Below are positions 1 through 64,000 of a stretch of 64,000 nucleotides of DNA, piece after piece. The stretch is from Schlesneria paludicola DSM 18645 (GTDB taxonomy: Bacteria; Planctomycetota; Planctomycetia; Planctomycetales; Planctomycetaceae): NCBI GenBank assembly GCA_945869955.1, contig CAMBQP010000002.1:1-64000 (forward strand), given 5' to 3'. Within the stretch, counting starts at the first letter, position 1. The number at the start of each line of letters is the position of its first letter. The notes under the pieces were generated by a model. It saw only the letters and a list, made by a program, of their open reading frames with translations, ran no database searches and was not told the origin of the DNA. Position numbers and translations under genes: made by a program.

Positions 1-34
1 TCTGAAAACCTTCTTTATCGACAGGAGCTGGCTG

Positions 35-1801
35 ATGCGTAACAGATGTTTGAGTACTCCTCCCGCTTGGGCTGTTCCTTCTCCCAAGAAGGCTGAGCAA
101 ACAGAGGTCGTCGGGTGGGATGTCGCCGGTTCGGCGGCTGTGAAACTCGAGTCGATTCCGACAGGGGGAGCGCGAATTTCCACAGGCAAGGACAGTGATT
201 CGAAGACGGCCAAGGGGTCGCCCAGTCCCACCCCTGCAGAACCCCCGGTTGCGCTCTACAGTCTGGCCGAGATCGTTGATAAACCGATCGAATGGGTCGT
301 CGAGGGGGTGATTCCGCGAGGGGAACTGACGCTCATCACCGGGGAAGCGGGTGTCGGGAAAAGTGGTTTTCTCGCAGGACTGATCGCCAACGTCACGCGG
401 GGTCGACCCGGACCTCGTGATCCCGTTGGCCCAGAGGATGCGGTTTGCCCGCGGGATTCGGAACACTCCGGCGATCGGGGGCGCTCTGAGGGGGGAAGTG
501 ACACCGATTTAAAAATCGATACGGATCCCCTCTTAAAGCCCTGCAGGATCTCGGCGGACGGGCCAGGTGCGCCCCTTGGCAGCGATGTGGCCCGTGACAA
601 GGTTGGCGGACACCGTGTTGTCGGACACCGTGTTGGCGCAATCAACGCTGAGAAACGTCACTCGTCGTCGGCGACAAACCACACCCCGGCGGCGGTGGTG
701 ATTTTTTCCACGGCCAACATCCTGGCGGATGCGGTTCGGCCCCGATTGATCGAGGCGGGAGCTGATCTGGGGAAGGTTTATGCACTCTGTCAGCTCGAAG
801 AGGAGCCGTTCGACGGGACGTCGCGTCCTGCTGGTGGGCGAGATGTTGGAACGGGAGATGCTACAGCCGTGCAGACTGATGGGGCGGGCGGAAGGGAACG
901 GGATAATCCGGAAGGTGGGCATGGCACGAATGTCGGGTCTGGCGGGGCCGGCGAAATCGCTGCCGGCGCAGATTCGGTGGCGGAGAGTCCGAGTTTGCGG
1001 CCGCGAATGTTTCAATGGCATCGCGATTTGCCGGTGCTCGAAGCCGAATTAGTGCGGTTGCGGGCCAACGGCGTCGCGGTTTCGATGATGGTGATTGATG
1101 CGGTGGATGGCTATGTCGCCGCTCCCCGTCGGCGGTCCCTGAGCGCCGCCGAGATCGAGAAGCTGGCCGAGCTGGCGCGCAAGTTCCGGGTGGCGATTGT
1201 CCTAGCGGCCAATGTGTCGCCGGCCGCGATGCTGCGAGCGAATCGACCACGGGGGATGGCGGGGATCGACGCGCTGTCGACGGTCGCACGAACTGTCTGG
1301 ATGATCGTGCGCGATCCGAATGTGGCGAGTGGACGAATGCTGGTCCCCATCAAAAAGAATTGCAGCATGCATGAAAATGGGTTTGCGTACGTGCTGTCTC
1401 AGGGAAAAATTGCCTGGGCTGCAGCACCGGTCGGGATTCCGGTTGAGGATTTATTGAACGAGGTGATCATGACCCCGCAAGATCGGCTGGCGCGAGAACA
1501 GAAATTCGCAAGCGATCGCGCCGCGAACTGGCTGCAGGAACGCCTCGGCAACGGAAAAGTTGCTGCGTTCGAGGTTCAAGCCGAGGCGGCCGAGCACGAG
1601 ATCACGGCAGCCTCGCTGCGCCGCGCGTTTCAGAGTTTGGGCTGTAAGACGCTCAAAGAGCAGAATCAAGGAGAAAAAGTCCGCTGGTACTGGCGATTGC
1701 CCGACGGAGGATTGACTTCGCGTTGCGAGGAGCCCCGTTTCCTCGCGCAACCGGTACCAGCGACCCAAGCAGGTTTATCGATTGCCGGTGCTCCGGCGTA
1801 G
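35..1801 (+). CDS. AAA family (RecA/RepA-like) ATPase with C-terminal winged-helix-like region
   Basis: Walker A GEAGVGKS after the typical lead-in EWVVEGVIPRGELTLITG; later VIDAVDGYV and a C-terminal region typical of RepA-like AAA_25 proteins. Low-complexity insertions inside the core. Confidence 0.7.
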   Translation: MRNRCLSTPPAWAVPSPKKAEQTEVVGWDVAGSAAVKLESIPTGGARISTGKDSDSKTAKGSPSPTPAEPPVALYSLAEIVDKPIEWVVEGVIPRGELTLITGEAGVGKSGFLAGLIANVTRGRPGPRDPVGPEDAVCPRDSEHSGDRGRSEGGSDTDLKIDTDPLLKPCRISADGPGAPLGSDVARDKVGGHRVVGHRVGAINAEKRHSSSATNHTPAAVVIFSTANILADAVRPRLIEAGADLGKVYALCQLEEEPFDGTSRPAGGRDVGTGDATAVQTDGAGGRERDNPEGGHGTNVGSGGAGEIAAGADSVAESPSLRPRMFQWHRDLPVLEAELVRLRANGVAVSMMVIDAVDGYVAAPRRRSLSAAEIEKLAELARKFRVAIVLAANVSPAAMLRANRPRGMAGIDALSTVARTVWMIVRDPNVASGRMLVPIKKNCSMHENGFAYVLSQGKIAWAAAPVGIPVEDLLNEVIMTPQDRLAREQKFASDRAANWLQERLGNGKVAAFEVQAEAAEHEITAASLRRAFQSLGCKTLKEQNQGEKVRWYWRLPDGGLTSRCEEPRFLAQPVPATQAGLSIAGAPA

Positions 1802-1802
1802 T

Positions 1803-2942
1803 TCAGTCCTGCAATGCCTGCTGGAAATCGGCGATCAGGTCATCGGGGTGCTCAATTCCGACCGAAACCCGCAGTGTCGAGGCGGTAATCCCCGCCTCTC
1901 GTCGGGCCGCTTCGGTCATCGACGCGTGACTCATCGAATCCGGGTATTCAATCAGCGATTCGACTCCACCCAGCGATTCCGCGAGTTGGAACAGTTTCAA
2001 CCGACCCACAATTTTTTCCACCACGGGACGCCCACCATGAACATCGAAGCTCAACATGGCACCGAAACCGGATTGCTGGCGTTTGGCCAATGCGTGTTGT
2101 GGGTGATCGACGAGTCCAGGATAGTAGACATGGCTGATCGCGGGATGCTGATTCAGGAAATTCGCCAAAGCCATCGCACCGCGCTGATGTGCCTCCATGC
2201 GAGGTCCCAGCGTCTTGATTCCGCGCAAAACCAGCCAGGCATCAAACGGCGAACAGGCCAGTCCCAGCGCATTGACGATGTAGCTGATTTTATCCGCATG
2301 CTCTTTCGTCTTGGTGACGACGCAACCACCGACGACATCGGAATGCCCGTTCAGATACTTGGTAGTCGAGTGAACCACCACATCGACACCATGCTCGAAC
2401 GGTCGCTGGCAATAGGGGGACAGGAAGGTGTTGTCCGCGATGGTGATCAGTCCCGCCGCTTTTGCCACCTCGGTAATGGCAGCAATGTCAACGATGTTAA
2501 GCAGGGGATTGCTGGGGGTTTCGATCCAGATACACTTGGTCTTGGGCGTAATCGCCTTGCGGACCTGTTCGACATCTCCCATGCGGACGAAGACGAAGTC
2601 GATCCCCATGTTGCGAAACAGCGAATCGAACAGCCGGTAGGTTCCGCCGTAAATGTCATGCCCCGCGATGATTTGATCACCGGGCTTGAACATGTGCATC
2701 GTCGCCGTGATCGCCGACATCCCAGTGCAGGTGGCTCGGCAATCGAGTCCCCCTTCGAGGGCGGTAATGTTTTCTTCGAGTGCCCGTCGGGTCGGATTAC
2801 CACTGCGGGTGTAATCGAATCCCCGGTGTGTCTTGAGATCATCCCAGCGAAACGTCGACGACGGGTAGATAGGAGTAGTCGCGCTGTTATAGGTCGAATC
2901 CTTGTCAACGCCGACATGAACACACCGAGTCTCAAACTGCAT
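1803..2942 (-). CDS. Trans-sulfuration PLP-dependent enzyme (cystathionine gamma-synthase/beta-lyase family)
   Basis: Cys/Met metabolism PLP enzyme signatures: YTRSGNPTRRALE, HDIYGGTYRLF, HSTTKYLNGHSDVVGG. Confidence 0.92.
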   Translation of the reverse strand: MQFETRCVHVGVDKDSTYNSATTPIYPSSTFRWDDLKTHRGFDYTRSGNPTRRALEENITALEGGLDCRATCTGMSAITATMHMFKPGDQIIAGHDIYGGTYRLFDSLFRNMGIDFVFVRMGDVEQVRKAITPKTKCIWIETPSNPLLNIVDIAAITEVAKAAGLITIADNTFLSPYCQRPFEHGVDVVVHSTTKYLNGHSDVVGGCVVTKTKEHADKISYIVNALGLACSPFDAWLVLRGIKTLGPRMEAHQRGAMALANFLNQHPAISHVYYPGLVDHPQHALAKRQQSGFGAMLSFDVHGGRPVVEKIVGRLKLFQLAESLGGVESLIEYPDSMSHASMTEAARREAGITASTLRVSVGIEHPDDLIADFQQALQD

Positions 2943-3617
2943 AGCAACGATCTTTCAGAGGTTTTTTCTTCGCACCAACGACCAACGGTTTCCGGTCAAT
3001 TCTTATTCCCAGCCGATTCGCTGGTCGAAACCGACCGGAAAATCAGGCTAGCAACAGAATCAGGCATCCACGAGACCTGCTCACCCGTCACAGTCACCGG
3101 GCCGAGACACCGATCACGGTAGATCAAATTCCGCTTCCGGGATCTGTACGGTCTCAGGTTCGCAAGCGAACACCTTCAATATCCTAGGGGTCCAGTTCCC
3201 AGACGACAATCGAAGGGGGCTCGTTTGGTCCTGCGAAACCGGATTTCCCGCAAAAACCGTCACTCTTGTGACAAATTCGCCGGTTTTAACGTGATTTCCC
3301 GCAAGTCATCCAGACCGACCGAAGGGGGGATGGTCAAGAACCGAGCTACGGGGATCGCGCAGAGAACCGCGTCTGGCGCCCGACTGACGAGGTTTTATCC
3401 TTCAACCACAAACCCAGTGCGCGAGGTACAAATCCTTGACTTTGCAGCAAATAGGACGACTTCGGTCCTCGATCCGTCCCCTTTGACGGCCATGAGGATC
3501 GGACTGCTCGGTCTCGACCCCGCTTCGTAATCCGCTTCTCACAGCAGCGTTCAGGCTAATCCATGGAATCCACCATTTGATTCGTGAATCACATCCTTGT
3601 CAAAAAATGCGAAGATT

Positions 3618-3650
3618 GTGAACCACGAATAAAACGAATCGCACGAATAG
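3618..3650. repeat. Dispersed intergenic motif 'gaaccacgaataaaacgaatcgcacgaatag'
   Basis: Sequence read directly; internally repetitive (acgaat x3) and non-coding. Similar motifs are familiar from intergenic regions of other bacteria. Confidence 0.45.
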
Positions 3651-3667
3651 GAAGAGATTTCAAGATT

Positions 3668-3728
3668 CTGCACCCTGAAAACTGCACCCTGCACCCTGCA
3701 CCCTGAAAACTGAAAACTGAAAACTGAA
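3668..3728. repeat. Short tandem repeat array (ctgcaccctgaaaa / ctgaaaa units)
   Basis: ctgcaccctgaaaactgcaccctgcaccctgcaccctgaaaactgaaaactgaaaactgaa. Confidence 0.85.
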
Positions 3729-3766
3729 TTTTCCCAACCGCGCACGCGGTTTTTCGTTGAACCCTC

Positions 3767-4126
3767 TTATCCTTCTTCACGCAAGATTTTTTCCATTTTC
3801 CGCCCTTTCGCCAATTCATCGACCAGCTTGTCCAGGTATCGGACCTGCTGCGTTAAGGGGTTTTCAATTTCTTCGACCCGATACCCGCAAATGAGGCCGG
3901 TGATCAGGTGGGCATTGGGGTGAAGCTTGGCACGTGCAAAGAATTGTTCAAACGTCACTTGGTCGTTGATCTGTTTCTGCATCGCTTTTTCGTTGAAACC
4001 CGTCAGCCAGCGGATCACCTGGTCCAATTCGTCTTTGGTTCGGCCCTTCTTCTCAATCTTGGCAAGATAGAGTGGGTACACGGAAGCAAACGTCATTTTC
4101 GCAAATCGTTCATCGTGGCTCTTCAT
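3767..4126 (-). CDS. DUF2200 family protein
   Basis: MTFASVYPLYLAKIEKKGRTKDELDQVIRWLTGF...GLICGYRVEEIENPLTQQVRYLDKLVDELAKGRKMEKILR resembles DUF2200. Start taken at the internal Met (ORF opens at 4165). Confidence 0.8.
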   Translation of the reverse strand: MKSHDERFAKMTFASVYPLYLAKIEKKGRTKDELDQVIRWLTGFNEKAMQKQINDQVTFEQFFARAKLHPNAHLITGLICGYRVEEIENPLTQQVRYLDKLVDELAKGRKMEKILREEG

Positions 4127-4552
4127 ACGACCCCTTTCAATTTCCTGTGGCACCGCGACTCTCACACATTGCGCTGCGGGGCAAGGTGTGACCGCAATTC
4201 GTTCCGTACCGATTTTCCTTCAGGAGGGCAACTTGGCATTCCAGCATGACTGGGGATTTACAAAGTTCTTCTCGTCACGTGTGAACAGCGGTTGTGAACA
4301 CTGTGACTGTGTCACTCGTCATCCAATCCGATCACCCGATCGTCGGCATTTGTAGAATGACGATACAAAAGGATTTGGGCATTGAAAGGCGTTTATGTGA
4401 AGTGCGGTTTTGAATTCTCGGACGTCGTTGGATTGCCTCGACATTGTCGACCATCGCGCCGAGGGATGCATTCGTGAGTCGATTGGTGGTTGTTTTGTCT
4501 CCTGATGAAAAACGCAGGAAAGTAGCGTCCCAATCCTTGCGTCTCGTTCCGA

Positions 4553-6043
4553 CTATTGACTCGGTTGATGCAGTAGCAATTTCAGCAGTGTTGCCGTCGG
4601 TTCGTATTGTGGGTCTGTTGCGAGGTTGTGCGATTCGCTCGGATCAACATCGTGGTTGTACAGTTCGACGCCGCGCTGGCCATTGTTCCACTCGGTATAC
4701 CGCCAGGTCTCGGTGCGAAGGCTGCGGCCGATGACCTGATTGTTTCCGCCACCTCGAACGATTTGAGTCCGCGCCGGTTTCGTCCATTCCGCATCCGGGT
4801 TTTCGATCAAGGGCTTCAGGCTGGAACCTTCGGTCGCTGTGTCGGCCGGTAAACCGCATACGTCGGCCAGAGTGCGATGTAAGTCAACAAGTTCCACCGT
4901 ACGGCGACAAGACTTGCCGTTCGCCTCGTTTCCCGGAATGGAGATAATCAATGGGACTCGGGCCGATTCTTCGAACAGGGACATTTTCTGCCAGAGTCGT
5001 TTTTCACCCAGATGGTAGCCGTGGTCACTATGGAAGACGACGACGGTTTTGTCCGTCAATTTTAACCGATCGAGTGCATCGAGTACGCGCCCCACTTGGG
5101 CGTCCATGAACGAGGTCGATGCGAAATATGCCTGGATTGCTTGTCGCCGCTGATCGTCTGTCATCGATTCTTCCTCGGCACGAGTCGAGGCGAGTGCGGG
5201 GGCGGGGAATTGTTTTTTGAATTCGTCCGCGAAAGTCGGCAGCGGAATGGTACTGAGTGGATACAGGTCGAAGTATTTCTTGGGTGCGACATACGGTGTA
5301 TGCGGTCGAAAAAATCCAATCGCCAGATAAAACGGCTGGTCTTTGTGAGATTCGAGTAAACGAATCGCTTCACCGGCTCCGATTCCGTCGGTTTGCTCCG
5401 CATCCTCGCCCTCTGCAGCCAGCCAGCTCAGTACACCACCGAACCGGGCGGGGCCCTTCGCGTCAGGCTTCAGGGTGAAGATTTTGTCTTCTTCATCCTT
5501 ATCCCGGCCTCGCGGATTGAACACCGTTTCCCACGAAGCAGGATCATCGAGACCGTCCGTTCCGATCTGCCCAGGGACACCGTAATGATAGAGTTTGCCG
5601 ACGCGCGAGACGAAATAGCCTCCCTGCCGAAATGTTTGTGGCAGGCTGACGGCGTTGGGAACGTTTTTGCGAAATTGCGTGGCGTTTTCGAGGACCTTGG
5701 TGGTGTCAGGTCGCAATCCCGTCAAGAACGAGGCTCGCGAAGGGTTGCACAGGGGATATTGACAGTAGGCACGATCGAACCGGACGCCGCGGGCCGCCAG
5801 GCGGTCGATGTTGGGCGACTTCACCCGAGGATCTCCATAGCAGCCGAGCCGGGTATTCAGATCGTCAGAGACAATGTGCAGGACATTGAACCGGACGGGG
5901 TCGGCGGCGAGGCAGAGAGGCTCGAACGTGGCGGCCATCAGTAGCCATCCACTGATGGCCGCGAGCCAAGCGGTGCGGCGGATCGTCATTTGTTGTCCGA
6001 CCAGCAAGCGGAATTGTAACGGTGTCGGGATTTTCAAAAGCAT
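4553..6043 (-). CDS. Sulfatase (iduronate-2-sulfatase-like), secreted
   Basis: Sulfatase signature CNPSRASFLTG, HIVSDDLN metal-binding motif, HSDHGYHLGE; N-terminal signal-like segment. Start could be the internal Met near 5989. Confidence 0.92.
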   Translation of the reverse strand: MLLKIPTPLQFRLLVGQQMTIRRTAWLAAISGWLLMAATFEPLCLAADPVRFNVLHIVSDDLNTRLGCYGDPRVKSPNIDRLAARGVRFDRAYCQYPLCNPSRASFLTGLRPDTTKVLENATQFRKNVPNAVSLPQTFRQGGYFVSRVGKLYHYGVPGQIGTDGLDDPASWETVFNPRGRDKDEEDKIFTLKPDAKGPARFGGVLSWLAAEGEDAEQTDGIGAGEAIRLLESHKDQPFYLAIGFFRPHTPYVAPKKYFDLYPLSTIPLPTFADEFKKQFPAPALASTRAEEESMTDDQRRQAIQAYFASTSFMDAQVGRVLDALDRLKLTDKTVVVFHSDHGYHLGEKRLWQKMSLFEESARVPLIISIPGNEANGKSCRRTVELVDLHRTLADVCGLPADTATEGSSLKPLIENPDAEWTKPARTQIVRGGGNNQVIGRSLRTETWRYTEWNNGQRGVELYNHDVDPSESHNLATDPQYEPTATLLKLLLHQPSQ

Positions 6044-6083
6044 TTCCTGATTCCTGATGCGATATGGAGAAATTAACAGACGA

Positions 6084-7442
6084 TCACCAGAGTGGTTTGG
6101 CTAATTGACGATCCCACGACTGCCAAAGTGTTTCTAATTCTTTGACTGTGTCGGGGTACTGTGCCGCCAGATCGACGGATTCACCAATGTCTTTGGTGAG
6201 GTGATAGAGTTTTTTCTGCGAGACTTCTTTGGTGGGTGAGCTCTCGACATTCAGATCGTACTGGACCAGCTTCCAATCTCCGTGGCGGATGGCATTTTGT
6301 TTTCCCAGACGCCAGTAAAGTGTTTCGTGAGGCGATCCCGTTGCCTTGCCGGTGATGAACGGTAGCAAGTTGACCCCGTCCAATTTCCACTCCGGATTGA
6401 TTTCCACACCGGCTGCGGCAAGAGCGGTCGGTTGAATGTCCAGCTGGATGACAGGTTGGTTGAAGACGGTGCCTGCGGGGATGTGACCCTTCCACTGAAG
6501 GGCGAATGGAACCCGGATTCCCCCTTCGAGCGTTGTGCGCTTGCTACCCCGAAGTGGCGTATTGATGCTGCCGTTGATCGTGGTCCCTCGCATCGTTGGC
6601 CCGCCATTGTCGCTGATGAAGAAGATGAGCGTATTTTCGTCCAATCGCGATTCACCAAGTTTCTGGAGCACCTTTCCGACCGCATCGTCCATCGCCGAAA
6701 GCATCGCGGCGTACGTCTTCCTTTGGCTGTCAGTGATGGCGGCAAATTTGTCCAAGCTCACTGCTTCCGCCTCCATCGGCGTGTGAACGGCATTGAACGC
6801 CAGATACAAGAAGAACGGATTCGCCTGATGTCGATCGATGAACGAAACGGCCTCGCGACCGAACGCTGCGGTCAGGTATGTCGGCTCGGCATGCTTCTCG
6901 GTCCCTCGCCAGATCGAAGCTGTTCCTTTGTTAAAATAGGTGTGCGATCCTCCAAGAAAACCGAAGAATTCATCGAAACCCCGTTTTTGAGGGTGAAAAG
7001 GTGGACTCGAACCCAAATGCCATTTTCCCACCAGTCCGGTTGCGTAACCCGCTTCTTTGAATCGATTTGCGATCGTCGTTTCAGAAAGTGGTAACCCCTG
7101 TTCACTTCTCCCCGCCGCGGCAGGTCCTTCGCCTCCGGGGTTAAATTCGTGACCGAATCGTTGCTGATACCTACCGGTCAGTAAGCCCGCACGTGTCGGA
7201 CTGCAATACGGGCCGGAAACATAACCGTTGGTGAAGCGTGCCCCGTTTGCTACGAGGGAATTGATGTGCGGGGTAGGGATATCAGTCCCTCCTTGAAATC
7301 CCAGGTCCGCGTATCCCAGGTCGTCCGCGACGATCACCACGATATTGGGGCGCTTGGGGGCATCCGCTGCGGAAAGCAGGGATCCAACTAAGGCCAAATG
7401 GATGACTGTCATTCGACGGATCACGTTCATGATTCGATGCAT
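6084..7442 (-). CDS. Sulfatase (arylsulfatase-like), secreted
   Basis: CSPTRAGLLTGRYQQRFG signature, VIVADDLGYADLG, FFISDNGGP; signal-like N-terminus. Confidence 0.93.
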   Translation of the reverse strand: MHRIMNVIRRMTVIHLALVGSLLSAADAPKRPNIVVIVADDLGYADLGFQGGTDIPTPHINSLVANGARFTNGYVSGPYCSPTRAGLLTGRYQQRFGHEFNPGGEGPAAAGRSEQGLPLSETTIANRFKEAGYATGLVGKWHLGSSPPFHPQKRGFDEFFGFLGGSHTYFNKGTASIWRGTEKHAEPTYLTAAFGREAVSFIDRHQANPFFLYLAFNAVHTPMEAEAVSLDKFAAITDSQRKTYAAMLSAMDDAVGKVLQKLGESRLDENTLIFFISDNGGPTMRGTTINGSINTPLRGSKRTTLEGGIRVPFALQWKGHIPAGTVFNQPVIQLDIQPTALAAAGVEINPEWKLDGVNLLPFITGKATGSPHETLYWRLGKQNAIRHGDWKLVQYDLNVESSPTKEVSQKKLYHLTKDIGESVDLAAQYPDTVKELETLWQSWDRQLAKPLW

Positions 7443-7936
7443 GTGAGAACTTTCTCGCGAAGAAACCGATTAAACGCCTGTGTTAAAAATACCAATTGAA
7501 TCACGACGCCGTCGATCCCCGTGGGAATGGTTTACGTTGACTTTGCATGGGATGGCACCTGAGACTGGTTCCCTGTGTTATACTGATTGCGAAGCTTTGC
7601 GACGACATCGGGAGGTGCCGTTGCCAGGGATTGCCGTAACCGTTCATCGTTCGGGGACTGGCTCATTTTTCACGCGAATAAGTGACGATCCGTCAAATCG
7701 CTCAAACCATTCACTCCACGTTTTGCTGGGAAAACTGTCGCTGTCCCCCTCACTTCGCTGTGAACGGTTACGGAATCGCTTCCGCTGGCGTGTTACGGAA
7801 ATCCGCATTAACCTCGTTCCTGAAACTCGGAATTCCCGCTTAAGCACGGGGCCCGTTTTCGGGGTCCTTTGTAGACCGACGCACTTTCAGGCGTGTTTTA
7901 TACATCAGAAAATTTCCCAGGAAGCCGGTTCGTAAT

Positions 7937-9781
7937 ATGCGTCCGTTCATAATGTGCATTGGGATCGTTTCGATTTTCCTCGCCTCGTTTGCGTCCGCCC
8001 ACTTCGCCGCCGACGAGCCGAAAGCCCCAGCCCCAGCTACAGCCCCAGCTACGGTCAAGGGACTGTGGGCTGACTTTGATCCCAGGCAAGAGCCCCTCGA
8101 CACCAAGGTCGTTCGGGAGTGGGAGCAGGGCGGGATCGTTTATCGCGACCTTACCTTCCACATCGGCACGTTCAGGGAAAAACCGGCACGCATGGCGGCG
8201 TTCTTCGGCTTCCCAAAGGGAGCCAAGAAGTTGCCGAGCCTGCTGCATCTCCACGGCGGAGGTCAGCGAGCCGTTCTGCACGAGGTCGAGTTCTATGCCA
8301 AGCGTGGCTACGCTTGCCTGTCGATCAATTGGGGCGGTCGTGAAATGGAGAACGGCAAAGCAGGGGATCCCAACACCAATTGGGGAGCGATCGATCCCAC
8401 GCAGAAGAACGTGCCGGGTTACTTCAACCTCAAGCCCGGCGAACAGTACCTTGATCCGTTCGAGTCTCCCCGGAACAACAACTGGTACTGGCTCACGCTG
8501 GGGGCCCGACGTGGCCTGACGTTTCTGGAGCAACAGCCGGAAGTTGATGCCGACCGCCTGGGGGTTTACGGTCACTCGATGGGGGGCAATCTGACGGTCT
8601 ATGTTGCTGGCAGCGACGATCGGGTGAAGACCGCGGCACCGTCCGTGGGTGGGTCAGGTTTCCGCACCGAACCGTGGCCGTTGTTGCCACAGGTGACGCT
8701 GGAGCGGCCGAACGGTGACGTGAAACTGTTCAAGGCGACCATCGGCTTCGAGTCATATGCTCCGCACATCAAAGCCCCGCTGCTCTGGCTGGGATCGACC
8801 AACGATTTCCACGGGATCATGGACGACACCTACCGCACCAGCGAGTTGATCCCGCATCAAAACGTTCGGTTCTCGTTCACCCCGCACATGAACCATCGGT
8901 TCACACCGGATTTCGCCGTAACGAGGCCCCTCTGGTTTGACCAATACCTCAAGGGGAGTTTTCGCTTTCCGCAGACTCCAGACTCGAAGCTGATTCTTAA
9001 CACGGAAGACCATGTTCCCGAATTGCAGGTCACGCCCGATTCGTCGCAGCCGGTGGCCGATGTTCACATCTATTATGCTGTCGATCCCGATGCGCGAGCG
9101 AGATTCTGGCGGTCCGCCGAGGCGAGGAAGTCCGGTGATACCTGGACGGCCAAGCTGCCGATCCTGGCCATCGATCGACCTCTTTTTGCCTTCGCCAACG
9201 TCACTTATCCTCTGAAGAAGGCCGAGTCGGAACCTTATGCCCGACCGACCGAACAGTATGCAATCAGTTCCCTGCTGCGCATGGCGATCCCGGAAGACCT
9301 TCAGCGCAATGATGTGAAAGCGACGGATTCACCCGACCTGCTGATCGACGATTTCGCGCACGGCTGGCGTGATTGGTATCAGTTGGAGGCGGCCAATCCG
9401 CATCATTGGGAATTCTCGACCCGCAAACTTGCCGATCCCAAGTGGCAGGGGCCTATGGGGCAGAAGCTCATGCTCGACATCGAGGCCGAGGAACCGAATG
9501 ATCTGGTGATCGTGCTGACGGAAAACTTTTTCCGGTCCTACCGTGGCAAGTCGCAAGAGTTCGTGGCCGTTGTGAGACTCAACGGTGGCAAGGAGACACA
9601 AACCGTGTCGCTGGCGCCCAAGGATTTCAAGACCAACGACGGCGAGGCTCTGTCGTCATGGACGAACATCGATCTTCTCAGTTTGAGGGCATACTACGAG
9701 AAGGATGGCAAATTGCTCGGCAGCAAAAGTTGGGCGGGGGGCCAGCCGAAGTTTAGGAAACTGTGGTGGCAAGGAAGCTGA
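7937..9781 (+). CDS. Alpha/beta hydrolase / acetylxylan-esterase-like secreted protein
   Basis: Signal-like N-terminus, LHLHGGGQRAV, nucleophile elbow GVYGHSMGGN. Confidence 0.8.
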   Translation: MRPFIMCIGIVSIFLASFASAHFAADEPKAPAPATAPATVKGLWADFDPRQEPLDTKVVREWEQGGIVYRDLTFHIGTFREKPARMAAFFGFPKGAKKLPSLLHLHGGGQRAVLHEVEFYAKRGYACLSINWGGREMENGKAGDPNTNWGAIDPTQKNVPGYFNLKPGEQYLDPFESPRNNNWYWLTLGARRGLTFLEQQPEVDADRLGVYGHSMGGNLTVYVAGSDDRVKTAAPSVGGSGFRTEPWPLLPQVTLERPNGDVKLFKATIGFESYAPHIKAPLLWLGSTNDFHGIMDDTYRTSELIPHQNVRFSFTPHMNHRFTPDFAVTRPLWFDQYLKGSFRFPQTPDSKLILNTEDHVPELQVTPDSSQPVADVHIYYAVDPDARARFWRSAEARKSGDTWTAKLPILAIDRPLFAFANVTYPLKKAESEPYARPTEQYAISSLLRMAIPEDLQRNDVKATDSPDLLIDDFAHGWRDWYQLEAANPHHWEFSTRKLADPKWQGPMGQKLMLDIEAEEPNDLVIVLTENFFRSYRGKSQEFVAVVRLNGGKETQTVSLAPKDFKTNDGEALSSWTNIDLLSLRAYYEKDGKLLGSKSWAGGQPKFRKLWWQGS

Positions 9782-10130
9782 ATTCGCATGAGCGATCAAA
9801 ATTTTTGTAGGTCAACTTTTCAGCCCTTCACATACAGGCTAAAGCGACCGACACGCCCCCCCTGCGGTAAAGATGAAGCGAGATGCCCGGTTGCTGCAAC
9901 GACGAGTCCGCCTCGAAACGATGAGACCAGCCCAGTCAGTACGGGGACGAACGAGCGAGTTGCGATTGCGATTCAGGTATGGCGCAACTGGATTCGCATT
10001 GAGATTCGCGTCCGGCCATCCGACAGACGAGGGTTTTCCTGTGAGGAATGGAGTTCTCATCAAACTCTCGGATATGATTGTGCGAGCGATCAAAACTTTG
10101 AATCCTCGGTGAAATACAGGAAGATTCCGT

Positions 10131-11528
10131 ATGTCCACATTTCGGAAAGCATCAACCCTGCAGGAAGTGGCTGGGGAGACCGAAGTCCAACCTCTGAAAC
10201 AAGGGGACGTGCGTTATGTGGATCTTTCGGCTGGCCGCGATACGCGCGACCTAAGTCGATTGCGGCTTAAGCTGGAGGACTGTGTCAAAAGAGGAGACTT
10301 CGCCAAGATCGCGTTCACTGGTCATCGTGGTTGTGGGAAATCCACCGAACTTTACCGGATGGAGCACGCGCTGGCCCAAGAATTTTATTCCGTACATTTG
10401 TTTGTTGACGACAGTCTCTTGCACGCCATGGAGTATCCGGATCTGTTTCTCTGGATTGTCGAATCGGTGGCCAAACGTTTTTATGAAGCGTCCATTCCCG
10501 TCGATGATTCCGTCATCGACCGCGTCAGAGCTTGGTTCGAGCAAAAGGTTCAAATCACGGATGATGTTTCAAAAGCGGAAATGAAATTGGAAGCGGGCGT
10601 CGAGTCCAAAGCGGGTCTCTTCGGCCTTTTGTCATTGACTGCAAAATTAAAATCCTCGTTCATGGGAAGCACCGAGCGGCGGACAGAGATTCGTCGGTCA
10701 CTCAAAAATTATGCCAACGACTTGATCGATCGTATGAACGAGTTGTTTGACGCCGCACGGGCTGGACTGAAATCCGTAGGTAAGCCGGTCGAATTGCTGC
10801 TCGTGATCGATAACCTGGATCGATTATTGCCACAGGTTGGTCGAGAATTGTTCCTGGAAAACGGCGAACTCTTGAAACGGCCAAAAGTTCACCTGATTTA
10901 CACCGTCCCGCTGCCGATGATTCTCGCACCGAGCAGTATTAACAACACTTTTGACACCTTTACGCTCCCGATGGTCAAGTTGCAGTATCCCGACGGCAGG
11001 CGTTTCGACAAGGGGCGTGATGTGCTGAAAAAGTTGTTGTCCGCCCGATTGGAACTCGACTCGATTTTCAAAAGCCCTGCGGTCATCACCGAACTGATTC
11101 GCATGTCAGGAGGTTCGGTGCGTGATCTGATGCGACTGCTGAGCTATGCCCAGACCGATGCCCGCGTCGATTACAAAGCGATGATTGATCTGCCGAGTGT
11201 CAGAAGCGCGGTGAAAAAGACGCGAATTGATTATGAAAGGATGCTGTTTCCGGTTGAGGTCTACTTCCCCATGCTGTGCAGGGTGCATCAAACCAAGCAG
11301 GATCCCATGCGACCCGGTGAAAAAATTGACCGCACCAGCGTACAAAGCGCACGAGAATTCTTCAGTGATCTGCTCTTCAACGGGTCGGTTCTCGAATACA
11401 ATGGCGAGAAATGCTGGTATGACGTACATCCGATCGTACAATTGATCGATGCGTTTCAGGAAACTCTGAAGAAGCTCTCAAATGACGCAGCGGAAACCGC
11501 AGAAGACCCCCAGTCCGCCGCAGGATGA
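10131..11528 (+). CDS. AAA/STAND-like P-loop ATPase, partner of downstream NACHT protein
   Basis: Walker A GHRGCGKST, Walker B LLLVIDNLDRLLP; RBS-like aggaag upstream of ATG; 3' end overlaps the next ORF by 47 nt. Confidence 0.75.
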   Translation: MSTFRKASTLQEVAGETEVQPLKQGDVRYVDLSAGRDTRDLSRLRLKLEDCVKRGDFAKIAFTGHRGCGKSTELYRMEHALAQEFYSVHLFVDDSLLHAMEYPDLFLWIVESVAKRFYEASIPVDDSVIDRVRAWFEQKVQITDDVSKAEMKLEAGVESKAGLFGLLSLTAKLKSSFMGSTERRTEIRRSLKNYANDLIDRMNELFDAARAGLKSVGKPVELLLVIDNLDRLLPQVGRELFLENGELLKRPKVHLIYTVPLPMILAPSSINNTFDTFTLPMVKLQYPDGRRFDKGRDVLKKLLSARLELDSIFKSPAVITELIRMSGGSVRDLMRLLSYAQTDARVDYKAMIDLPSVRSAVKKTRIDYERMLFPVEVYFPMLCRVHQTKQDPMRPGEKIDRTSVQSAREFFSDLLFNGSVLEYNGEKCWYDVHPIVQLIDAFQETLKKLSNDAAETAEDPQSAAG

Positions 11529-14292
11529 CCGCGACCGTAGTCGACGCGGGTTGACTTTCTTCCTGGCGGATTCGGTTGGCTTTCGGCTTGGCTTGGCCAC
11601 CTATGATGTCCCCTCCACGCGAACGCAAGAATTATCCCTGGCCGTCACCGCGGCGGCGAAGGACAAGATTCACCTGACGGTCCTGAATCTGGCTGATCAT
11701 TCGCTGGATGTGAATCTCTTGCAACAACTGGAAGCTCATCTTCAGACGATCCCTACCGAGCCAGGCTGTCAACGAGCGATTGCCGTGACCGGTATCGAGG
11801 CTGTGATGGAGGCGGGATCGCGACTTGATCCGCCTGACCGGTTTGCGATTTTGCATCGAACCAACCTGCAGCGGGACGCCTTCGTCAGTCGCGCCCCTGT
11901 TCCTGTGGTCCTGTGGATCAATCGACCAAGCCTGTCAGCACTGGCGCATGAAGCCCCCGACTTTTGGCATTGGCGAACGGGAAGTTTCGAATTTTTCTCG
12001 AATGGCGAAGATCTTGAATCGGTTCTGGCGACGACCGTCGCCCCGGCGCTGGCCCGATTTCTGATGTGTCACTACCTGCAACTTCCGGCGATCCCCTTTG
12101 GCGGATTGTCCGAGCTTGCTGCGCACACGGTCCAGAGCCCCTTTCTTTTGCGCGAAGCGGTCAGGGAATTCGAAAGCCTCGGCGAGAAAATTGCCGCACG
12201 GCTGACTTCGGTCTTTACAGCAGAGGCTTTGGATGAATCCGGTCGCAATGAGGTGGCCAGAATACTGGGACATACGCTGAACCATCCGGTTCAGTTCCCA
12301 AACCAAACGGGACACGACCTGAACCCGACCCAGCTTGCGGATCAGTTTCGTCGGGTGGCTCTTCCCGAACAGGCCCCTCTTTCGAGCGAACAGCAACGAA
12401 TGTTCGATCGTGCGCTCGATCAGGTTGTTCGCTACCTGGTCAACCTGGCTTCGGCACTACCAAAATTCCAATCGGCCGTGGCAAAAGAGAGTCTCGAACG
12501 ACTGAGTCGGATTGGTAATGACCTCGACCAAACACTGAATGCGGTGGAATGGATTGAACGGATCGTCGTTGCCGATTCTCGCCGCTTGGCGACTCGATAC
12601 GAAGCGGATTACCGCCAGGGGGTAATCCGGAACCTTGATTATCTTGAACTTTTCGGGGCGGATATTCCCCCTGAAGCGAGTCGGCACGCCTTATCGGTGG
12701 CTTACGTCTCACTGAATCTGCAAGACGAGGATCTGCAAGACGAGGATCTGCGAAACGAAAAAACCGCAAACTTGGTGGGTGTTTCACTCCCTGTCGAGAG
12801 GGTCTTGGAACAGCTTTCCCCCGTTTCGGGTCGGTTGCTGATCCGGGGCGAGGCAGGAAGTGGGAAAAGTACCTTGTTTCGCTGGATCGCGATTCAGGCC
12901 GCTTATGGCGGGGTGATTTCGCAATCGGGAGGAGGGCTTTACGTCCTGAAACAACCAGGGATTCCCGCGACCGAAGAGACTCGATACCCGCATGCTCTCC
13001 ATCGGCAAATTTTGGAAAAACACTGGTCTCTGCGGATTCCGTTTCTGATTCGGCTGCGAGAATTCACCGAAGGGACGTTTCCCGAGCCTCAACAATTTCC
13101 TGAACAGGTTGTTCGCCAGATCGGGCCCCCCCTCGACGAGGGGATCGTGGATATTCTTCAAGAGGGGCGAGCGATCATTCTGCTTGACGGAATTGACGAA
13201 ATTCCCCGTGCGCATCGCGCGGCGATGAAAACCTGGTTGACCTCGTTCACGGTCTTGTATCCCCATAATGACTATCTGGTCAGCACGCGGCCACAGGCGG
13301 TAGGCCTTGGTTGGCTGGCGGATCTGGGATTTCGCGAAGCAACGGTCAATCCGATGAGTAACGAAGATCAGTCCCAGCTGATTGACAAGTGGCATCAGGC
13401 GGTCGGTGAAGAGCTGAAGCGACGGGGTGACCATGATCCCCGTCTGGCAGGTATGGCCGAGCGATTGAAAGCCAAGTTGCACGAACACCCTTCGATCAAT
13501 CGATTAGCGCGATACCCACTGCTGGCATCCATGATCTGTGCATTTCATCGACGCAATCACGAGCATCTTCCCCCCAGCGAGATCGAGTTAACCGAGCGAC
13601 TCTGCTTCATGCTGCTTGATGACCGCGACCGCTTGAGTGGCCTGTGGGACGAGTCTTTCCCGACCCCCTATTCCAAACTCGAATATCGTCATAAAAAGCT
13701 GATCGTGCAGGACTTGGCTTATGATATGATGGTACATCGGCAGACTTCCTCGTTGACGCGTAACGAGGCCTTGAAAATGGTCGAAGAGCGGCTGGCCCGT
13801 TTGGGAAAATCTGCCGACCCGGAACTGATCATGACCGGCCTGATTGAACGAAGCGGGATGCTGCGTGAACCCTCGCCCGGACGAGTCGATTTTCTGCATA
13901 ACACCTTCAAGGAATATCTCACCTCGTTACGGCTGGTTGCCGAGCAAAACGAGAATTTGCTTGCTAGCCATTGGAGCGACGCGGAATGGCGTCCAGTCAT
14001 CCTGTTCGCTGCCGCAACCGAAAAACAAGGGTTTGCAACGAATTTAATCCGGCTGATTCTGACGTTTAAAAATGACGATCTGAGCTTGGCGACGGAGTAC
14101 GACTCTGTTCGTTTTTCTGAATTACCACAGCATTTGCAGAATGGTTCGGTGACACTGAACGAAGCCCGGCAACGCCAACTGTTGGCACTTCGTTGTCGAT
14201 CCGTCGCTCTGGATCTGGATCCCGAGTTACAAACCCAACTCGACAAATTACAGGAGCACCTGTTTCCCCCCCCGAGATTTTGCCGAGGCTGA
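11482..14292 (+). CDS. NACHT-domain NTPase (bNACHT/NLR-like), reading frame ends just after a C8 tract
   Basis: Walker A IRGEAGSGKSTLFRW, Walker B/NACHT signature AIILLDGIDEIP, sensor-like YLVSTRPQAV; terminates PPPRFCRG* immediately after cccccccc at 14266-14273. Confidence 0.85.
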   Translation: MTQRKPQKTPSPPQDDRDRSRRGLTFFLADSVGFRLGLATYDVPSTRTQELSLAVTAAAKDKIHLTVLNLADHSLDVNLLQQLEAHLQTIPTEPGCQRAIAVTGIEAVMEAGSRLDPPDRFAILHRTNLQRDAFVSRAPVPVVLWINRPSLSALAHEAPDFWHWRTGSFEFFSNGEDLESVLATTVAPALARFLMCHYLQLPAIPFGGLSELAAHTVQSPFLLREAVREFESLGEKIAARLTSVFTAEALDESGRNEVARILGHTLNHPVQFPNQTGHDLNPTQLADQFRRVALPEQAPLSSEQQRMFDRALDQVVRYLVNLASALPKFQSAVAKESLERLSRIGNDLDQTLNAVEWIERIVVADSRRLATRYEADYRQGVIRNLDYLELFGADIPPEASRHALSVAYVSLNLQDEDLQDEDLRNEKTANLVGVSLPVERVLEQLSPVSGRLLIRGEAGSGKSTLFRWIAIQAAYGGVISQSGGGLYVLKQPGIPATEETRYPHALHRQILEKHWSLRIPFLIRLREFTEGTFPEPQQFPEQVVRQIGPPLDEGIVDILQEGRAIILLDGIDEIPRAHRAAMKTWLTSFTVLYPHNDYLVSTRPQAVGLGWLADLGFREATVNPMSNEDQSQLIDKWHQAVGEELKRRGDHDPRLAGMAERLKAKLHEHPSINRLARYPLLASMICAFHRRNHEHLPPSEIELTERLCFMLLDDRDRLSGLWDESFPTPYSKLEYRHKKLIVQDLAYDMMVHRQTSSLTRNEALKMVEERLARLGKSADPELIMTGLIERSGMLREPSPGRVDFLHNTFKEYLTSLRLVAEQNENLLASHWSDAEWRPVILFAAATEKQGFATNLIRLILTFKNDDLSLATEYDSVRFSELPQHLQNGSVTLNEARQRQLLALRCRSVALDLDPELQTQLDKLQEHLFPPPRFCRG

Positions 14293-15199
14293 GGCACTAG
14301 CCACTGCGGGAAATCTGGCTGTCGAATGGCTGAAATATCGACCGAATGACGCATTCTACGAAAGAGCTGCGTCTGTTCACGCCCTAAGGTTGATCGATAC
14401 ACCACTCGCACGGCAAGCGATCAACGATTATTTGCCGGATCAAAACGAGCAAGTCTTTTACGAGCTTGCGAAAGCCGTTGATGCTCTCGCAATACCAGCG
14501 GTGGTCGATTCGTTAGTGACGCCATGGCGTGCAGAGAATAGTGGCTGGTTTGAAACCCGTCTGTTAGCTCATAGTCTCGTCACAACAATCAACCACTTAG
14601 TCGCCACAAAAAGCATCACGCTACTCGACTTGTCTTGGACCAGAATCAATAACTTATCGACACTGTCTCGTTTTCCTCAACTCAAACATTTGAATATATC
14701 TCATACCGAAATCGCAGACATTTCGCCACTACAATATCTGAGGAATCTCGAAATACTGGATTTATCAGTCACATTCGTGGATAACTTGAAGCCGATTAGC
14801 GAATTGCGAAATCTGAAGTCTTTATTCTTATCGTCAATTCGTGCAATTCAAGGCGTCTCGAACATCGAATCATTGCAATTCATCGGACTGATAGCGGGGG
14901 GGAATATAATCTCTGGAGAGCCCCCAATCTTTACTTTTGAAATTTCTGATTGGTTCGCACCTTTATTCAGCTTTGTGCCACTGCCGCACTTGAAAAAAGT
15001 TTGGCTGAGATGGGGTTGGGGTCCAACAGGCGACAATCTTGCCTTCGAGCTCAGGGATGAAATCAACGAGTTTCACCGACTTCGCGAACAACAGAATCTT
15101 CCTCCGGTAGAAATCGTCTTTGATTTTCAAATCGACCGTCGCTTTTTTGGATTGGAGTGTGGCGAGTCGAGTACTGGGGCTGTCACGTTGCCGGATTAG
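14274..15199 (+). CDS. Leucine-rich-repeat C-terminal part of the NACHT protein (in frame if one C is removed from the C8 tract)
   Basis: Frame open from the C tract through DFAEAEALATAGNLAVEWLKYRPNDAFYERAASVHALRLIDTPLAR into LRRs: ITLLDLSWTRINNLSTLSRFPQLKHLNISHTEIADISPLQYLRNLEILDLS. The separate ORF call starts at a TTG (14390) with no evident RBS. Confidence 0.75.
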
Positions 15200-15603
15200 A
15201 AGTAACGGCCTCATTCGTGACACGAAGGGAGCCGTCTCTTTTTCTTGTCAGAAGAATGAATCCGAGATTGCTCGGTCTTGCCAACTCTGATCAGCGATTG
15301 GGCGGCACCTCGGCGATGGTGATGTTGGTCTGGTTTTTAGGCTAACCGCCGTCTGTTTTCTGGCCGTTCATTTGCCGCTGGCGACCTCGTCAAACACTCG
15401 TGGATCGACGACAGCCATGTCGCGAATTCTGGTCAATTTCGGTGAATCGTGCGTGGTCTGGTAAACTGCGGGCAACCGAGGGGACTCGAGGGAACACGGG
15501 GGTTTGCGTTGCGTTTCCTCAGTTGAAATTGCGATTCGTGGTGAAATTGGTTACGCTTAATGTGTGACTGTTGATTGATTGCTGACTTCGCGGAGAAGAT
15601 CCG

Positions 15604-17061
15604 ATGTCGATTCCTGAACCCAATTTGATGCACCCCAAGATGGGGCGGCGTGGTGCGCTGCAGGCTGGAGGAATTGGACTGCTCGGGTTAGGAATGAATC
15701 ACGTCCAGTCGCTGCGGGCGGCGGATGTCACCACGTACCGTGGTCAGCAGACCGCCAAATCGGTGATCTACATTTTTCTCTCGGGGGGGCTGGGCCAACA
15801 CGACAGCTTCGACATGAAACCCGAGACGCCGGAAAATATTCGGGGCGAGTTTCAGCCGATTGCGACGAGAACGCCGGGACTCGAAATCTGTGAACATCTG
15901 CCATTACTGGCGCAGCGCAGTCATCTCTGGTCGATTTGTCGCTCGTTGACGCATCCGACCAACGATCATACCGCTGGTCACATGATGATGTTGACGGGAA
16001 AAACAGCACTTCCTCCGGGCTTTGATCCCAACGGGCCGAAGCGGACCGACTGGCCCTCGATCGCCGCAGTCGCCTCGGCGGTCACGAAGTCTCGGAACAA
16101 TCTGCCGCCGGCGGCGGTCCTCCCTGAACGGCTGATTCATACCACGCGCCGTGTGCTTCCCGGTCAGTTTGCGGGCCAATTGGGGTCTCGTCGTGAACCT
16201 TGGTTCATTGATGCGGCTCCTTATGACGCCAATTGTTATGGTGCTTATCCGGGGTATGCGTTTGATCATCAGGATCGAGCGGGGGTGTTTCAGGCGAATC
16301 GGAAATTTCAGATCCCGGATCTGACGCTCCCTGCGGAACTCTCGTTCGATCGGTTTGACAAACGCCGGGATTTGTTGCAGTCGATTGAACAGCAGCGACA
16401 GGATCTGGATCAGGCGGCGGGGACCGAATCGTTTGATCGATCACGCCAGAAAGCGATCTCGCTTTTGACCGACCCCAAGGTCAAACGGATTCTGGATGTG
16501 TCGCTCGAACGCCCCGAAACACTGGATCGTTATGGACGCCATTCGTTTGGTTGGTCACTCTTGATGGCGCGAAACCTGATCGAGGCGGGGGTGAACCTCG
16601 TGCAGGTCAACCTGGGAAACAATGAAACCTGGGACACACATGGCGAGGCGTTTCCGCACCTCAAGCAAAATCTATTTCCGCCGACTGATCAGTCACTGTC
16701 GGCATTGTTGGATGACTTGCATGACCGGGGAATGCTGAACGATACCCTGATCGTGATGGCGGGCGAGTTTGGTCGAACACCCAAAGTATCGCACTTGCCG
16801 CAGCATTATAAATTGCCGGGCCGCGATCATTGGGGGGCGGTCCAAACGGTGTTCTTTGCGGGTGGCGGAACGCAGGGAGGGCGGGTTGTCGGTTCTTCGG
16901 ACAAGATTGGGGCCTACCCGGCCAGCGACCCACAAAAGCCCGAGAACTTGGCCGCGACCATTTACACGGCACTGGGGTTACCGGACACCGCAGCGTGGTA
17001 CGACGATGTCAACCGACCGACACACATCTTTGAATCCAGCCCAATCACAGGGCTGTTTTAA
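15604..17061 (+). CDS. DUF1501 domain-containing protein
   Basis: SVIYIFLSGGLGQHDSFDMKP...LTHPTNDHTAGHMMMLTG...VMAGEFGRTPK...GRDHWG are DUF1501 hallmarks. Confidence 0.93.
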   Translation: MSIPEPNLMHPKMGRRGALQAGGIGLLGLGMNHVQSLRAADVTTYRGQQTAKSVIYIFLSGGLGQHDSFDMKPETPENIRGEFQPIATRTPGLEICEHLPLLAQRSHLWSICRSLTHPTNDHTAGHMMMLTGKTALPPGFDPNGPKRTDWPSIAAVASAVTKSRNNLPPAAVLPERLIHTTRRVLPGQFAGQLGSRREPWFIDAAPYDANCYGAYPGYAFDHQDRAGVFQANRKFQIPDLTLPAELSFDRFDKRRDLLQSIEQQRQDLDQAAGTESFDRSRQKAISLLTDPKVKRILDVSLERPETLDRYGRHSFGWSLLMARNLIEAGVNLVQVNLGNNETWDTHGEAFPHLKQNLFPPTDQSLSALLDDLHDRGMLNDTLIVMAGEFGRTPKVSHLPQHYKLPGRDHWGAVQTVFFAGGGTQGGRVVGSSDKIGAYPASDPQKPENLAATIYTALGLPDTAAWYDDVNRPTHIFESSPITGLF

Positions 17062-17386
17062 GCCAGGGGGCGTTCCGCTGAACAAGGTAGAAATGGCTCC
17101 AGACGGGAGCAAACAACATGTTCTTGTGGTGTCCCCTTGTATCCCTGTCTGTGAGCCCTCATGGGTGAAACAAGGTGACCACAGATGTGCAGGTCGCTGA
17201 AATCATTGGTGCGACGAGCGGAAAAAATATCAACGCGAATTCGATGCGAGCCCTCTTGATGACTACGGTGTTTAACCGGGTGTCCCCTAAGGGGTGTTTA
17301 ACCGGGTGTCCCCTGAGGGAATTAAGGGGTTTGAATAGAAGACTTTTGAACAGAAGTTGACGAAGGAAACGAAGGAAGAGTTGGAA

Positions 17387-19948
17387 TTACTCGGCTTTTG
17401 TCAGCCGCTCTGGCCACCCTGGGCGCAGTGGGTTTGATCGAGATTCTCTGGATCTCTTCTTAAAGGGTTCGATCTGTAATTGGCCGTCGGGGCTGATGTG
17501 GCAACGGATTGCGCCTTCCGTTGCGGTGGTGAGGATTTGTGTTTCGGGTCCATACCGCTGTGCCAACCGGTCCGCCGTCGCCGGCTCTGGGGTGCTGATC
17601 ACCAGGTATTCGGGCGTTGCCCAGCGGGCCAGATCAGGGGGGTTGGCTTTCAGGCTGCCGTGGTGTGGGGACAACAAGATGTCGACATCGATCGGCGGCG
17701 TCTGCAGCAGTTTTTCCAGACCATCCAGTTCCAAATCCCCGGTCAGGACAATTTTTCGGCCCGCGTATTCGAATAACAAGACCAGACTGTTGGGATTATC
17801 TCGCGGTGAATGAAAATCATGGGGCGGATGCAGGATTGTGAACGTGACCTGGGGGTCGACGACGAGGGACTGTCCCGCTGACAGCAGTCGCAACTTAACC
17901 CCGGCATGGGCAGACTGTTCAATCGCCTTGGCCACAGGAAGTTGTTTCCAGTCGAGAAAACTGTGATGTACGAACAGCCCTCCCGGGGCGACGATCCGAT
18001 TGAGCTCGGGAAGGGCGTTGCAGTGATCTCCATCCGCATGCGAAATCACGATCGCATCGAGTCGTGAACGGCCTGTGGCCCATAAGGCTTGCGAAATGGT
18101 TCGAGCGATCGGCCCACCTCCTGTCATTCCTCCTGCGTCATAGAGCACGGTTCGCCCATTGGGACACTCCATGAGAACACTCAGGCCATGCCCGACGGAA
18201 ATGAAGGTCACCGTGGCACCACGGTGCGGGGGGCGGAGCAGATCCCAGCTTAAGCCGAGCACGATCCACATCAGCCCCGCACGCACCGAAAGGGCTGATC
18301 CCCATTGACCACGATGAATCATCAAGATGGGGAGCAGGGTTAAGGCGTAAAAACCGACGGTCCACCAGAGGGGCGGGGCGGGTACGTAAACGTGTCCGAG
18401 TTCGAGACTCGCGCCGGCATGCACAGTCCAGAGGAACAACCGCAGTAACCCATCGAAGCAGAGTCCCAGCCAGCCGAAAAGACTCGACCAGACCAGTCCC
18501 AATAACAGAAACGAATAACCAATCCAGAACATCAGTGTCACCGGGACCGTTAACAAGACTGTGAGCAACGAGCCGATCGGCGAGACCAGATGGAATTCTC
18601 TGGCGACCAGTGGTGAGGTGAGCAGCCAAACCGCCAAGCCGACGACGTTCGCCTCGATCACCCCGCGGAGTATCCGGCTGGAGATTCGCCGCAGCCAGGA
18701 TTCTTCCAGTGGCGCATCCTCCTGATGGATTGCGGCTTGCTGACGCAATAATGACAGCCAGTGGGTGGCGTGCAGGATGGCAAATACGGCCAGAAACGAG
18801 AGTTGTGCACCGGTATTAAACAAGTCGGTTGGGTTCCAGGCCAGGACTGATAAGCCGGCCAGGGCGAGTGAGTTTCCGATCGTTCCGCTGCGGCCGAGCA
18901 CTTTTCCGAACGCAATCACTACGGCCACGACCGTGGCCCGGACGATGGGGGGGTTGGCATCGGTCACCATGGCGTAGAGCGGCAATCCGATCAGCACGAT
19001 CCACAGGGAGGTTTTGGCCGATTGACCCAGCCAGCGACTGAGTGACCAGAGCCAGGTCCACAGGAGTCCCACGTTCATGCCGGAAATGGCGAGAACGTGC
19101 AGCATGCCACTCTCACGAAAAGCGCGTCGCGTCTCTTCATCAATCTGGACCCGGCTTCCCAGTAGCATGGCCTGAGCCACGGGTGCGGTATCTTGAGCCA
19201 GCCAGGTGGTGATCAGCCGTTCAGCGCGCGACCGCAAAGCACCACGAAGAACGAACAACCAGTCCCCAAGGGATCGTTCGCGGGTCAGGATGACGACTCC
19301 GTCGGGATGGTCCGAGTGGACCACCACATGGATCCCTTGCGCTCGCAGAAAGGAACGTCGGTCGAAATCTCCGGGATTGGCGGGTTCAGCGGGAAGCGTG
19401 ATCGTACCGGTCACTTCAATCACATCTCCCAAGGCGACGTTTGTGACCGCACCATCAACCGCCACGCGCGCGATTCCCGAGACCGGCATCAAGTCCCCGC
19501 GACCAGTCACCAGCGCGCGACATTGCAGCAAAATCAGCGTATATTCCGGTTTTTGCCAGTCGGAACGGTCCCCTGCCGGGGGGCGTACGATCCAGGGCGA
19601 CTGAACCACCTTGCCCTTCAGTCGCGCCAGCATCGGCTCGCTGGTGGCCGAGTTCGCCAGGTCGTTCGCCGCGCGACAGTTCCATCGCCAATGATGCCAG
19701 GCCCCCATCAGTCCGAACCAGCCCATCAGCAGAAAGAGCACGGAAATCCGTGTTCGCTGCATCGAGAAGGTGACCAGCCAGAGGCTTGCGGCGCTGACAG
19801 CCAAGACCAGCCAGTGATCCATTGAAAACGGATAAATTCGGTCGGTAAAAATACCCAATGCCGCGATGGCCGCCACGACGATGGCGGGACTACGGCGACA
19901 ACGATGGGTTGTTACCCCCTGCTCAGCCATTTCGATGGGGCGCGACAT
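17387..19948 (-). CDS. comEC: ComEC/Rec2-type DNA internalization competence protein
   Basis: Competence domain (ESGMLHVLAISGMNVGLLW), multiple TM segments, C-terminal metallo-beta-lactamase domain (VISHADGDHCNALPEL, LLSPHHGS). Confidence 0.92.
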   Translation of the reverse strand: MSRPIEMAEQGVTTHRCRRSPAIVVAAIAALGIFTDRIYPFSMDHWLVLAVSAASLWLVTFSMQRTRISVLFLLMGWFGLMGAWHHWRWNCRAANDLANSATSEPMLARLKGKVVQSPWIVRPPAGDRSDWQKPEYTLILLQCRALVTGRGDLMPVSGIARVAVDGAVTNVALGDVIEVTGTITLPAEPANPGDFDRRSFLRAQGIHVVVHSDHPDGVVILTRERSLGDWLFVLRGALRSRAERLITTWLAQDTAPVAQAMLLGSRVQIDEETRRAFRESGMLHVLAISGMNVGLLWTWLWSLSRWLGQSAKTSLWIVLIGLPLYAMVTDANPPIVRATVVAVVIAFGKVLGRSGTIGNSLALAGLSVLAWNPTDLFNTGAQLSFLAVFAILHATHWLSLLRQQAAIHQEDAPLEESWLRRISSRILRGVIEANVVGLAVWLLTSPLVAREFHLVSPIGSLLTVLLTVPVTLMFWIGYSFLLLGLVWSSLFGWLGLCFDGLLRLFLWTVHAGASLELGHVYVPAPPLWWTVGFYALTLLPILMIHRGQWGSALSVRAGLMWIVLGLSWDLLRPPHRGATVTFISVGHGLSVLMECPNGRTVLYDAGGMTGGGPIARTISQALWATGRSRLDAIVISHADGDHCNALPELNRIVAPGGLFVHHSFLDWKQLPVAKAIEQSAHAGVKLRLLSAGQSLVVDPQVTFTILHPPHDFHSPRDNPNSLVLLFEYAGRKIVLTGDLELDGLEKLLQTPPIDVDILLSPHHGSLKANPPDLARWATPEYLVISTPEPATADRLAQRYGPETQILTTATEGAIRCHISPDGQLQIEPFKKRSRESRSNPLRPGWPERLTKAE

Positions 19949-20217
19949 TTTCCGATCTTTGCTGCAGAATCCGGTAACTCACCACCGGTTTAAAAAGGGG
20001 GAAAATCCAGCACGAGAACAGGTGCATCGATATCGCCGCTCAACCAGGTTTTTTCTTCAGCCTCGACGGAGCCCCTGTCGAGAGCGATAATCGATTTGTT
20101 CGGGAGTCTGGAAAGAGAATAATCCCCCAGGATCATTGGCTGCAACAATGACCCTGACCAGAGTGTGAATCTTGTCATTAAGGGTGGGGGGCGAATTGGT
20201 CAAACGGAGCGCAACGA

Positions 20218-20928
20218 GTGCGAGTCCTCAGTTACAACATTCATAAGGGGATCGGGGGGCGCGATCGCCTTTATCGTCGTGAACGTATCGCCGAGGTAAT
20301 CGCAGCGGAATCGCCCGATATTGTCTGTTTGCAAGAAGTCGATCGGAATGTTCGTCGCAGTCGCTATGACAATCAGCCCGAATTTTTTGCGGAACGACTG
20401 GAGCTGACCCATCGCCTGTACCAGTTGAATGTTCATGTTCAGTCTGGTGGCTATGGCAACTTGCTGCTGTCGCGCTGGCCGTTTCGAAGTCATCATCAGG
20501 TGCAGTTAACTCGTCAGGCTAAGAAGCCGCGGGGGGCTCAGATGGCCGTGATCGAGACTCCTCAGGGGCCTGTTCAACTGGTCAATTGGCATCTGGGGCT
20601 GGCGGAACAGGAACGCCAATGGCAGGTTCGCCGACTGCTCGAACACCATCTGTTTCGTGAGGCTCATCAGCTTCCTCAACTGATTATCGGCGATACCAAC
20701 GATTGGCGCAATACGCTGGCAAAAGGGCCGTTCATCGTCCATGGCTTTCAACAGTTGACAGCACCCATTTCCCGCTTTCGTTCGTTCCCGGCGTACCTTC
20801 CCTTAGGGGCCTTGGATAAGGCGTTTTGGCGGGGGGGCTTTTCGGAGTTGGCGGCCCATGTGGCCAAACGCCGACTCGCACGGGATGCTTCGGATCATCT
20901 TCCGCTGGTGGTGGATTTCGAGCTGTGA
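20218..20928 (+). CDS. Endonuclease/exonuclease/phosphatase family protein
   Basis: VLSYNIHKGIGG, VCLQEVD, NWHLGL, IIGDTNDW, DASDHLPLVVDF. Confidence 0.93.
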   Translation: MRVLSYNIHKGIGGRDRLYRRERIAEVIAAESPDIVCLQEVDRNVRRSRYDNQPEFFAERLELTHRLYQLNVHVQSGGYGNLLLSRWPFRSHHQVQLTRQAKKPRGAQMAVIETPQGPVQLVNWHLGLAEQERQWQVRRLLEHHLFREAHQLPQLIIGDTNDWRNTLAKGPFIVHGFQQLTAPISRFRSFPAYLPLGALDKAFWRGGFSELAAHVAKRRLARDASDHLPLVVDFEL

Positions 20929-21079
20929 GGCACCGCTGGCCATGACGAGCCCCCTCCCCTCGGCATTGATTCGGCATTGATTTTGATGCGACCGAGGGGC
21001 GGTGACCGAAGGAGGCGGCGAACCAATGCGCAAGATCAAGGGGGGCGAGATCAAGGGGACATCGCCCCAACCGTTCGTC

Positions 21080-22123
21080 TTACGGTAAGGTGGGAAGCCA
21101 CGAGCAATAGTACATCGCGCGCGGAACAGTCGATTCGACAAACGATTTCCAAGGGTCAGTTGTCTGCTGGGCTTTCGCATTTCCCAGTACGAGATCAATC
21201 AGCGTGACCGGTGATTCATAGGTGACAATGCGGGGATTTTTCAGTTTGAGTTTTTCTTTGAGTGCTTCGAGCGAGTCCTCCTGATAGCCAATTTCATCAA
21301 TCAGATGATTCTGTTTGGCATCGTCAGCGGTATAAATTTGCCCGGTCGCGAGTGCTTCGACTCCCTGGCGATCGAGTTCGTCGCGATTGTCGTCAATCAC
21401 CGTGATGAATTTCTGAAAGGACTGATCGATGATATTGCTCCAGAGCTTCCGTTCACTCTCTTCCATCGGTCGAAAGGGATTAAGTGCATCCTTGAACGGG
21501 CCGGTTTTCAGCGGGTCCGAGGCGATCCCATATTTCTCGGCGATTTTGCTGAAATCGTAACGGGGAAGAATGACACCGATGGAACCCGTCCAGGTGGTCG
21601 GTTCGGCAAAGATCCGGGCCTCGGGACCAGCCCCCATCGCGATGTAATACCCACCTGAAGCGGCCATCCGTTTCATCTGCACAAAGACCGGCTTTTCTTT
21701 CCGCAGCTTTTGCAGTCGGTGGTAAATCTGATGACTGTCAGCCACCAGACCTCCGGGGCTGTCGATGACCAGCAGTGCCCCTTTGACGGTGGGGTCTTTC
21801 GCGACATGCTCGATCTGCTGGATCAGCCGCTCGGTATAGGGAGGCATGATCGTGGCTTCCATTCGCAGCAGCGCAATCTTTTCGGCAGCGATCGTGCTGC
21901 CGGAATGATAGCGCTCTTTCGGTGGTTCGACGTTGGCAAAGTACTGCCGATAGGCGGAATATAAGCCAAAATTTGCCATGACAGAAAGCCCCAGGGCGGC
22001 CAGCAGCAATTTGATCAGCCAGCCACGCCACAGACTTGGTGTCTGGGTCTGGACCAGAATAGTTTGTTGCGAAGCCCCCTTGGTCCCAGGTGTAAAAACC
22101 GTTGTGTCACTCATTGCTCGCAC
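21080..22123 (-). CDS. sppA: Signal peptide peptidase SppA-type S49 serine protease
   Basis: LLVIDSPGGLVADSHQIY, AASGGYYIAMGA, one N-terminal TM segment. Confidence 0.88.
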   Translation of the reverse strand: MRAMSDTTVFTPGTKGASQQTILVQTQTPSLWRGWLIKLLLAALGLSVMANFGLYSAYRQYFANVEPPKERYHSGSTIAAEKIALLRMEATIMPPYTERLIQQIEHVAKDPTVKGALLVIDSPGGLVADSHQIYHRLQKLRKEKPVFVQMKRMAASGGYYIAMGAGPEARIFAEPTTWTGSIGVILPRYDFSKIAEKYGIASDPLKTGPFKDALNPFRPMEESERKLWSNIIDQSFQKFITVIDDNRDELDRQGVEALATGQIYTADDAKQNHLIDEIGYQEDSLEALKEKLKLKNPRIVTYESPVTLIDLVLGNAKAQQTTDPWKSFVESTVPRAMYYCSWLPTLP

Positions 22124-22542
22124 GTCTCCGTTGATCCAGGAACAGGCATTCTCATGATATGGCAGCGTAATCGTGTCAACGCAGAGCGTCCAGTACCAAT
22201 CACTCGCTGCGGAATAGTTTTGGTCCGGTCGCGGCTTGAAAATCGCGACTCACGGACGTTTGGGGCGCTGGGAGGCTCGTCGCTTCGGGCAGGACCCTGG
22301 TTTTCCCCAAAGGAAAGACGGGTCTTCTGGAAAGTGGAATCGCCTGGCTACCCTGAGGGAACGCTTTGGCCAAGCTTGTTCAAGGGAGATTTCCGAGTTC
22401 GGGTACGAACGACTTTTCTTTCGTCGTCACTGAATTTTATGATCGAGAGGGGGGAAGTGGGTCCCATTCTGGAGGCGATGGCCGTAATATCTGTGGCTCT
22501 GGTCGCCTCTGTTGCGAGTTCGTGATTCGAGTTCTGGTGGAA

Positions 22543-23787
22543 ATGATCGAGATGTCGACTGCTGCGGAATTTGTTCCTGCTACACAGGCAGAATTGGCTC
22601 GGTATATGGCCGAAAATTTTGCTGGACCGAAAAAAACGATTTGTCCTGTGGGTGGCCGTACCGCTCTCTATTATGGTTCCGCTGCGACACCGGATGTCGT
22701 CGTTCCTCTTTCCAATTTGAAGCGAGTGATCGATTACCCCGCTCGTGACATGACGATTACGGTGGAAGCGGGGCTCCGGATTGATGAATTGCAGGCGCAA
22801 CTCGCCGTGGAACGACAGCGTTTGCCGATCGATATCGCCCAGCCCGGTCGAGCGACACTCGGGGGGGCATTGGCCACGAACACTAGTGGTTCGCGGCGAT
22901 TCGGATATGGTACGTTTCGTGACTATGTGATCGGCATCTCGGCGGTCGATGCCTCGGGGCAACTGTTCAAAGGGGGGGGCCGCGTTGTCAAAAATGTGGC
23001 GGGCTATGATCTTTGCAAACTGCTGGTCGGTTCGCATGGTACGCTGGGAATCGTCACGCAGGTCACGCTGAAACTCAGGCCGCTTCCCGAATCATCGGCT
23101 CTGGTCTGGTTCCATTTTTCGTCGTTCGACCAGATTGAACAGGGGCTGCAGATCCTGCTCAAGTCCGAGACGCGCCCGGTTGCGATTGATGTCTTGAACA
23201 ATCCCGCAGCCAGATTGATCTCGATGGCGGCCCGCACGGCCACCACACCGTCCATGCTGGTGCTGTGTGTCGGGGTGGAAGGAACGGCGCGCGAGGTCGA
23301 TTGGCAGGTCGAGATGCTGCGAAAGGAACTGGCCCCGTCTGGTCCATCCAAGTCGGACCGAATCGACCACGAAGATGCCACCCGGTTGTGGGAGGGACTG
23401 ACCGAGTTTCCGACTTGTGCTGACGACCCCCTAACGTTTCAGGCCAATCTACTGCCGTCGCGGGGGATGGAATTTGCCAGCCGGGCAACTCAACTCGGTG
23501 TCGCCATTCAGGTTCATGCCGGAAATGGGATTATCGTCGGGCAATTGCCTGATGAGGCAGCGACGATCGAGCAAACCACCGCGATCTTGAATGAGCTTCG
23601 TCAGCTCGCGAGAGCAGCACGAGGGAATCTGGTGGTAATGCACTGTGACCCCGAATGGAAATCACGTATGCCGATGTATGGCGATTCTGAGCCAAGCTGG
23701 GGTTTAATGCAAAAACTGAAACGCCAACTCGATCCATTGGGGCTGCTCAATCCCGGTCGCCTGATCGGGGCGTCGGTAACGAGTTGA
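22543..23787 (+). CDS. FAD-binding oxidoreductase (glycolate oxidase GlcE-like)
   Basis: ICPVGGRTALYYG, TLGGALATNTSGSRRFGYGTFRDYVIGISAVDASGQLFKGGGRVVKNVAGYDLCKLLVGSHGTLGI. Start at an internal Met (22543 or 22552). Confidence 0.88.
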   Translation: MIEMSTAAEFVPATQAELARYMAENFAGPKKTICPVGGRTALYYGSAATPDVVVPLSNLKRVIDYPARDMTITVEAGLRIDELQAQLAVERQRLPIDIAQPGRATLGGALATNTSGSRRFGYGTFRDYVIGISAVDASGQLFKGGGRVVKNVAGYDLCKLLVGSHGTLGIVTQVTLKLRPLPESSALVWFHFSSFDQIEQGLQILLKSETRPVAIDVLNNPAARLISMAARTATTPSMLVLCVGVEGTAREVDWQVEMLRKELAPSGPSKSDRIDHEDATRLWEGLTEFPTCADDPLTFQANLLPSRGMEFASRATQLGVAIQVHAGNGIIVGQLPDEAATIEQTTAILNELRQLARAARGNLVVMHCDPEWKSRMPMYGDSEPSWGLMQKLKRQLDPLGLLNPGRLIGASVTS

Positions 23788-23917
23788 ATCTCGGAACGAC
23801 GCTGCGCACAATTGTCAATCACTCTTCCGTCACTTACTGATTGGATCCGAATCCAATCCCGAGTTGGCGAATTTCGTGCGATTGTTTATTCACTTATCTG
23901 ATCTGGGAGCGACATTC

Positions 23918-24898
23918 ATGCGCTGGAAATTTTCGGTCTTACTGATGCTGGGTCTGTTCACCTCGTCACTCGCCACGATCGGCATGGCCCAGGATCGTGC
24001 CGTGCTTGATCCCAAAAAGGCGGATGCTGACTACGCGATTCAAGGAGAATACGTGGGTGATATCGTCCGCGACGGTGTGACCGTCAAGCTGGGGGTACAA
24101 CTGGTCGCTCAAGGCGGAAGCCGGTTCCTGGGGGTCGGTTACTTTGGGGGACTGCCTGGTGATGGCTGGAATGGATTAGAGCCGGTGAGGGCCGAGGGGG
24201 CATTTAAAAATGGAGCGCTGGAACTGACGGCGGAAGCCATGATCACCATCAAGGACGAAGTCCTCACGATTCGCGATAACGGTGGTGGGCTGATTGGTGA
24301 ATGCAAAAAAGTGAACCGCAAGAGTTCGACACTGGGTGAAAAGCCTCCCGCCGGTGCGGTGGTTTTGTTTGACGGCAAGTCTGCCGATAATTTTGACGGG
24401 GGAAAACTGGATGGTGATCTGCTGGTTCAAGGGGTGACCAGCAAGCAGAAGTTTCAGAACTATTCACTGCACCTGGAATTCATGCTCTCTTATATGCCGA
24501 CAGAACGTGGTCAGGGTCGGGGGAATAGCGGATGCTATTCGCAAGGTCGGTATGAAGTCCAGATTCTGGATTCGTTTGGCTTACTGGGCGAGAACAACGA
24601 GTGTGGCGGGATTTACGAGGTCAAGAAGCCAGACCTGAACATGTGCTTTCCGCCACTCGCCTGGCAGACCTACGACATTGATTTTACCGCAGCAAAATTT
24701 GACGCGAGCGGCAAGAAAACCGACGACGCCCGCATGACGGTCAAGCACAACGGGGTCTTGATTCACAAGAACGTGGCGGTTCCGATGGCAACCCGGGCAG
24801 CACCGGTCGCAGAAGGCCCGCTGCCAGGCCCTCTCTATTTGCAGGACCACGGCAATCCGATTCGCTTCCGGAACATCTGGCTGGTTGAAAAGAAGTGA
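23918..24898 (+). CDS. DUF1080 (3-keto-disaccharide hydrolase-like) secreted protein
   Basis: VLFDGKSADNFDG...LHLEFMLSYMP...GNSGCYSQGRYEVQILDSFG; signal peptide MRWKFSVLLMLGLFTSSLATIGMA. Confidence 0.9.
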   Translation: MRWKFSVLLMLGLFTSSLATIGMAQDRAVLDPKKADADYAIQGEYVGDIVRDGVTVKLGVQLVAQGGSRFLGVGYFGGLPGDGWNGLEPVRAEGAFKNGALELTAEAMITIKDEVLTIRDNGGGLIGECKKVNRKSSTLGEKPPAGAVVLFDGKSADNFDGGKLDGDLLVQGVTSKQKFQNYSLHLEFMLSYMPTERGQGRGNSGCYSQGRYEVQILDSFGLLGENNECGGIYEVKKPDLNMCFPPLAWQTYDIDFTAAKFDASGKKTDDARMTVKHNGVLIHKNVAVPMATRAAPVAEGPLPGPLYLQDHGNPIRFRNIWLVEKK

Positions 24899-25010
24899 CC
24901 TCAACCAAGGGACCTCTTGGTCGAGACCGTCTGTCCTGGTCATCGTGGCCCCGGGGCGTTTGTCGCCTCGGTCGCTTTGGTTGCCTAGGTTGGTCGGCTC
25001 GATGAGTGCT

Positions 25011-26480
25011 TCAGTTGGTCAGGCCGAAATAGTTGCGGAGATACTCTTTTTTGTCCCCGTCATGGCGAATGAACTGGACGAGTGCCAGCAGCTTTTGCTG
25101 GTCTCGTCGCAGTTTGGCGGCGAGTCGCTCGGGATCTTTCAGTTCGGGGGCCAGCTCGCTGAGGCAGCTCAGCCGCAGCGGTTCCCAGCTCAGTTCGATC
25201 ACCCCGTACCGCTCAAGCATCCCGAGTACAGTTTCGAGGCGGTGATCGTGTTTCTGTCGGGCATGCAGCTTTTCCCGCATCCATTCTAAACCGAAGGCTT
25301 CGATCTGTTCCCGGTGGTGTCGTAGCAGATCGTCAACTCGCTGGTAAAACTCGGCGTCCGGGTTGCTCCACCGCAGAAATTCCATTTGCGTCAGCAGGTC
25401 TGATTCCTCGTAGAGCAGCACACAATCCGCTGGATCGCCATCACGACCGGCGCGTCCAATTTCTTGATACCAGGCTTCCATCGAGCCGGGAATCTCGGCA
25501 TGAATCACAAACCGAATGTTGCTCTTGTCGATCCCCATACCGAAGGCGGGGGTGGCCAGGACGAGTGGCGACTCGCCGCTCATGAATTGGTTCTGGATCC
25601 GTCTCCGCTGGTTCCGTTCCAGGTCACCGTGATAACAAACATGGGGAATCTGCCGGATTCGGAGCAATTCACTGAATCGTTCGAGGGTTCGAATCAGAGT
25701 GAAGTAGACAATACCACTCCCTGAGCCCACCGCCTCTGAACCGACAGCCTCTGAACACACGGCGTGCCGTTGTGAGATCGCCTCGATCTGGCGGCATTTT
25801 TCTTCGTCCCCCCAGACTTCCTCGACGGATAAACGCAGGTTGGGGCGGTCGATCCCCGCATGAAACGTTTGCACTTCGTCCGCTTCGAGGCCGAGTTGCC
25901 GCACGATATCCTGTTGGACATCCGGCGTTGCCGTTGCGGTCAGGGCGATGGTTGTTGGTTGCCCAATCAAGGTGCGAAACTCGTGCAGCCGCGTATAGTC
26001 AGGCCGAAAGTCGTGTCCCCATTCGCTGATGCAGTGGGCTTCGTCGACCGCAAGTAAGTCAATCTGCCGACGAGCGATTGCGTCCAGGAATTCGGGCTTG
26101 CGAAACCGTTCGGGAGTGACATACAGCAGCAGATACTCGCCGCTGGCGACGGCCGCGTAGCGCCGCTGTCGCTCGCCGCGCGACAGCGAGGAATTGATGA
26201 ACGTGGCCGGAATATTGCGTGATTTCAACGCGTCGACCTGATCCTTCATCAAGGCGATCAGAGGTGAAAGGACCAGCGTTAAGGGCGGTTTGCCTGTGGT
26301 TTTGAGCGGGCCGTGCAGGGATGCCAGCGCTGGGATCTGATAGCAAAGCGACTTTCCAGCTCCGGTCGGCATGATGACCAGCGCATGCTGCCCAGCCAGC
26401 AGTCGCCGAATCACCGCTTCCTGTGGAGGGCGGAATCTGTCGTAGCCAAAATACTGTCGTAAAAGTCCAAGTGGGTCCAT
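25011..26480 (-). CDS. recQ: RecQ-family ATP-dependent DNA helicase
   Basis: FGYDRFRPPQEAVI, MPTGAGKSLCYQIPAL, DEAHCISEWGHDFRPDY, ATPAFGMGIDKSNIRFVIH, QEIGRAGRDG. Confidence 0.93.
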   Translation of the reverse strand: MDPLGLLRQYFGYDRFRPPQEAVIRRLLAGQHALVIMPTGAGKSLCYQIPALASLHGPLKTTGKPPLTLVLSPLIALMKDQVDALKSRNIPATFINSSLSRGERQRRYAAVASGEYLLLYVTPERFRKPEFLDAIARRQIDLLAVDEAHCISEWGHDFRPDYTRLHEFRTLIGQPTTIALTATATPDVQQDIVRQLGLEADEVQTFHAGIDRPNLRLSVEEVWGDEEKCRQIEAISQRHAVCSEAVGSEAVGSGSGIVYFTLIRTLERFSELLRIRQIPHVCYHGDLERNQRRRIQNQFMSGESPLVLATPAFGMGIDKSNIRFVIHAEIPGSMEAWYQEIGRAGRDGDPADCVLLYEESDLLTQMEFLRWSNPDAEFYQRVDDLLRHHREQIEAFGLEWMREKLHARQKHDHRLETVLGMLERYGVIELSWEPLRLSCLSELAPELKDPERLAAKLRRDQQKLLALVQFIRHDGDKKEYLRNYFGLTN

Positions 26481-26596
26481 GGGGTCATGGTGTGACGGAT
26501 CAAGACGGAAAACTCAAGCCAAAGACTATTTCCAAAGGGATGTCATGCGTTATGCTGCTGATACGTAAAGAGTCATTGATGTTTGAGGAGTTTCCC

Positions 26597-28780
26597 ATGC
26601 GAGAGTCATTCTCGAGACCGCTGTTGGGTTTCATCGTTGCGCTGCTGAGCAGTCTGCTGACGGCGTCCACGACTTCGGCTCAGATTTCCTATCCGATGGT
26701 GATGAGTCTGAAGCCGGTGGCGGTACAGGTGGGGGCCACAACCGAGTGCGAGGTGAATTCGCGCTATACGATGCGGGGGGCCTATCAGGTCCGTGTGGGT
26801 GGAACGGGGGTTTCGGCTGAGATCGTTCCGCCGGAATTGCCCGAGTTAAAGCCGGGGGAAAAGCCAAAAGAGCTGACCAAATTAAAAGTCAAATTCACCG
26901 TGTCCGCTGATGCGTTACCGGGGGTGCGTGAATTTCGTCTGGCGACGCCCAACGGAGCCAGCACGGTCGGACAACTGGTGGTTGTCCGTGATCCCGTGGT
27001 CTTCGAGATCGCTGACAATAATACTGCCGATCAAGGACAATTGGTGACACTTCCCGCGACACTTTGCGGTGTCATTGAGAAGGGAGAAGATTGCGATTTC
27101 TGGAAGTTTTCTGCCGAGGCGGGGCAGGGGATCCAGTTTCTGGTTCGGTGCCAACGATTGCAGGACAAGATCCATGACCTGCAGGTTCATGCGGATCCGA
27201 TTTTGTTTCTGCGAGATCTGCGGGGGAATGTGCTTGCCATGTCGGATAACACGCTCTTTGCAGATCCGTTCCTCACCTATCGATTCGAACAGGGGGGAGA
27301 ATTCCTGCTGGAAATTCGCGACGTTCGCTACCAGGGGAATGGGGATTGGACGTATTGCATTGAAGCAAACTCGCGCCCTTTTGTGGCGGGAGCTCATCCG
27401 AAGGTGGTCAAGGCCGGTGTGGAAACACGTGTGGAACTGAGCGGCGTCAGTCTTGAGGAGAATGCCACGGGAGTGGTCAGCATTCCCGCCGGGACGGCAG
27501 GGGGACTGGTTTCCGCCCCGGTGACGATTCGGGACCAGATCTCGAATCCCGTTGGCTTTCATGTCACGGATTTGCCGATCCTGGTTGAGCCTGCGGGAGA
27601 TCACGATTCAGTACTGACTGCGGTGAGAGTCGAGATTCCCCTGGTCATCGCCGGGCGGATCGAGACGGTTTCAGGTTTGGATTGTTATGCGTTCGTGGCA
27701 AAAAAAGGAGAAAAGTTTTCGTTTGAGGTCATTGCTCGTCGGCAAATGTCGAATCTCGATTCCTTCCTGCGCATCCTGAACGAGCAGGGGCAACCCGTGC
27801 GTGAAGAGGATGATGGTCGATTCGGACGACTGACGCATGCCGATACGTGGCTCGAAGGCTGGGAAGCCCCGGCCGACGGGAAGTATTTTGTTGAGATTCG
27901 TGATGGGCTGTTGCGGGGTGGTCCTGGATTTGAATACGCCTTGCAAATCACCAGACCCCAGCCCTATTTCCTGCTGGAAGTCGATACCGATAAAACGCAG
28001 TTGACCCCCGGTACGTACGGGGCCATCTTTGTCCGCATCGTGCGTAAACAGGGATTTACCGGTGAGGTGCAACTCCATATTGACGGTTTGCCCCCTGGCG
28101 TTGCGGCGAATTGTGGTCGGATCCTGGCGGATAAGGGGATCGACGGCTGCATCAGTCTGTCTGCCGCTCCTGACTCGAAGCAGGTTGCAAGCGACGTCCG
28201 TATCTGGGGGACATCCACTCCGATTCTTGCCGCTCCGGTAGCTCCACCTGTGGCCGCCCCGGCAGCGTTATCAACGGAAGGTGCAAGTAAACCATCGCGA
28301 GAGTCAAACGAAATCTCTGCAGAAGCGGTCGCTTATCAAGAGTATTACTCACCGGGCGGTGGGCGAGGGCATTATCCGGTGGAAACACATACTGTTGCTG
28401 TGGGGGCGAGTGCCGACCTGCTGGCCGTGACGCTCAGTGAGACGGAAATCCGGCTGAAGCCCGGTGAATCAAAAAAGATTTTGATTCATTTGGAGCGGGC
28501 AAAGGACGTAAACGCGAATGTCACGCTCGATTTTCTGTATCGCCATCTCGAGCAAGTGTATGCGAATAGCCTTCCGGAGGGGGTCGTGATGGAGGGAAAT
28601 CAGAGCAAGACCTTGCTGACGGGAAACGACAGCGAAGGGTTTATCACCCTCAAAGCAGACAAAACCGCCCCTCCCGTGGAACGACAGGTCACCGCAATGA
28701 TGGCCAATTTTTCTCTGAATTTCGTGATGAAGGCGACTTATGCCAGCCCCCCGGTTTTTGTGACGGTCGAAAAGGAGTAG
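26597..28780 (+). CDS. Secreted pre-peptidase (PPC) domain-containing protein
   Basis: Signal-like N-terminus MRESFSRPLLGFIVALLSSLLTAS; repeated PPC-type segments (DCDFWKFSAEAGQGIQFLVRC; LDCYAFVAKKGEKFSFEV). Start chosen at the internal Met. Confidence 0.78.
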   Translation: MRESFSRPLLGFIVALLSSLLTASTTSAQISYPMVMSLKPVAVQVGATTECEVNSRYTMRGAYQVRVGGTGVSAEIVPPELPELKPGEKPKELTKLKVKFTVSADALPGVREFRLATPNGASTVGQLVVVRDPVVFEIADNNTADQGQLVTLPATLCGVIEKGEDCDFWKFSAEAGQGIQFLVRCQRLQDKIHDLQVHADPILFLRDLRGNVLAMSDNTLFADPFLTYRFEQGGEFLLEIRDVRYQGNGDWTYCIEANSRPFVAGAHPKVVKAGVETRVELSGVSLEENATGVVSIPAGTAGGLVSAPVTIRDQISNPVGFHVTDLPILVEPAGDHDSVLTAVRVEIPLVIAGRIETVSGLDCYAFVAKKGEKFSFEVIARRQMSNLDSFLRILNEQGQPVREEDDGRFGRLTHADTWLEGWEAPADGKYFVEIRDGLLRGGPGFEYALQITRPQPYFLLEVDTDKTQLTPGTYGAIFVRIVRKQGFTGEVQLHIDGLPPGVAANCGRILADKGIDGCISLSAAPDSKQVASDVRIWGTSTPILAAPVAPPVAAPAALSTEGASKPSRESNEISAEAVAYQEYYSPGGGRGHYPVETHTVAVGASADLLAVTLSETEIRLKPGESKKILIHLERAKDVNANVTLDFLYRHLEQVYANSLPEGVVMEGNQSKTLLTGNDSEGFITLKADKTAPPVERQVTAMMANFSLNFVMKATYASPPVFVTVEKE

Positions 28781-29101
28781 GCAAACGCCGAATTGTGGAA
28801 AGAAACTTTACTTTTTGTGGAAAGTGTCTTTCCTCTGTTGCCGGGTTTGGAAAGAGAAAATCTCGCATCGCCCCGTCGATTCTTACTCAAGAAATTTGAA
28901 TGACCACTATTTTAAGCGGAATTCATTCCTCCTGATCAAACCGCGAGTTGGCTCAGTATTTGCGACAATTTTTTTCGGAGATTGTCGGGTTTGACGTGCT
29001 CTCACAAATCCGTCGTACTGGTACCGCACTTGATCCCGTTGAATCAGGAGCTTTTTTCTGGTTGGTGCGGATTGGGTCGGCCTGGAATTTGGAACAGAAA
29101 A

Positions 29102-29611
29102 TTGATTTTTGTGACCGTTGGAAACATGGACCCGTTTGATCGGCTATTACGAGCGGTTGATGGTTGGGTCAAAAATCAAGCGATCAGTGAGCCCGTCGTG
29201 GCGCAGATTGGGAATTGTAAGTATCTTCCCCAAAACTTCCCTTACGTCCGATTTTTGACCCCCGGCGAATATCAAGCCAAGTTTGCAGAGGCTCGGTTTG
29301 TGATTGCGCATGCGGGGATGGGAACGATTATCACCGCCATCGAATTACGGAAGATGCTGGTGATCATGCCCAAGCTGGCCTCGCTGGGAGAACAGCGAAA
29401 CGATCATCAACTGGCCACGCTTCGCCACTTTCAGCATCATCCACAAATTCGAGCTGCGTTGGACGAAGAGCAACTGCCGGGCGTGCTGGATGAAGTCTTG
29501 GTTTCCTTCAGCAGTGGCCACAAAAACGCTTCCGATTCGGGAGACGATGTCACTTCGCCGCCTGATTTGTCATTGGTTCGATTCGTGAAAGATTTTGTTA
29601 ATAACAGTTGA
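29102..29611 (+). CDS. Glycosyltransferase family 28 C-terminal / Alg13-like protein
   Basis: LIFVTVGNMDPFDRLLRAVDGWV...VIAHAGMGTIITAIELRKMLVIMPKLASLGEQRNDHQLATLRHF; TTG start proposed. Confidence 0.82.
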   Translation: MIFVTVGNMDPFDRLLRAVDGWVKNQAISEPVVAQIGNCKYLPQNFPYVRFLTPGEYQAKFAEARFVIAHAGMGTIITAIELRKMLVIMPKLASLGEQRNDHQLATLRHFQHHPQIRAALDEEQLPGVLDEVLVSFSSGHKNASDSGDDVTSPPDLSLVRFVKDFVNNS

Positions 29612-29719
29612 CTTATCGTCATGCTTCCGGGGATCAACCCCGCAGGAACCACTTAAATCACTGAGTCTCCCTTTGCTCTCTGTTGTTGAGTCCCGGGCTG
29701 ATCTTCGCTGATCCAGCGA

Positions 29720-31345
29720 ATGGAAATCGGAAAGCGAATGTCCACCAAATCTTACCAGTCTCTGCTCAGGCAAACCCTGACACCCGTCGCGGGGATGCTG
29801 CTCATCTGGTTCCTGATGCATGGATCAACGACCTACTTTCTGCTCTGGACCGAGCAATCCAATCAACGGATTGTCGATGAAAATATGACTTCGATTCGTG
29901 CGGCCGAGTCCTTGCAGATTGCGGTCTGGAAACTCGCCTCCCGACTGATCGTGCCTGCAGATCAACCCTTCGATATGGCGCAGGATGGAGCGGCTTTACA
30001 TGCTGAGATTCTCAGCGAGAGGCGCAAGCTGGAGGACTCGGCGATTGAGCAGGACGAGCGTTCAGAATTGGTGGTGATTGACAAATTACTCGTCGAACTC
30101 CTCAAGGAATTTCAGCGTTTTCATCCAACAACGACCGTCCTGGTGACCAGTACAGAACCATCAATGCTTCCGGCATCCGACCCCAAATCCATTCTTCAAT
30201 TGGCGGATGAAATCTCGATATCGGCACAAAAAATCTTTGATTTCAACCAGTCACAAGTAGATCAATTTCGCGTGCATCGTCGAAACCTGAATCAATTTAT
30301 CATCAAGGCTCGCTGGGTGATGTTTACCATCGGACCCTTGATTGGTGTTTATCTCGGCTGGAGGCTGGGGCAACGTTTGTACCAATCCATCACGCGAATT
30401 TCCGTGACACTCCGCGATGCCGAGACCATGAGCGACCTGGAGACGGTGGCAATTGAAGCTTCAGGTCATTTTGACGATGTCGAGAAAAAAGCCGAGCAAG
30501 TTGCGGATCGGATGAGAAGCGTGAGTCGTGAACTGCAGTTGGCTCGGCGCGAGTTGCTGCAGTCTGAACGACTCGCCGCAGTCGGTTCGCTGGCCGCAGG
30601 GATCGCCCATGAAATTCGGAACCCGTTGACCTCGGTCAAGTTATTGTTGCAGCATGCGGTAAGACCGTTCTCGACACCCAAGATCGAGGAAGATCAGATT
30701 CACCTCATGCTGGATGAAATCGGCCGCATGGAAACAACGATCCAGGGATTACTCGATTTTTCACGCCCACCGGCGCTACATCGCATCACCCACGATTTGC
30801 GACGAACGCTCTCTCGCGGCCTGAATCTGGTGGAATCTCGCGCGCGGCAGCAAAACATCCAGATTCAGACAACCATGTCCGACATGCCCCTGTTGGTTGA
30901 TGGTGACACAGAGAAACTTCATCAATTGCTCGTGAATCTGCTCATCAATGCGGTCGAGGCGATGCCCAGCGGTGGTGACTTGATCGTGGACGCCAGGATG
31001 GTGCTAACAAAGTCATCAGACGCGCCATCAGTGTTTCGTTCCGATCACGACGATTGTGTTGGGGATCCTCAGGTGCAGGTGCGGATTTGCGATACCGGTC
31101 GCGGGATCGCCCCAGAGATTCTTCCCCATTTGTTTGAACCTTTTGTATCCAATAAAGAGCGAGGGACTGGATTGGGGCTTGCCATCTCGCGTCGCGTTGC
31201 CGCAGAGCATTCGGGTTCGATTGTCGCCCGCAATTTAAGCAGTGCAGGGGCCGAGTTCCTGCTGACGATTCCTGGTGTCCCGATGGATGTCCCTGCGGAT
31301 ATCCCTGAGGAAAGTGCGACCGAATTGCTGAGTGCCTCGATGTGA
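29720..31345 (+). CDS. Membrane sensor histidine kinase
   Basis: Two TM-like segments, HAMP-like region, HisKA LAAGIAHEIRNPLTSVKLLLQHA, HATPase NLLINAVEAMPSGG, DTGRGIAPE, GTGLGLAISRRVAAEH. Confidence 0.92.
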   Translation: MEIGKRMSTKSYQSLLRQTLTPVAGMLLIWFLMHGSTTYFLLWTEQSNQRIVDENMTSIRAAESLQIAVWKLASRLIVPADQPFDMAQDGAALHAEILSERRKLEDSAIEQDERSELVVIDKLLVELLKEFQRFHPTTTVLVTSTEPSMLPASDPKSILQLADEISISAQKIFDFNQSQVDQFRVHRRNLNQFIIKARWVMFTIGPLIGVYLGWRLGQRLYQSITRISVTLRDAETMSDLETVAIEASGHFDDVEKKAEQVADRMRSVSRELQLARRELLQSERLAAVGSLAAGIAHEIRNPLTSVKLLLQHAVRPFSTPKIEEDQIHLMLDEIGRMETTIQGLLDFSRPPALHRITHDLRRTLSRGLNLVESRARQQNIQIQTTMSDMPLLVDGDTEKLHQLLVNLLINAVEAMPSGGDLIVDARMVLTKSSDAPSVFRSDHDDCVGDPQVQVRICDTGRGIAPEILPHLFEPFVSNKERGTGLGLAISRRVAAEHSGSIVARNLSSAGAEFLLTIPGVPMDVPADIPEESATELLSASM

Positions 31346-31376
31346 TTCTCGCCTGCCGTGAATCTGGCTGATCCCG

Positions 31377-32846
31377 TTGTTGTTTTCAAGGTCTGTTATG
31401 GAATCGCTCTTAGTCATTGATGATGAACCGGGTATCTGCAAAACGATTCAAAGCATTTTGAAATCCGACTCTTTGCAGATCATGATCGCCTCGAATGCCG
31501 AGCAGGGATTGCAGTTAGTTCGCGAGGAATCCCCGAATGTGATCCTACTGGATATTCGCCTGGGTCAGGAATCGGGGCTGGATCTTTTCCAGCAGATTCG
31601 AAATCTCGACCCCAAATCACTCGTGATCTTTATCACCGGCTACGGTTCCGCAGATACGGCAATCGAGACGATGAAAATGGGGGCCTTCGACTATTTAGTC
31701 AAGCCGCTGGATTTCCATCAATTGAAGCAAGCCATCGATCAGGCGCTGAAAATCAGTCGACTCATGCGTTCGGCCACCATGATCGACAACGTCAATACCC
31801 TGGAAGAAACCTCAGATCGTTTGATCGGGAACGGGGACTCGATGCGATCAATCTGTAAACAAATCGGACGGGTCGCGCCACAGGATATCAATGTGTTGAT
31901 TCTCGGCGAAAGTGGCACGGGAAAGGAACTGGTTGCACGAGCGATCTATCAACATAGCCGTCGCAGCGAAGCCCCCTTCCTGGCCATCAACTGCGCGGCA
32001 ATTCCCGAGACTCTGCTCGAGAGTGAATTGTTCGGACATGAAAAAGGAGCCTTTACCGGTGCGGATGTGAGGCGTATCGGCAAGTTTGAGCGATGCGATC
32101 ACGGTACGTTATTCCTGGATGAAGTCGGCGACATGCCGCTCTCGACACAGACCAAAATTCTGCGTCTGTTACAGGGGGGGCAGTTCCAGCGGGTCGGCGG
32201 GAACGAAACTCTCACCGTGGATGTGCGAATCATCGCTGCAACCAATCAGAATCTGGATACCATGATCGAAGAGGGGCGATTTCGTCGTGATCTCTACTAC
32301 CGCTTACGCGGGGTGACACTCCACCTTCCCGCGCTGCGAGATCGCATGGAAGATATTCCCGAACTGGCCCACTACTTTCTCTTCCGATTCAATCGACAGT
32401 TGGGAACATCGGTCCAGTCCATTTCTCAAGAAGCTCTCGATCGGCTCCAGCAGCATTCCTGGCACGGAAATATTCGGGAATTACAAAGCGTCATTCGCGA
32501 GTCGCTGATTGCCTCGATGGGACCCACGTTATTGCCTGAGTTTCTTTCCATCGAGCCACAAAACGAGCCTGCTGCAGATCTGCACCCCACGGAACATCTC
32601 GTCAATATTCAACACGACGCCTGGGGCATCCTGGGAGATTTCGTCGAATCGAAAATTACTCAACTCTCTACGGATGCCTACCGAAATGCACTGGGACGCT
32701 TCGACTACCTGATCGTCAGTCGTGCCATGATCCTCGCCAACGGCTCACAATCGCGTGCCGCCGAAATCCTGGGGATCAGCCGTCCGACCTTAAGAGTCAA
32801 ATTGAAAGCGATCGCTGCAGAAAACAATCCGAATTCACCGCGTTAA
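31377..32846 (+). CDS. Sigma-54-dependent response regulator (NtrC family)
   Basis: Receiver ESLLVIDDEPGICKT / VILLDIRLG; GESGTGKELVARAIY, ELFGHEKGAFTGA (GAFTGA), C-terminal Fis-type HTH SRAAEILGISRPTLRVKLK. Confidence 0.95.
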   Translation: MLFSRSVMESLLVIDDEPGICKTIQSILKSDSLQIMIASNAEQGLQLVREESPNVILLDIRLGQESGLDLFQQIRNLDPKSLVIFITGYGSADTAIETMKMGAFDYLVKPLDFHQLKQAIDQALKISRLMRSATMIDNVNTLEETSDRLIGNGDSMRSICKQIGRVAPQDINVLILGESGTGKELVARAIYQHSRRSEAPFLAINCAAIPETLLESELFGHEKGAFTGADVRRIGKFERCDHGTLFLDEVGDMPLSTQTKILRLLQGGQFQRVGGNETLTVDVRIIAATNQNLDTMIEEGRFRRDLYYRLRGVTLHLPALRDRMEDIPELAHYFLFRFNRQLGTSVQSISQEALDRLQQHSWHGNIRELQSVIRESLIASMGPTLLPEFLSIEPQNEPAADLHPTEHLVNIQHDAWGILGDFVESKITQLSTDAYRNALGRFDYLIVSRAMILANGSQSRAAEILGISRPTLRVKLKAIAAENNPNSPR

Positions 32847-32923
32847 GGGATGCCCGTCAGGCGATACGTCCTGCTCATCACTCTGAGTGGGACACACCGG
32901 GACACAAGCCTACTGGGGGATGC

Positions 32924-33727
32924 CTACTGGGGCGCTTCAGCGACCGGCAGGCTGATGCTGAAGCGTGTCCCCCGGCCCAGTTCGCTGTCGCAGTGGATCG
33001 TCCCTCCATGAACCCCCACGATCTTTCGTACGGTGGGAAGCCCCAGGCCACTTCCCTCGGATTTGGTCGAAAAAAAGGTGTCAAACATCTTCGACTGCGT
33101 TTCCGGTGACATGCCGTCTCCGGTATCGATGATGTCGAGGAAAACCTGATCATCGCGACAATAGGTTTGGAGTTCGAGCACTCCCCCACGGGGCATGGCC
33201 TGTTGGGCATTCCGAGAAAGATTGGTCAGGACTTGGTGAAATAGACGAAAATCAATGTTCACCAGCGGAAGATTCGCCGACAGATGAGGGCTAATTTCGA
33301 TCCCCAAATCGTCCGCCTGCGGTTGATAAAAATCGATAAATTGCTGCACGAGTTGATTCAAATCGGCCGGCTGCTGATTCAGGGTTCCGACACGAGCGAA
33401 CTGCAAAAAATCGGTCAGCAAACGCTCGAGATCCACGCACTGTTTTCGTAACGTGGTCACCTTTTGCAGCATCCGACGCTCACGCGGAGAATCACCCACC
33501 GCGAGGTCTTCCCGCAGCAGATCCAGGTTCAATGCGATGGTCGAGAGTGGGTTACGAATTTCGTGGGCAAGGCCCCCCGCTAATGAGGCGATCTCGGCGT
33601 ATTGGGACTGCAGACGCTCGTTGTCACGGGTCAAACTTTGATGGTCGTGATGTGAATGATTTGCGTCCATCGCACTCTTGAGCCCAATTTCACGGCCTAT
33701 GACCGTTGGCCTGCTGTGGATCGTCAA
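32924..33727 (-). CDS. Sensor histidine kinase (soluble)
   Basis: LAGGLAHEIRNPLSTIALNLDLL, NLSRNAQQAMPRGG, DTGDGMSPE, GSGLGLPTVRKIV. Confidence 0.9.
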   Translation of the reverse strand: MTIHSRPTVIGREIGLKSAMDANHSHHDHQSLTRDNERLQSQYAEIASLAGGLAHEIRNPLSTIALNLDLLREDLAVGDSPRERRMLQKVTTLRKQCVDLERLLTDFLQFARVGTLNQQPADLNQLVQQFIDFYQPQADDLGIEISPHLSANLPLVNIDFRLFHQVLTNLSRNAQQAMPRGGVLELQTYCRDDQVFLDIIDTGDGMSPETQSKMFDTFFSTKSEGSGLGLPTVRKIVGVHGGTIHCDSELGRGTRFSISLPVAEAPQ

Positions 33728-33848
33728 TCCCCTTTGTTGATGATCAGACCCGGTATCTCAGAAACGAGATCCTCTTGCACCCGTGTACGAGTTTTCTGAC
33801 AACAGTGACAGTGGAATCTTGATCGATGCCGGGCTTGAAAATCAGCAA

Positions 33849-33878
33849 GGGTCGACGCCTGCTTCAGGACATCGACCC
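33849..33878 (-). terminator. Hairpin downstream of pnp (candidate terminator)
   Basis: gggtcga...tcgaccc stem with internal cctg/cagg stem, just 3' of the pnp stop on the minus strand; the following U-run is weak. Confidence 0.45.
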
Positions 33879-33900
33879 TCGCCAAACGGTCTCACACGAA

Positions 33901-36048
33901 TCACTCGTTGACGGCGTCGCCAGCTTCCTGAGCAGTTGGTTCTTCGCTCCCACCTTCACTTTGTTCGGCCAAGACAGCTTTGCGAGACAGTTTCACGCGA
34001 TTCTGATCATCAATCGCGATCACCTTCACCTGCAACTTATCGCCAACCTTACAAATCTCGTCGACCGATTTGACGTAGCCTGTCGAGAGTTCACTGATAT
34101 GACACAGGCCATCTTTTCCCGGTGCGATTTCGATGAATGCACCGAAATCTTTGACCGAGCTGACCGTACCATTGTAGATTCGACCGACTTTAATCTCTTC
34201 CGTCATCGCTTCCACGCGAGCCAGAGCGTCTTCAGCCCCTTCACTTTTGGCACACGCGATCATGACGGTACCGTCATCAGAGATATCGATTGTCGCACCG
34301 GTTTCTTCCTGAATGGCCCGAATCGTTTTTCCGCCGGGTCCAATCAGTAAACCAATCTTCGAGGGATCAATCTTGGTTCTGAGCAGGCGCGGAGCATTGG
34401 TCGAGATCTCGGGGCGTGGGCGTCGGATTGAGGTTAACATGGTCTTGAGCAGCTCAATTCGAGCCTTTCTCGCCTGTTCGAGCGTTGCACGAATAATCTC
34501 TTCATTGATCCCATCGATCTTCAGATCAAGCTGGATACCAGTCACCCCTTTTTGGGTACCGGCGACTTTGAAGTCCATATCACCAAAATGATCTTCATCA
34601 CCCATGATATCGGTGAGCAAGACGAAGCGATTGGCTTCCTTGACCAATCCAATCGAAATCCCGGCAACGGGCTGAGTGATCGGAACACCGGCATCCATCA
34701 GTGCCAGCGTCGCACTGCAGACCGAGGCCATCGAACTGCTGCCGTTGGACTCCATGATGTCCGAAATCACGCGGATGGTGTATGGGAACTTTTCTTCCGA
34801 TGGGATCACCGAGAAGACAGATCGTTCAGCCAATGCTCCGTGTCCAATTTCACGTCGGCCTGGACCCCGAATCGGACGACATTCCCCGACCGAGTACGAC
34901 GGGAAGTTGTAATCGAGCATGAACCGCTTCTGAACTTCGTCAAACAGTCCTTCAACACGCTGCGAATCGCGAATCGTTCCCAGCGTGATTGTGGCCAGAG
35001 ACTGGGTCTCGCCGCGAGTGAACAAGGCCGACCCGTGAACGATTGGCAGTACGCTGACTTCACACGATACGGCACGCAAATCCTGAGGGGTCCGTCCGTC
35101 GAGGCGTTTGTTTTCGAGGATCAAATCGCGGACAACACGATGCTGAAGTCGTTCGAAAGCCGCTCCGAATTGATCGCGGGTCCAACCTTCTGATGTTGTT
35201 GTCGAATGGTCTGGAAAATAGGTGGCGACGAGTTCGTCTTTCAGCAGTTTTGTGCCACTGCTACGATCGGCCTTCACGCTGGAAATCTTTCCCTCACGCA
35301 ACCGGTTATACGCCTTATCGCGGAGGATCGCGTCGAATGGGTTGACGGGCACTACCGGTGCGACAAACGCGGGACGACCAACCTTTTGTTTGAGCTCTTC
35401 CTGGAGGCTGCACAGTTCAACGATCGCACGATGGGCGAACATGATCGCATCAGCCATTTCTTCTTCGGGAAGCTGTTGAGCAAATCCTTCAATCATCAGC
35501 ACCGAATCACGGCTACCGGCCACGATGAGGTCGAGACGACTCTCAGCAATCTGGGACCGGGTCGGCATCAGAATCAGTTCTTCACCGATCAGGCCGACGC
35601 GAACTGCAGCAATCGGGCCATTGAATGGGACAGGAGCCAGACTGAGTGCAGCACTGGCACCGATGATCGACAGCACGTCGGGATCGTTTTCGGCATCGAC
35701 CGACAGCACGTTCGACATGACCTGAACTTCTTCGATGTAACCCTCGGGAAACAGAGGGCGAATCGGACGGTCGGTCAGTCGGCTGGTGAGAATTTCTTTT
35801 TGGGTTGGTCGACCTTCTCGCTTGATGAATCCGCCAGGAAACTTACCCGCAGCAGCAGATCTTTCGCGATAGTCGCAAGTCAAAGGGAAAAAATCAGTTC
35901 CGGGTCGTGAGGGTCCGTTTTGAGCGGCCACAAAAACAACCGTCTCACCAAACTGGACGATCACAGCACCCGCTGCCTGCTTGGCCATCTCGCCCGTTGT
36001 CAGACTAATCGTCCTGCCAGCAAATTGACGTTCGACAATCACTTTCAC
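33901..36048 (-). CDS. pnp: Polyribonucleotide nucleotidyltransferase
   Basis: Two RNase PH domains, KH (IGLLIGPGGKTIRAIQEETGATIDISDDG) and S1 (VGRIYNGTVSSVKDFGAFIEIAPGKDGLCHISEL) domains. GTG start proposed at 36048. Confidence 0.97.
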   Translation of the reverse strand: MKVIVERQFAGRTISLTTGEMAKQAAGAVIVQFGETVVFVAAQNGPSRPGTDFFPLTCDYRERSAAAGKFPGGFIKREGRPTQKEILTSRLTDRPIRPLFPEGYIEEVQVMSNVLSVDAENDPDVLSIIGASAALSLAPVPFNGPIAAVRVGLIGEELILMPTRSQIAESRLDLIVAGSRDSVLMIEGFAQQLPEEEMADAIMFAHRAIVELCSLQEELKQKVGRPAFVAPVVPVNPFDAILRDKAYNRLREGKISSVKADRSSGTKLLKDELVATYFPDHSTTTSEGWTRDQFGAAFERLQHRVVRDLILENKRLDGRTPQDLRAVSCEVSVLPIVHGSALFTRGETQSLATITLGTIRDSQRVEGLFDEVQKRFMLDYNFPSYSVGECRPIRGPGRREIGHGALAERSVFSVIPSEEKFPYTIRVISDIMESNGSSSMASVCSATLALMDAGVPITQPVAGISIGLVKEANRFVLLTDIMGDEDHFGDMDFKVAGTQKGVTGIQLDLKIDGINEEIIRATLEQARKARIELLKTMLTSIRRPRPEISTNAPRLLRTKIDPSKIGLLIGPGGKTIRAIQEETGATIDISDDGTVMIACAKSEGAEDALARVEAMTEEIKVGRIYNGTVSSVKDFGAFIEIAPGKDGLCHISELSTGYVKSVDEICKVGDKLQVKVIAIDDQNRVKLSRKAVLAEQSEGGSEEPTAQEAGDAVNE

Positions 36049-36235
36049 GGTGATATTCCTACAAAGAAATAATGAATGCTCGACCCCCCCAAGGTCGCCG
36101 ATAGTTCGCGAGCATTCGCGCAGCGAAAATTTCACGCGGCAAATGATACGAAGCCACTACCGACGCCGAAGAGTCGAATGGACTCTGATCCAAATCAGCT
36201 GGTCTGGCTCAGCCAGCAGAATCAATGTCGCCGAA

Positions 36236-36505
36236 CTACTTACGTAGTCCAACCTTCTTGATCACATCTGCGTAGCGACCGGTATCGGTTGCCTCGAGAT
36301 ACTTCAGCAGGCGGCGACGCTTGCTGACCAGCATCAACAGCCCCCGTCGGCTGGCGTGGTCTTTTTTGTGGAGCTTGAAGTGCTCGGTCAACTGAGTGAT
36401 TCGGTGCGACAGAACCGCAACCTGAACCTCAGGAGACCCCGTATCCGCTTCGGATCGCTGATACTGCTGCACGACTTCTGTTTTTCGCTCTTTCGTGATC
36501 GACAT
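36236..36505 (-). CDS. rpsO: 30S ribosomal protein S15
   Basis: [70 protein letters not shown]. Confidence 0.98.
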
Positions 36506-36722
36506 ATCTCAACCTTGCCTAAGTTTCTAACGTTGATCGTCACTGCCACGTCAAGAATCTGTTGCCAAACAAATCTCTTGAATTCCTGGCCAGTGATGAT
36601 CACTCACATTTCCACACTCTATAGAATCAACAGTAGTTTATCGTCTTCGAGAAAAGTTGCAACGGAACGAAATTTCCGGGTTTCCACCCCTGAAAAATTC
36701 AGACCTGCCGTTTTGGACCGCG

Positions 36723-37583
36723 TCAAATTTGCAGTTTTGCCGCATTCAGCGTGTTTTCCAACAGCATCGCGATCGTCATCGGCCCAATCCCACCCGGAAC
36801 AGGGGTGATTGCCGAGGCGATTTGAGCGACCGATTCAAAATCCACATCACCGACCAGCTTGTCGCCCACGCGATTGATACCGACATCAATCACAACGACA
36901 CCCGGCTTAAGCATTTCCGCTGTCACAAATTGCGGTTTTCCGATCGCAGCGATCAGGATATCGGCTCTTCGGGTGAAATCAGCCAGATTTTTCGTACGGC
37001 TATGACAAATGGTGACCGTGGCATTCGCGGTTTCCCCCTTTTGTGCGAGCATCAGGCTGATCGGTTTCCCCACGATCTCGCTTCGCCCGAGCACCACGAC
37101 ATGCGCCCCGTCGACGCAGATCCCTGACAGTCGCAACACTTGCTGGACTCCATGCGGAGTACACGGCAGGAACCGCGGACGCCCCTGCGCCAGTCGCCCG
37201 ACGTTTTCCGGATGAAAGCAATCGACATCTTTCAAGGGGGTGATCGAGTCGAGGATCGTTGTCTCATGAATTTGCGGAGGCAAGGGGAGCTGAACCAGAA
37301 TTCCGTTTACCGAAGGTTCTGCGTTCAATTGAGCCACCCGCTGCAGGAGTTCCGCCTGGGTTGTGTTTGCGCCGAGGCGATGCACCTCGCTGGCAATTCC
37401 GGCCTTGGCGCAAGCCTGTTCCTTATTGCGGACATAAACCTGACTCGCAGCATCGTCGCCAACGAGAATTGCCGCGAGCTTGGGGAATCGATTCGTCGAC
37501 TTGTGAAAAGCGACGACCTCGACGGCCAGTCGTTCACGGATTGCGGCAGCAATCGCTTTTCCATCAATCAACTGCGCGGTCAT
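36723..37583 (-). CDS. folD: Bifunctional methylenetetrahydrofolate dehydrogenase/cyclohydrolase
   Basis: GDDAASQVYVRNKEQAC, ILVQLPLPPQI, PCTPHGVQQVL, VVLGRSEIVGKPISLML, TPVPGGIGPMTIAMLLENT. Confidence 0.97.
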   Translation of the reverse strand: MTAQLIDGKAIAAAIRERLAVEVVAFHKSTNRFPKLAAILVGDDAASQVYVRNKEQACAKAGIASEVHRLGANTTQAELLQRVAQLNAEPSVNGILVQLPLPPQIHETTILDSITPLKDVDCFHPENVGRLAQGRPRFLPCTPHGVQQVLRLSGICVDGAHVVVLGRSEIVGKPISLMLAQKGETANATVTICHSRTKNLADFTRRADILIAAIGKPQFVTAEMLKPGVVVIDVGINRVGDKLVGDVDFESVAQIASAITPVPGGIGPMTIAMLLENTLNAAKLQI

Positions 37584-37650
37584 CACCGCCCCTTTCTGAA
37601 ATCACAGACTCGCTCGTTCTTCCCGATCTTCATCTCTCTCATCCGGTGCG

Positions 37651-38589
37651 CTATGGTAGCACTTTTCGCTCGATTTTCGCCCCAATCCGTGCGGATTCTG
37701 CCGTACTTTTCCATAATTTTTGCGAAAGCCGGTCGAGGATGACCCCGCGAACATCTTCGAGGCTGAAGTCACCGGTCTTTCGTTCGGTCACCTGAATTAA
37801 GTGCAGGCCAAAGGGGGACACGATCGGCTGACTCAATTCCATTTCCTTGAGTGCAAACGCCGCCTGGGAAACCGCCGCTGGCAGCTTTCCCTGCCAGCCA
37901 AACAGACCCAAATCCCCACCCTGGTCGCGGGTTGGTGCCTCGGAATATTTTCTGGCCGCTTCCGCGAAGGAAATTTTCTGATTACGGATTTCCTCACGGA
38001 TTTCGTTCAGCTTTTGAATCCCGCTGGCTTGTGATGGCTCATTGGCGGGTTGGGGAAGCTTGAGAAAGATCTGACTGGCTCGCAACTGAGTCCCATCCAA
38101 CTCCGCTTTGTGCTGCTCGAAATACTCTTTGATCTGCTTCGGGGTGATGGTCTGGCGAACGTAAGCTTGCCAGGCGAGGGTGAGTCCCAGTTCGCGATTC
38201 AGACGCTCGGGGGTATAACCGATTTTTTTTAAGAGCGCTGCAGGGTCCTCGCCACGTTTTTTGATGAATTCCTCGGCGCGCTCAATTTGCGTCTTCAGCT
38301 CTTCCGAGTTCGGAGCGATTTTTCGCGAGTGGAGAAAGTCGCGAATCAGCTGCCGCTCAATCAGGTCGTCGATCAATTTGGGCTCTGCCTCCCCCCGCTC
38401 AGCCTCGGGGATACCCCGCTGCACGGCGGTAAACTCGAGGTCTCCTGCCGTGATGGCGGTCCCGTTGATCCTGACAACAATACGCGTTGGATCGTTCGTC
38501 GAGCAAAATGTGATCAACTGCAAGAAAATCGCGAATCCTGTCACGCCCATTGATCGATCCTTCAGAAGATTGGCTCGTGAAATTGACAT
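37651..38589 (-). CDS. PpiC-type peptidylprolyl isomerase (SurA-like)
   Basis: ASQIFLKLPQ...FAEAARKYSEAPTRDQGGDLGLFGWQGKLPAAVSQAAFALKEMELSQPIVSPFGLHLIQVTER. Confidence 0.9.
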   Translation of the reverse strand: MSISRANLLKDRSMGVTGFAIFLQLITFCSTNDPTRIVVRINGTAITAGDLEFTAVQRGIPEAERGEAEPKLIDDLIERQLIRDFLHSRKIAPNSEELKTQIERAEEFIKKRGEDPAALLKKIGYTPERLNRELGLTLAWQAYVRQTITPKQIKEYFEQHKAELDGTQLRASQIFLKLPQPANEPSQASGIQKLNEIREEIRNQKISFAEAARKYSEAPTRDQGGDLGLFGWQGKLPAAVSQAAFALKEMELSQPIVSPFGLHLIQVTERKTGDFSLEDVRGVILDRLSQKLWKSTAESARIGAKIERKVLP

Positions 38590-38649
38590 TTTGGCCGGCT
38601 GTTGGCGACCGGCCGCTGGGTGGTTTTTGGCGATTTTGCGGATTGGTGA

Positions 38650-39303
38650 CTATTTCAGCGAGACTTCGGCAAACAGCTCCAGTAACGCTTCGACAGGGAG
38701 CCCCACCACGTTGCTCAGGCTTCCCTCCACCCGATCCACAAACAGACTGCCGGCCCCCTGCAGGGCGTAGCCACCTGCTTTACCGCGAGACTCACCTGTG
38801 AGTAAATACCAGTTTAACCACCGGGACACATCCTGGTGGAAGGTGACTCGGGTTTCCACGACCCGTTCTGCTGAACGGCCATCCGGGGTGATGACATGCA
38901 CGGCGGTGGCGGTTAAGTGGGTTTTTCCTGCATAAAAGTCCAGAAACCACCCCCGCACTACCTCGCGCCAATCGTCGGTTTCTGGGGGTTGGCCCAGTAC
39001 GAGCGGCTCCCCTTGAGGTCCCTGGACGATGACCGCCGTGTCCGCTGCGATGATCAATGTTCGAGGTCGCTCAAACAGCGACGACTCTTCCTGGTTCAGC
39101 TGAAGTCGGATTTGCGAGGCTTTATGTCTGGCGATTTCCAGCATTCTCTGCCGAATCGCGGCCAGATCGACGCAGTCATCAAAACCGGCTTCGGCTGATG
39201 ACTGGGGTGGCATCACCGCAATCAATTCCGGGTGAACCACCAATTGCAGCAACTCGAGACGACGTGGAGAGCGCGAGGCAAGAAGATACCGGCGAAACGA
39301 CAT
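38650..39303 (-). CDS. maf: Maf-like nucleotide pyrophosphatase
   Basis: YLLASRSPRRLELL, IIAADTAVIV, GKAGGYALQGAGSLFVDRVEGSLSNVVGLPVEAL. Start at the internal Met. Confidence 0.93.
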   Translation of the reverse strand: MSFRRYLLASRSPRRLELLQLVVHPELIAVMPPQSSAEAGFDDCVDLAAIRQRMLEIARHKASQIRLQLNQEESSLFERPRTLIIAADTAVIVQGPQGEPLVLGQPPETDDWREVVRGWFLDFYAGKTHLTATAVHVITPDGRSAERVVETRVTFHQDVSRWLNWYLLTGESRGKAGGYALQGAGSLFVDRVEGSLSNVVGLPVEALLELFAEVSLK

Positions 39304-39617
39304 GATTTTCTCAGATTCTTTCGAACAGGATGGTTGGTAGGATGGTTGGGGAAAAATTTCAGGTCGACTGCAGTCAGTGTACACCAATTGCCGATAAGTT
39401 GGGTTTCGCGAGTCAAAAACATCAGGGAACCCTTGCCGGGGACTTGAAGCCGGTTAGGAAATGTTTTTTCGACAAAGCGGAAAATCGTTGACAATTGCCT
39501 TTGCAGACTCAACAATGCAGAGACAAAAACGTTGGGAGCCGCAGAATTTGCGCTGAGGCTCACTTGCTGTGAACAAGACTTAAGATGTTCAAATGTATTG
39601 GATTGTGGAGCTAACGT

Positions 39618-39896
39618 ATGTCGTTTGACTTTGATGTTGACGAAATGGACCCGGACGTGGATCTCGCCATTGACGATGTCGATGGGTCCGAGTTATCTGA
39701 TGAAGCCATTTTTGAAGAGATTGACTTCGACTCGATGGGAATTGACCCTGGGGGGCCGACGGTCGCGAAGCCTGGATCCGAAGAGAAGGTGCTGATGTTG
39801 GCCGCGCGATATGCGGCAGGGGTCCCTCTCTGGCATGAAAATGACTGCTATGATCACAGTCCCGGCGCGATTCCTCGTCTGATCCAAAAGGGCTGA
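39618..39896 (+). CDS. Small hyper-acidic hypothetical protein
   Basis: 92 aa ORF, N-terminal half strongly Asp/Glu-rich, C-terminal KVLMLAARYAAGVPLWHENDCYD; strong terminator just downstream. Confidence 0.7.
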   Translation: MSFDFDVDEMDPDVDLAIDDVDGSELSDEAIFEEIDFDSMGIDPGGPTVAKPGSEEKVLMLAARYAAGVPLWHENDCYDHSPGAIPRLIQKG

Positions 39897-39938
39897 CGGC
39901 TCTGAAGCAAAAGGGCTGACGGCTCTGATTTTCACTTT

Positions 39939-39976
39939 GCCCTGGCAAACCGCTGCAGTTTGCCAGGGCTTTTTTT
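39939..39976 (+). terminator. Rho-independent terminator
   Basis: gccctggcaaa-ccgctgcag-tttgccagggc followed by ttttttt: perfect 11-bp stem plus T-run. Confidence 0.95.
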
Positions 39977-40097
39977 CTTGATTAGGGCCGTTTCCTTGCA
40001 ATTATCGCAGCTCAACTGTAAAAGATTTGTTGCTTTTTAGCTTCCGCATTTGTCAAGGTCTGATGAACAACCTCGAACTAACCTTGGAGTCGCTTGG

Positions 40098-41261
40098 ATG
40101 GCCAGTAAACCGGTGCCCAAGAAGCCCGTAAAGAACAGTGTCGCACCGGCTTCCGCCAAATCTGCTACGAGTTCTGCATCCAGTGCCCCGTCGGCACCTG
40201 CGGGGTCCGCTAGCGAGATCGCTCGTATGGATGGTGAGATCCTCAAGTTGATCAATCGCCGGGCGGCTGCCACGGCAAAAGTGATCGAATCGGATCCCAA
40301 CTGGTGGTCCGCCACCTACGATCCACGGGCTGACGATGACTTGTTGAAGCGAATCGAGTCCGAAAATCCAGGGCCACTCCCTTCGGATGCGGTTCGTGGC
40401 GTTTTTCGGCAGATTTTAAGTGCCGTCCGGAATCGGGTTCGCCCGCGTCGTGTCACCTATCTTGGTCCGGCGTTTAGCTTTACGCACATGGCTGCGGTTG
40501 AGCGTTTTGGCGAATCCTCGGATTTGATTCCCGTCAATACGATTGCTGCGGTCTTCGAAGAGGTCAATCGGGGTCACGCCGACTTCGGTGTCGTGCCAAT
40601 CGAGAACAGTACTGACGGTCGCATTATTGACACATTAGACATGTTCACTCGTTTGCCACTGCGGATTTGTGGGGAAATTCAGCTCTGTATTCACCATAAT
40701 CTGTTGGGAAAAGTTTCTCGGGGCGAGATTAACGAGGTTTACAGCAAGCCACAGGCTCTTTCGCAGTGCCGTGACTGGCTGAGTCGAAACATGCCTCAGG
40801 CTCGGCTGATTGAAGTCACCAGTACCTCCACCGCAGCCCAATTGGCGCGGGATAAGCCCGGGGCGGGTGCCATTGCCAGTCGACAGGCGGCGGTCGAGTA
40901 CGGACTGCAGATTCTGGCTGACTCCGTGGAAGACAATAAGAACAATGTCACGCGTTTCGCGATGATTGGTGACAAGCCTGTTGGTCCGACGGGGCGCGAC
41001 CGAACCTCGATCCTGCTGCAGATCGGAGACAAACCAGGGGCCCTCTCGGACGCCTTGGCGTCGTTCAAGCTCAACAAGATCAATCTCACCTGGATTGAAT
41101 CGTTTCCGTTACGTGGTGCAGAAAGTGGTTACATTTTCTTCATCGATTGTGAAGGGCATGCAAAGGATGCCAAGGTCAAACGAACTCTGGATGAACTCGC
41201 TCGTTTGGCAGTCCGAATGGAAGTTTTGGGTTCGTATCCCCGCAGTGAAATGATTGGATGA
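40098..41261 (+). CDS. pheA: Prephenate dehydratase with chorismate mutase domain (P-protein)
   Basis: Chorismate-mutase-like N-terminus; [39 protein letters not shown] domain [17 protein letters not shown]...[12 protein letters not shown]. Confidence 0.94.
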
Positions 41262-42063
41262 AGATTTGACACGTAAACTGTTCGTTGTTGGCAATTGGAA
41301 GATGAACACGACTCTGCAGTCTGGCCAGTCGCTGGCTGCCGAGATCGTATCTGGCTTGGCAGGTCTTTCTGCGGGGATCCAAGTCGCGGGGATCGAAGTC
41401 GGTGTCTGTCCCCCCGCACCGTATCTGATTCCGATTTCTGCGGTGATCCGTGGTTCAAGCGTTCAACTGGGGGCACAAAATGTCTCTGCGGAAAAACCCG
41501 GAGCATTCACGGGCGAATTGGCCATTGAAATGCTGCTGGATGTTGGCTGCCAATGGGTCATCCTGGGTCACAGTGAACGTCGCCAGTTTTTTGGTGACAC
41601 CGACACGGTGATCAATCGGAAGTTGCTCGCCACGCTCGAGCGGGGTCTCAAAGCCATTTTCTGCATCGGGGAAATGCTGGAAGATCGTCAATCCGGGCGA
41701 ACCGAAGCGGTGCTGGAATCCCAACTGTCAAAGGGGATGCTGGGTCTCTCGGCAGAGCAGATGGAACGAGTCGTGATCGCCTACGAGCCGGTCTGGGCTA
41801 TCGGGACGGGGGTCACCGCCTCGCCAGAACAGGCCGAAGAGACGCATGCCTTCATTCGCCGCTGGTTAACGCAGCGGTTCAGCCCCTCGGTGGCCGAGGC
41901 GACACGAATCCAGTATGGTGGGAGTGTCAAAGGGGATAACGCCCAAGAGTTACTGGCCAAACCCAATATCGATGGGGCGCTGGTGGGTGGTGCCAGTTTG
42001 AAAGCCGATCAATTTCTCGCAATCCTGCGTGCTGCTCACGAGGTCGCGAAGAGTTCTCATTAG
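41254..42063 (+). CDS. tpiA: Triosephosphate isomerase
   Basis: [44 protein letters not shown]. Likely start slightly inside the ORF. Confidence 0.97.
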
Positions 42064-42102
42064 TCTGTAGTCTGTTTTGTTAGCTGGAAAGACGGCGGTT
42101 TC

Positions 42103-42588
42103 ATGTTTGCTAATTTGATTCCTTATCTGCTGATGACGTTACTCGGTTTTGCAGGCCTCTTTTTGATTGGCCTGATCTTGCTGCAGCGCGGGCGCGGTGG
42201 TGGATTGGCCGGGGCGTTTGGTGGTATGGGTGGACAAAGTGCGTTCGGTACCAAGGCGGGGGATGTCTTCACCCGGATTACCATCGGTATCGCTGCTGCG
42301 TGGATTTTGCTCTGTGCCGGAAGTGTGGTTGCCCTACATAACTACAGCTCAGTTCCTCAGCGTGCCAAGGGATTTGCCGAACCTTCTGTCAAAGCAGATA
42401 AGGAATCCAAGGACGTCGGTGATTCCGATCGCCAATCCAAGCCCGTCGATGCTGACGCCGATTTGAAACTCGATCTGGAACCTGATTCCGGCTTGAAGCC
42501 CGATGCGGCGGCCCCCGCAGCGGTGGAAGGTGACAAGCCAGCTGAAGACGTGAAAGTCCCGGAATCGACCGAAGCCAAGCCCGAGTAG
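42103..42588 (+). CDS. secG: Preprotein translocase subunit SecG with long charged C-terminal tail
   Basis: FLIGLILLQRGRGGGLAGAFGGMGGQSAFGTKAGDVFTRITIGIAAAWILLC, followed by a ~70 aa Asp/Glu/Lys/Pro-rich tail. Confidence 0.93.
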   Translation: MFANLIPYLLMTLLGFAGLFLIGLILLQRGRGGGLAGAFGGMGGQSAFGTKAGDVFTRITIGIAAAWILLCAGSVVALHNYSSVPQRAKGFAEPSVKADKESKDVGDSDRQSKPVDADADLKLDLEPDSGLKPDAAAPAAVEGDKPAEDVKVPESTEAKPE

Positions 42589-42826
42589 ACCCCTGTCGGC
42601 TACAGCGACTCAATCTATTCAGAGACAGAATCCAAGTCTGTATCGCAATTTGTCACAACCAGTCCTCATCGGAACGGATCTTGGCAAATTGCGATCGATT
42701 TCCGATTCAATTCTGTTCCGAGAGACGCAGTTTTTTCGGCAGCCTGACGCTGAACCCCTCCTCAACGTACTGACGATTGTTTTCCGTTGGCCAATCTTAT
42801 TGGGGCGAATCAACGTGCTGCTGAGT

Positions 42827-43696
42827 ATGACAGGTTATGGTGAAGCGATCGTTCTCGCGGAACAATCGTATTGCCGTGTGGAAATTCGGACCGTCAACAA
42901 TCGGCATTTCAAACTGTCGCTCCGTTGTCCTGACGGTTTTCTTCAGCATGAAACCGATTTCGAGCGTCTGCTCCGGGAATCGATTTCCCGTGGTTCGGTC
43001 TATCTCACCGTCAAGATTGATCAGACCAGCGATAATACCGAGCCTCGCTTGAATGCCGAGGTGCTGAAATCCTATTGGCGGCAACTGAATGCGATCTCGG
43101 TCGAGTTATCAGTCCCCAAACCCGAGTTGGTCGGCTTGCTCGGACTACCGGGGGTGATGCGAGAAGATTCGTTCAACAGCGAGATGGTCGAGCGACTCTG
43201 GCCGTTGGTCGAACAGACCGTCAAAGCCGCCGCACTCCACTTGCAGGATTTTCGCCGCAAGGAAGGGGAGGCGACCGCGAATGAACTGCGTGAGTTATGC
43301 CAGTCGATCGAGACGGTGTTACAACAGGTCGCTCTGATGGCACCTCAGGTGGCTCGCGATTATCACGAAAAACTGGTCCTGCGGACACGGGATTTGCTGG
43401 CCGGAACCGATGTGAAAATTGAGCCGGTTGATGTCTTGCGAGAGGTCGCGATCTATGCCGATCGCTGTGATATTCACGAGGAAATCACTCGTTTACGCAG
43501 CCATCTGCAGCAGTTTTTGACCTTGATCGAATCGGGGGTCACTCCCGGCCGCAAGTTGGATTTCCTTTGCCAGGAAATGTTTCGTGAAGTCAATACGATT
43601 GGCTCGAAAGCCAACCATACCGGCTTGTCCCATTCTGCGGTTGATCTCAAATCCAGTGTGGAACGGATTCGTGAAATTGTGCAGAATGTCGAGTAA
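42827..43696 (+). CDS. YicC/YloC family endoribonuclease
   Basis: SMTGYGEA...EIRTVNNRHFKLSLR...GRKLDFLCQEMFREVNTIGSKANHTGLSHSAVDLKSSVERIREIVQNVE. Confidence 0.95.
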   Translation: MTGYGEAIVLAEQSYCRVEIRTVNNRHFKLSLRCPDGFLQHETDFERLLRESISRGSVYLTVKIDQTSDNTEPRLNAEVLKSYWRQLNAISVELSVPKPELVGLLGLPGVMREDSFNSEMVERLWPLVEQTVKAAALHLQDFRRKEGEATANELRELCQSIETVLQQVALMAPQVARDYHEKLVLRTRDLLAGTDVKIEPVDVLREVAIYADRCDIHEEITRLRSHLQQFLTLIESGVTPGRKLDFLCQEMFREVNTIGSKANHTGLSHSAVDLKSSVERIREIVQNVE

Positions 43697-43843
43697 TCGA
43701 AGTGGGTCGCTTGTTCGATGCGAGATGAACTCCTGATTGATCTGATCAAGATTGTCAGACAAAAAGATTGTCAGACAAAACGATTTGACCCATAATTCCT
43801 CGCAGGACAAACGGTCAGAGATTATGGTGCAGCAACGGTCTCG

Positions 43844-44446
43844 GTGATAGTGATCATGCCTGATTTAGCGAAACATGCGAACGAATTTCAAATCCTGGTC
43901 TTGTCGGGCCCGAGCGGTAGCGGCAAGACGACGGTCGTGGAACGGCTGATCCTCGAATCTTCCGTTCCACTCGTGAAATCCATTTCCGCGACCACCCGAC
44001 CACAGCGGAAGGGGGAAGTCGACGGCGTTGCCTACTATTTCCTGTCCGCCGACGAATTTCTCCGGCGACGGGATCAGGGGGAGTTCCTCGAGACGGCCGA
44101 GGTTTTCGGGGCGGGTTACTGGTATGGTACACTCAAGTCGGAAATTGATCGGGCCAAAGCGGAAAAGGGCTGGGCCTTTCTCGAGGTGGACGTTGAGGGG
44201 GCCTTGAAGATCATGGCCCTGTTTCCCCATGCTCTGACCATTTTTTTGCAGCCCCCGTCCCTCGAAGTTTGCGAGCAGCGGCTCAGGTCTCGGGCGACAG
44301 ACTCGGAAGAAACCATTCAACGCCGACTGCGAAAGGTTCATGAAGAGCTGGCATTGGCAGACCGTTACTGTTATCAAGTAGTGAATGATCAACTCGACCA
44401 GGCCGTTAGCGAGATCAAAGAGATCATCGCAAGACACGCGATGTGA
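43844..44446 (+). CDS. gmk: Guanylate kinase
   Basis: [58 protein letters not shown]. Confidence 0.96.
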
Positions 44447-44537
44447 CACATAGAAATTCGGAAATTGCCCGCAGAAACGATTTTCCACGGGCGCTGCAAG
44501 TTCGATAGACGTTGCCTTAAATGAATGGAAGCCGAAA

Positions 44538-44804
44538 ATGCTCGACGAATTAAAAGAAGAAGAGATCGTAAAGAAGGTCGGTGGCCGCTTTAAATTGTCG
44601 TCGTTGATCCAGAAGCGAATGGTGGTTCTCAACCGCGGAACTCGGCCACTGGTCGATATTCAGACCAAGAATCCCATGGAAATTGTCGTTCAGGAAATCA
44701 TCCAGGACAAAATTTATCTGGATGCCAGCGGTGCCGTGATGACTCGTAGCGACGAAAATCGCGAGCGTCATTTCTCGAGCGGACCGTCTCTCGACGATAT
44801 GTGA
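44538..44804 (+). CDS. rpoZ: DNA-directed RNA polymerase subunit omega
   Basis: Small protein directly after gmk in a yicC-gmk-rpoZ-coaBC order; [27 protein letters not shown] is omega-like. Confidence 0.85.
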
Positions 44805-44851
44805 TTCTGCCCACGGACGCTTTCCGTCACAGAATCGAATCAGACACAAAC

Positions 44852-44871
44852 CGGGGGGCATACGCCCCCCG
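44852..44871. other. Perfect GC hairpin in the rpoZ-coaC gap
   Basis: cggggggc-atac-gccccccg. Confidence 0.75.
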
Positions 44872-44899
44872 ATCTTTGGATTGAGGCCGTGCGTGGTCT

Positions 44900-45460
44900 A
44901 TGACAGGTCGCGAAATGACAGGTCGCGAAATTCTGCTGGGAGTCTCCGGCGGCATTGCCGCGTATAAGTCTGCCGACTTGTGCAGCAAGCTCGTCCAGGC
45001 TGGGGCTAGCGTCTCGGTCGTGATGACCGAGTCCGCCGCCCAATTCATTGGGCCAACCACCTTTGAAGCCCTGACTGGTCGCCCGGTCTCTTCTCATTTA
45101 TTTCATCCGATCGAACATTTTCGCGGTGAACATATCGGCTTAGCACAACGGGCCGAACTGTTTGTCGTCGCGCCGGCCACCGCCCATTTTCTGGCTCAGG
45201 CGGCCGGGGGATTTGCGAGCGATCTGCTCTCGACTCTGGTGCTAACCGCCACCTGTCCACTCATTCTTGCCCCCGCCATGAATTGTGAAATGTGGGCCAA
45301 GCCCGCAGTTCAACGGAACGTTCAACAGTTGCGCGCGGATGGTGTACACTTTGTTGATCCGGGATCCGGCTGGTTGAGCTGCGGGCAGGTTGGTGCCGGT
45401 CGCATGGCAGAACCGGTCGAGATCCTCACCGCTATGCAGCGTTTGCTGGGTTCCCTCTGA
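44900..45460 (+). CDS. coaC: Phosphopantothenoylcysteine decarboxylase (flavoprotein)
   Basis: [53 protein letters not shown]...APAMNCEMW. Confidence 0.93.
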
Positions 45461-45488
45461 TGGCGAAAAGGCCGATTGAGTTATTCCG

Positions 45489-46115
45489 ATGCGTATTTTG
45501 ATCACCGCCGGTCCTACCCGTGAATATCTTGACGATGTTCGGTATCTCTCGAATGCGAGCAGTGGCCGAATGGGCTACGCAATCGCCGAAGCGGTCCTGG
45601 CGGCAGGCCATCAGGCGGTGCTGGTGAGTGGTCCTGTGATGTTGACCCCTCCCCATGGCAGTGAAGTTCACCCTGTCGAGACCACCGCTGAATTGCATGA
45701 CGTCTGCAATCGCCTGTTTCAGGATTGTGACGGAGCGATCGCCACTGCGGCGGTCTGTGACTACCGGCCCCGAGCCCGCTTTCCCGGTAAACTGGCCAAG
45801 ACCGGAGTTTCACTCGAACTGGAACTGGTCGAAACCGCAGATGTGCTGGCAGACCTGGGTTTGCAGAAGGGTCACCGCTGGCTGGTCGGCTTTGCCTTGG
45901 AATCGGATGAATTCGCCCACGTGAATGCCTTGCGAAAGTTGAAACACAAAAACTGTGACGCCATCGTATTGAATCGGCCAACCGCGATTGGATCGACCAC
46001 GAATCAGATCGAGATCATCAACCCGGTGGGAGCGACCGTCGCCTCCTTTTCCGGTGCGAAGACCGACGTGGCACATGAGTTATGGAATTGGATTTCGGTC
46101 CAGCTGGTGAAATAA
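45489..46115 (+). CDS. coaB: Phosphopantothenate-cysteine ligase
   Basis: ILITAGPTREYLDDVRYLSNASSGRMGYAIAEA; AAVCDYRPR; GFALESDEF. Confidence 0.93.
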   Translation: MRILITAGPTREYLDDVRYLSNASSGRMGYAIAEAVLAAGHQAVLVSGPVMLTPPHGSEVHPVETTAELHDVCNRLFQDCDGAIATAAVCDYRPRARFPGKLAKTGVSLELELVETADVLADLGLQKGHRWLVGFALESDEFAHVNALRKLKHKNCDAIVLNRPTAIGSTTNQIEIINPVGATVASFSGAKTDVAHELWNWISVQLVK

Positions 46116-46457
46116 TCGCCAATTTGCCCGCATGATCGGGATAACCGGCAAACTCTGTCCAGGGTTCACCCCATTTTTCGCTGCGTATTCTCTACGCGAC
46201 GGGAATTCGAATGCTATGGTTATGCTGTACGAGGTCTCTCTGTTTTGATCTCCCCGTCCAACCGCACAATTTTCCGCTGCCAGACAGCGTGTCGCAGTAC
46301 CCGGGCTTGATTTCATGCTGGATGACGTGATTGATGATTTCACGTGCTTGATGAGATCACGGCGAGTGAATTTCCGCATGGTGGTGTTTCGTTCGTGGTG
46401 AGTAAGGCCGAGCCAATCCGGTGTCGTATTTTGGCTCAGATCTGTGGCGGAGGAAAA

Positions 46458-49088
<2,631 letters not shown>

Positions 49089-49215
49089 TTGCCAAATATC
49101 GCACAATAGCATCAATCGAAGTTCGTCTCTTCGCAGCGAAGTGTTTTCCCTGCGAACGGCGTGACAGTCCTGGATGGGGCTGCAGGGTCTGAACAGGCCT
49201 GGGATTTTGGGACCA

Positions 49216-49316
49216 GAGTGTGACCTCAGCGCAACCTCCGGGTGACCTCAGTGTGATCAGTGTCTGATTACCGGGTGATCGCCGGGTGACCGCAGTGTGA
49301 CCACAGTATGACCGAA
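49216..49316. repeat. Degenerate tandem repeat (ccgggtgac / gtgaccNcagtgtga units)
   Basis: gtgacctcagcgcaacctccgggtgacctcagtgtgatcagtgtctgattaccgggtgatcgccgggtgaccgcagtgtgaccacagtatgacc. Confidence 0.65.
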
Positions 49317-49353
49317 GTCGGCGAGACGATCTTAACGAATTGAAAGACTTTGC

Positions 49354-50010
49354 ATGCGAATTATTGCCGGACAGTTTCGTCGACGAACATTGCTCACGAA
49401 CCCCGGTCTGACGACACGTCCGATCATTGATCGTGCGAAGGTGATGTTGTTCGACCACATTCGGCATCGGATGCCCGGCGCGAAAGTTCTCGACATCTAC
49501 TCGGGGACCGGGACGCTCGGCTTCGAATCGCTCAGCCGTGGTGCGACCAGCGTCGTCTTTTGCGAGCAGGACCATCGGGCCCACGAACTGTTGGTGAAGA
49601 ATGTCGAAATGCTGAAGGTTCAGGCGCAGACGTTATGCTGGCGCGTCGACTGTTTGCGTTGTTCGTTCAAAGCGCAGGGAGGCCCCTGGTATCCCTACAA
49701 CGTGATTTTTTTCGATCCTCCGTACGTGATGATTGAAAAGGATTTACACCCTGGGACGTTGATGTACCGGTCACTCGATCGTCTGACACGGCCCGAGTTA
49801 ACCAGCGACGACGCGATGCTGGTCGTTCGTACCCCCAGCGAAGCCAAATTCGTGATGCCACTCGCTTGGGAAACCACACAGGTGATCTCGGTCGCCAGTA
49901 TGGATATTCACCTGATGCACAAACGCCTGGATCTGGTCTTCAATCCCACCACCGATGCTGCAGAAACGTCGGAAATAGTGGATGATGCAGGGATTGAGCC
50001 GACGGTGTAA
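49354..50010 (+). CDS. rsmD: 16S rRNA (guanine(966)-N(2))-methyltransferase RsmD family
   Basis: MRIIAGQFRRRTL...TRPIIDRAKVMLFDHI...VLDIYSGTGTLGFESLSRGA; VIFFDPPYV. Confidence 0.93.
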   Translation: MRIIAGQFRRRTLLTNPGLTTRPIIDRAKVMLFDHIRHRMPGAKVLDIYSGTGTLGFESLSRGATSVVFCEQDHRAHELLVKNVEMLKVQAQTLCWRVDCLRCSFKAQGGPWYPYNVIFFDPPYVMIEKDLHPGTLMYRSLDRLTRPELTSDDAMLVVRTPSEAKFVMPLAWETTQVISVASMDIHLMHKRLDLVFNPTTDAAETSEIVDDAGIEPTV

Positions 50011-50238
50011 CGACGTTTTGAGCTTTTGTCGCTCGACCACAAACCCCCTGCCGGTGAATCGAGCTTTTTAACGCCGACGCAGAGCTTACACAGGAATTTG
50101 AAAGCGTGTTCAATTTAAAAACGGGGATCTACCAGAGTGGTTCTCATCGTTTCGCTGACGGCGCGATTTACATCGATAAACCAAAGCCTTGATCAACGAG
50201 GTGGATTTAGCGGTGACTGATTGGATTCTTAAATTTAT

Positions 50239-51239
50239 GCCACGGCTTGTCCGCCCTGGGACAAGCAGTGCCGAACGTCGCTGGGTCCGCCACCCAAAAT
50301 TCGCCGCCGCTTGTTTTACGATATGGCGTCGTCAAGGTGTCACCAACAGACGAAGAGCACTGCTTCTCCGAAGACTCCGAAGCAGTGGCACTCGAGCGAT
50401 TCTTAGCTGGTCAGTCGTTGCTTCCACCGACGCGGGGTCGAGGGAGAGCGGTTTTGCGATCGATATCAACCGACGTTCGAAGAGGTCGGCTGAACACTGA
50501 CCCGCCTGCGCCTGTGGCTACGGGTCAAACGGTGAGGCTTGTACCACATGGTGAAACCGCAGGGTTTCACTGCTCAGTTTCACCGCGCCTCGAAGAGCAT
50601 CGCGTCAATCGGTGCCCATGATACACCCGAGGTGTCCTCGCTCGTGGGATCTTTGCCGAGTGTGGGACCGAGGGCTTGATTCGTGGTATTCAGGCCGGGT
50701 GACACGGCTTCGGAGTCCACAAAGAAGCAGGGCGCTTCGTCTTTCTCGTTTCTTCCAGCGACGCCATGTCGTCAGTCCGGTTTTTGCTCAGTAGTGACTT
50801 ATGATGCCACTGAGAGGACTGCGGTGTGTCCCCTCGCCCCGGTACTCCGGGGAGAGAGTTAGGGTGAGGGGTCTTTTTCCGTTGCCGTTAAACGTAAATA
50901 GTCCATCGAATTCTTGGTGATTCACCAGAAAATGAATTGCGAAAGGATCGCGAACTGCCGCGGGTGATTTTGACGTTCGAAGAGCCCCTCACCCTAACCC
51001 TCTCCCCGGAGTACCGGAGCGAGGGGACAGGACCTGCCTGCCGTCTTTCTCTATGAGATGAGGTTCGTGTCATCGCCGCTTGGAAGAGTGGCACGGCTTC
51101 CGAGTCCGCAGAGAAACAGTGCTTTTCGTCTTTCGTGGATCGTCTGGTGGGACGACATCGTTAGACAGGAAGCGGTGAATTTGTGGTGACGTGCCCAGAG
51201 TCGTTCGGCTCTGCTTGTCCCCGAGCGGACAAACAGTGG
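50239..51239. repeat. Cluster of five related ~34-bp hairpin repeats plus one 20-bp perfect hairpin
   Basis: Copies near 50239-50272, 50357-50391, 50701-50733, 51089-51122, 51207-51239; shared core (g)cac(g/t)gctt(g/c)tcc...gga(c)aagcagtg. Hairpin gtgaaacc-gcag-ggtttcac at 50551-50570. Confidence 0.65.
50828..51028. repeat. 44-bp inverted repeat (42/44 match) flanking a ~113-bp spacer
   Basis: Left gtcccctcgccccggtactccggggagagagttagggtgagggg (50828-50871); right arm 50985-51028 is its reverse complement apart from two mismatches. Confidence 0.9.
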
Positions 51240-51590
51240 TATGAAGCCTCAGAATCCGTCTTCGCGGGGTGGTTGGCCGACGTGGGGTGTTTGGGCCGAA
51301 CGCAAGGCCAGCGCGCGGTCTGGGACATGGGTCACACGAAAAGCGATTGATTTCTGGCCCCCTTGAGATCCTTTCTCTTCCTCCCGCTTCTTTGTCATTC
51401 GCGGTACTGTGTTGGATAACCTCAAAAATTCGCTGTGACTTGCGTGCTTCCGATTCAAATGGAGGCGTGACACCGGTCATCCACTTGTGTATCCGTGCGT
51501 AAGAGGTCAAAATTGATGAACTTGGCCTGCCGCGAATCCGGTGGCCGGTGAATCCCCAATCTTGAACTTGAACAAAACGGAACAGCAGCA

Positions 51591-52379
51591 ATGTCGACGG
51601 GAAACTACCTGAATGATTTGTTCGGTCTTCACGGCTTGACCGCAATCGTGATCGGTGGCACCGGGACCTTGGGAGGCTCGTTTTGCGATGCACTGGCGGG
51701 GGCTGGTGCCCACGTGCTGGTGGTGGGGCGGAATGAAGAACATGGCACCGAGCGTGTTCGCCTGATCCAGGAACGGGGTGGATCCGCCGAATACTTTTCC
51801 TGCGACGCGACGCGGCATGACGATCTGAATGGACTGGTCAGCCACCTGCGGGCGAATGGACGCGAGGCCAATATCCTCATCAACGGTGCCGGGGTGAACT
51901 CGGCCACCCCCTTTCTGGATATCGGTGAAGAAGAATGGGAGCGGATTCTGAATGTCAACCTGCGGGGTGTGCGACTCGCCTGTCAGGTGCTGGGGAAAGA
52001 GATGCTTGAACGAGGAACCAAAGGGTCGATCATCAATATCGCCTCGGTCAGTGCCGGCCCGCCGCTCTCGCGTGTCTTCACCTATTCGCTCACCAAAGCC
52101 GCAGTCATCAGCCTGACCCAGAACCTGGCTCGTGAATGGGCACCCAAAGGAATTCGTGTGAATGCACTTTCCCCAGGGTTCTTTCCTGCCGAACAAAACA
52201 AAAAAGTGTTGACCCCCGACCGGATCGAAAGTGTGATGCGGCATACGCCGATGGCTCGATTCGGTTCACCGGAAGAGCTGGCTGGGGCGATCTTGCTGCT
52301 CGCCTCGCCCAAAGCAGGTAGCTTCCTGACCGGCCACAATCTGCTGGTAGATGGCGGATTCACCTCCATGACGATTTAG
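51591..52379 (+). CDS. SDR family NAD(P)-dependent oxidoreductase
   Basis: AIVIGGTGTLGGSFCDAL, Y-x3-K (YSLTKAAVI), GIRVNALSPGFF, GHNLLVDGGFT. Confidence 0.95.
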   Translation: MSTGNYLNDLFGLHGLTAIVIGGTGTLGGSFCDALAGAGAHVLVVGRNEEHGTERVRLIQERGGSAEYFSCDATRHDDLNGLVSHLRANGREANILINGAGVNSATPFLDIGEEEWERILNVNLRGVRLACQVLGKEMLERGTKGSIINIASVSAGPPLSRVFTYSLTKAAVISLTQNLAREWAPKGIRVNALSPGFFPAEQNKKVLTPDRIESVMRHTPMARFGSPEELAGAILLLASPKAGSFLTGHNLLVDGGFTSMTI

Positions 52380-52418
52380 TGATTTCGTGAAGTAATAAAA
52401 GAGGATTTCGTAAAAAAG

Positions 52419-52478
52419 CGACTCAGTAAAACACGACTCAGTAAAACACGACTCAGTAAAACACGAATTCGTAAACCA
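52419..52478. repeat. 15-bp tandem repeat, 3 perfect copies plus a degenerate fourth
   Basis: cgactcagtaaaaca x3 (52419-52463) then cgaattcgtaaacca, between the SDR and ThuA genes. Confidence 0.92.
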
Positions 52479-52516
52479 CGGTATCTCCCCCAATCCCTTT
52501 CAGAGAGACACACACA

Positions 52517-53566
52517 GTGCTGCACAACACCTGCTTTCGTTCACGGCTTACTTCTCTGCTGCCAGCCGCGGCAGTCCTGTTTTTCGCAGGATTTTCTGCG
52601 ACGACCCTTCAGGCAGAGGATCAATGGATTTCGTTTGCGGGGGGTGACGGACCGGGTAAAGGAAAGCAGATCGTGCTGGTGGGTGGCGACGAGGAATATC
52701 GTTCCGAAGAATGTTTGCCTCAGTTGGCGAAGATCCTTTCGTCCCAGCATGGTTTTCGCTGCACCGTTTTGTTCGCCATCGATCCTGCCTCGGGCGAAAT
52801 TAATCCCGATGTGAACAACAACATTCCCGGCCTGGAATCGCTAAAGACCGCCGACCTGATGATCATTGCCGCCCGGTTTCGCAATCTTCCCGACGAGCAG
52901 ATGCAGCACATTGTTGACTATCTTGAATCGGGTCGCCCGGTGATCGGTCTCCGCACGGCCACGCATTCTTTTAACATTCCCGGTGGCAAGAAGTTTTCGA
53001 AGTATTCGTGGAACACCGATGACAAAACCTATGAACAAGGTTTTGGTCGTCAGGTTCTGGGAGAAACCTGGATCAGCCATCACGGAAATCATGGTTCACA
53101 AAGCACACGGGGACTGATTGCCAAGGGCCAGGAAAAGCATCCGATTCTGCGGGGAATCAAAGAAGGCGAGATTTGGGGCCCGACGGATGTCTATGGTGTC
53201 CGCTTGCCTCTCCCCGGCGATAGCGCACCGCTGGTGTTGGGACAGGTGGTGCAGGGGATGAAGCCGACCGATCCCGCCACGGAAGGGGCTCAAAACAATC
53301 CGATGATGCCGGTTGCCTGGACGAAGAGCTACAAAAGCGCTTCGGGCAAAACGGCTCGAGTCTTCACCACGACGATGGGTTCTTCGACAGACCTGGAAAA
53401 CACAGGGGTCCGAAGGCTGCTGGTGAATGCCACCTACTGGTCGGTCGGTCTCGAAGACAAAATTACCGACACACTGACCACTGGGATCGTCGGCGCATAC
53501 AAACCCTCACCCTTCAAATTTGGCGGCTACGTCAAAGGGAAAAAACCGGCTGACTACGCGAAGTAG
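52517..53566 (+). CDS. ThuA domain-containing secreted protein
   Basis: Signal-like N-terminus; IVLVGGDEEYRSEE, GRPVIGLRTATHSF, WISHHGNHGSQSTRG, ARVFTTTMGSSTDLENTGVRRLLVNATYWSVG. Confidence 0.88.
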   Translation: MLHNTCFRSRLTSLLPAAAVLFFAGFSATTLQAEDQWISFAGGDGPGKGKQIVLVGGDEEYRSEECLPQLAKILSSQHGFRCTVLFAIDPASGEINPDVNNNIPGLESLKTADLMIIAARFRNLPDEQMQHIVDYLESGRPVIGLRTATHSFNIPGGKKFSKYSWNTDDKTYEQGFGRQVLGETWISHHGNHGSQSTRGLIAKGQEKHPILRGIKEGEIWGPTDVYGVRLPLPGDSAPLVLGQVVQGMKPTDPATEGAQNNPMMPVAWTKSYKSASGKTARVFTTTMGSSTDLENTGVRRLLVNATYWSVGLEDKITDTLTTGIVGAYKPSPFKFGGYVKGKKPADYAK

Positions 53567-53728
53567 TCGGGTGTTTCGCTTCACATTCCGAGTTGGCAAG
53601 ATTCCGGGTACGTCCCCCCGCAACGGTCGAAGTATCGCGACGGGGGGCTTGTCGCCTCAATGACGATCATTATATTACGATCATTATTGAGCCTGGGGTA
53701 AGGTTGCTAAATAGGAAGAAGACGATTA

Positions 53729-53910
53729 ACCACAGAGGCACAAAGGCACAGAGAAAAAACGATGGCGAGAGAGTGTGGAAGAATTGGATTTAAAATCAGG
53801 GGGCGGATTTGTCACGGAATTTTCGCTGGGAAATTACAGGATTGATCGCATTTTTCTTTTTAAGAAATTGCCTCGTCTTGTTTTCCTTTGTGTCTTTGTG
53901 CCTCTGTGGT
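53729..53910. repeat. 20-bp inverted repeat 'accacagaggcacaaag(g/a)ca' flanking ~142 bp
   Basis: Left arm 53729-53748, right arm 53891-53910 (reverse complement, 19/20). Confidence 0.85.
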
Positions 53911-53982
53911 AAATCCTGTCTTTTCTGGTTTTCCGCCAGTCGAGCAGATCAATCGCCGACGGGTTGCTGATGGGGGCCGACG

Positions 53983-54177
53983 ATGCTTCGGGATTTTATT
54001 ACCGAGGAAATACGCGAGATTCGACATCGCCTCGCGTCACAATTCGACAACAGCGTCGATCGAATCGGAGAGGACTTGCGCCGACGGCAAGCCGCGTCGG
54101 GCCGGCCAGTCGTGCAATTACCTAAACGCCCACCACGCAATATGGGATTGCCAAACAAGGCGTCCCAGCCGAGTTGA
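53983..54177 (+). CDS. Small conserved-type hypothetical protein
   Basis: MLRDFITEEIREIRHRLASQFDNSVDRIGEDLRRRQAASGRPVVQLPKRPPR resembles a small protein family (R-D-F/I...EV/IR...F..D...I..D...Q..SGR.VV.LP.R) familiar from environmental bacteria. Confidence 0.5.
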   Translation: MLRDFITEEIREIRHRLASQFDNSVDRIGEDLRRRQAASGRPVVQLPKRPPRNMGLPNKASQPS

Positions 54178-54374
54178 GTACCACCAAGCTGACCGATGCC
54201 ATTCAGCCGGTAGTGGATCGGGGCGATGATCCATGCGATTTGTGATGTCACAACGGCAACCTCATCAGGCACAAATACCTCCGGTCGACCCATCCTCGCC
54301 GATCAGATTAAAAACGGCGATTCAAACATTGTGATGTCGTATTTTCAGCGAGAACCGTATCCTCACGGTTTTCA

Positions 54375-54406
54375 CTGAAAGCTGAAAACTGAAAACTGAA
54401 AACTGA
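54375..54406. repeat. ctgaaaa tandem repeat, second copy of the motif at 3668-3728
   Basis: ctgaaagctgaaaactgaaaactgaaaactga. Confidence 0.85.
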
Positions 54407-54414
54407 TCTCCCTG

Positions 54415-56415
54415 CTAAGGCTGCTGAATATCGGCCCAGTTTTCGTCGTAGAAACCGGCTCGTAGTACCTGATCTTCGAGGGGAGTTGTCCCTGCCGTTG
54501 CGGGTGCGGGATCGAGCTTCAGTACTGCCCAGTCGCCCCAATGCGGATACAGCAGGTAGTTGAACTTGGCCAGGTCTGCTTCGCGAAAGGTGTGACCACT
54601 ATTCAGCACGACGTAACGCCCACCATTTCCGGTTAGGGGATTCGGTGCAATCAACGCGGGAAGATGCTCAGCGGACGAGACCGCAGCACCCCCCAGTCTC
54701 AGTGACTCACGCGACCATTCCAGCGGCAGATGCTTGAGGACCCTCGCAATCAAACGATTGCTGCCAGGGTCACCGAAGAGAATCAGGTTTTTCGTCTCGA
54801 TGTCATCCTTTGTGACCGAGACGTCGTCCTTGATGGGAAGTTCGCCACGGAAGTAGTGGTGCCATTCTTCGGCAAAACGGCGAAGACTCGCTTCCGCATA
54901 GACCTGCGCCCGGTCGTTCCAAGGCCGGCCCGTGCCGCGAACGCACAAAAAGGGGGTGGTGAAGGCATCGTCAATCGGCCCCTGCAATCCAGGGCGTTTA
55001 GCGGTCGGTCTCGGTTGGTCGGTTTCGGCCGCGATATCCCAGCCGGATTGTTGTCGCTCAATCACGACGCGATCGCGTGTGAATTCGGTCGGACTCGGAA
55101 AGCGAATTTCTGAGTCCCCCACTTTCAGCGAACGAGGAATCATGGGTAACTTGGATTTTACGATCGCAAAGCGGGTGATGTTCAGCGGTTCTTCGATCAC
55201 CAGTTGGTTGTCTTGCCAGCGGGCTACCAGTTCTGCCCGGGCATAGTGCCGCTGAAGCCCTTCGACTTCGAGCCAGTGGCAGCGGTGGTACTTGAGTGTC
55301 CAGGTGACAAAGCGGAGTCGGTTCGGCGAGCGACGTCCGGGGGCCGCAATCTCGGCAATCCGCCGTAACTGTTCCCCCTGTGTCACCGGATCAATCACAT
55401 GTCCGGTTCCCGGTGAGATCAGGTTGATCAGTTTGAGTCCTTCGCGCTGCATCGCCTCGTCCATCAGCACGTGTGCCTGGAAGAAAACATCCTTTTCACC
55501 CATGCAGGCGATCGCCGGAATGACGGCCGCATTGGCGGCGTAGTCGATCGAATCGAGCATGTGCAGGCCGAGTTCCTGGTGTGCGGGGAGCGGTCCCACT
55601 TTGACAAAGTTGGGAATCGGGGTTTCGGAAAATTTGTGCGTGTCGACATAGCCGCAGTAGGGGCCGAGTGCCACAAAACGATCGGGGTGTTTGAGGCCCA
55701 GATGCCAGGTCCCCGAAGCCCCCATCGACATCCCTCGCAATACAATCCGCTCACGATCAATGTTATAGCGATGACAGACATCCTCGATCGCCTCGAAGAC
55801 ATCGGTTTCGCCCGACCAGCGATAACAATTTTCGACACGCCCCAGCGGATGCAGTTCGAGATACGGTTCGTCGGTGGGTGAACCCTGCTGGGCATCCCCT
55901 TCGTCAAAGCGCGCGATGAACCGCAATTCGCTGATCCCAACGGGGCGACTACTGCCATGCAGGACCACATCCAGACGGATTGGTTTTGCCGGGTCATAAC
56001 TTTTCGGCACGATGACGCCATAGGGTTGAATCGAGCCATCAACGCGTGATTCATAACCGAGTGCGATTTTTCCTCGTCGACTGGTCCAAGTGGGGGTCTG
56101 GTCCGTCAACGCGGCGAGCCGTTGCTTTCCCCTTTGGATCCCCTGTTCGAGCAATTCCCGATCGGCTACGCTGAATTCCCGGTCATACTTCAAGGCCCAG
56201 GCGAGCCCCTTGGCAAAGATGGCGGTGTCTTTCCAGGCGGGTGTGGTCCTCAGGGGATGCTGGTCGAGTTGCTGCTGCAGTTCTTTGGTTGACTGCTCAA
56301 GCTCTTGTCGCTGGAGTTCAGCGAGGGGCAGGGCTGTTTGGGCTCGCCCTTCCTGCGAAAATAGCCCACTTGTCGCGATGATCACCAGTAATCCCAGGCA
56401 TGGCAGACGAAACAT
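54415..56415 (-). CDS. Secreted prolyl-oligopeptidase/esterase-like alpha/beta hydrolase
   Basis: RIVLRGMSMGASGTWHLGLKHPDRFVALGPYCGY nucleophile region; signal-like N-terminus. Confidence 0.82.
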   Translation of the reverse strand: MFRLPCLGLLVIIATSGLFSQEGRAQTALPLAELQRQELEQSTKELQQQLDQHPLRTTPAWKDTAIFAKGLAWALKYDREFSVADRELLEQGIQRGKQRLAALTDQTPTWTSRRGKIALGYESRVDGSIQPYGVIVPKSYDPAKPIRLDVVLHGSSRPVGISELRFIARFDEGDAQQGSPTDEPYLELHPLGRVENCYRWSGETDVFEAIEDVCHRYNIDRERIVLRGMSMGASGTWHLGLKHPDRFVALGPYCGYVDTHKFSETPIPNFVKVGPLPAHQELGLHMLDSIDYAANAAVIPAIACMGEKDVFFQAHVLMDEAMQREGLKLINLISPGTGHVIDPVTQGEQLRRIAEIAAPGRRSPNRLRFVTWTLKYHRCHWLEVEGLQRHYARAELVARWQDNQLVIEEPLNITRFAIVKSKLPMIPRSLKVGDSEIRFPSPTEFTRDRVVIERQQSGWDIAAETDQPRPTAKRPGLQGPIDDAFTTPFLCVRGTGRPWNDRAQVYAEASLRRFAEEWHHYFRGELPIKDDVSVTKDDIETKNLILFGDPGSNRLIARVLKHLPLEWSRESLRLGGAAVSSAEHLPALIAPNPLTGNGGRYVVLNSGHTFREADLAKFNYLLYPHWGDWAVLKLDPAPATAGTTPLEDQVLRAGFYDENWADIQQP

Positions 56416-56562
56416 GGCAGATCCTTAGCTCGAGATCTTTGTGATAGCAGTCAGTTGAAAAAGGGGGACAGACACCTCGCACGGCGTAGGATTCCCGTTT
56501 TTTTGATTTCGGTCGGAGTCAGTCCCCGTTTTTCAATAGGCTGAGAGGGTCATACGTTTTTC

Positions 56563-58248
56563 TCAGGATTTCTGCTGATGACGGGCCTGTCGTTTTGGAA
56601 CATCCGGTTCGTCACGGTTGTCACCATCACGCCCCCCCTCACGACCCCGTTCGCGACTGGTGAGTTCGTTCAAATAAGGCCGCAGACAATGCGGCTTGTC
56701 GCTACGGCCTCCACGCTGATAATCACGCCACAACGAGGCGGCGATCTCTTCGGCAGCCTGCTTTTTGATTTCGACCAGGTAGCGGAAGACCAGTTCCAGC
56801 AGACGGCTCAGCGGGATTCCGTGCGTCTTTCGTTCCTGTTCAAACAACCAGATGGCGAGCTGATGAAACTCATCGAAGGGGGAGGCCGGTGCAGGTCGGG
56901 CTGTGGGTGTGGAAGTCGGTACAATCCGGTCTGTGGGGACAACCGTCGAGGTGGTGACGCCGGGATCGGTCTCGTGCCAGAGTCGGGGAAGTGTTTCAAC
57001 AAAGTTGCCACTGTTCGCCACGGCATCCCAGAACTTGGCAAACCGGCGAAGTTGCTGCACGGTGGAAAAATCGAGCACGCTGGTCGAGAGGATTTCGTAG
57101 GGGGGATGCGGGCTGTAGATCATTTTCCATTCGGCGTCATGGCGGGTGATTGGCGTCCCACGTAACCGCTTGAGAATCCCGACCTGAATTTCATGCGGTT
57201 CCAGGCGAACCAGGCGGTCAAATCCTGCGGCAAAACTGGAAATCGTTTCGCCTGGAAGTCCGACAATCAGATCGGCATGGACGTGAACTCCGGTGCTCGA
57301 CCGCAACCAGCGCAGGTTCTGCTCGGTCAGTTCATTATCTTGATGGCGGCTGATTCGTTCACAAACATCGGGATTAAAGGTCTGGATCCCGACTTCAAAC
57401 TGCAGGGCCCCCGCCGGAAAACGGACGATCAATTCCTTCAGTGCTTCGGGTAATCGATCGGGAATCATTTCGAAATGCAGGAAGAGTCCCGGTTGATACC
57501 GTTCGAGAAAGAATTCGAGAATCGCCCGACCAACTCGCAAATTCAAATTGAAAGTGCGATCAACAAACTTGAATTGACGAGCTCCTCGTCGCAGCAGCGA
57601 ATCCATCGCAGAGAGAAACGGCTCTAACGAAAATTGGCGGACGGGGATATCGAGTGCCGACAGGCAGAATTCACAGGTGAAGGGACACCCCCGCGACGCC
57701 TCGACGTAGATCACCCGATGAGCGATATCATCCGCCGTATAAAGGTCGTAGGGTAACACCAGGTCGGTTAATAACGGTAGTGGTGCGGTGAGCGACTTGC
57801 TGCCTGCGATCAACGAGAGTGGCCGGGGATCAGGGTCGGCTGCGGGGGAGGGGGTCGCGCTATTCAGTTTTTCTCGGCAAAAGCGGGGGAATTCCAGATC
57901 CGCTTCGCCGGCGATTACATGATCGGCCAGCCGCACGATCGGTTGATCTTCCGCTTCATAGCTGACCTCGGGACCTCCCAGTACCACAATGATGTCGGGT
58001 CGCAGACGCTTCAGATCGGCCACCAGCCGTGTGGTTTCGTCGACATTCCAGATTGAAACCCCCAGGCCGACAATTCGGGGGTTCTCTTCCAAAATGGTGG
58101 CCAGAATTTCGAGCGTTGGTTGTTGGATCGTGAATTCGAGCAACGTGGTGCGGCTCTGCAATTCACCCATATTGGCCAGCAGATAACGCAGTCCAAAGGC
58201 GCAGTGGATATAACGGGCATTCAACGTCGCCAGGACGATTTCAGCCAT
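56563..58248 (-). CDS. B12-binding domain radical SAM protein
   Basis: [47 protein letters not shown] (CxxxCxxC). Confidence 0.9.
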
Positions 58249-58254
58249 GGGGCG

Positions 58255-59016
58255 TCATCCGCCTAACTGTCGGCGCAGATCATCGAAGCGATCTTGCAAG
58301 GTGGCGAATTCTGAGCGGACAGAACGGACTTCTTCCCGCAGTTCTCGTACAAGCGTTTCGAGATTCGCGATCCGCCCGTCCCCGGCAGAACTCGCCTCGT
58401 CAGTGGGACGAGAGACAGGACGGCTGATCGAGGGACTTGGGCTGGGGGCCGGTGCCTCCGCTTCGTCGGCGCGGTACTCGGCCAGGGGTTCGTGGTTTTC
58501 AGAATGCGGATACAGGTCGTGATCGACTTCGATCCCCCGTCGTTCGAGCGGACCGTTGGCTCGGACAAGTCCGGCAGCCATGAGGACTTGAAGTTCTCGT
58601 CGCAGATCTTCCTGCGAATCGATCATCACCATGCGACTGGCTCGGGAGCGCAGTTCACCCAGTTGCTGTTTTCCCCGCAACATCAGCTCGGTCATGATTG
58701 CCAGCTGGGGTTCGTTGAGTGTCGTCTTGTGACGCATGTAATGTCGGTAACGTTCGGTTCGCCCACTCTCGGTATGCAGGCAGGCGATCAGTCCCCGTTC
58801 CTGTAAGGCGGCCAGGGTTTCCTGAACATCGTCTTCATCATAATTCGAAATGGGGTCGCGGTTATTTTTCTGGTTGCATCCGGTCGTCGTTCCCTTGAGC
58901 GTCATTGGGTACTGGTCCGGAACCGTAAAGGCCTTTTCCAGTAAGACACCGAGCACTCGGCGCTGCTTGCGGGGCATATCCTTCAGCGAAACTTGTTCTT
59001 TTTCAGGTTCGGTCAC
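58255..59016 (-). CDS. YceH family (DUF480) protein
   Basis: RVLGVLLEKAFTVPDQYPMTLKGTTTGCNQKNNRDPISNYDEDDVQETLAALQERGL. Confidence 0.9.
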   Translation of the reverse strand: MTEPEKEQVSLKDMPRKQRRVLGVLLEKAFTVPDQYPMTLKGTTTGCNQKNNRDPISNYDEDDVQETLAALQERGLIACLHTESGRTERYRHYMRHKTTLNEPQLAIMTELMLRGKQQLGELRSRASRMVMIDSQEDLRRELQVLMAAGLVRANGPLERRGIEVDHDLYPHSENHEPLAEYRADEAEAPAPSPSPSISRPVSRPTDEASSAGDGRIANLETLVRELREEVRSVRSEFATLQDRFDDLRRQLGG

Positions 59017-59058
59017 AATGAGTACTCGTAAGTGTCAGGCGAATCGAGTTTATTTAGG

Positions 59059-60042
59059 TTATTGCGGGAGTTCGGGTGCCGTATGAGCCGGATAGCTGGC
59101 ACTGCTGAGTCCCTCTTTCAGGAACGTGATCAGATCTGCCGCTTCATCAGTCGATAGCTTGAGCGGAAAAAGTTCTTCATCGACTTGTGGGCCAGGGGTT
59201 CCCCCCTTGATGTAATGAGCGATCACTTCTTCGAGCGTCTTGAGGCTCCCATCGTGCATATAGGGAGCGGTTCTCGCGATCTCACGCAGGGTCGGTGTTT
59301 TGAACGAACCTTTGTCGCCGAGTGACTTGCTGATGGCGGCACGCCCTTCGTCGGTCCCTGGAAGTCCGATGTTGTGAAATCCGTTGTCGGTGAAGTTGGG
59401 GCCAGCATGGCAAGCGACACAGTTGGCTTTGCCGAAGAAGAGCTTCATTCCCCGTTGTGCTGCGACGGAAAGAGCGGCCTGGTCACCCGCCTTGAATCGG
59501 TCGTAAGGGGCGTCGCCGGAAAGAATGGTACGCTCGTACGCGGCAATCGCTTTACCAATTCCCGCAGAGGTGACTTCGGTACCGAAAACTTTCTGGAACT
59601 GAGTTTTATAGCCCTCGATTCCATTCAGCCGGGCGACGACCGCGTCGAGGGGCATGTTCATTTCGATCGGATTTTGAATCGGTCCCAAGGCTTGCTCTTC
59701 CAGCGATTTGGCCCGTCCATCCCAAAACTGGAACTGTTGCAGGGCGGCATTGATCACGGTCGGGGAATTTCGTCCCCCTTTTTTTCCTTCCACTCCCGTG
59801 GCAAATTGGTCCCCGTTGCTGAATCCCTTGGCGGGATCATGGCACGAGGCACAGGAAACCTTGTTGTCCGACGAGAGGCGTCCATCAAAGTAAAGCTGTT
59901 TCCCCAGGGCGATCTTTTCGTCGGTCGGCAGATTGTCTTTGGGATAGGAAATCGGTGGCAGGCCAGCCGGTTCAGCAGCACAGGCCGATTCGGGCTGGAT
60001 CAGCAGACTTAGCAGCAGCAGGCAACAGATCATTCGCAACAT
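59059..60042 (-). CDS. Di-heme cytochrome c peroxidase (MauG/CcpA type)
   Basis: Two CxxCH motifs (CASCHDP, CVACHAG), KIALGKQLYFDGRLSSDNKVSC, TPTLREIARTAPYMHDGSLKTLEEVI. Confidence 0.94.
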   Translation of the reverse strand: MLRMICCLLLLSLLIQPESACAAEPAGLPPISYPKDNLPTDEKIALGKQLYFDGRLSSDNKVSCASCHDPAKGFSNGDQFATGVEGKKGGRNSPTVINAALQQFQFWDGRAKSLEEQALGPIQNPIEMNMPLDAVVARLNGIEGYKTQFQKVFGTEVTSAGIGKAIAAYERTILSGDAPYDRFKAGDQAALSVAAQRGMKLFFGKANCVACHAGPNFTDNGFHNIGLPGTDEGRAAISKSLGDKGSFKTPTLREIARTAPYMHDGSLKTLEEVIAHYIKGGTPGPQVDEELFPLKLSTDEAADLITFLKEGLSSASYPAHTAPELPQ

Positions 60043-60168
60043 CAGCAGATTCCTCGGGGATCATGTAACGGGATTGGGGGGCCGCGCTGGTTTCTGGTCG
60101 AGTTCGATTCGCTGCGGTCACCTGCATTATTCTTGAGTGAGCCGTCGAGCCTTTCAAGAGCTCGTCAC

Positions 60169-61452
60169 TCAATCCATTCGAACCCAAATTGTTTTGAGGT
60201 ATTCCGACTCGGGACAATTGGTCGAAATCGGGTGATCCGGTGCCGCACCCGTCCGGGCGAGAATCTGGCCGCGCCGCCCCACTTCAGGAGCGGCATTCAC
60301 AATCTTGTTGAATTCGGCCATGTCGAGCAGTCCCGAGCAGCTGCAGGTCAGCAGGATCCCGCCGGGATTGACCAACTGCATCGCGAGGCGATTGAGGTCA
60401 AAATATTTGTGTCGCCCCTCTTCGATTTCCGCTCGACTCCGAATCAGTTTCGGGGGATCCAGCACCACGACATCAAACCGCTTTTTATTCCGCAGCATGT
60501 CTCGCATATAGCCAAAGACTTCGGCCTGGACAAAATTGATTTTCACCTGGTTGAGATTCGCATTTTCACGAGCGAGGACAACAGTTTCTTCATCCAGTTC
60601 CACGCCGGTTACTTCGGCCGCTTGACCAAGTCGCTTGGCTTGTAAGGCAAAGCCACCGGTGTAACAGCAGAGGTCGAGGACCGATTTTCCGCTGCAGTAT
60701 TGGGCCAGCTGTTTCCGATTGTCTCGTTGGTCACAGTAAAAGCCGGTCTTGTGACCGCCGGCAAAATTGATGCGGAACCGCGTTCCATGTTCGACCACCG
60801 TCGTCTTGGCAGGAACCTCGGCGGATCCGTAAGGCGTTGCGGAAAAACCTTCGTGATCCTGCGACATCGGTGCGGCGCGCAGCACACCATGCTTTGTTCC
60901 GGTCAGCACATCGAGTTGGCTCAGGATCGCTTCGGCCCGCTGGTACATTCCGAGCGAAAAACATTCTGCCACGAGGACATCACCAAACCGATCGACGACG
61001 AGACCGGGCAGGCCATCTGCCTCGGCGTGAATCACGCGGTACGCCTGGGTCACTTCGTCCAAGTGCAGAGTCTCGCGGCGGAGTGCCACCGCCTGTGCCA
61101 GCCGCTCGCTCCACCAGAGCGCATCGGGTCGGCGTTGGCCTGCCCGTAAGACTCGTACTGCAATTTCGGCTTCGGGATTAAACAACCCAAACCCGATAAT
61201 TTCACCGCTGGTCGAGTTTAGCTGGACCAGATCACCGGGCATGGCGCTACGGGAAATTTGTCCGATTTGCTTCCGATAGACAAACGGATGCCAGAGTGCC
61301 CCACCCAGGCGGACTTCCACCTGCGGCAGCGGCTCGTTGTCCTCAGGGCAAAGCGGACGTTGTTCGAGCAATTCACGAGGAATTGCTGGGGAAGAACGGC
61401 GGGAATTTTCATAGCGCCGTGAAGACGAAGAGGATTGCGGGTTTCGGTTCAT
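60169..61452 (-). CDS. PUA-domain class I SAM-dependent rRNA methyltransferase (RlmI-like)
   Basis: LPGLVVDRFGDVLVAE, GHKTGFYCDQRDNRKQLAQY, VLDLCCYTGGFALQAKRLG, DVVVLDPPKL. Start at internal MNRNPQ. Confidence 0.9.
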   Translation of the reverse strand: MNRNPQSSSSSRRYENSRRSSPAIPRELLEQRPLCPEDNEPLPQVEVRLGGALWHPFVYRKQIGQISRSAMPGDLVQLNSTSGEIIGFGLFNPEAEIAVRVLRAGQRRPDALWWSERLAQAVALRRETLHLDEVTQAYRVIHAEADGLPGLVVDRFGDVLVAECFSLGMYQRAEAILSQLDVLTGTKHGVLRAAPMSQDHEGFSATPYGSAEVPAKTTVVEHGTRFRINFAGGHKTGFYCDQRDNRKQLAQYCSGKSVLDLCCYTGGFALQAKRLGQAAEVTGVELDEETVVLARENANLNQVKINFVQAEVFGYMRDMLRNKKRFDVVVLDPPKLIRSRAEIEEGRHKYFDLNRLAMQLVNPGGILLTCSCSGLLDMAEFNKIVNAAPEVGRRGQILARTGAAPDHPISTNCPESEYLKTIWVRMD

Positions 61453-61658
61453 GCACCCATCGTAATGGACTCGCGAACCGCTCACAATCACCAACGGACT
61501 GACAATCGCCAATCCGGCCAGAACCGACTGGTTTGACCGGTCGGCGGCGGAGGACGGCAGACGACGGCAGAGGGCTGACGACGGTTCCGTGGGCCTCGGC
61601 TCCACGCAAAACGACGGGGGACTTGGGGTGTGAGGTCGTGGCAGGTTGCGACAGCTCC

Positions 61659-61712
61659 CGAAAAAACAAAACACGACAAAACCAGGCTTTGAAACCTGCT
61701 TTTGTCGTGTTC
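61659..61712 (-). terminator. Rho-independent terminator of the clpP locus
   Basis: Minus strand acacgacaaaagcaggtttcaaagcctggttttgtcgtgttttgtttttt: long stem then T-rich tract, 3' of clpP. Confidence 0.85.
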
Positions 61713-61756
61713 AGCGTTTAATCCATGGATCTATTGGCTGGTACGAGCGTCGCCGA

Positions 61757-62371
61757 TCAGGCCGAGGTTGTCGGCGCGGTGGGTGAAGGGAGGTGATCGA
61801 GCACGCTATCAATCAACCCGTACGCTTGTGCTTCTTCCGCCGACATAAAGTTGTCGCGATCGGTGTCTTGTTCGATTTTGTCCAAGGTCTGGCCGGTATG
61901 CTTGAGCATGAGCTCATTCATCCGTCGCTTGGTCCGAATCACTTCCTTGGCGTGAATCTGCAACTCGACTGCGGTCCCCTGCATTCCTGCGAGAGGCTGG
62001 TGAATCATGATCCGGCTGTTTGGGAGTGCGAACCGCTTCCCCTTGGTCCCAGCGGTCAAGAGCATGGCACCCATACTGGCGCATTGACCGAGGCAGTAGG
62101 TGGCGACATCACAGCTGATGAACTGCATGGTGTCATAAATCGCCATCCCGGAGGTGATCGATCCACCGGGGCTGTTGATGTACATGTGAATGTCGGCTTT
62201 GCTGTCTTCGAATTGCAGGTACAGCAATTGCGCCACGATGCTGTTAGCAACATCATCGTTGATCGCACTTCCCAGCAGGATGATGCGATCACGCAGCAGA
62301 CGACTGTAGATGTCCATCGCCCGCTCGTCGCGGCCATTTTTTTCGATGACGTAGGGAACGAGTGAAGTCAT
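61757..62371 (-). CDS. clpP: ATP-dependent Clp protease proteolytic subunit ClpP (copy 1)
   Basis: [57 protein letters not shown] (Ser), MIHQPLAG (His), [13 protein letters not shown] (Asp). Confidence 0.96.
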
Positions 62372-62577
62372 AGCGGAAAACTCGCTGATCGTTGGTGACG
62401 GTTGACAGCGTGATCACCCAGGGGTCATCACGCTGGTGACTCGAACAGTTGGTTGGGGTTCGAATCGACTTTGATACATAAAATACTGGACAAGCCAGAT
62501 GGATAAGCATGTACGGGGAGTCAACAAATCGCAGGAGGTTGAATTCGCTCCACGGTCTTTTGACTACTCCCTGCCGA

Positions 62578-63219
62578 CTAGGTTGTCGTTGTCGTCGCTG
62601 TGACAGCGGGCTTGTTCTTGGGATTGATCAGGATTTCATCGATCAGCCCGTATTCCTTGGCTTGAAGGGCAGTCAAGTAGCGATCCCGTCCGGTATCCTT
62701 GGCAATCACTTCGACCGGTTGTCCGGTGTGTTGTGAGAGAATGACGTTCAGAACTTCGCGGGTTTCCAGGATTTCTTGTGCCTGGATCTCGATGTCAGAG
62801 ACCTGACCACCCACTTCGCCGTACGGCTGATGAATCATCATTTTGGCATGCGGAAGAATGAAACGTTTCCCTTTTGTGCCCCCTGCAACCAGGATCGCAC
62901 CACCACTGGCAGCCAGTCCGACGCAATAGGTGGCGACACTGCACTGCAGGAACTGCATGGTGTCGTAGATCGCCATCGTCGCCGAAACCGATCCACCGGG
63001 CGAGTTGATATAAAAATGAACATCCTGATGTTTGTTTTCAGACTGCAGGAATAACAGTTTCATGACGATCAGGTTAGCGCTGGCGTCATGAATCGGGCCG
63101 TCCAGGAAAACGATCCGGTTTTCCAGCAACAGATCGCCGATACCCATTTGACGCTGCCGCGCGTAATCACGAGACGCATTCATCTGCGGAGACATGGATC
63201 CACGATACGAGTCCAGCAT
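62578..63219 (-). CDS. clpP: ClpP-family protease subunit (copy 2)
   Basis: [57 protein letters not shown] (Ser), MIHQPYGE (His), DTGRDRYLTALQA (Asp). Confidence 0.95.
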   Translation of the reverse strand: MLDSYRGSMSPQMNASRDYARQRQMGIGDLLLENRIVFLDGPIHDASANLIVMKLLFLQSENKHQDVHFYINSPGGSVSATMAIYDTMQFLQCSVATYCVGLAASGGAILVAGGTKGKRFILPHAKMMIHQPYGEVGGQVSDIEIQAQEILETREVLNVILSQHTGQPVEVIAKDTGRDRYLTALQAKEYGLIDEILINPKNKPAVTATTTTT

Positions 63220-64000
63220 TCATCACCCTTCGTCAAGTTGGCTTCGTCAAGTTGGACGGAGTCCAGGTTGGACGGAAACAGAAAATCGCACACAAGTTTT
63301 CCGTCGCGTTGTCCTCTTCGAAAGGAAGATTAGGCACCTGCCCACTCTCAGGCAAGCCTCGCGATGCGGTTTTTCGCGACGACTGCCGCTGAAAATCGGG
63401 ACGAATACCCTCTGACAAACTGCCAATTACGCGGACAACCCCGTTTTCCTCGGGGAAAAACCAAGAGGAACAGCCGGAATTCACCAAATTCCCGTCGTCA
63501 GAATCGGCATGAATTCTGAAACGAGGAAACGTTTCGGCGTCGGCAGGTGGCTGCATCGGAACTCGATCTCGCCGACCTCAAAAATTCGCCGGCCCAAAAA
63601 AGGGGCAGATCGTCGGACTTTGCATTTCGGGAAAGCCAACTTTGCATTTCGGAAAAGAGGTGATCAGGGCGAGAATTGCATTAATGCCACTTGCTGTCGG
63701 GGCGATCCTTAATTGTGATCAAGGGGTTTTCAAGATCGGTTTGACAAACTTGAATTCTCAGGATTGAGTTTTTTTGTCGATTGAGGGGCTGTCTGCGGAT
63801 TACCCGTTTGAAGGATATCCGTTTGGTTTGCAGCCCGCCCGGCGATCTCGAGGACGAACTCGCGCCAGAAACCCCACCTCAATCGACGGAATTGAGTTTT
63901 GGCCCCTTGTGATTCCTCTGAAAAGGCGATGGGGCTTGTTTGGCAGGGATTTCAGTCGTTAAACGTCTTAAAAGAGTAACGAAACGCGGTGATCGATGTC

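Follow-up and report, generated by a model that had tools for sequence, protein, structure and literature searches.

Layout of the locus and position of the frame break

The window, i.e., the whole stretch of 64,000 nucleotides of Schlesneria paludicola DSM 18645 that was analyzed (contig CAMBQP010000002.1), carries a gene for a putative P-loop ATPase followed by a gene for a NACHT-LRR receptor that, in this assembly, is not contained in a single open reading frame. The features of the locus are as follows:

10131–11528, forward strand: upstream P-loop ATPase gene, KAP/Sll1717-like (family matches below cut-offs)
11482–14292, forward strand: first part of the broken gene, with the N-terminal domain, NNH1, NACHT and a C-terminal helical region, ending at a premature TGA (product of 936 amino acids)
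11482–12009, forward strand: N-terminal domain, ca. 175 amino acids, without a Pfam match; predicted fold AAA-like, at modest confidence
12025–12537, forward strand: NNH1 (NACHT N-terminal helical domain 1), residues 182–352, PF22733, E 2.7e-20
12835–13401, forward strand: NACHT NTPase domain, residues 452–640, PF05729, E 2.5e-15, above the Pfam cut-off
14266–14273, forward strand: run of eight C residues (C8), the site of the frame break
14276–15199, forward strand: second part of the broken gene, in the +1 frame, with a linker homologous to that of fused relatives followed by LRRs
15200–15248, forward strand: terminator-like hairpin with a T-rich tail directly 3′ of the LRR stop, −16.6 kcal/mol, z −2.69

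The last 47 nt of the ATPase gene are shared with the beginning of the receptor gene. The NACHT and LRR parts are separated at the C8 run, which lies inside the gene and has different reading frames before and after it. The NACHT frame reads CCC CCC CCG AGA TTT TGC CGA GGC TGA across the run, so that the open reading frame ends at position 14292, with the premature stop 16 nt past the run. In the +1 frame, the same nucleotides read (C)CGA GAT TTT GCC GAG GCT..., which corresponds to RDFAEAEALATAGNLAVEWLKYRPNDAFYERAASVHALRL... This frame is open from upstream of the run, through 307 codons, to a stop at 15197–15199, and it encodes the LRRs, which were recognized in a Pfam scan with a score exceeding the cut-off (LRR_4, E 1.6e-9). 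Re-reading of the sequence reproduced all coordinates, frames and translations that the initial annotation had given for the C8-split gene, and the order of NACHT and C-terminal LRR proposed there is borne out by matches above the Pfam cut-offs.

Two other homopolymers of the same gene, C7 at 13126–13132 and G7 at 14896–14902, are read in frame. An AGGAG sequence is found at 14252–14256, 9 nt upstream of the C run, with no start codon at a suitable distance from it. The hairpin at 15200–15248 was detected by its folding score and was missed by a simple terminator scan. No notable structure follows the C8 run or the premature stop at 14292 (z −0.71). A PADLOC search returned no meaningful match.

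The two halves in homologous genes

The best homologues of the NACHT part within the same family of genomes, with 30–51% identity, were examined together with their surroundings. Seven of them are neither cut by a contig end nor decayed, and in all seven a single open frame holds both the NACHT and the LRR half, with the two halves of the window gene adjoining at the same conserved junction peptide. This peptide is LFPP(R)-DFAEAEAL in the window, LFPPRSMVEAEAL in homologue L039 and LFPPRSMAEADAL in homologue L038. An alignment-based search of named genomes retrieved 60 further loci, many of them from actinomycetes. For the more distant relatives the tail was judged by its length; the linker-LRR profile matches only part of them. 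Sixty-four relatives cover the NACHT module to its end, and 61 of these continue in the same frame for at least 150 amino acids. Two of the remaining three have tails of 127 and 137 amino acids, and the third, L151, ends early, near a contig end. Thus, relatives are fused exactly at the junction that carries the C run in the window, as anticipated when a single NACHT-LRR product was initially proposed.

The second part contains no ATG anywhere in its frame (14276–15199), and no usable start with a ribosome-binding site was found in it. Since the homologues are fused, no downstream ATG is available and the hairpin follows position 15199 rather than 14292, it follows that this is a single broken gene and not two. 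We therefore conclude, with good confidence, that 11482–15199 was one gene in ancestry. That a NACHT protein and an LRR protein are encoded by two separate genes is barely credible. A TTG at 14390 could serve as the start of the second, but no ribosome-binding site precedes it at a usable spacing, the conserved linker already starts at 14276, ahead of every start codon, and every uncut homologue of the same family is fused. The separate-gene reading was rejected as contradicted by these fusions.

Only one close NACHT-LRR homologue is present in another genome of the genus (L044, 7753–9742). As assembled, this copy contains a frame change and an in-frame TAG and no G/C run above 5, and the locus ends at a contig end.

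The C run and the origin of the break

No homopolymer longer than 6 was present within 90 nt of the junction in any of the 64 relatives, a result with which a tract specific to the lineage of the window is still compatible. The Pro-Pro-Arg codons of the homologues are mixed and include CCA CCA CGA, CCA CCG CGC, CCT CCA CGG and CCG CCA AGA. In the genome of the window, CCC accounts for 34% of Pro codons and CGN for 93% of Arg codons, from which a run of 7 C at Phe-Pro-Pro-Arg is expected by chance about once in ten.

We counted coding G/C runs of at least 8 in 321,395 codons (1.26 Mb) of the same genome and found 36, while ca. 53 were expected as the mean over synonymous codon shuffles at the genome's codon usage. 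Such runs are mildly avoided, not enriched. The C8 run itself is therefore unremarkable; what is unusual is that it breaks a gene. Taken together with the relatives, these data do not support the conservation of a slippery site, nor a habit of contingency loci across the genome.

The frame on either side of G/C runs was evaluated on sampled stretches of the genome with a walk-out score and a threshold of 10. By this measure, the NACHT C8 is called on one side only, the LRR side scoring 8.9. For 22 of the sampled G/C runs of at least 8, the frame is clearly the same before and after the run, and none of the other sampled runs of this length clearly breaks a gene. The only shift call at such a run, a C8 in L095, was rejected as a parallel because it marks an ordinary junction between two genes; shift calls at G/C7 runs in L112, L115 and L090 were likewise read as ordinary gene junctions. 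Systematic miscalling of such runs is therefore unlikely. The initial annotation had argued the same from a G8 at 22972–22979 that is read in one frame, and the argument holds on the wider sample, with which one sporadic error is still compatible. Frame-broken pairs without a nearby ATG numbered 13 candidates in the 1.26 Mb, most of them with GTG or TTG starts, and none contains a run of 8. The longest G/C runs in the sampled genome include a G12 whose surroundings show no clear coding frame (L118, 12561–12572) and a C10 that is in frame within a gene (L090, 9050–9059).

We consider it modestly probable that sporadic slippage from 7 to 8 C broke the receptor, and that the locus represents a recent loss of function and not a maintained switch. 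The ancestral gene would have encoded the extra N-terminal domain, NNH1, NACHT and LRR in one frame. A short C run would have been formed in it by the codons CCC CCC CGN, and slippage would have added one residue. The resulting shift of frame would have brought translation to its early stop, with loss of the LRR half. Since neither half carries a further lesion, the break would be recent; the extra base would then be real in the cells and the short product presumably inactive. Counted against slippage with loss of function are the otherwise undamaged state of both halves, as would also be seen after an error or with a reversible switch, and the fact that 8-base G runs switch a Streptomyces phage-defence gene (PMC4365076). 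It is less likely, although it deserves serious weight, that the eighth C is a sequencing or assembly error and that the cells carry 7 C and an intact receptor gene. The assembly is a draft of 394 contigs, homopolymer runs are the commonest site of single-base errors, and an otherwise intact pair of halves is what such an error would leave, but the 22 other runs in frame and the lack of any other clear gene break speak against it. That the 8-C gene yields some full-length receptor, because ribosomes undergo a programmed +1 shift or transcription slips at the run, is in our view very improbable. CCC-C stretches are in general prone to +1 shifts, and the AGGAG upstream of the run could be counted in favor of such a mechanism; the spacing at the prfB +1 site is, however, shorter than that between AGGAG and the run here, the structure after the run is not notable, and the homologues, which are fused in the zero frame and have mixed Pro codons, need no shift.

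Selected phase variation, in which 7 C would give the full receptor and 8 C an NTPase without LRR, the run being kept as a switch, is improbable in our estimation. The run lies at a domain junction, has a length of 8 and separates halves that are otherwise intact, and there is a precedent in pglX, where an 8-G tract acts as the switch of the Pgl phage defence (PMC4365076). Yet no examined homologue has the run, long coding runs fall below expectation in the genome, codon usage alone would produce 7 C at this site at the frequency given above, and the homologue L044 has decayed without any long run. The genus has two known copies, both of them broken, which favors loss of function over switching. 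Because eight bases can suffice, as in pglX, a lineage-specific switch keeps a small share of the probability. The fuller proposal of a lineage-specific phase-variable bacterial NLR, with C7/C8 alternation at the NACHT-LRR junction, that also works with the upstream ATPase is, if anything, less probable. Of what was initially proposed for the locus, a single gene split exactly at the C run is supported, while a designed toggle and a programmed frameshift are not, given the lack of a conserved run, the lack of enrichment and the unrelated lesions of L044.

Relation to known receptors and the N-terminal module

The term bona fide bacterial NLRs is already in use for bacterial proteins whose NACHT module shares a frame with LRRs (PMC12169576). 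The window receptor resembles these bNACHT proteins in having a NACHT module followed by LRRs, and differs from them in being split by one base in this assembly and in having an extra N-terminal domain and an upstream ATPase gene. Its relatives are widespread in bacteria; besides genomes of the same family, actinomycetes and proteobacterial bins carry them. In the PDB, the profile of the NACHT region matches NLRC4 (E 3.9e-6). The order of NACHT and LRR is the same in this animal NLR, whereas the similarity is distant and the N-terminal part of the window protein is, as far as tested, no CARD. By analogy, sensing or restraint would fall to the LRR half, the NACHT part would undergo assembly once nucleotide is bound, and signaling would be the task of the N-terminal part. 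In a few homologues extra Pfam domains are present: two have AAA_21/AAA_15 (OLD/AbiEii-like) and one has a calcineurin-like phosphoesterase, and the three longest aligned homologues (L041, L042 and L043) are their likely carriers. Judging from these matches, the extra domains may be such as one expects of exchangeable effector parts.

In Streptomyces coelicolor, G-tract variation in pglX switches the Pgl phage defence at 1e-2 to 1e-4, and the active strain carries 8 G (PMC4365076). The common feature is a run of eight G/C residues inside the gene of a phage-defence protein, a role that is only presumed for the window receptor. In pglX, however, switching is documented and the active state has 8 G, whereas the window shows a single state, 8 C, which is the broken one.

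The N-terminal domain (11482–12009) is missing from the closest NACHT-LRR homologues. It contains the motif PVVLW...APDFWxWRSGxFxF, and its AAA-like fold was predicted with a mean pLDDT of 75.6 and a TM of about 0.5, with no obvious Walker A. Similar domains are encoded directly downstream of relatives of the ATPase (10131–11528) in three genomes of the family (L224, L229 and L230), and in two of these copies the domain is fused to TPR. A further copy, in L225, is fused to a TIR domain. The loci grouped with this observation are positions 10131–12009 of the window, L224, L229, L230, L225 and L047. This arrangement suggests a module of ATPase and adaptor with interchangeable C-terminal parts. 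It is plausible that in the window this module is joined to a NACHT-LRR receptor, and that the two genes constitute a putative two-gene defence system.

The locus adds one more NACHT-LRR receptor to the bacterial NLRs. Its annotation as two genes would mislead, since a lesion has divided what is by origin one gene. If it were true that the run switches, the gene would be a bacterial example of a phase-variable NLR-type receptor, of which a literature search of open-licence papers returned none. Of greater originality may be the lead given by the extra N-terminal domain, which is also found on TPR and TIR proteins and beside an ATPase gene.

Follow-up and report, generated by a model that had tools for sequence, protein, structure and literature searches.

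Genes and features of the locus

In the window, i.e. the whole stretch of 64,000 nucleotides that was analysed, two overlapping genes on the forward strand are followed by an LRR part in another reading frame. As originally described, they lie between a secreted hydrolase (AXE1/dienelactone-hydrolase-like) upstream and a DUF1501 gene downstream. The features of the locus are:

10131..11528, plus strand: gene 1, predicted AAA+ ATPase, 465 aa, intact in the list of open reading frames
11482..11528, plus strand: overlap of 47 nt between the two genes, which may be translationally coupled
11482..14292, plus strand: assembled gene 2, comprising N-dom, NNH1 and NACHT, 936 aa, ATG start at 11482, stop at 14292
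11482..12081, plus strand: N-dom, predicted inactive AAA+ domain, residues 1-200 (relatives' profile and AlphaFold)
12025..12537, plus strand: NNH1, NACHT N-terminal helical domain 1, residues 182-352 (PF22733, E 2.7e-20)
12835..13401, plus strand: NACHT NTPase, residues 452-640 (PF05729, E 2.5e-15)
14266..14273, plus strand: eight consecutive C, where the frame changes between the NACHT and LRR parts (three-frame reading)
14285..15199, plus strand: LRR part in a frame other than that of NACHT (LRR_4, E 3e-11)

The first gene had been described as a separate P-loop ATPase overlapping the second by 47 nt, and both statements hold. Gene 1 carries the Walker A motif GHRGCGKST and LLLVIDNLDRLLP, a Walker B motif (LLLVIDNLD), an SGG-x-VR motif and a winged-helix-like C-terminal end. 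Walker A is kept in all 50 relatives of the alignment. Gene 1 reached the cut-off of no family in Pfam or NCBIfam; the NCBIfam model ATPase_Sll1717 gave 28.6 bits, below its curated cut-off of 75. As a PDB sequence search with the window proteins and profiles yielded no significant match, the comparison was made at the level of folds. The AlphaFold model of gene 1 (pLDDT 87) resembled Cdc6 (E 3e-8), TnsC (E 3.6e-7) and ORC as top PDB folds, the matches to Orc1/Cdc6 and TnsC having approx. 12% identity and TM-scores below approx. 0.5. Its motifs, all intact, and this model together mark gene 1 as an AAA+ ATPase with an Orc/Cdc6-like fold. The phage records contained no match to it.

Gene 2 is NLR-like, as had been proposed, on the basis of its NNH1 and NACHT domains, and both the Walker A motif (GEAGSGKST) and the Walker B motif (AIILLDGIDEIP) of the NACHT are intact. 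It had been read as a single NACHT-LRR gene from 11482 to 15199. The assembly does not bear this out: the NACHT reading frame ends at 14292, and the first start codon listed in the separate LRR frame is a TTG at 14390. The LRR part is nevertheless real coding sequence, because its LRR matches are clear. A homologue from the planctomycete genome G037 (locus L116) reads NACHT and LRR in a single unbroken frame, its residues 52-754 aligning to the NACHT part and 759-944 to the LRR part of the window. Its identity with the NNH1-NACHT part is about 37-40%. The assembled gene 2 thus falls short of a full NACHT-LRR protein; in the G037 homologue, the LRRs do belong to the same protein.

With its frame broken between NACHT and LRR, the copy in the window could have lost its activity, be subject to reversible switching or reflect a misassembly. 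We consider it possible, at somewhat less than even chances, that it is a decaying or switched-off relic with a receptor truncated before its LRR sensor, a reading compatible with the explanation that we prefer for the pair as a whole. The frame change at the C run, compared with the continuous homologue, is consistent with decay, as is a slight excess of broken reading frames at G/C runs of at least seven (4/62, compared with 123/6137 at random places). All other motifs are intact, however, both halves have kept coding sequence, and the frame change may also stem from faulty base calling or assembly, the genome being a draft of 394 contigs. The idea that the eight-C run is a special phase switch was weakened by the frequency of such runs in this genome (362 matches), so that finding one here does not indicate a switch.

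A predicted inactive AAA+ domain as the constant partner of the ATPase

The N-terminal domain of gene 2 (N-dom) did not figure in the original prediction. These first approx. 200 residues match no Pfam family, nSTAND models included, and they align with the N-termini of genes downstream of gene 1 homologues in other bacteria. The domain was defined by a profile built from ten relatives. Its AlphaFold model, computed from a 50-row alignment, has a mean pLDDT of 88 and five strands in alpha/beta order. Every listed PDB match of probability 1.00 was an AAA+ protein, the best being archaeal ORC2 (E 1.1e-4), with TM-scores of approx. 0.4-0.5. None of the 50 N-dom members has a Walker A motif, and the acid pair of Walker B is absent. 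Asn128, Arg131 and Asp160 are invariant in the alignment; gene 1 has a conserved Arg as well, and the two are candidate arginine fingers. N-dom is therefore predicted to be a separate domain with an AAA+ fold devoid of Walker motifs.

A search of the genome collection with the gene 1 profile confirmed at least 524 relatives, 80 of which, mostly from filamentous cyanobacteria, were kept. Searching genome contigs with the window ATPase alone found no relative; profile A1 did recover relatives. Loci from the genome collection, plasmids, planctomycetes and acidobacteria provided 116 ATPase genes with enough downstream sequence, and an N-dom gene follows directly downstream on the same strand in 110 of them. 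As most loci are cyanobacterial and interrelated, this fraction overstates the number of independent events, and the sample is biased towards relatives of one query and towards cyanobacteria. The pairing loci come from cyanobacteria, Blastocatellia/Acidobacteria, planctomycetes, Poribacteria, Chthonomonas and a gammaproteobacterium. Between the stop codon of the ATPase gene and the beginning of the N-dom homology lie 104 nt in the median; the frame of gene 2 is already open before gene 1 stops in 52 of the 110 pairs. Pairwise distances of ATPase and N-dom correlate (r 0.886, reached in 0 of 2000 permutations), in part because the hosts share ancestry. In one of the six exceptions (L009, on plasmid 4 of Calothrix sp. 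NIES-4101), a second ATPase copy with a fused TIR domain (L009:8279-10372) stands between the plain ATPase and the N-dom gene. The latter contains nSTAND1 and two N-doms in tandem.

The constant partner of the ATPase is N-dom, not NACHT. The original prediction had named the lack of a conserved neighbourhood as a refuting outcome; the survey found the opposite, with the partner domain directly downstream of 110 of 116 related ATPase genes. The proposed two-gene unit exists as a conserved pair, but the conserved link joins ATPase and N-dom rather than ATPase and NACHT.

The same survey bears on the simplest explanation, namely that gene 2 is an ordinary single-gene bacterial NLR standing by chance behind an unrelated ATPase gene. 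NNH1-NACHT proteins with neither N-dom nor ATPase do occur in G037 and on a Streptomyces plasmid. However, gene 2 has the N-dom, the domain found directly downstream of the ATPase family in 110 of 116 cases, and the NNH1-NACHT relatives that lack the ATPase lack N-dom as well. We therefore regard a chance arrangement as highly improbable. Given that NNH1-NACHT relatives without N-dom occur in G037 and on Streptomyces plasmids (a single gene in the plasmid case that was inspected), gene 2 of the window would seem to be a bacterial NLR of a known kind, preceded by an added N-dom.

The distribution of the pair is patchy. Among 294 planctomycete genomes, the ATPase was found in five and N-dom in five; among the genomes listed for the family of the window, the ATPase occurs only in the window's own genome. 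Two planctomycete N-dom genes stand without an ATPase, so that the pair is not obligatory. The window's own genome contains a second N-dom in a 237-aa gene (L118:1325-2603, minus strand, contig C161), which overlaps a TPR gene in another frame, has a small gene upstream that is GAF-like by eye and adjoins no ATPase of the gene 1 family.

Variable modules behind the constant domain

The sequences behind N-dom differ widely. Cyanobacterial proteins carry TPR, nSTAND1 and WD40, and in several acidobacteria and planctomycetes N-dom is followed by TPR alone. NB-ARC occurs in a Chthonomonas genome and at the Blastocatellia locus L152, calcineurin-NACHT-FGE in planctomycete G130, and in the acidobacterial set NACHT in G353 (L219) and NACHT-HEAT in G433 (L216). 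The window has NNH1-NACHT-LRR with the LRRs out of frame. Most N-dom partners bear TPR or nSTAND1-WD40, not NACHT, and many N-dom-TPR partners have no recognised effector. At a further place in G353 (L218:4656-9842, minus strand), N-dom precedes a stretch that appears TIR-like by eye, with no TIR among the listed Pfam hits, and WD40 repeats come last.

NNH1-NACHT-LRR modules may also have other company. In G037 (contig C340, L116:1-5980, minus strand), the NNH1-NACHT-LRR gene without N-dom lies behind an Mrr-nuclease-NACHT gene and overlaps it, suggesting that such proteins may pair with other NTPases too.

A complete diversity-generating retroelement was found in the planctomycete G019 (contig C81, L223:2877-5436 and L117:9816-15011). 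Its template repeat lies at L223:4143-4273 and its reverse transcriptase frame, with YMDD, at L223:4354-5436. The variable repeat lies at the end of an N-dom-TPR-SIR2-NACHT-FGE gene; of its 25 core mismatches, 18 are at positions where the template has an adenine. A retroelement-diversified C-terminus in an N-dom gene is as expected of a sensor. No ATPase of the gene 1 family was found in the G019 genome. A second, convergent target of this retroelement (L223:5556-9086, minus strand) is calcineurin-like, without N-dom, and has a P-loop that is NACHT-like by eye and a terminal FGE-type repeat; 14 of 28 core mismatches are at template adenines.

A proposed receptor switch and its relation to known systems

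We lean, with modest preference, towards a two-gene receptor switch, most likely directed against invaders, in which a pair of active and inactive AAA+ modules controls interchangeable NLR-like receptors. ORC mixes active and inactive AAA+ subunits. Being likewise an active/inactive pair, the ATPase and N-dom might form a mixed AAA+ assembly, as known for ORC and as proposed for nSTAND2 (PMC8195603). This assembly would hold the receptor inactive or license it. The C-terminal repeats, LRRs in the case of the window, would sense the invader, NACHT would oligomerise, and NNH1 and/or the ATPase ring would pass on the signal, the likely outcome being that growth is arrested or the cell dies. Because the pairing recurs in several phyla with swappable receptor parts, it probably serves as a shared switch for defence receptors. 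A bolder version, to which we give tentative credence, holds that the active ATPase and the dead AAA+ adaptor are the constant heteromeric core of an undescribed family-level immune switch, grafted onto unrelated receptors. If so, one control unit would serve many NLR types (NACHT-LRR, NB-ARC, nSTAND1-WD40 and retroelement-diversified SIR2-NACHT). We found no publication on the pairing of ATPase and N-dom with NACHT-LRR in the literature searched, mostly open-access journal articles.

The original prediction of a defence module is supported only by the domain company of the family (NACHT, NB-ARC, nSTAND1, SIR2, TIR and calcineurin), but not by any defence-island enrichment at the locus. PADLOC recognises neither gene 1 nor gene 2. 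Among ten nearby proteins it gave no convincing defence match, with no recognisable defence island at the locus; the weak matches of a ComEC-like neighbour were read as cross-hits via its metallo-beta-lactamase part. There is no tRNA in the window, no convincing repeats were found, promoter and terminator scans were at or below chance, and no empty site was demonstrable at the corresponding place in relatives, in which the upstream hydrolase is kept within the family (65% in G507) and its neighbours are not.

Another reading, which we consider rather unlikely, is a role in signalling or regulation outside defence, for instance in stress or in the development of multicellular bacteria, with an ATPase-STAND-repeat pair acting in a MalT-like manner. 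The pair is very common and multicopy in filamentous cyanobacteria (three genomes each gave 7 to 9 matches to the ATPase), N-dom is in many cases followed simply by TPR, and no defence island is recognisable around the window locus. Yet, the company of SIR2, TIR, calcineurin, NACHT and NB-ARC, the retroelement-diversified sensor and the patchy presence in planctomycetes fit conflict systems better. By guilt by association, the company of modules, the patchy distribution and the retroelement-diversified C-terminus would point to conflict with invaders.

In the literature searched, the closest precedent is nSTAND2, predicted by Kaur et al. in 2021 to act against invaders (PMC8195603, Fig. 6C). 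It consists of two genes, one for an active module and the other for an eroded one whose most frequent fusion partners are GT4 and HEPN; it is related to Dap3 and predicted to form a hetero-multimer with arginine fingers (PMC8195603). Compared by description, the present pair is alike in its adjacent genes with STAND/AAA+ cores, one of them eroded and fused to variable modules. That it is nSTAND2 itself in a new architecture is a serious candidate explanation, although we would not call it probable. The two-gene operon, the variable fusions of the eroded core and the relation to Dap3 in the published description (PMC8195603) fit, as do a weak DAP3 match in 3 of 10 ATPases and the invariant Arg of N-dom. 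On the other hand, the Pfam nSTAND models miss N-dom, with no nSTAND2 match listed for the window proteins or the ATPases, and the common partners GT4 and HEPN were absent from the sample of gene 2 proteins scanned, HEPN being hard to detect in general. Their place is taken here by TPR, nSTAND1-WD40, NB-ARC, NACHT-LRR and calcineurin-NACHT-FGE.

The logic of an active and an inactive NTPase with variable effectors, enriched in multicellular bacteria, is shared with the iSTAND/VMAP MoxR-vWA ternary systems (Kaur et al. 2020, PMC7159879). The present system differs in having two genes, not three, and in being flanked by the hydrolase and DUF1501 rather than by MoxR or vWA genes; PADLOC found no VMAP/iSTAND-type system among the ten neighbours. 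On a plasmid of Nostoc sp. C057 (L011:5216-8140), a MoxR ATPase gene precedes a gene in which a distant ATPase relative and a SAV_2336-type protein are joined; this fusion is possibly a bridge to the MoxR-vWA ternary systems. In contrast to the settings of Orc1/Cdc6 and TnsC, the window pair has no replication or transposition genes nearby.

Bacterial NACHT-LRR proteins (PMC12169576) and NACHT sensors diversified by retroelements (PMC10907252) are already known. Like bNACHT proteins, gene 2 has a central NACHT, an N-terminal module and, in the case of the window out of frame, C-terminal repeats; it differs by the predicted inactive AAA+ domain before NNH1 and by the coupled upstream AAA+ ATPase gene. 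Gene 2 is a bacterial relative of the human NLR immune receptors. The bacterial NACHT proteins described so far are mostly regarded as working on their own. Control of such proteins by a separate ATPase with its own docking domain, if it exists, would be the bacterial counterpart of the helpers and adaptors in NLR immunity of animals and plants.
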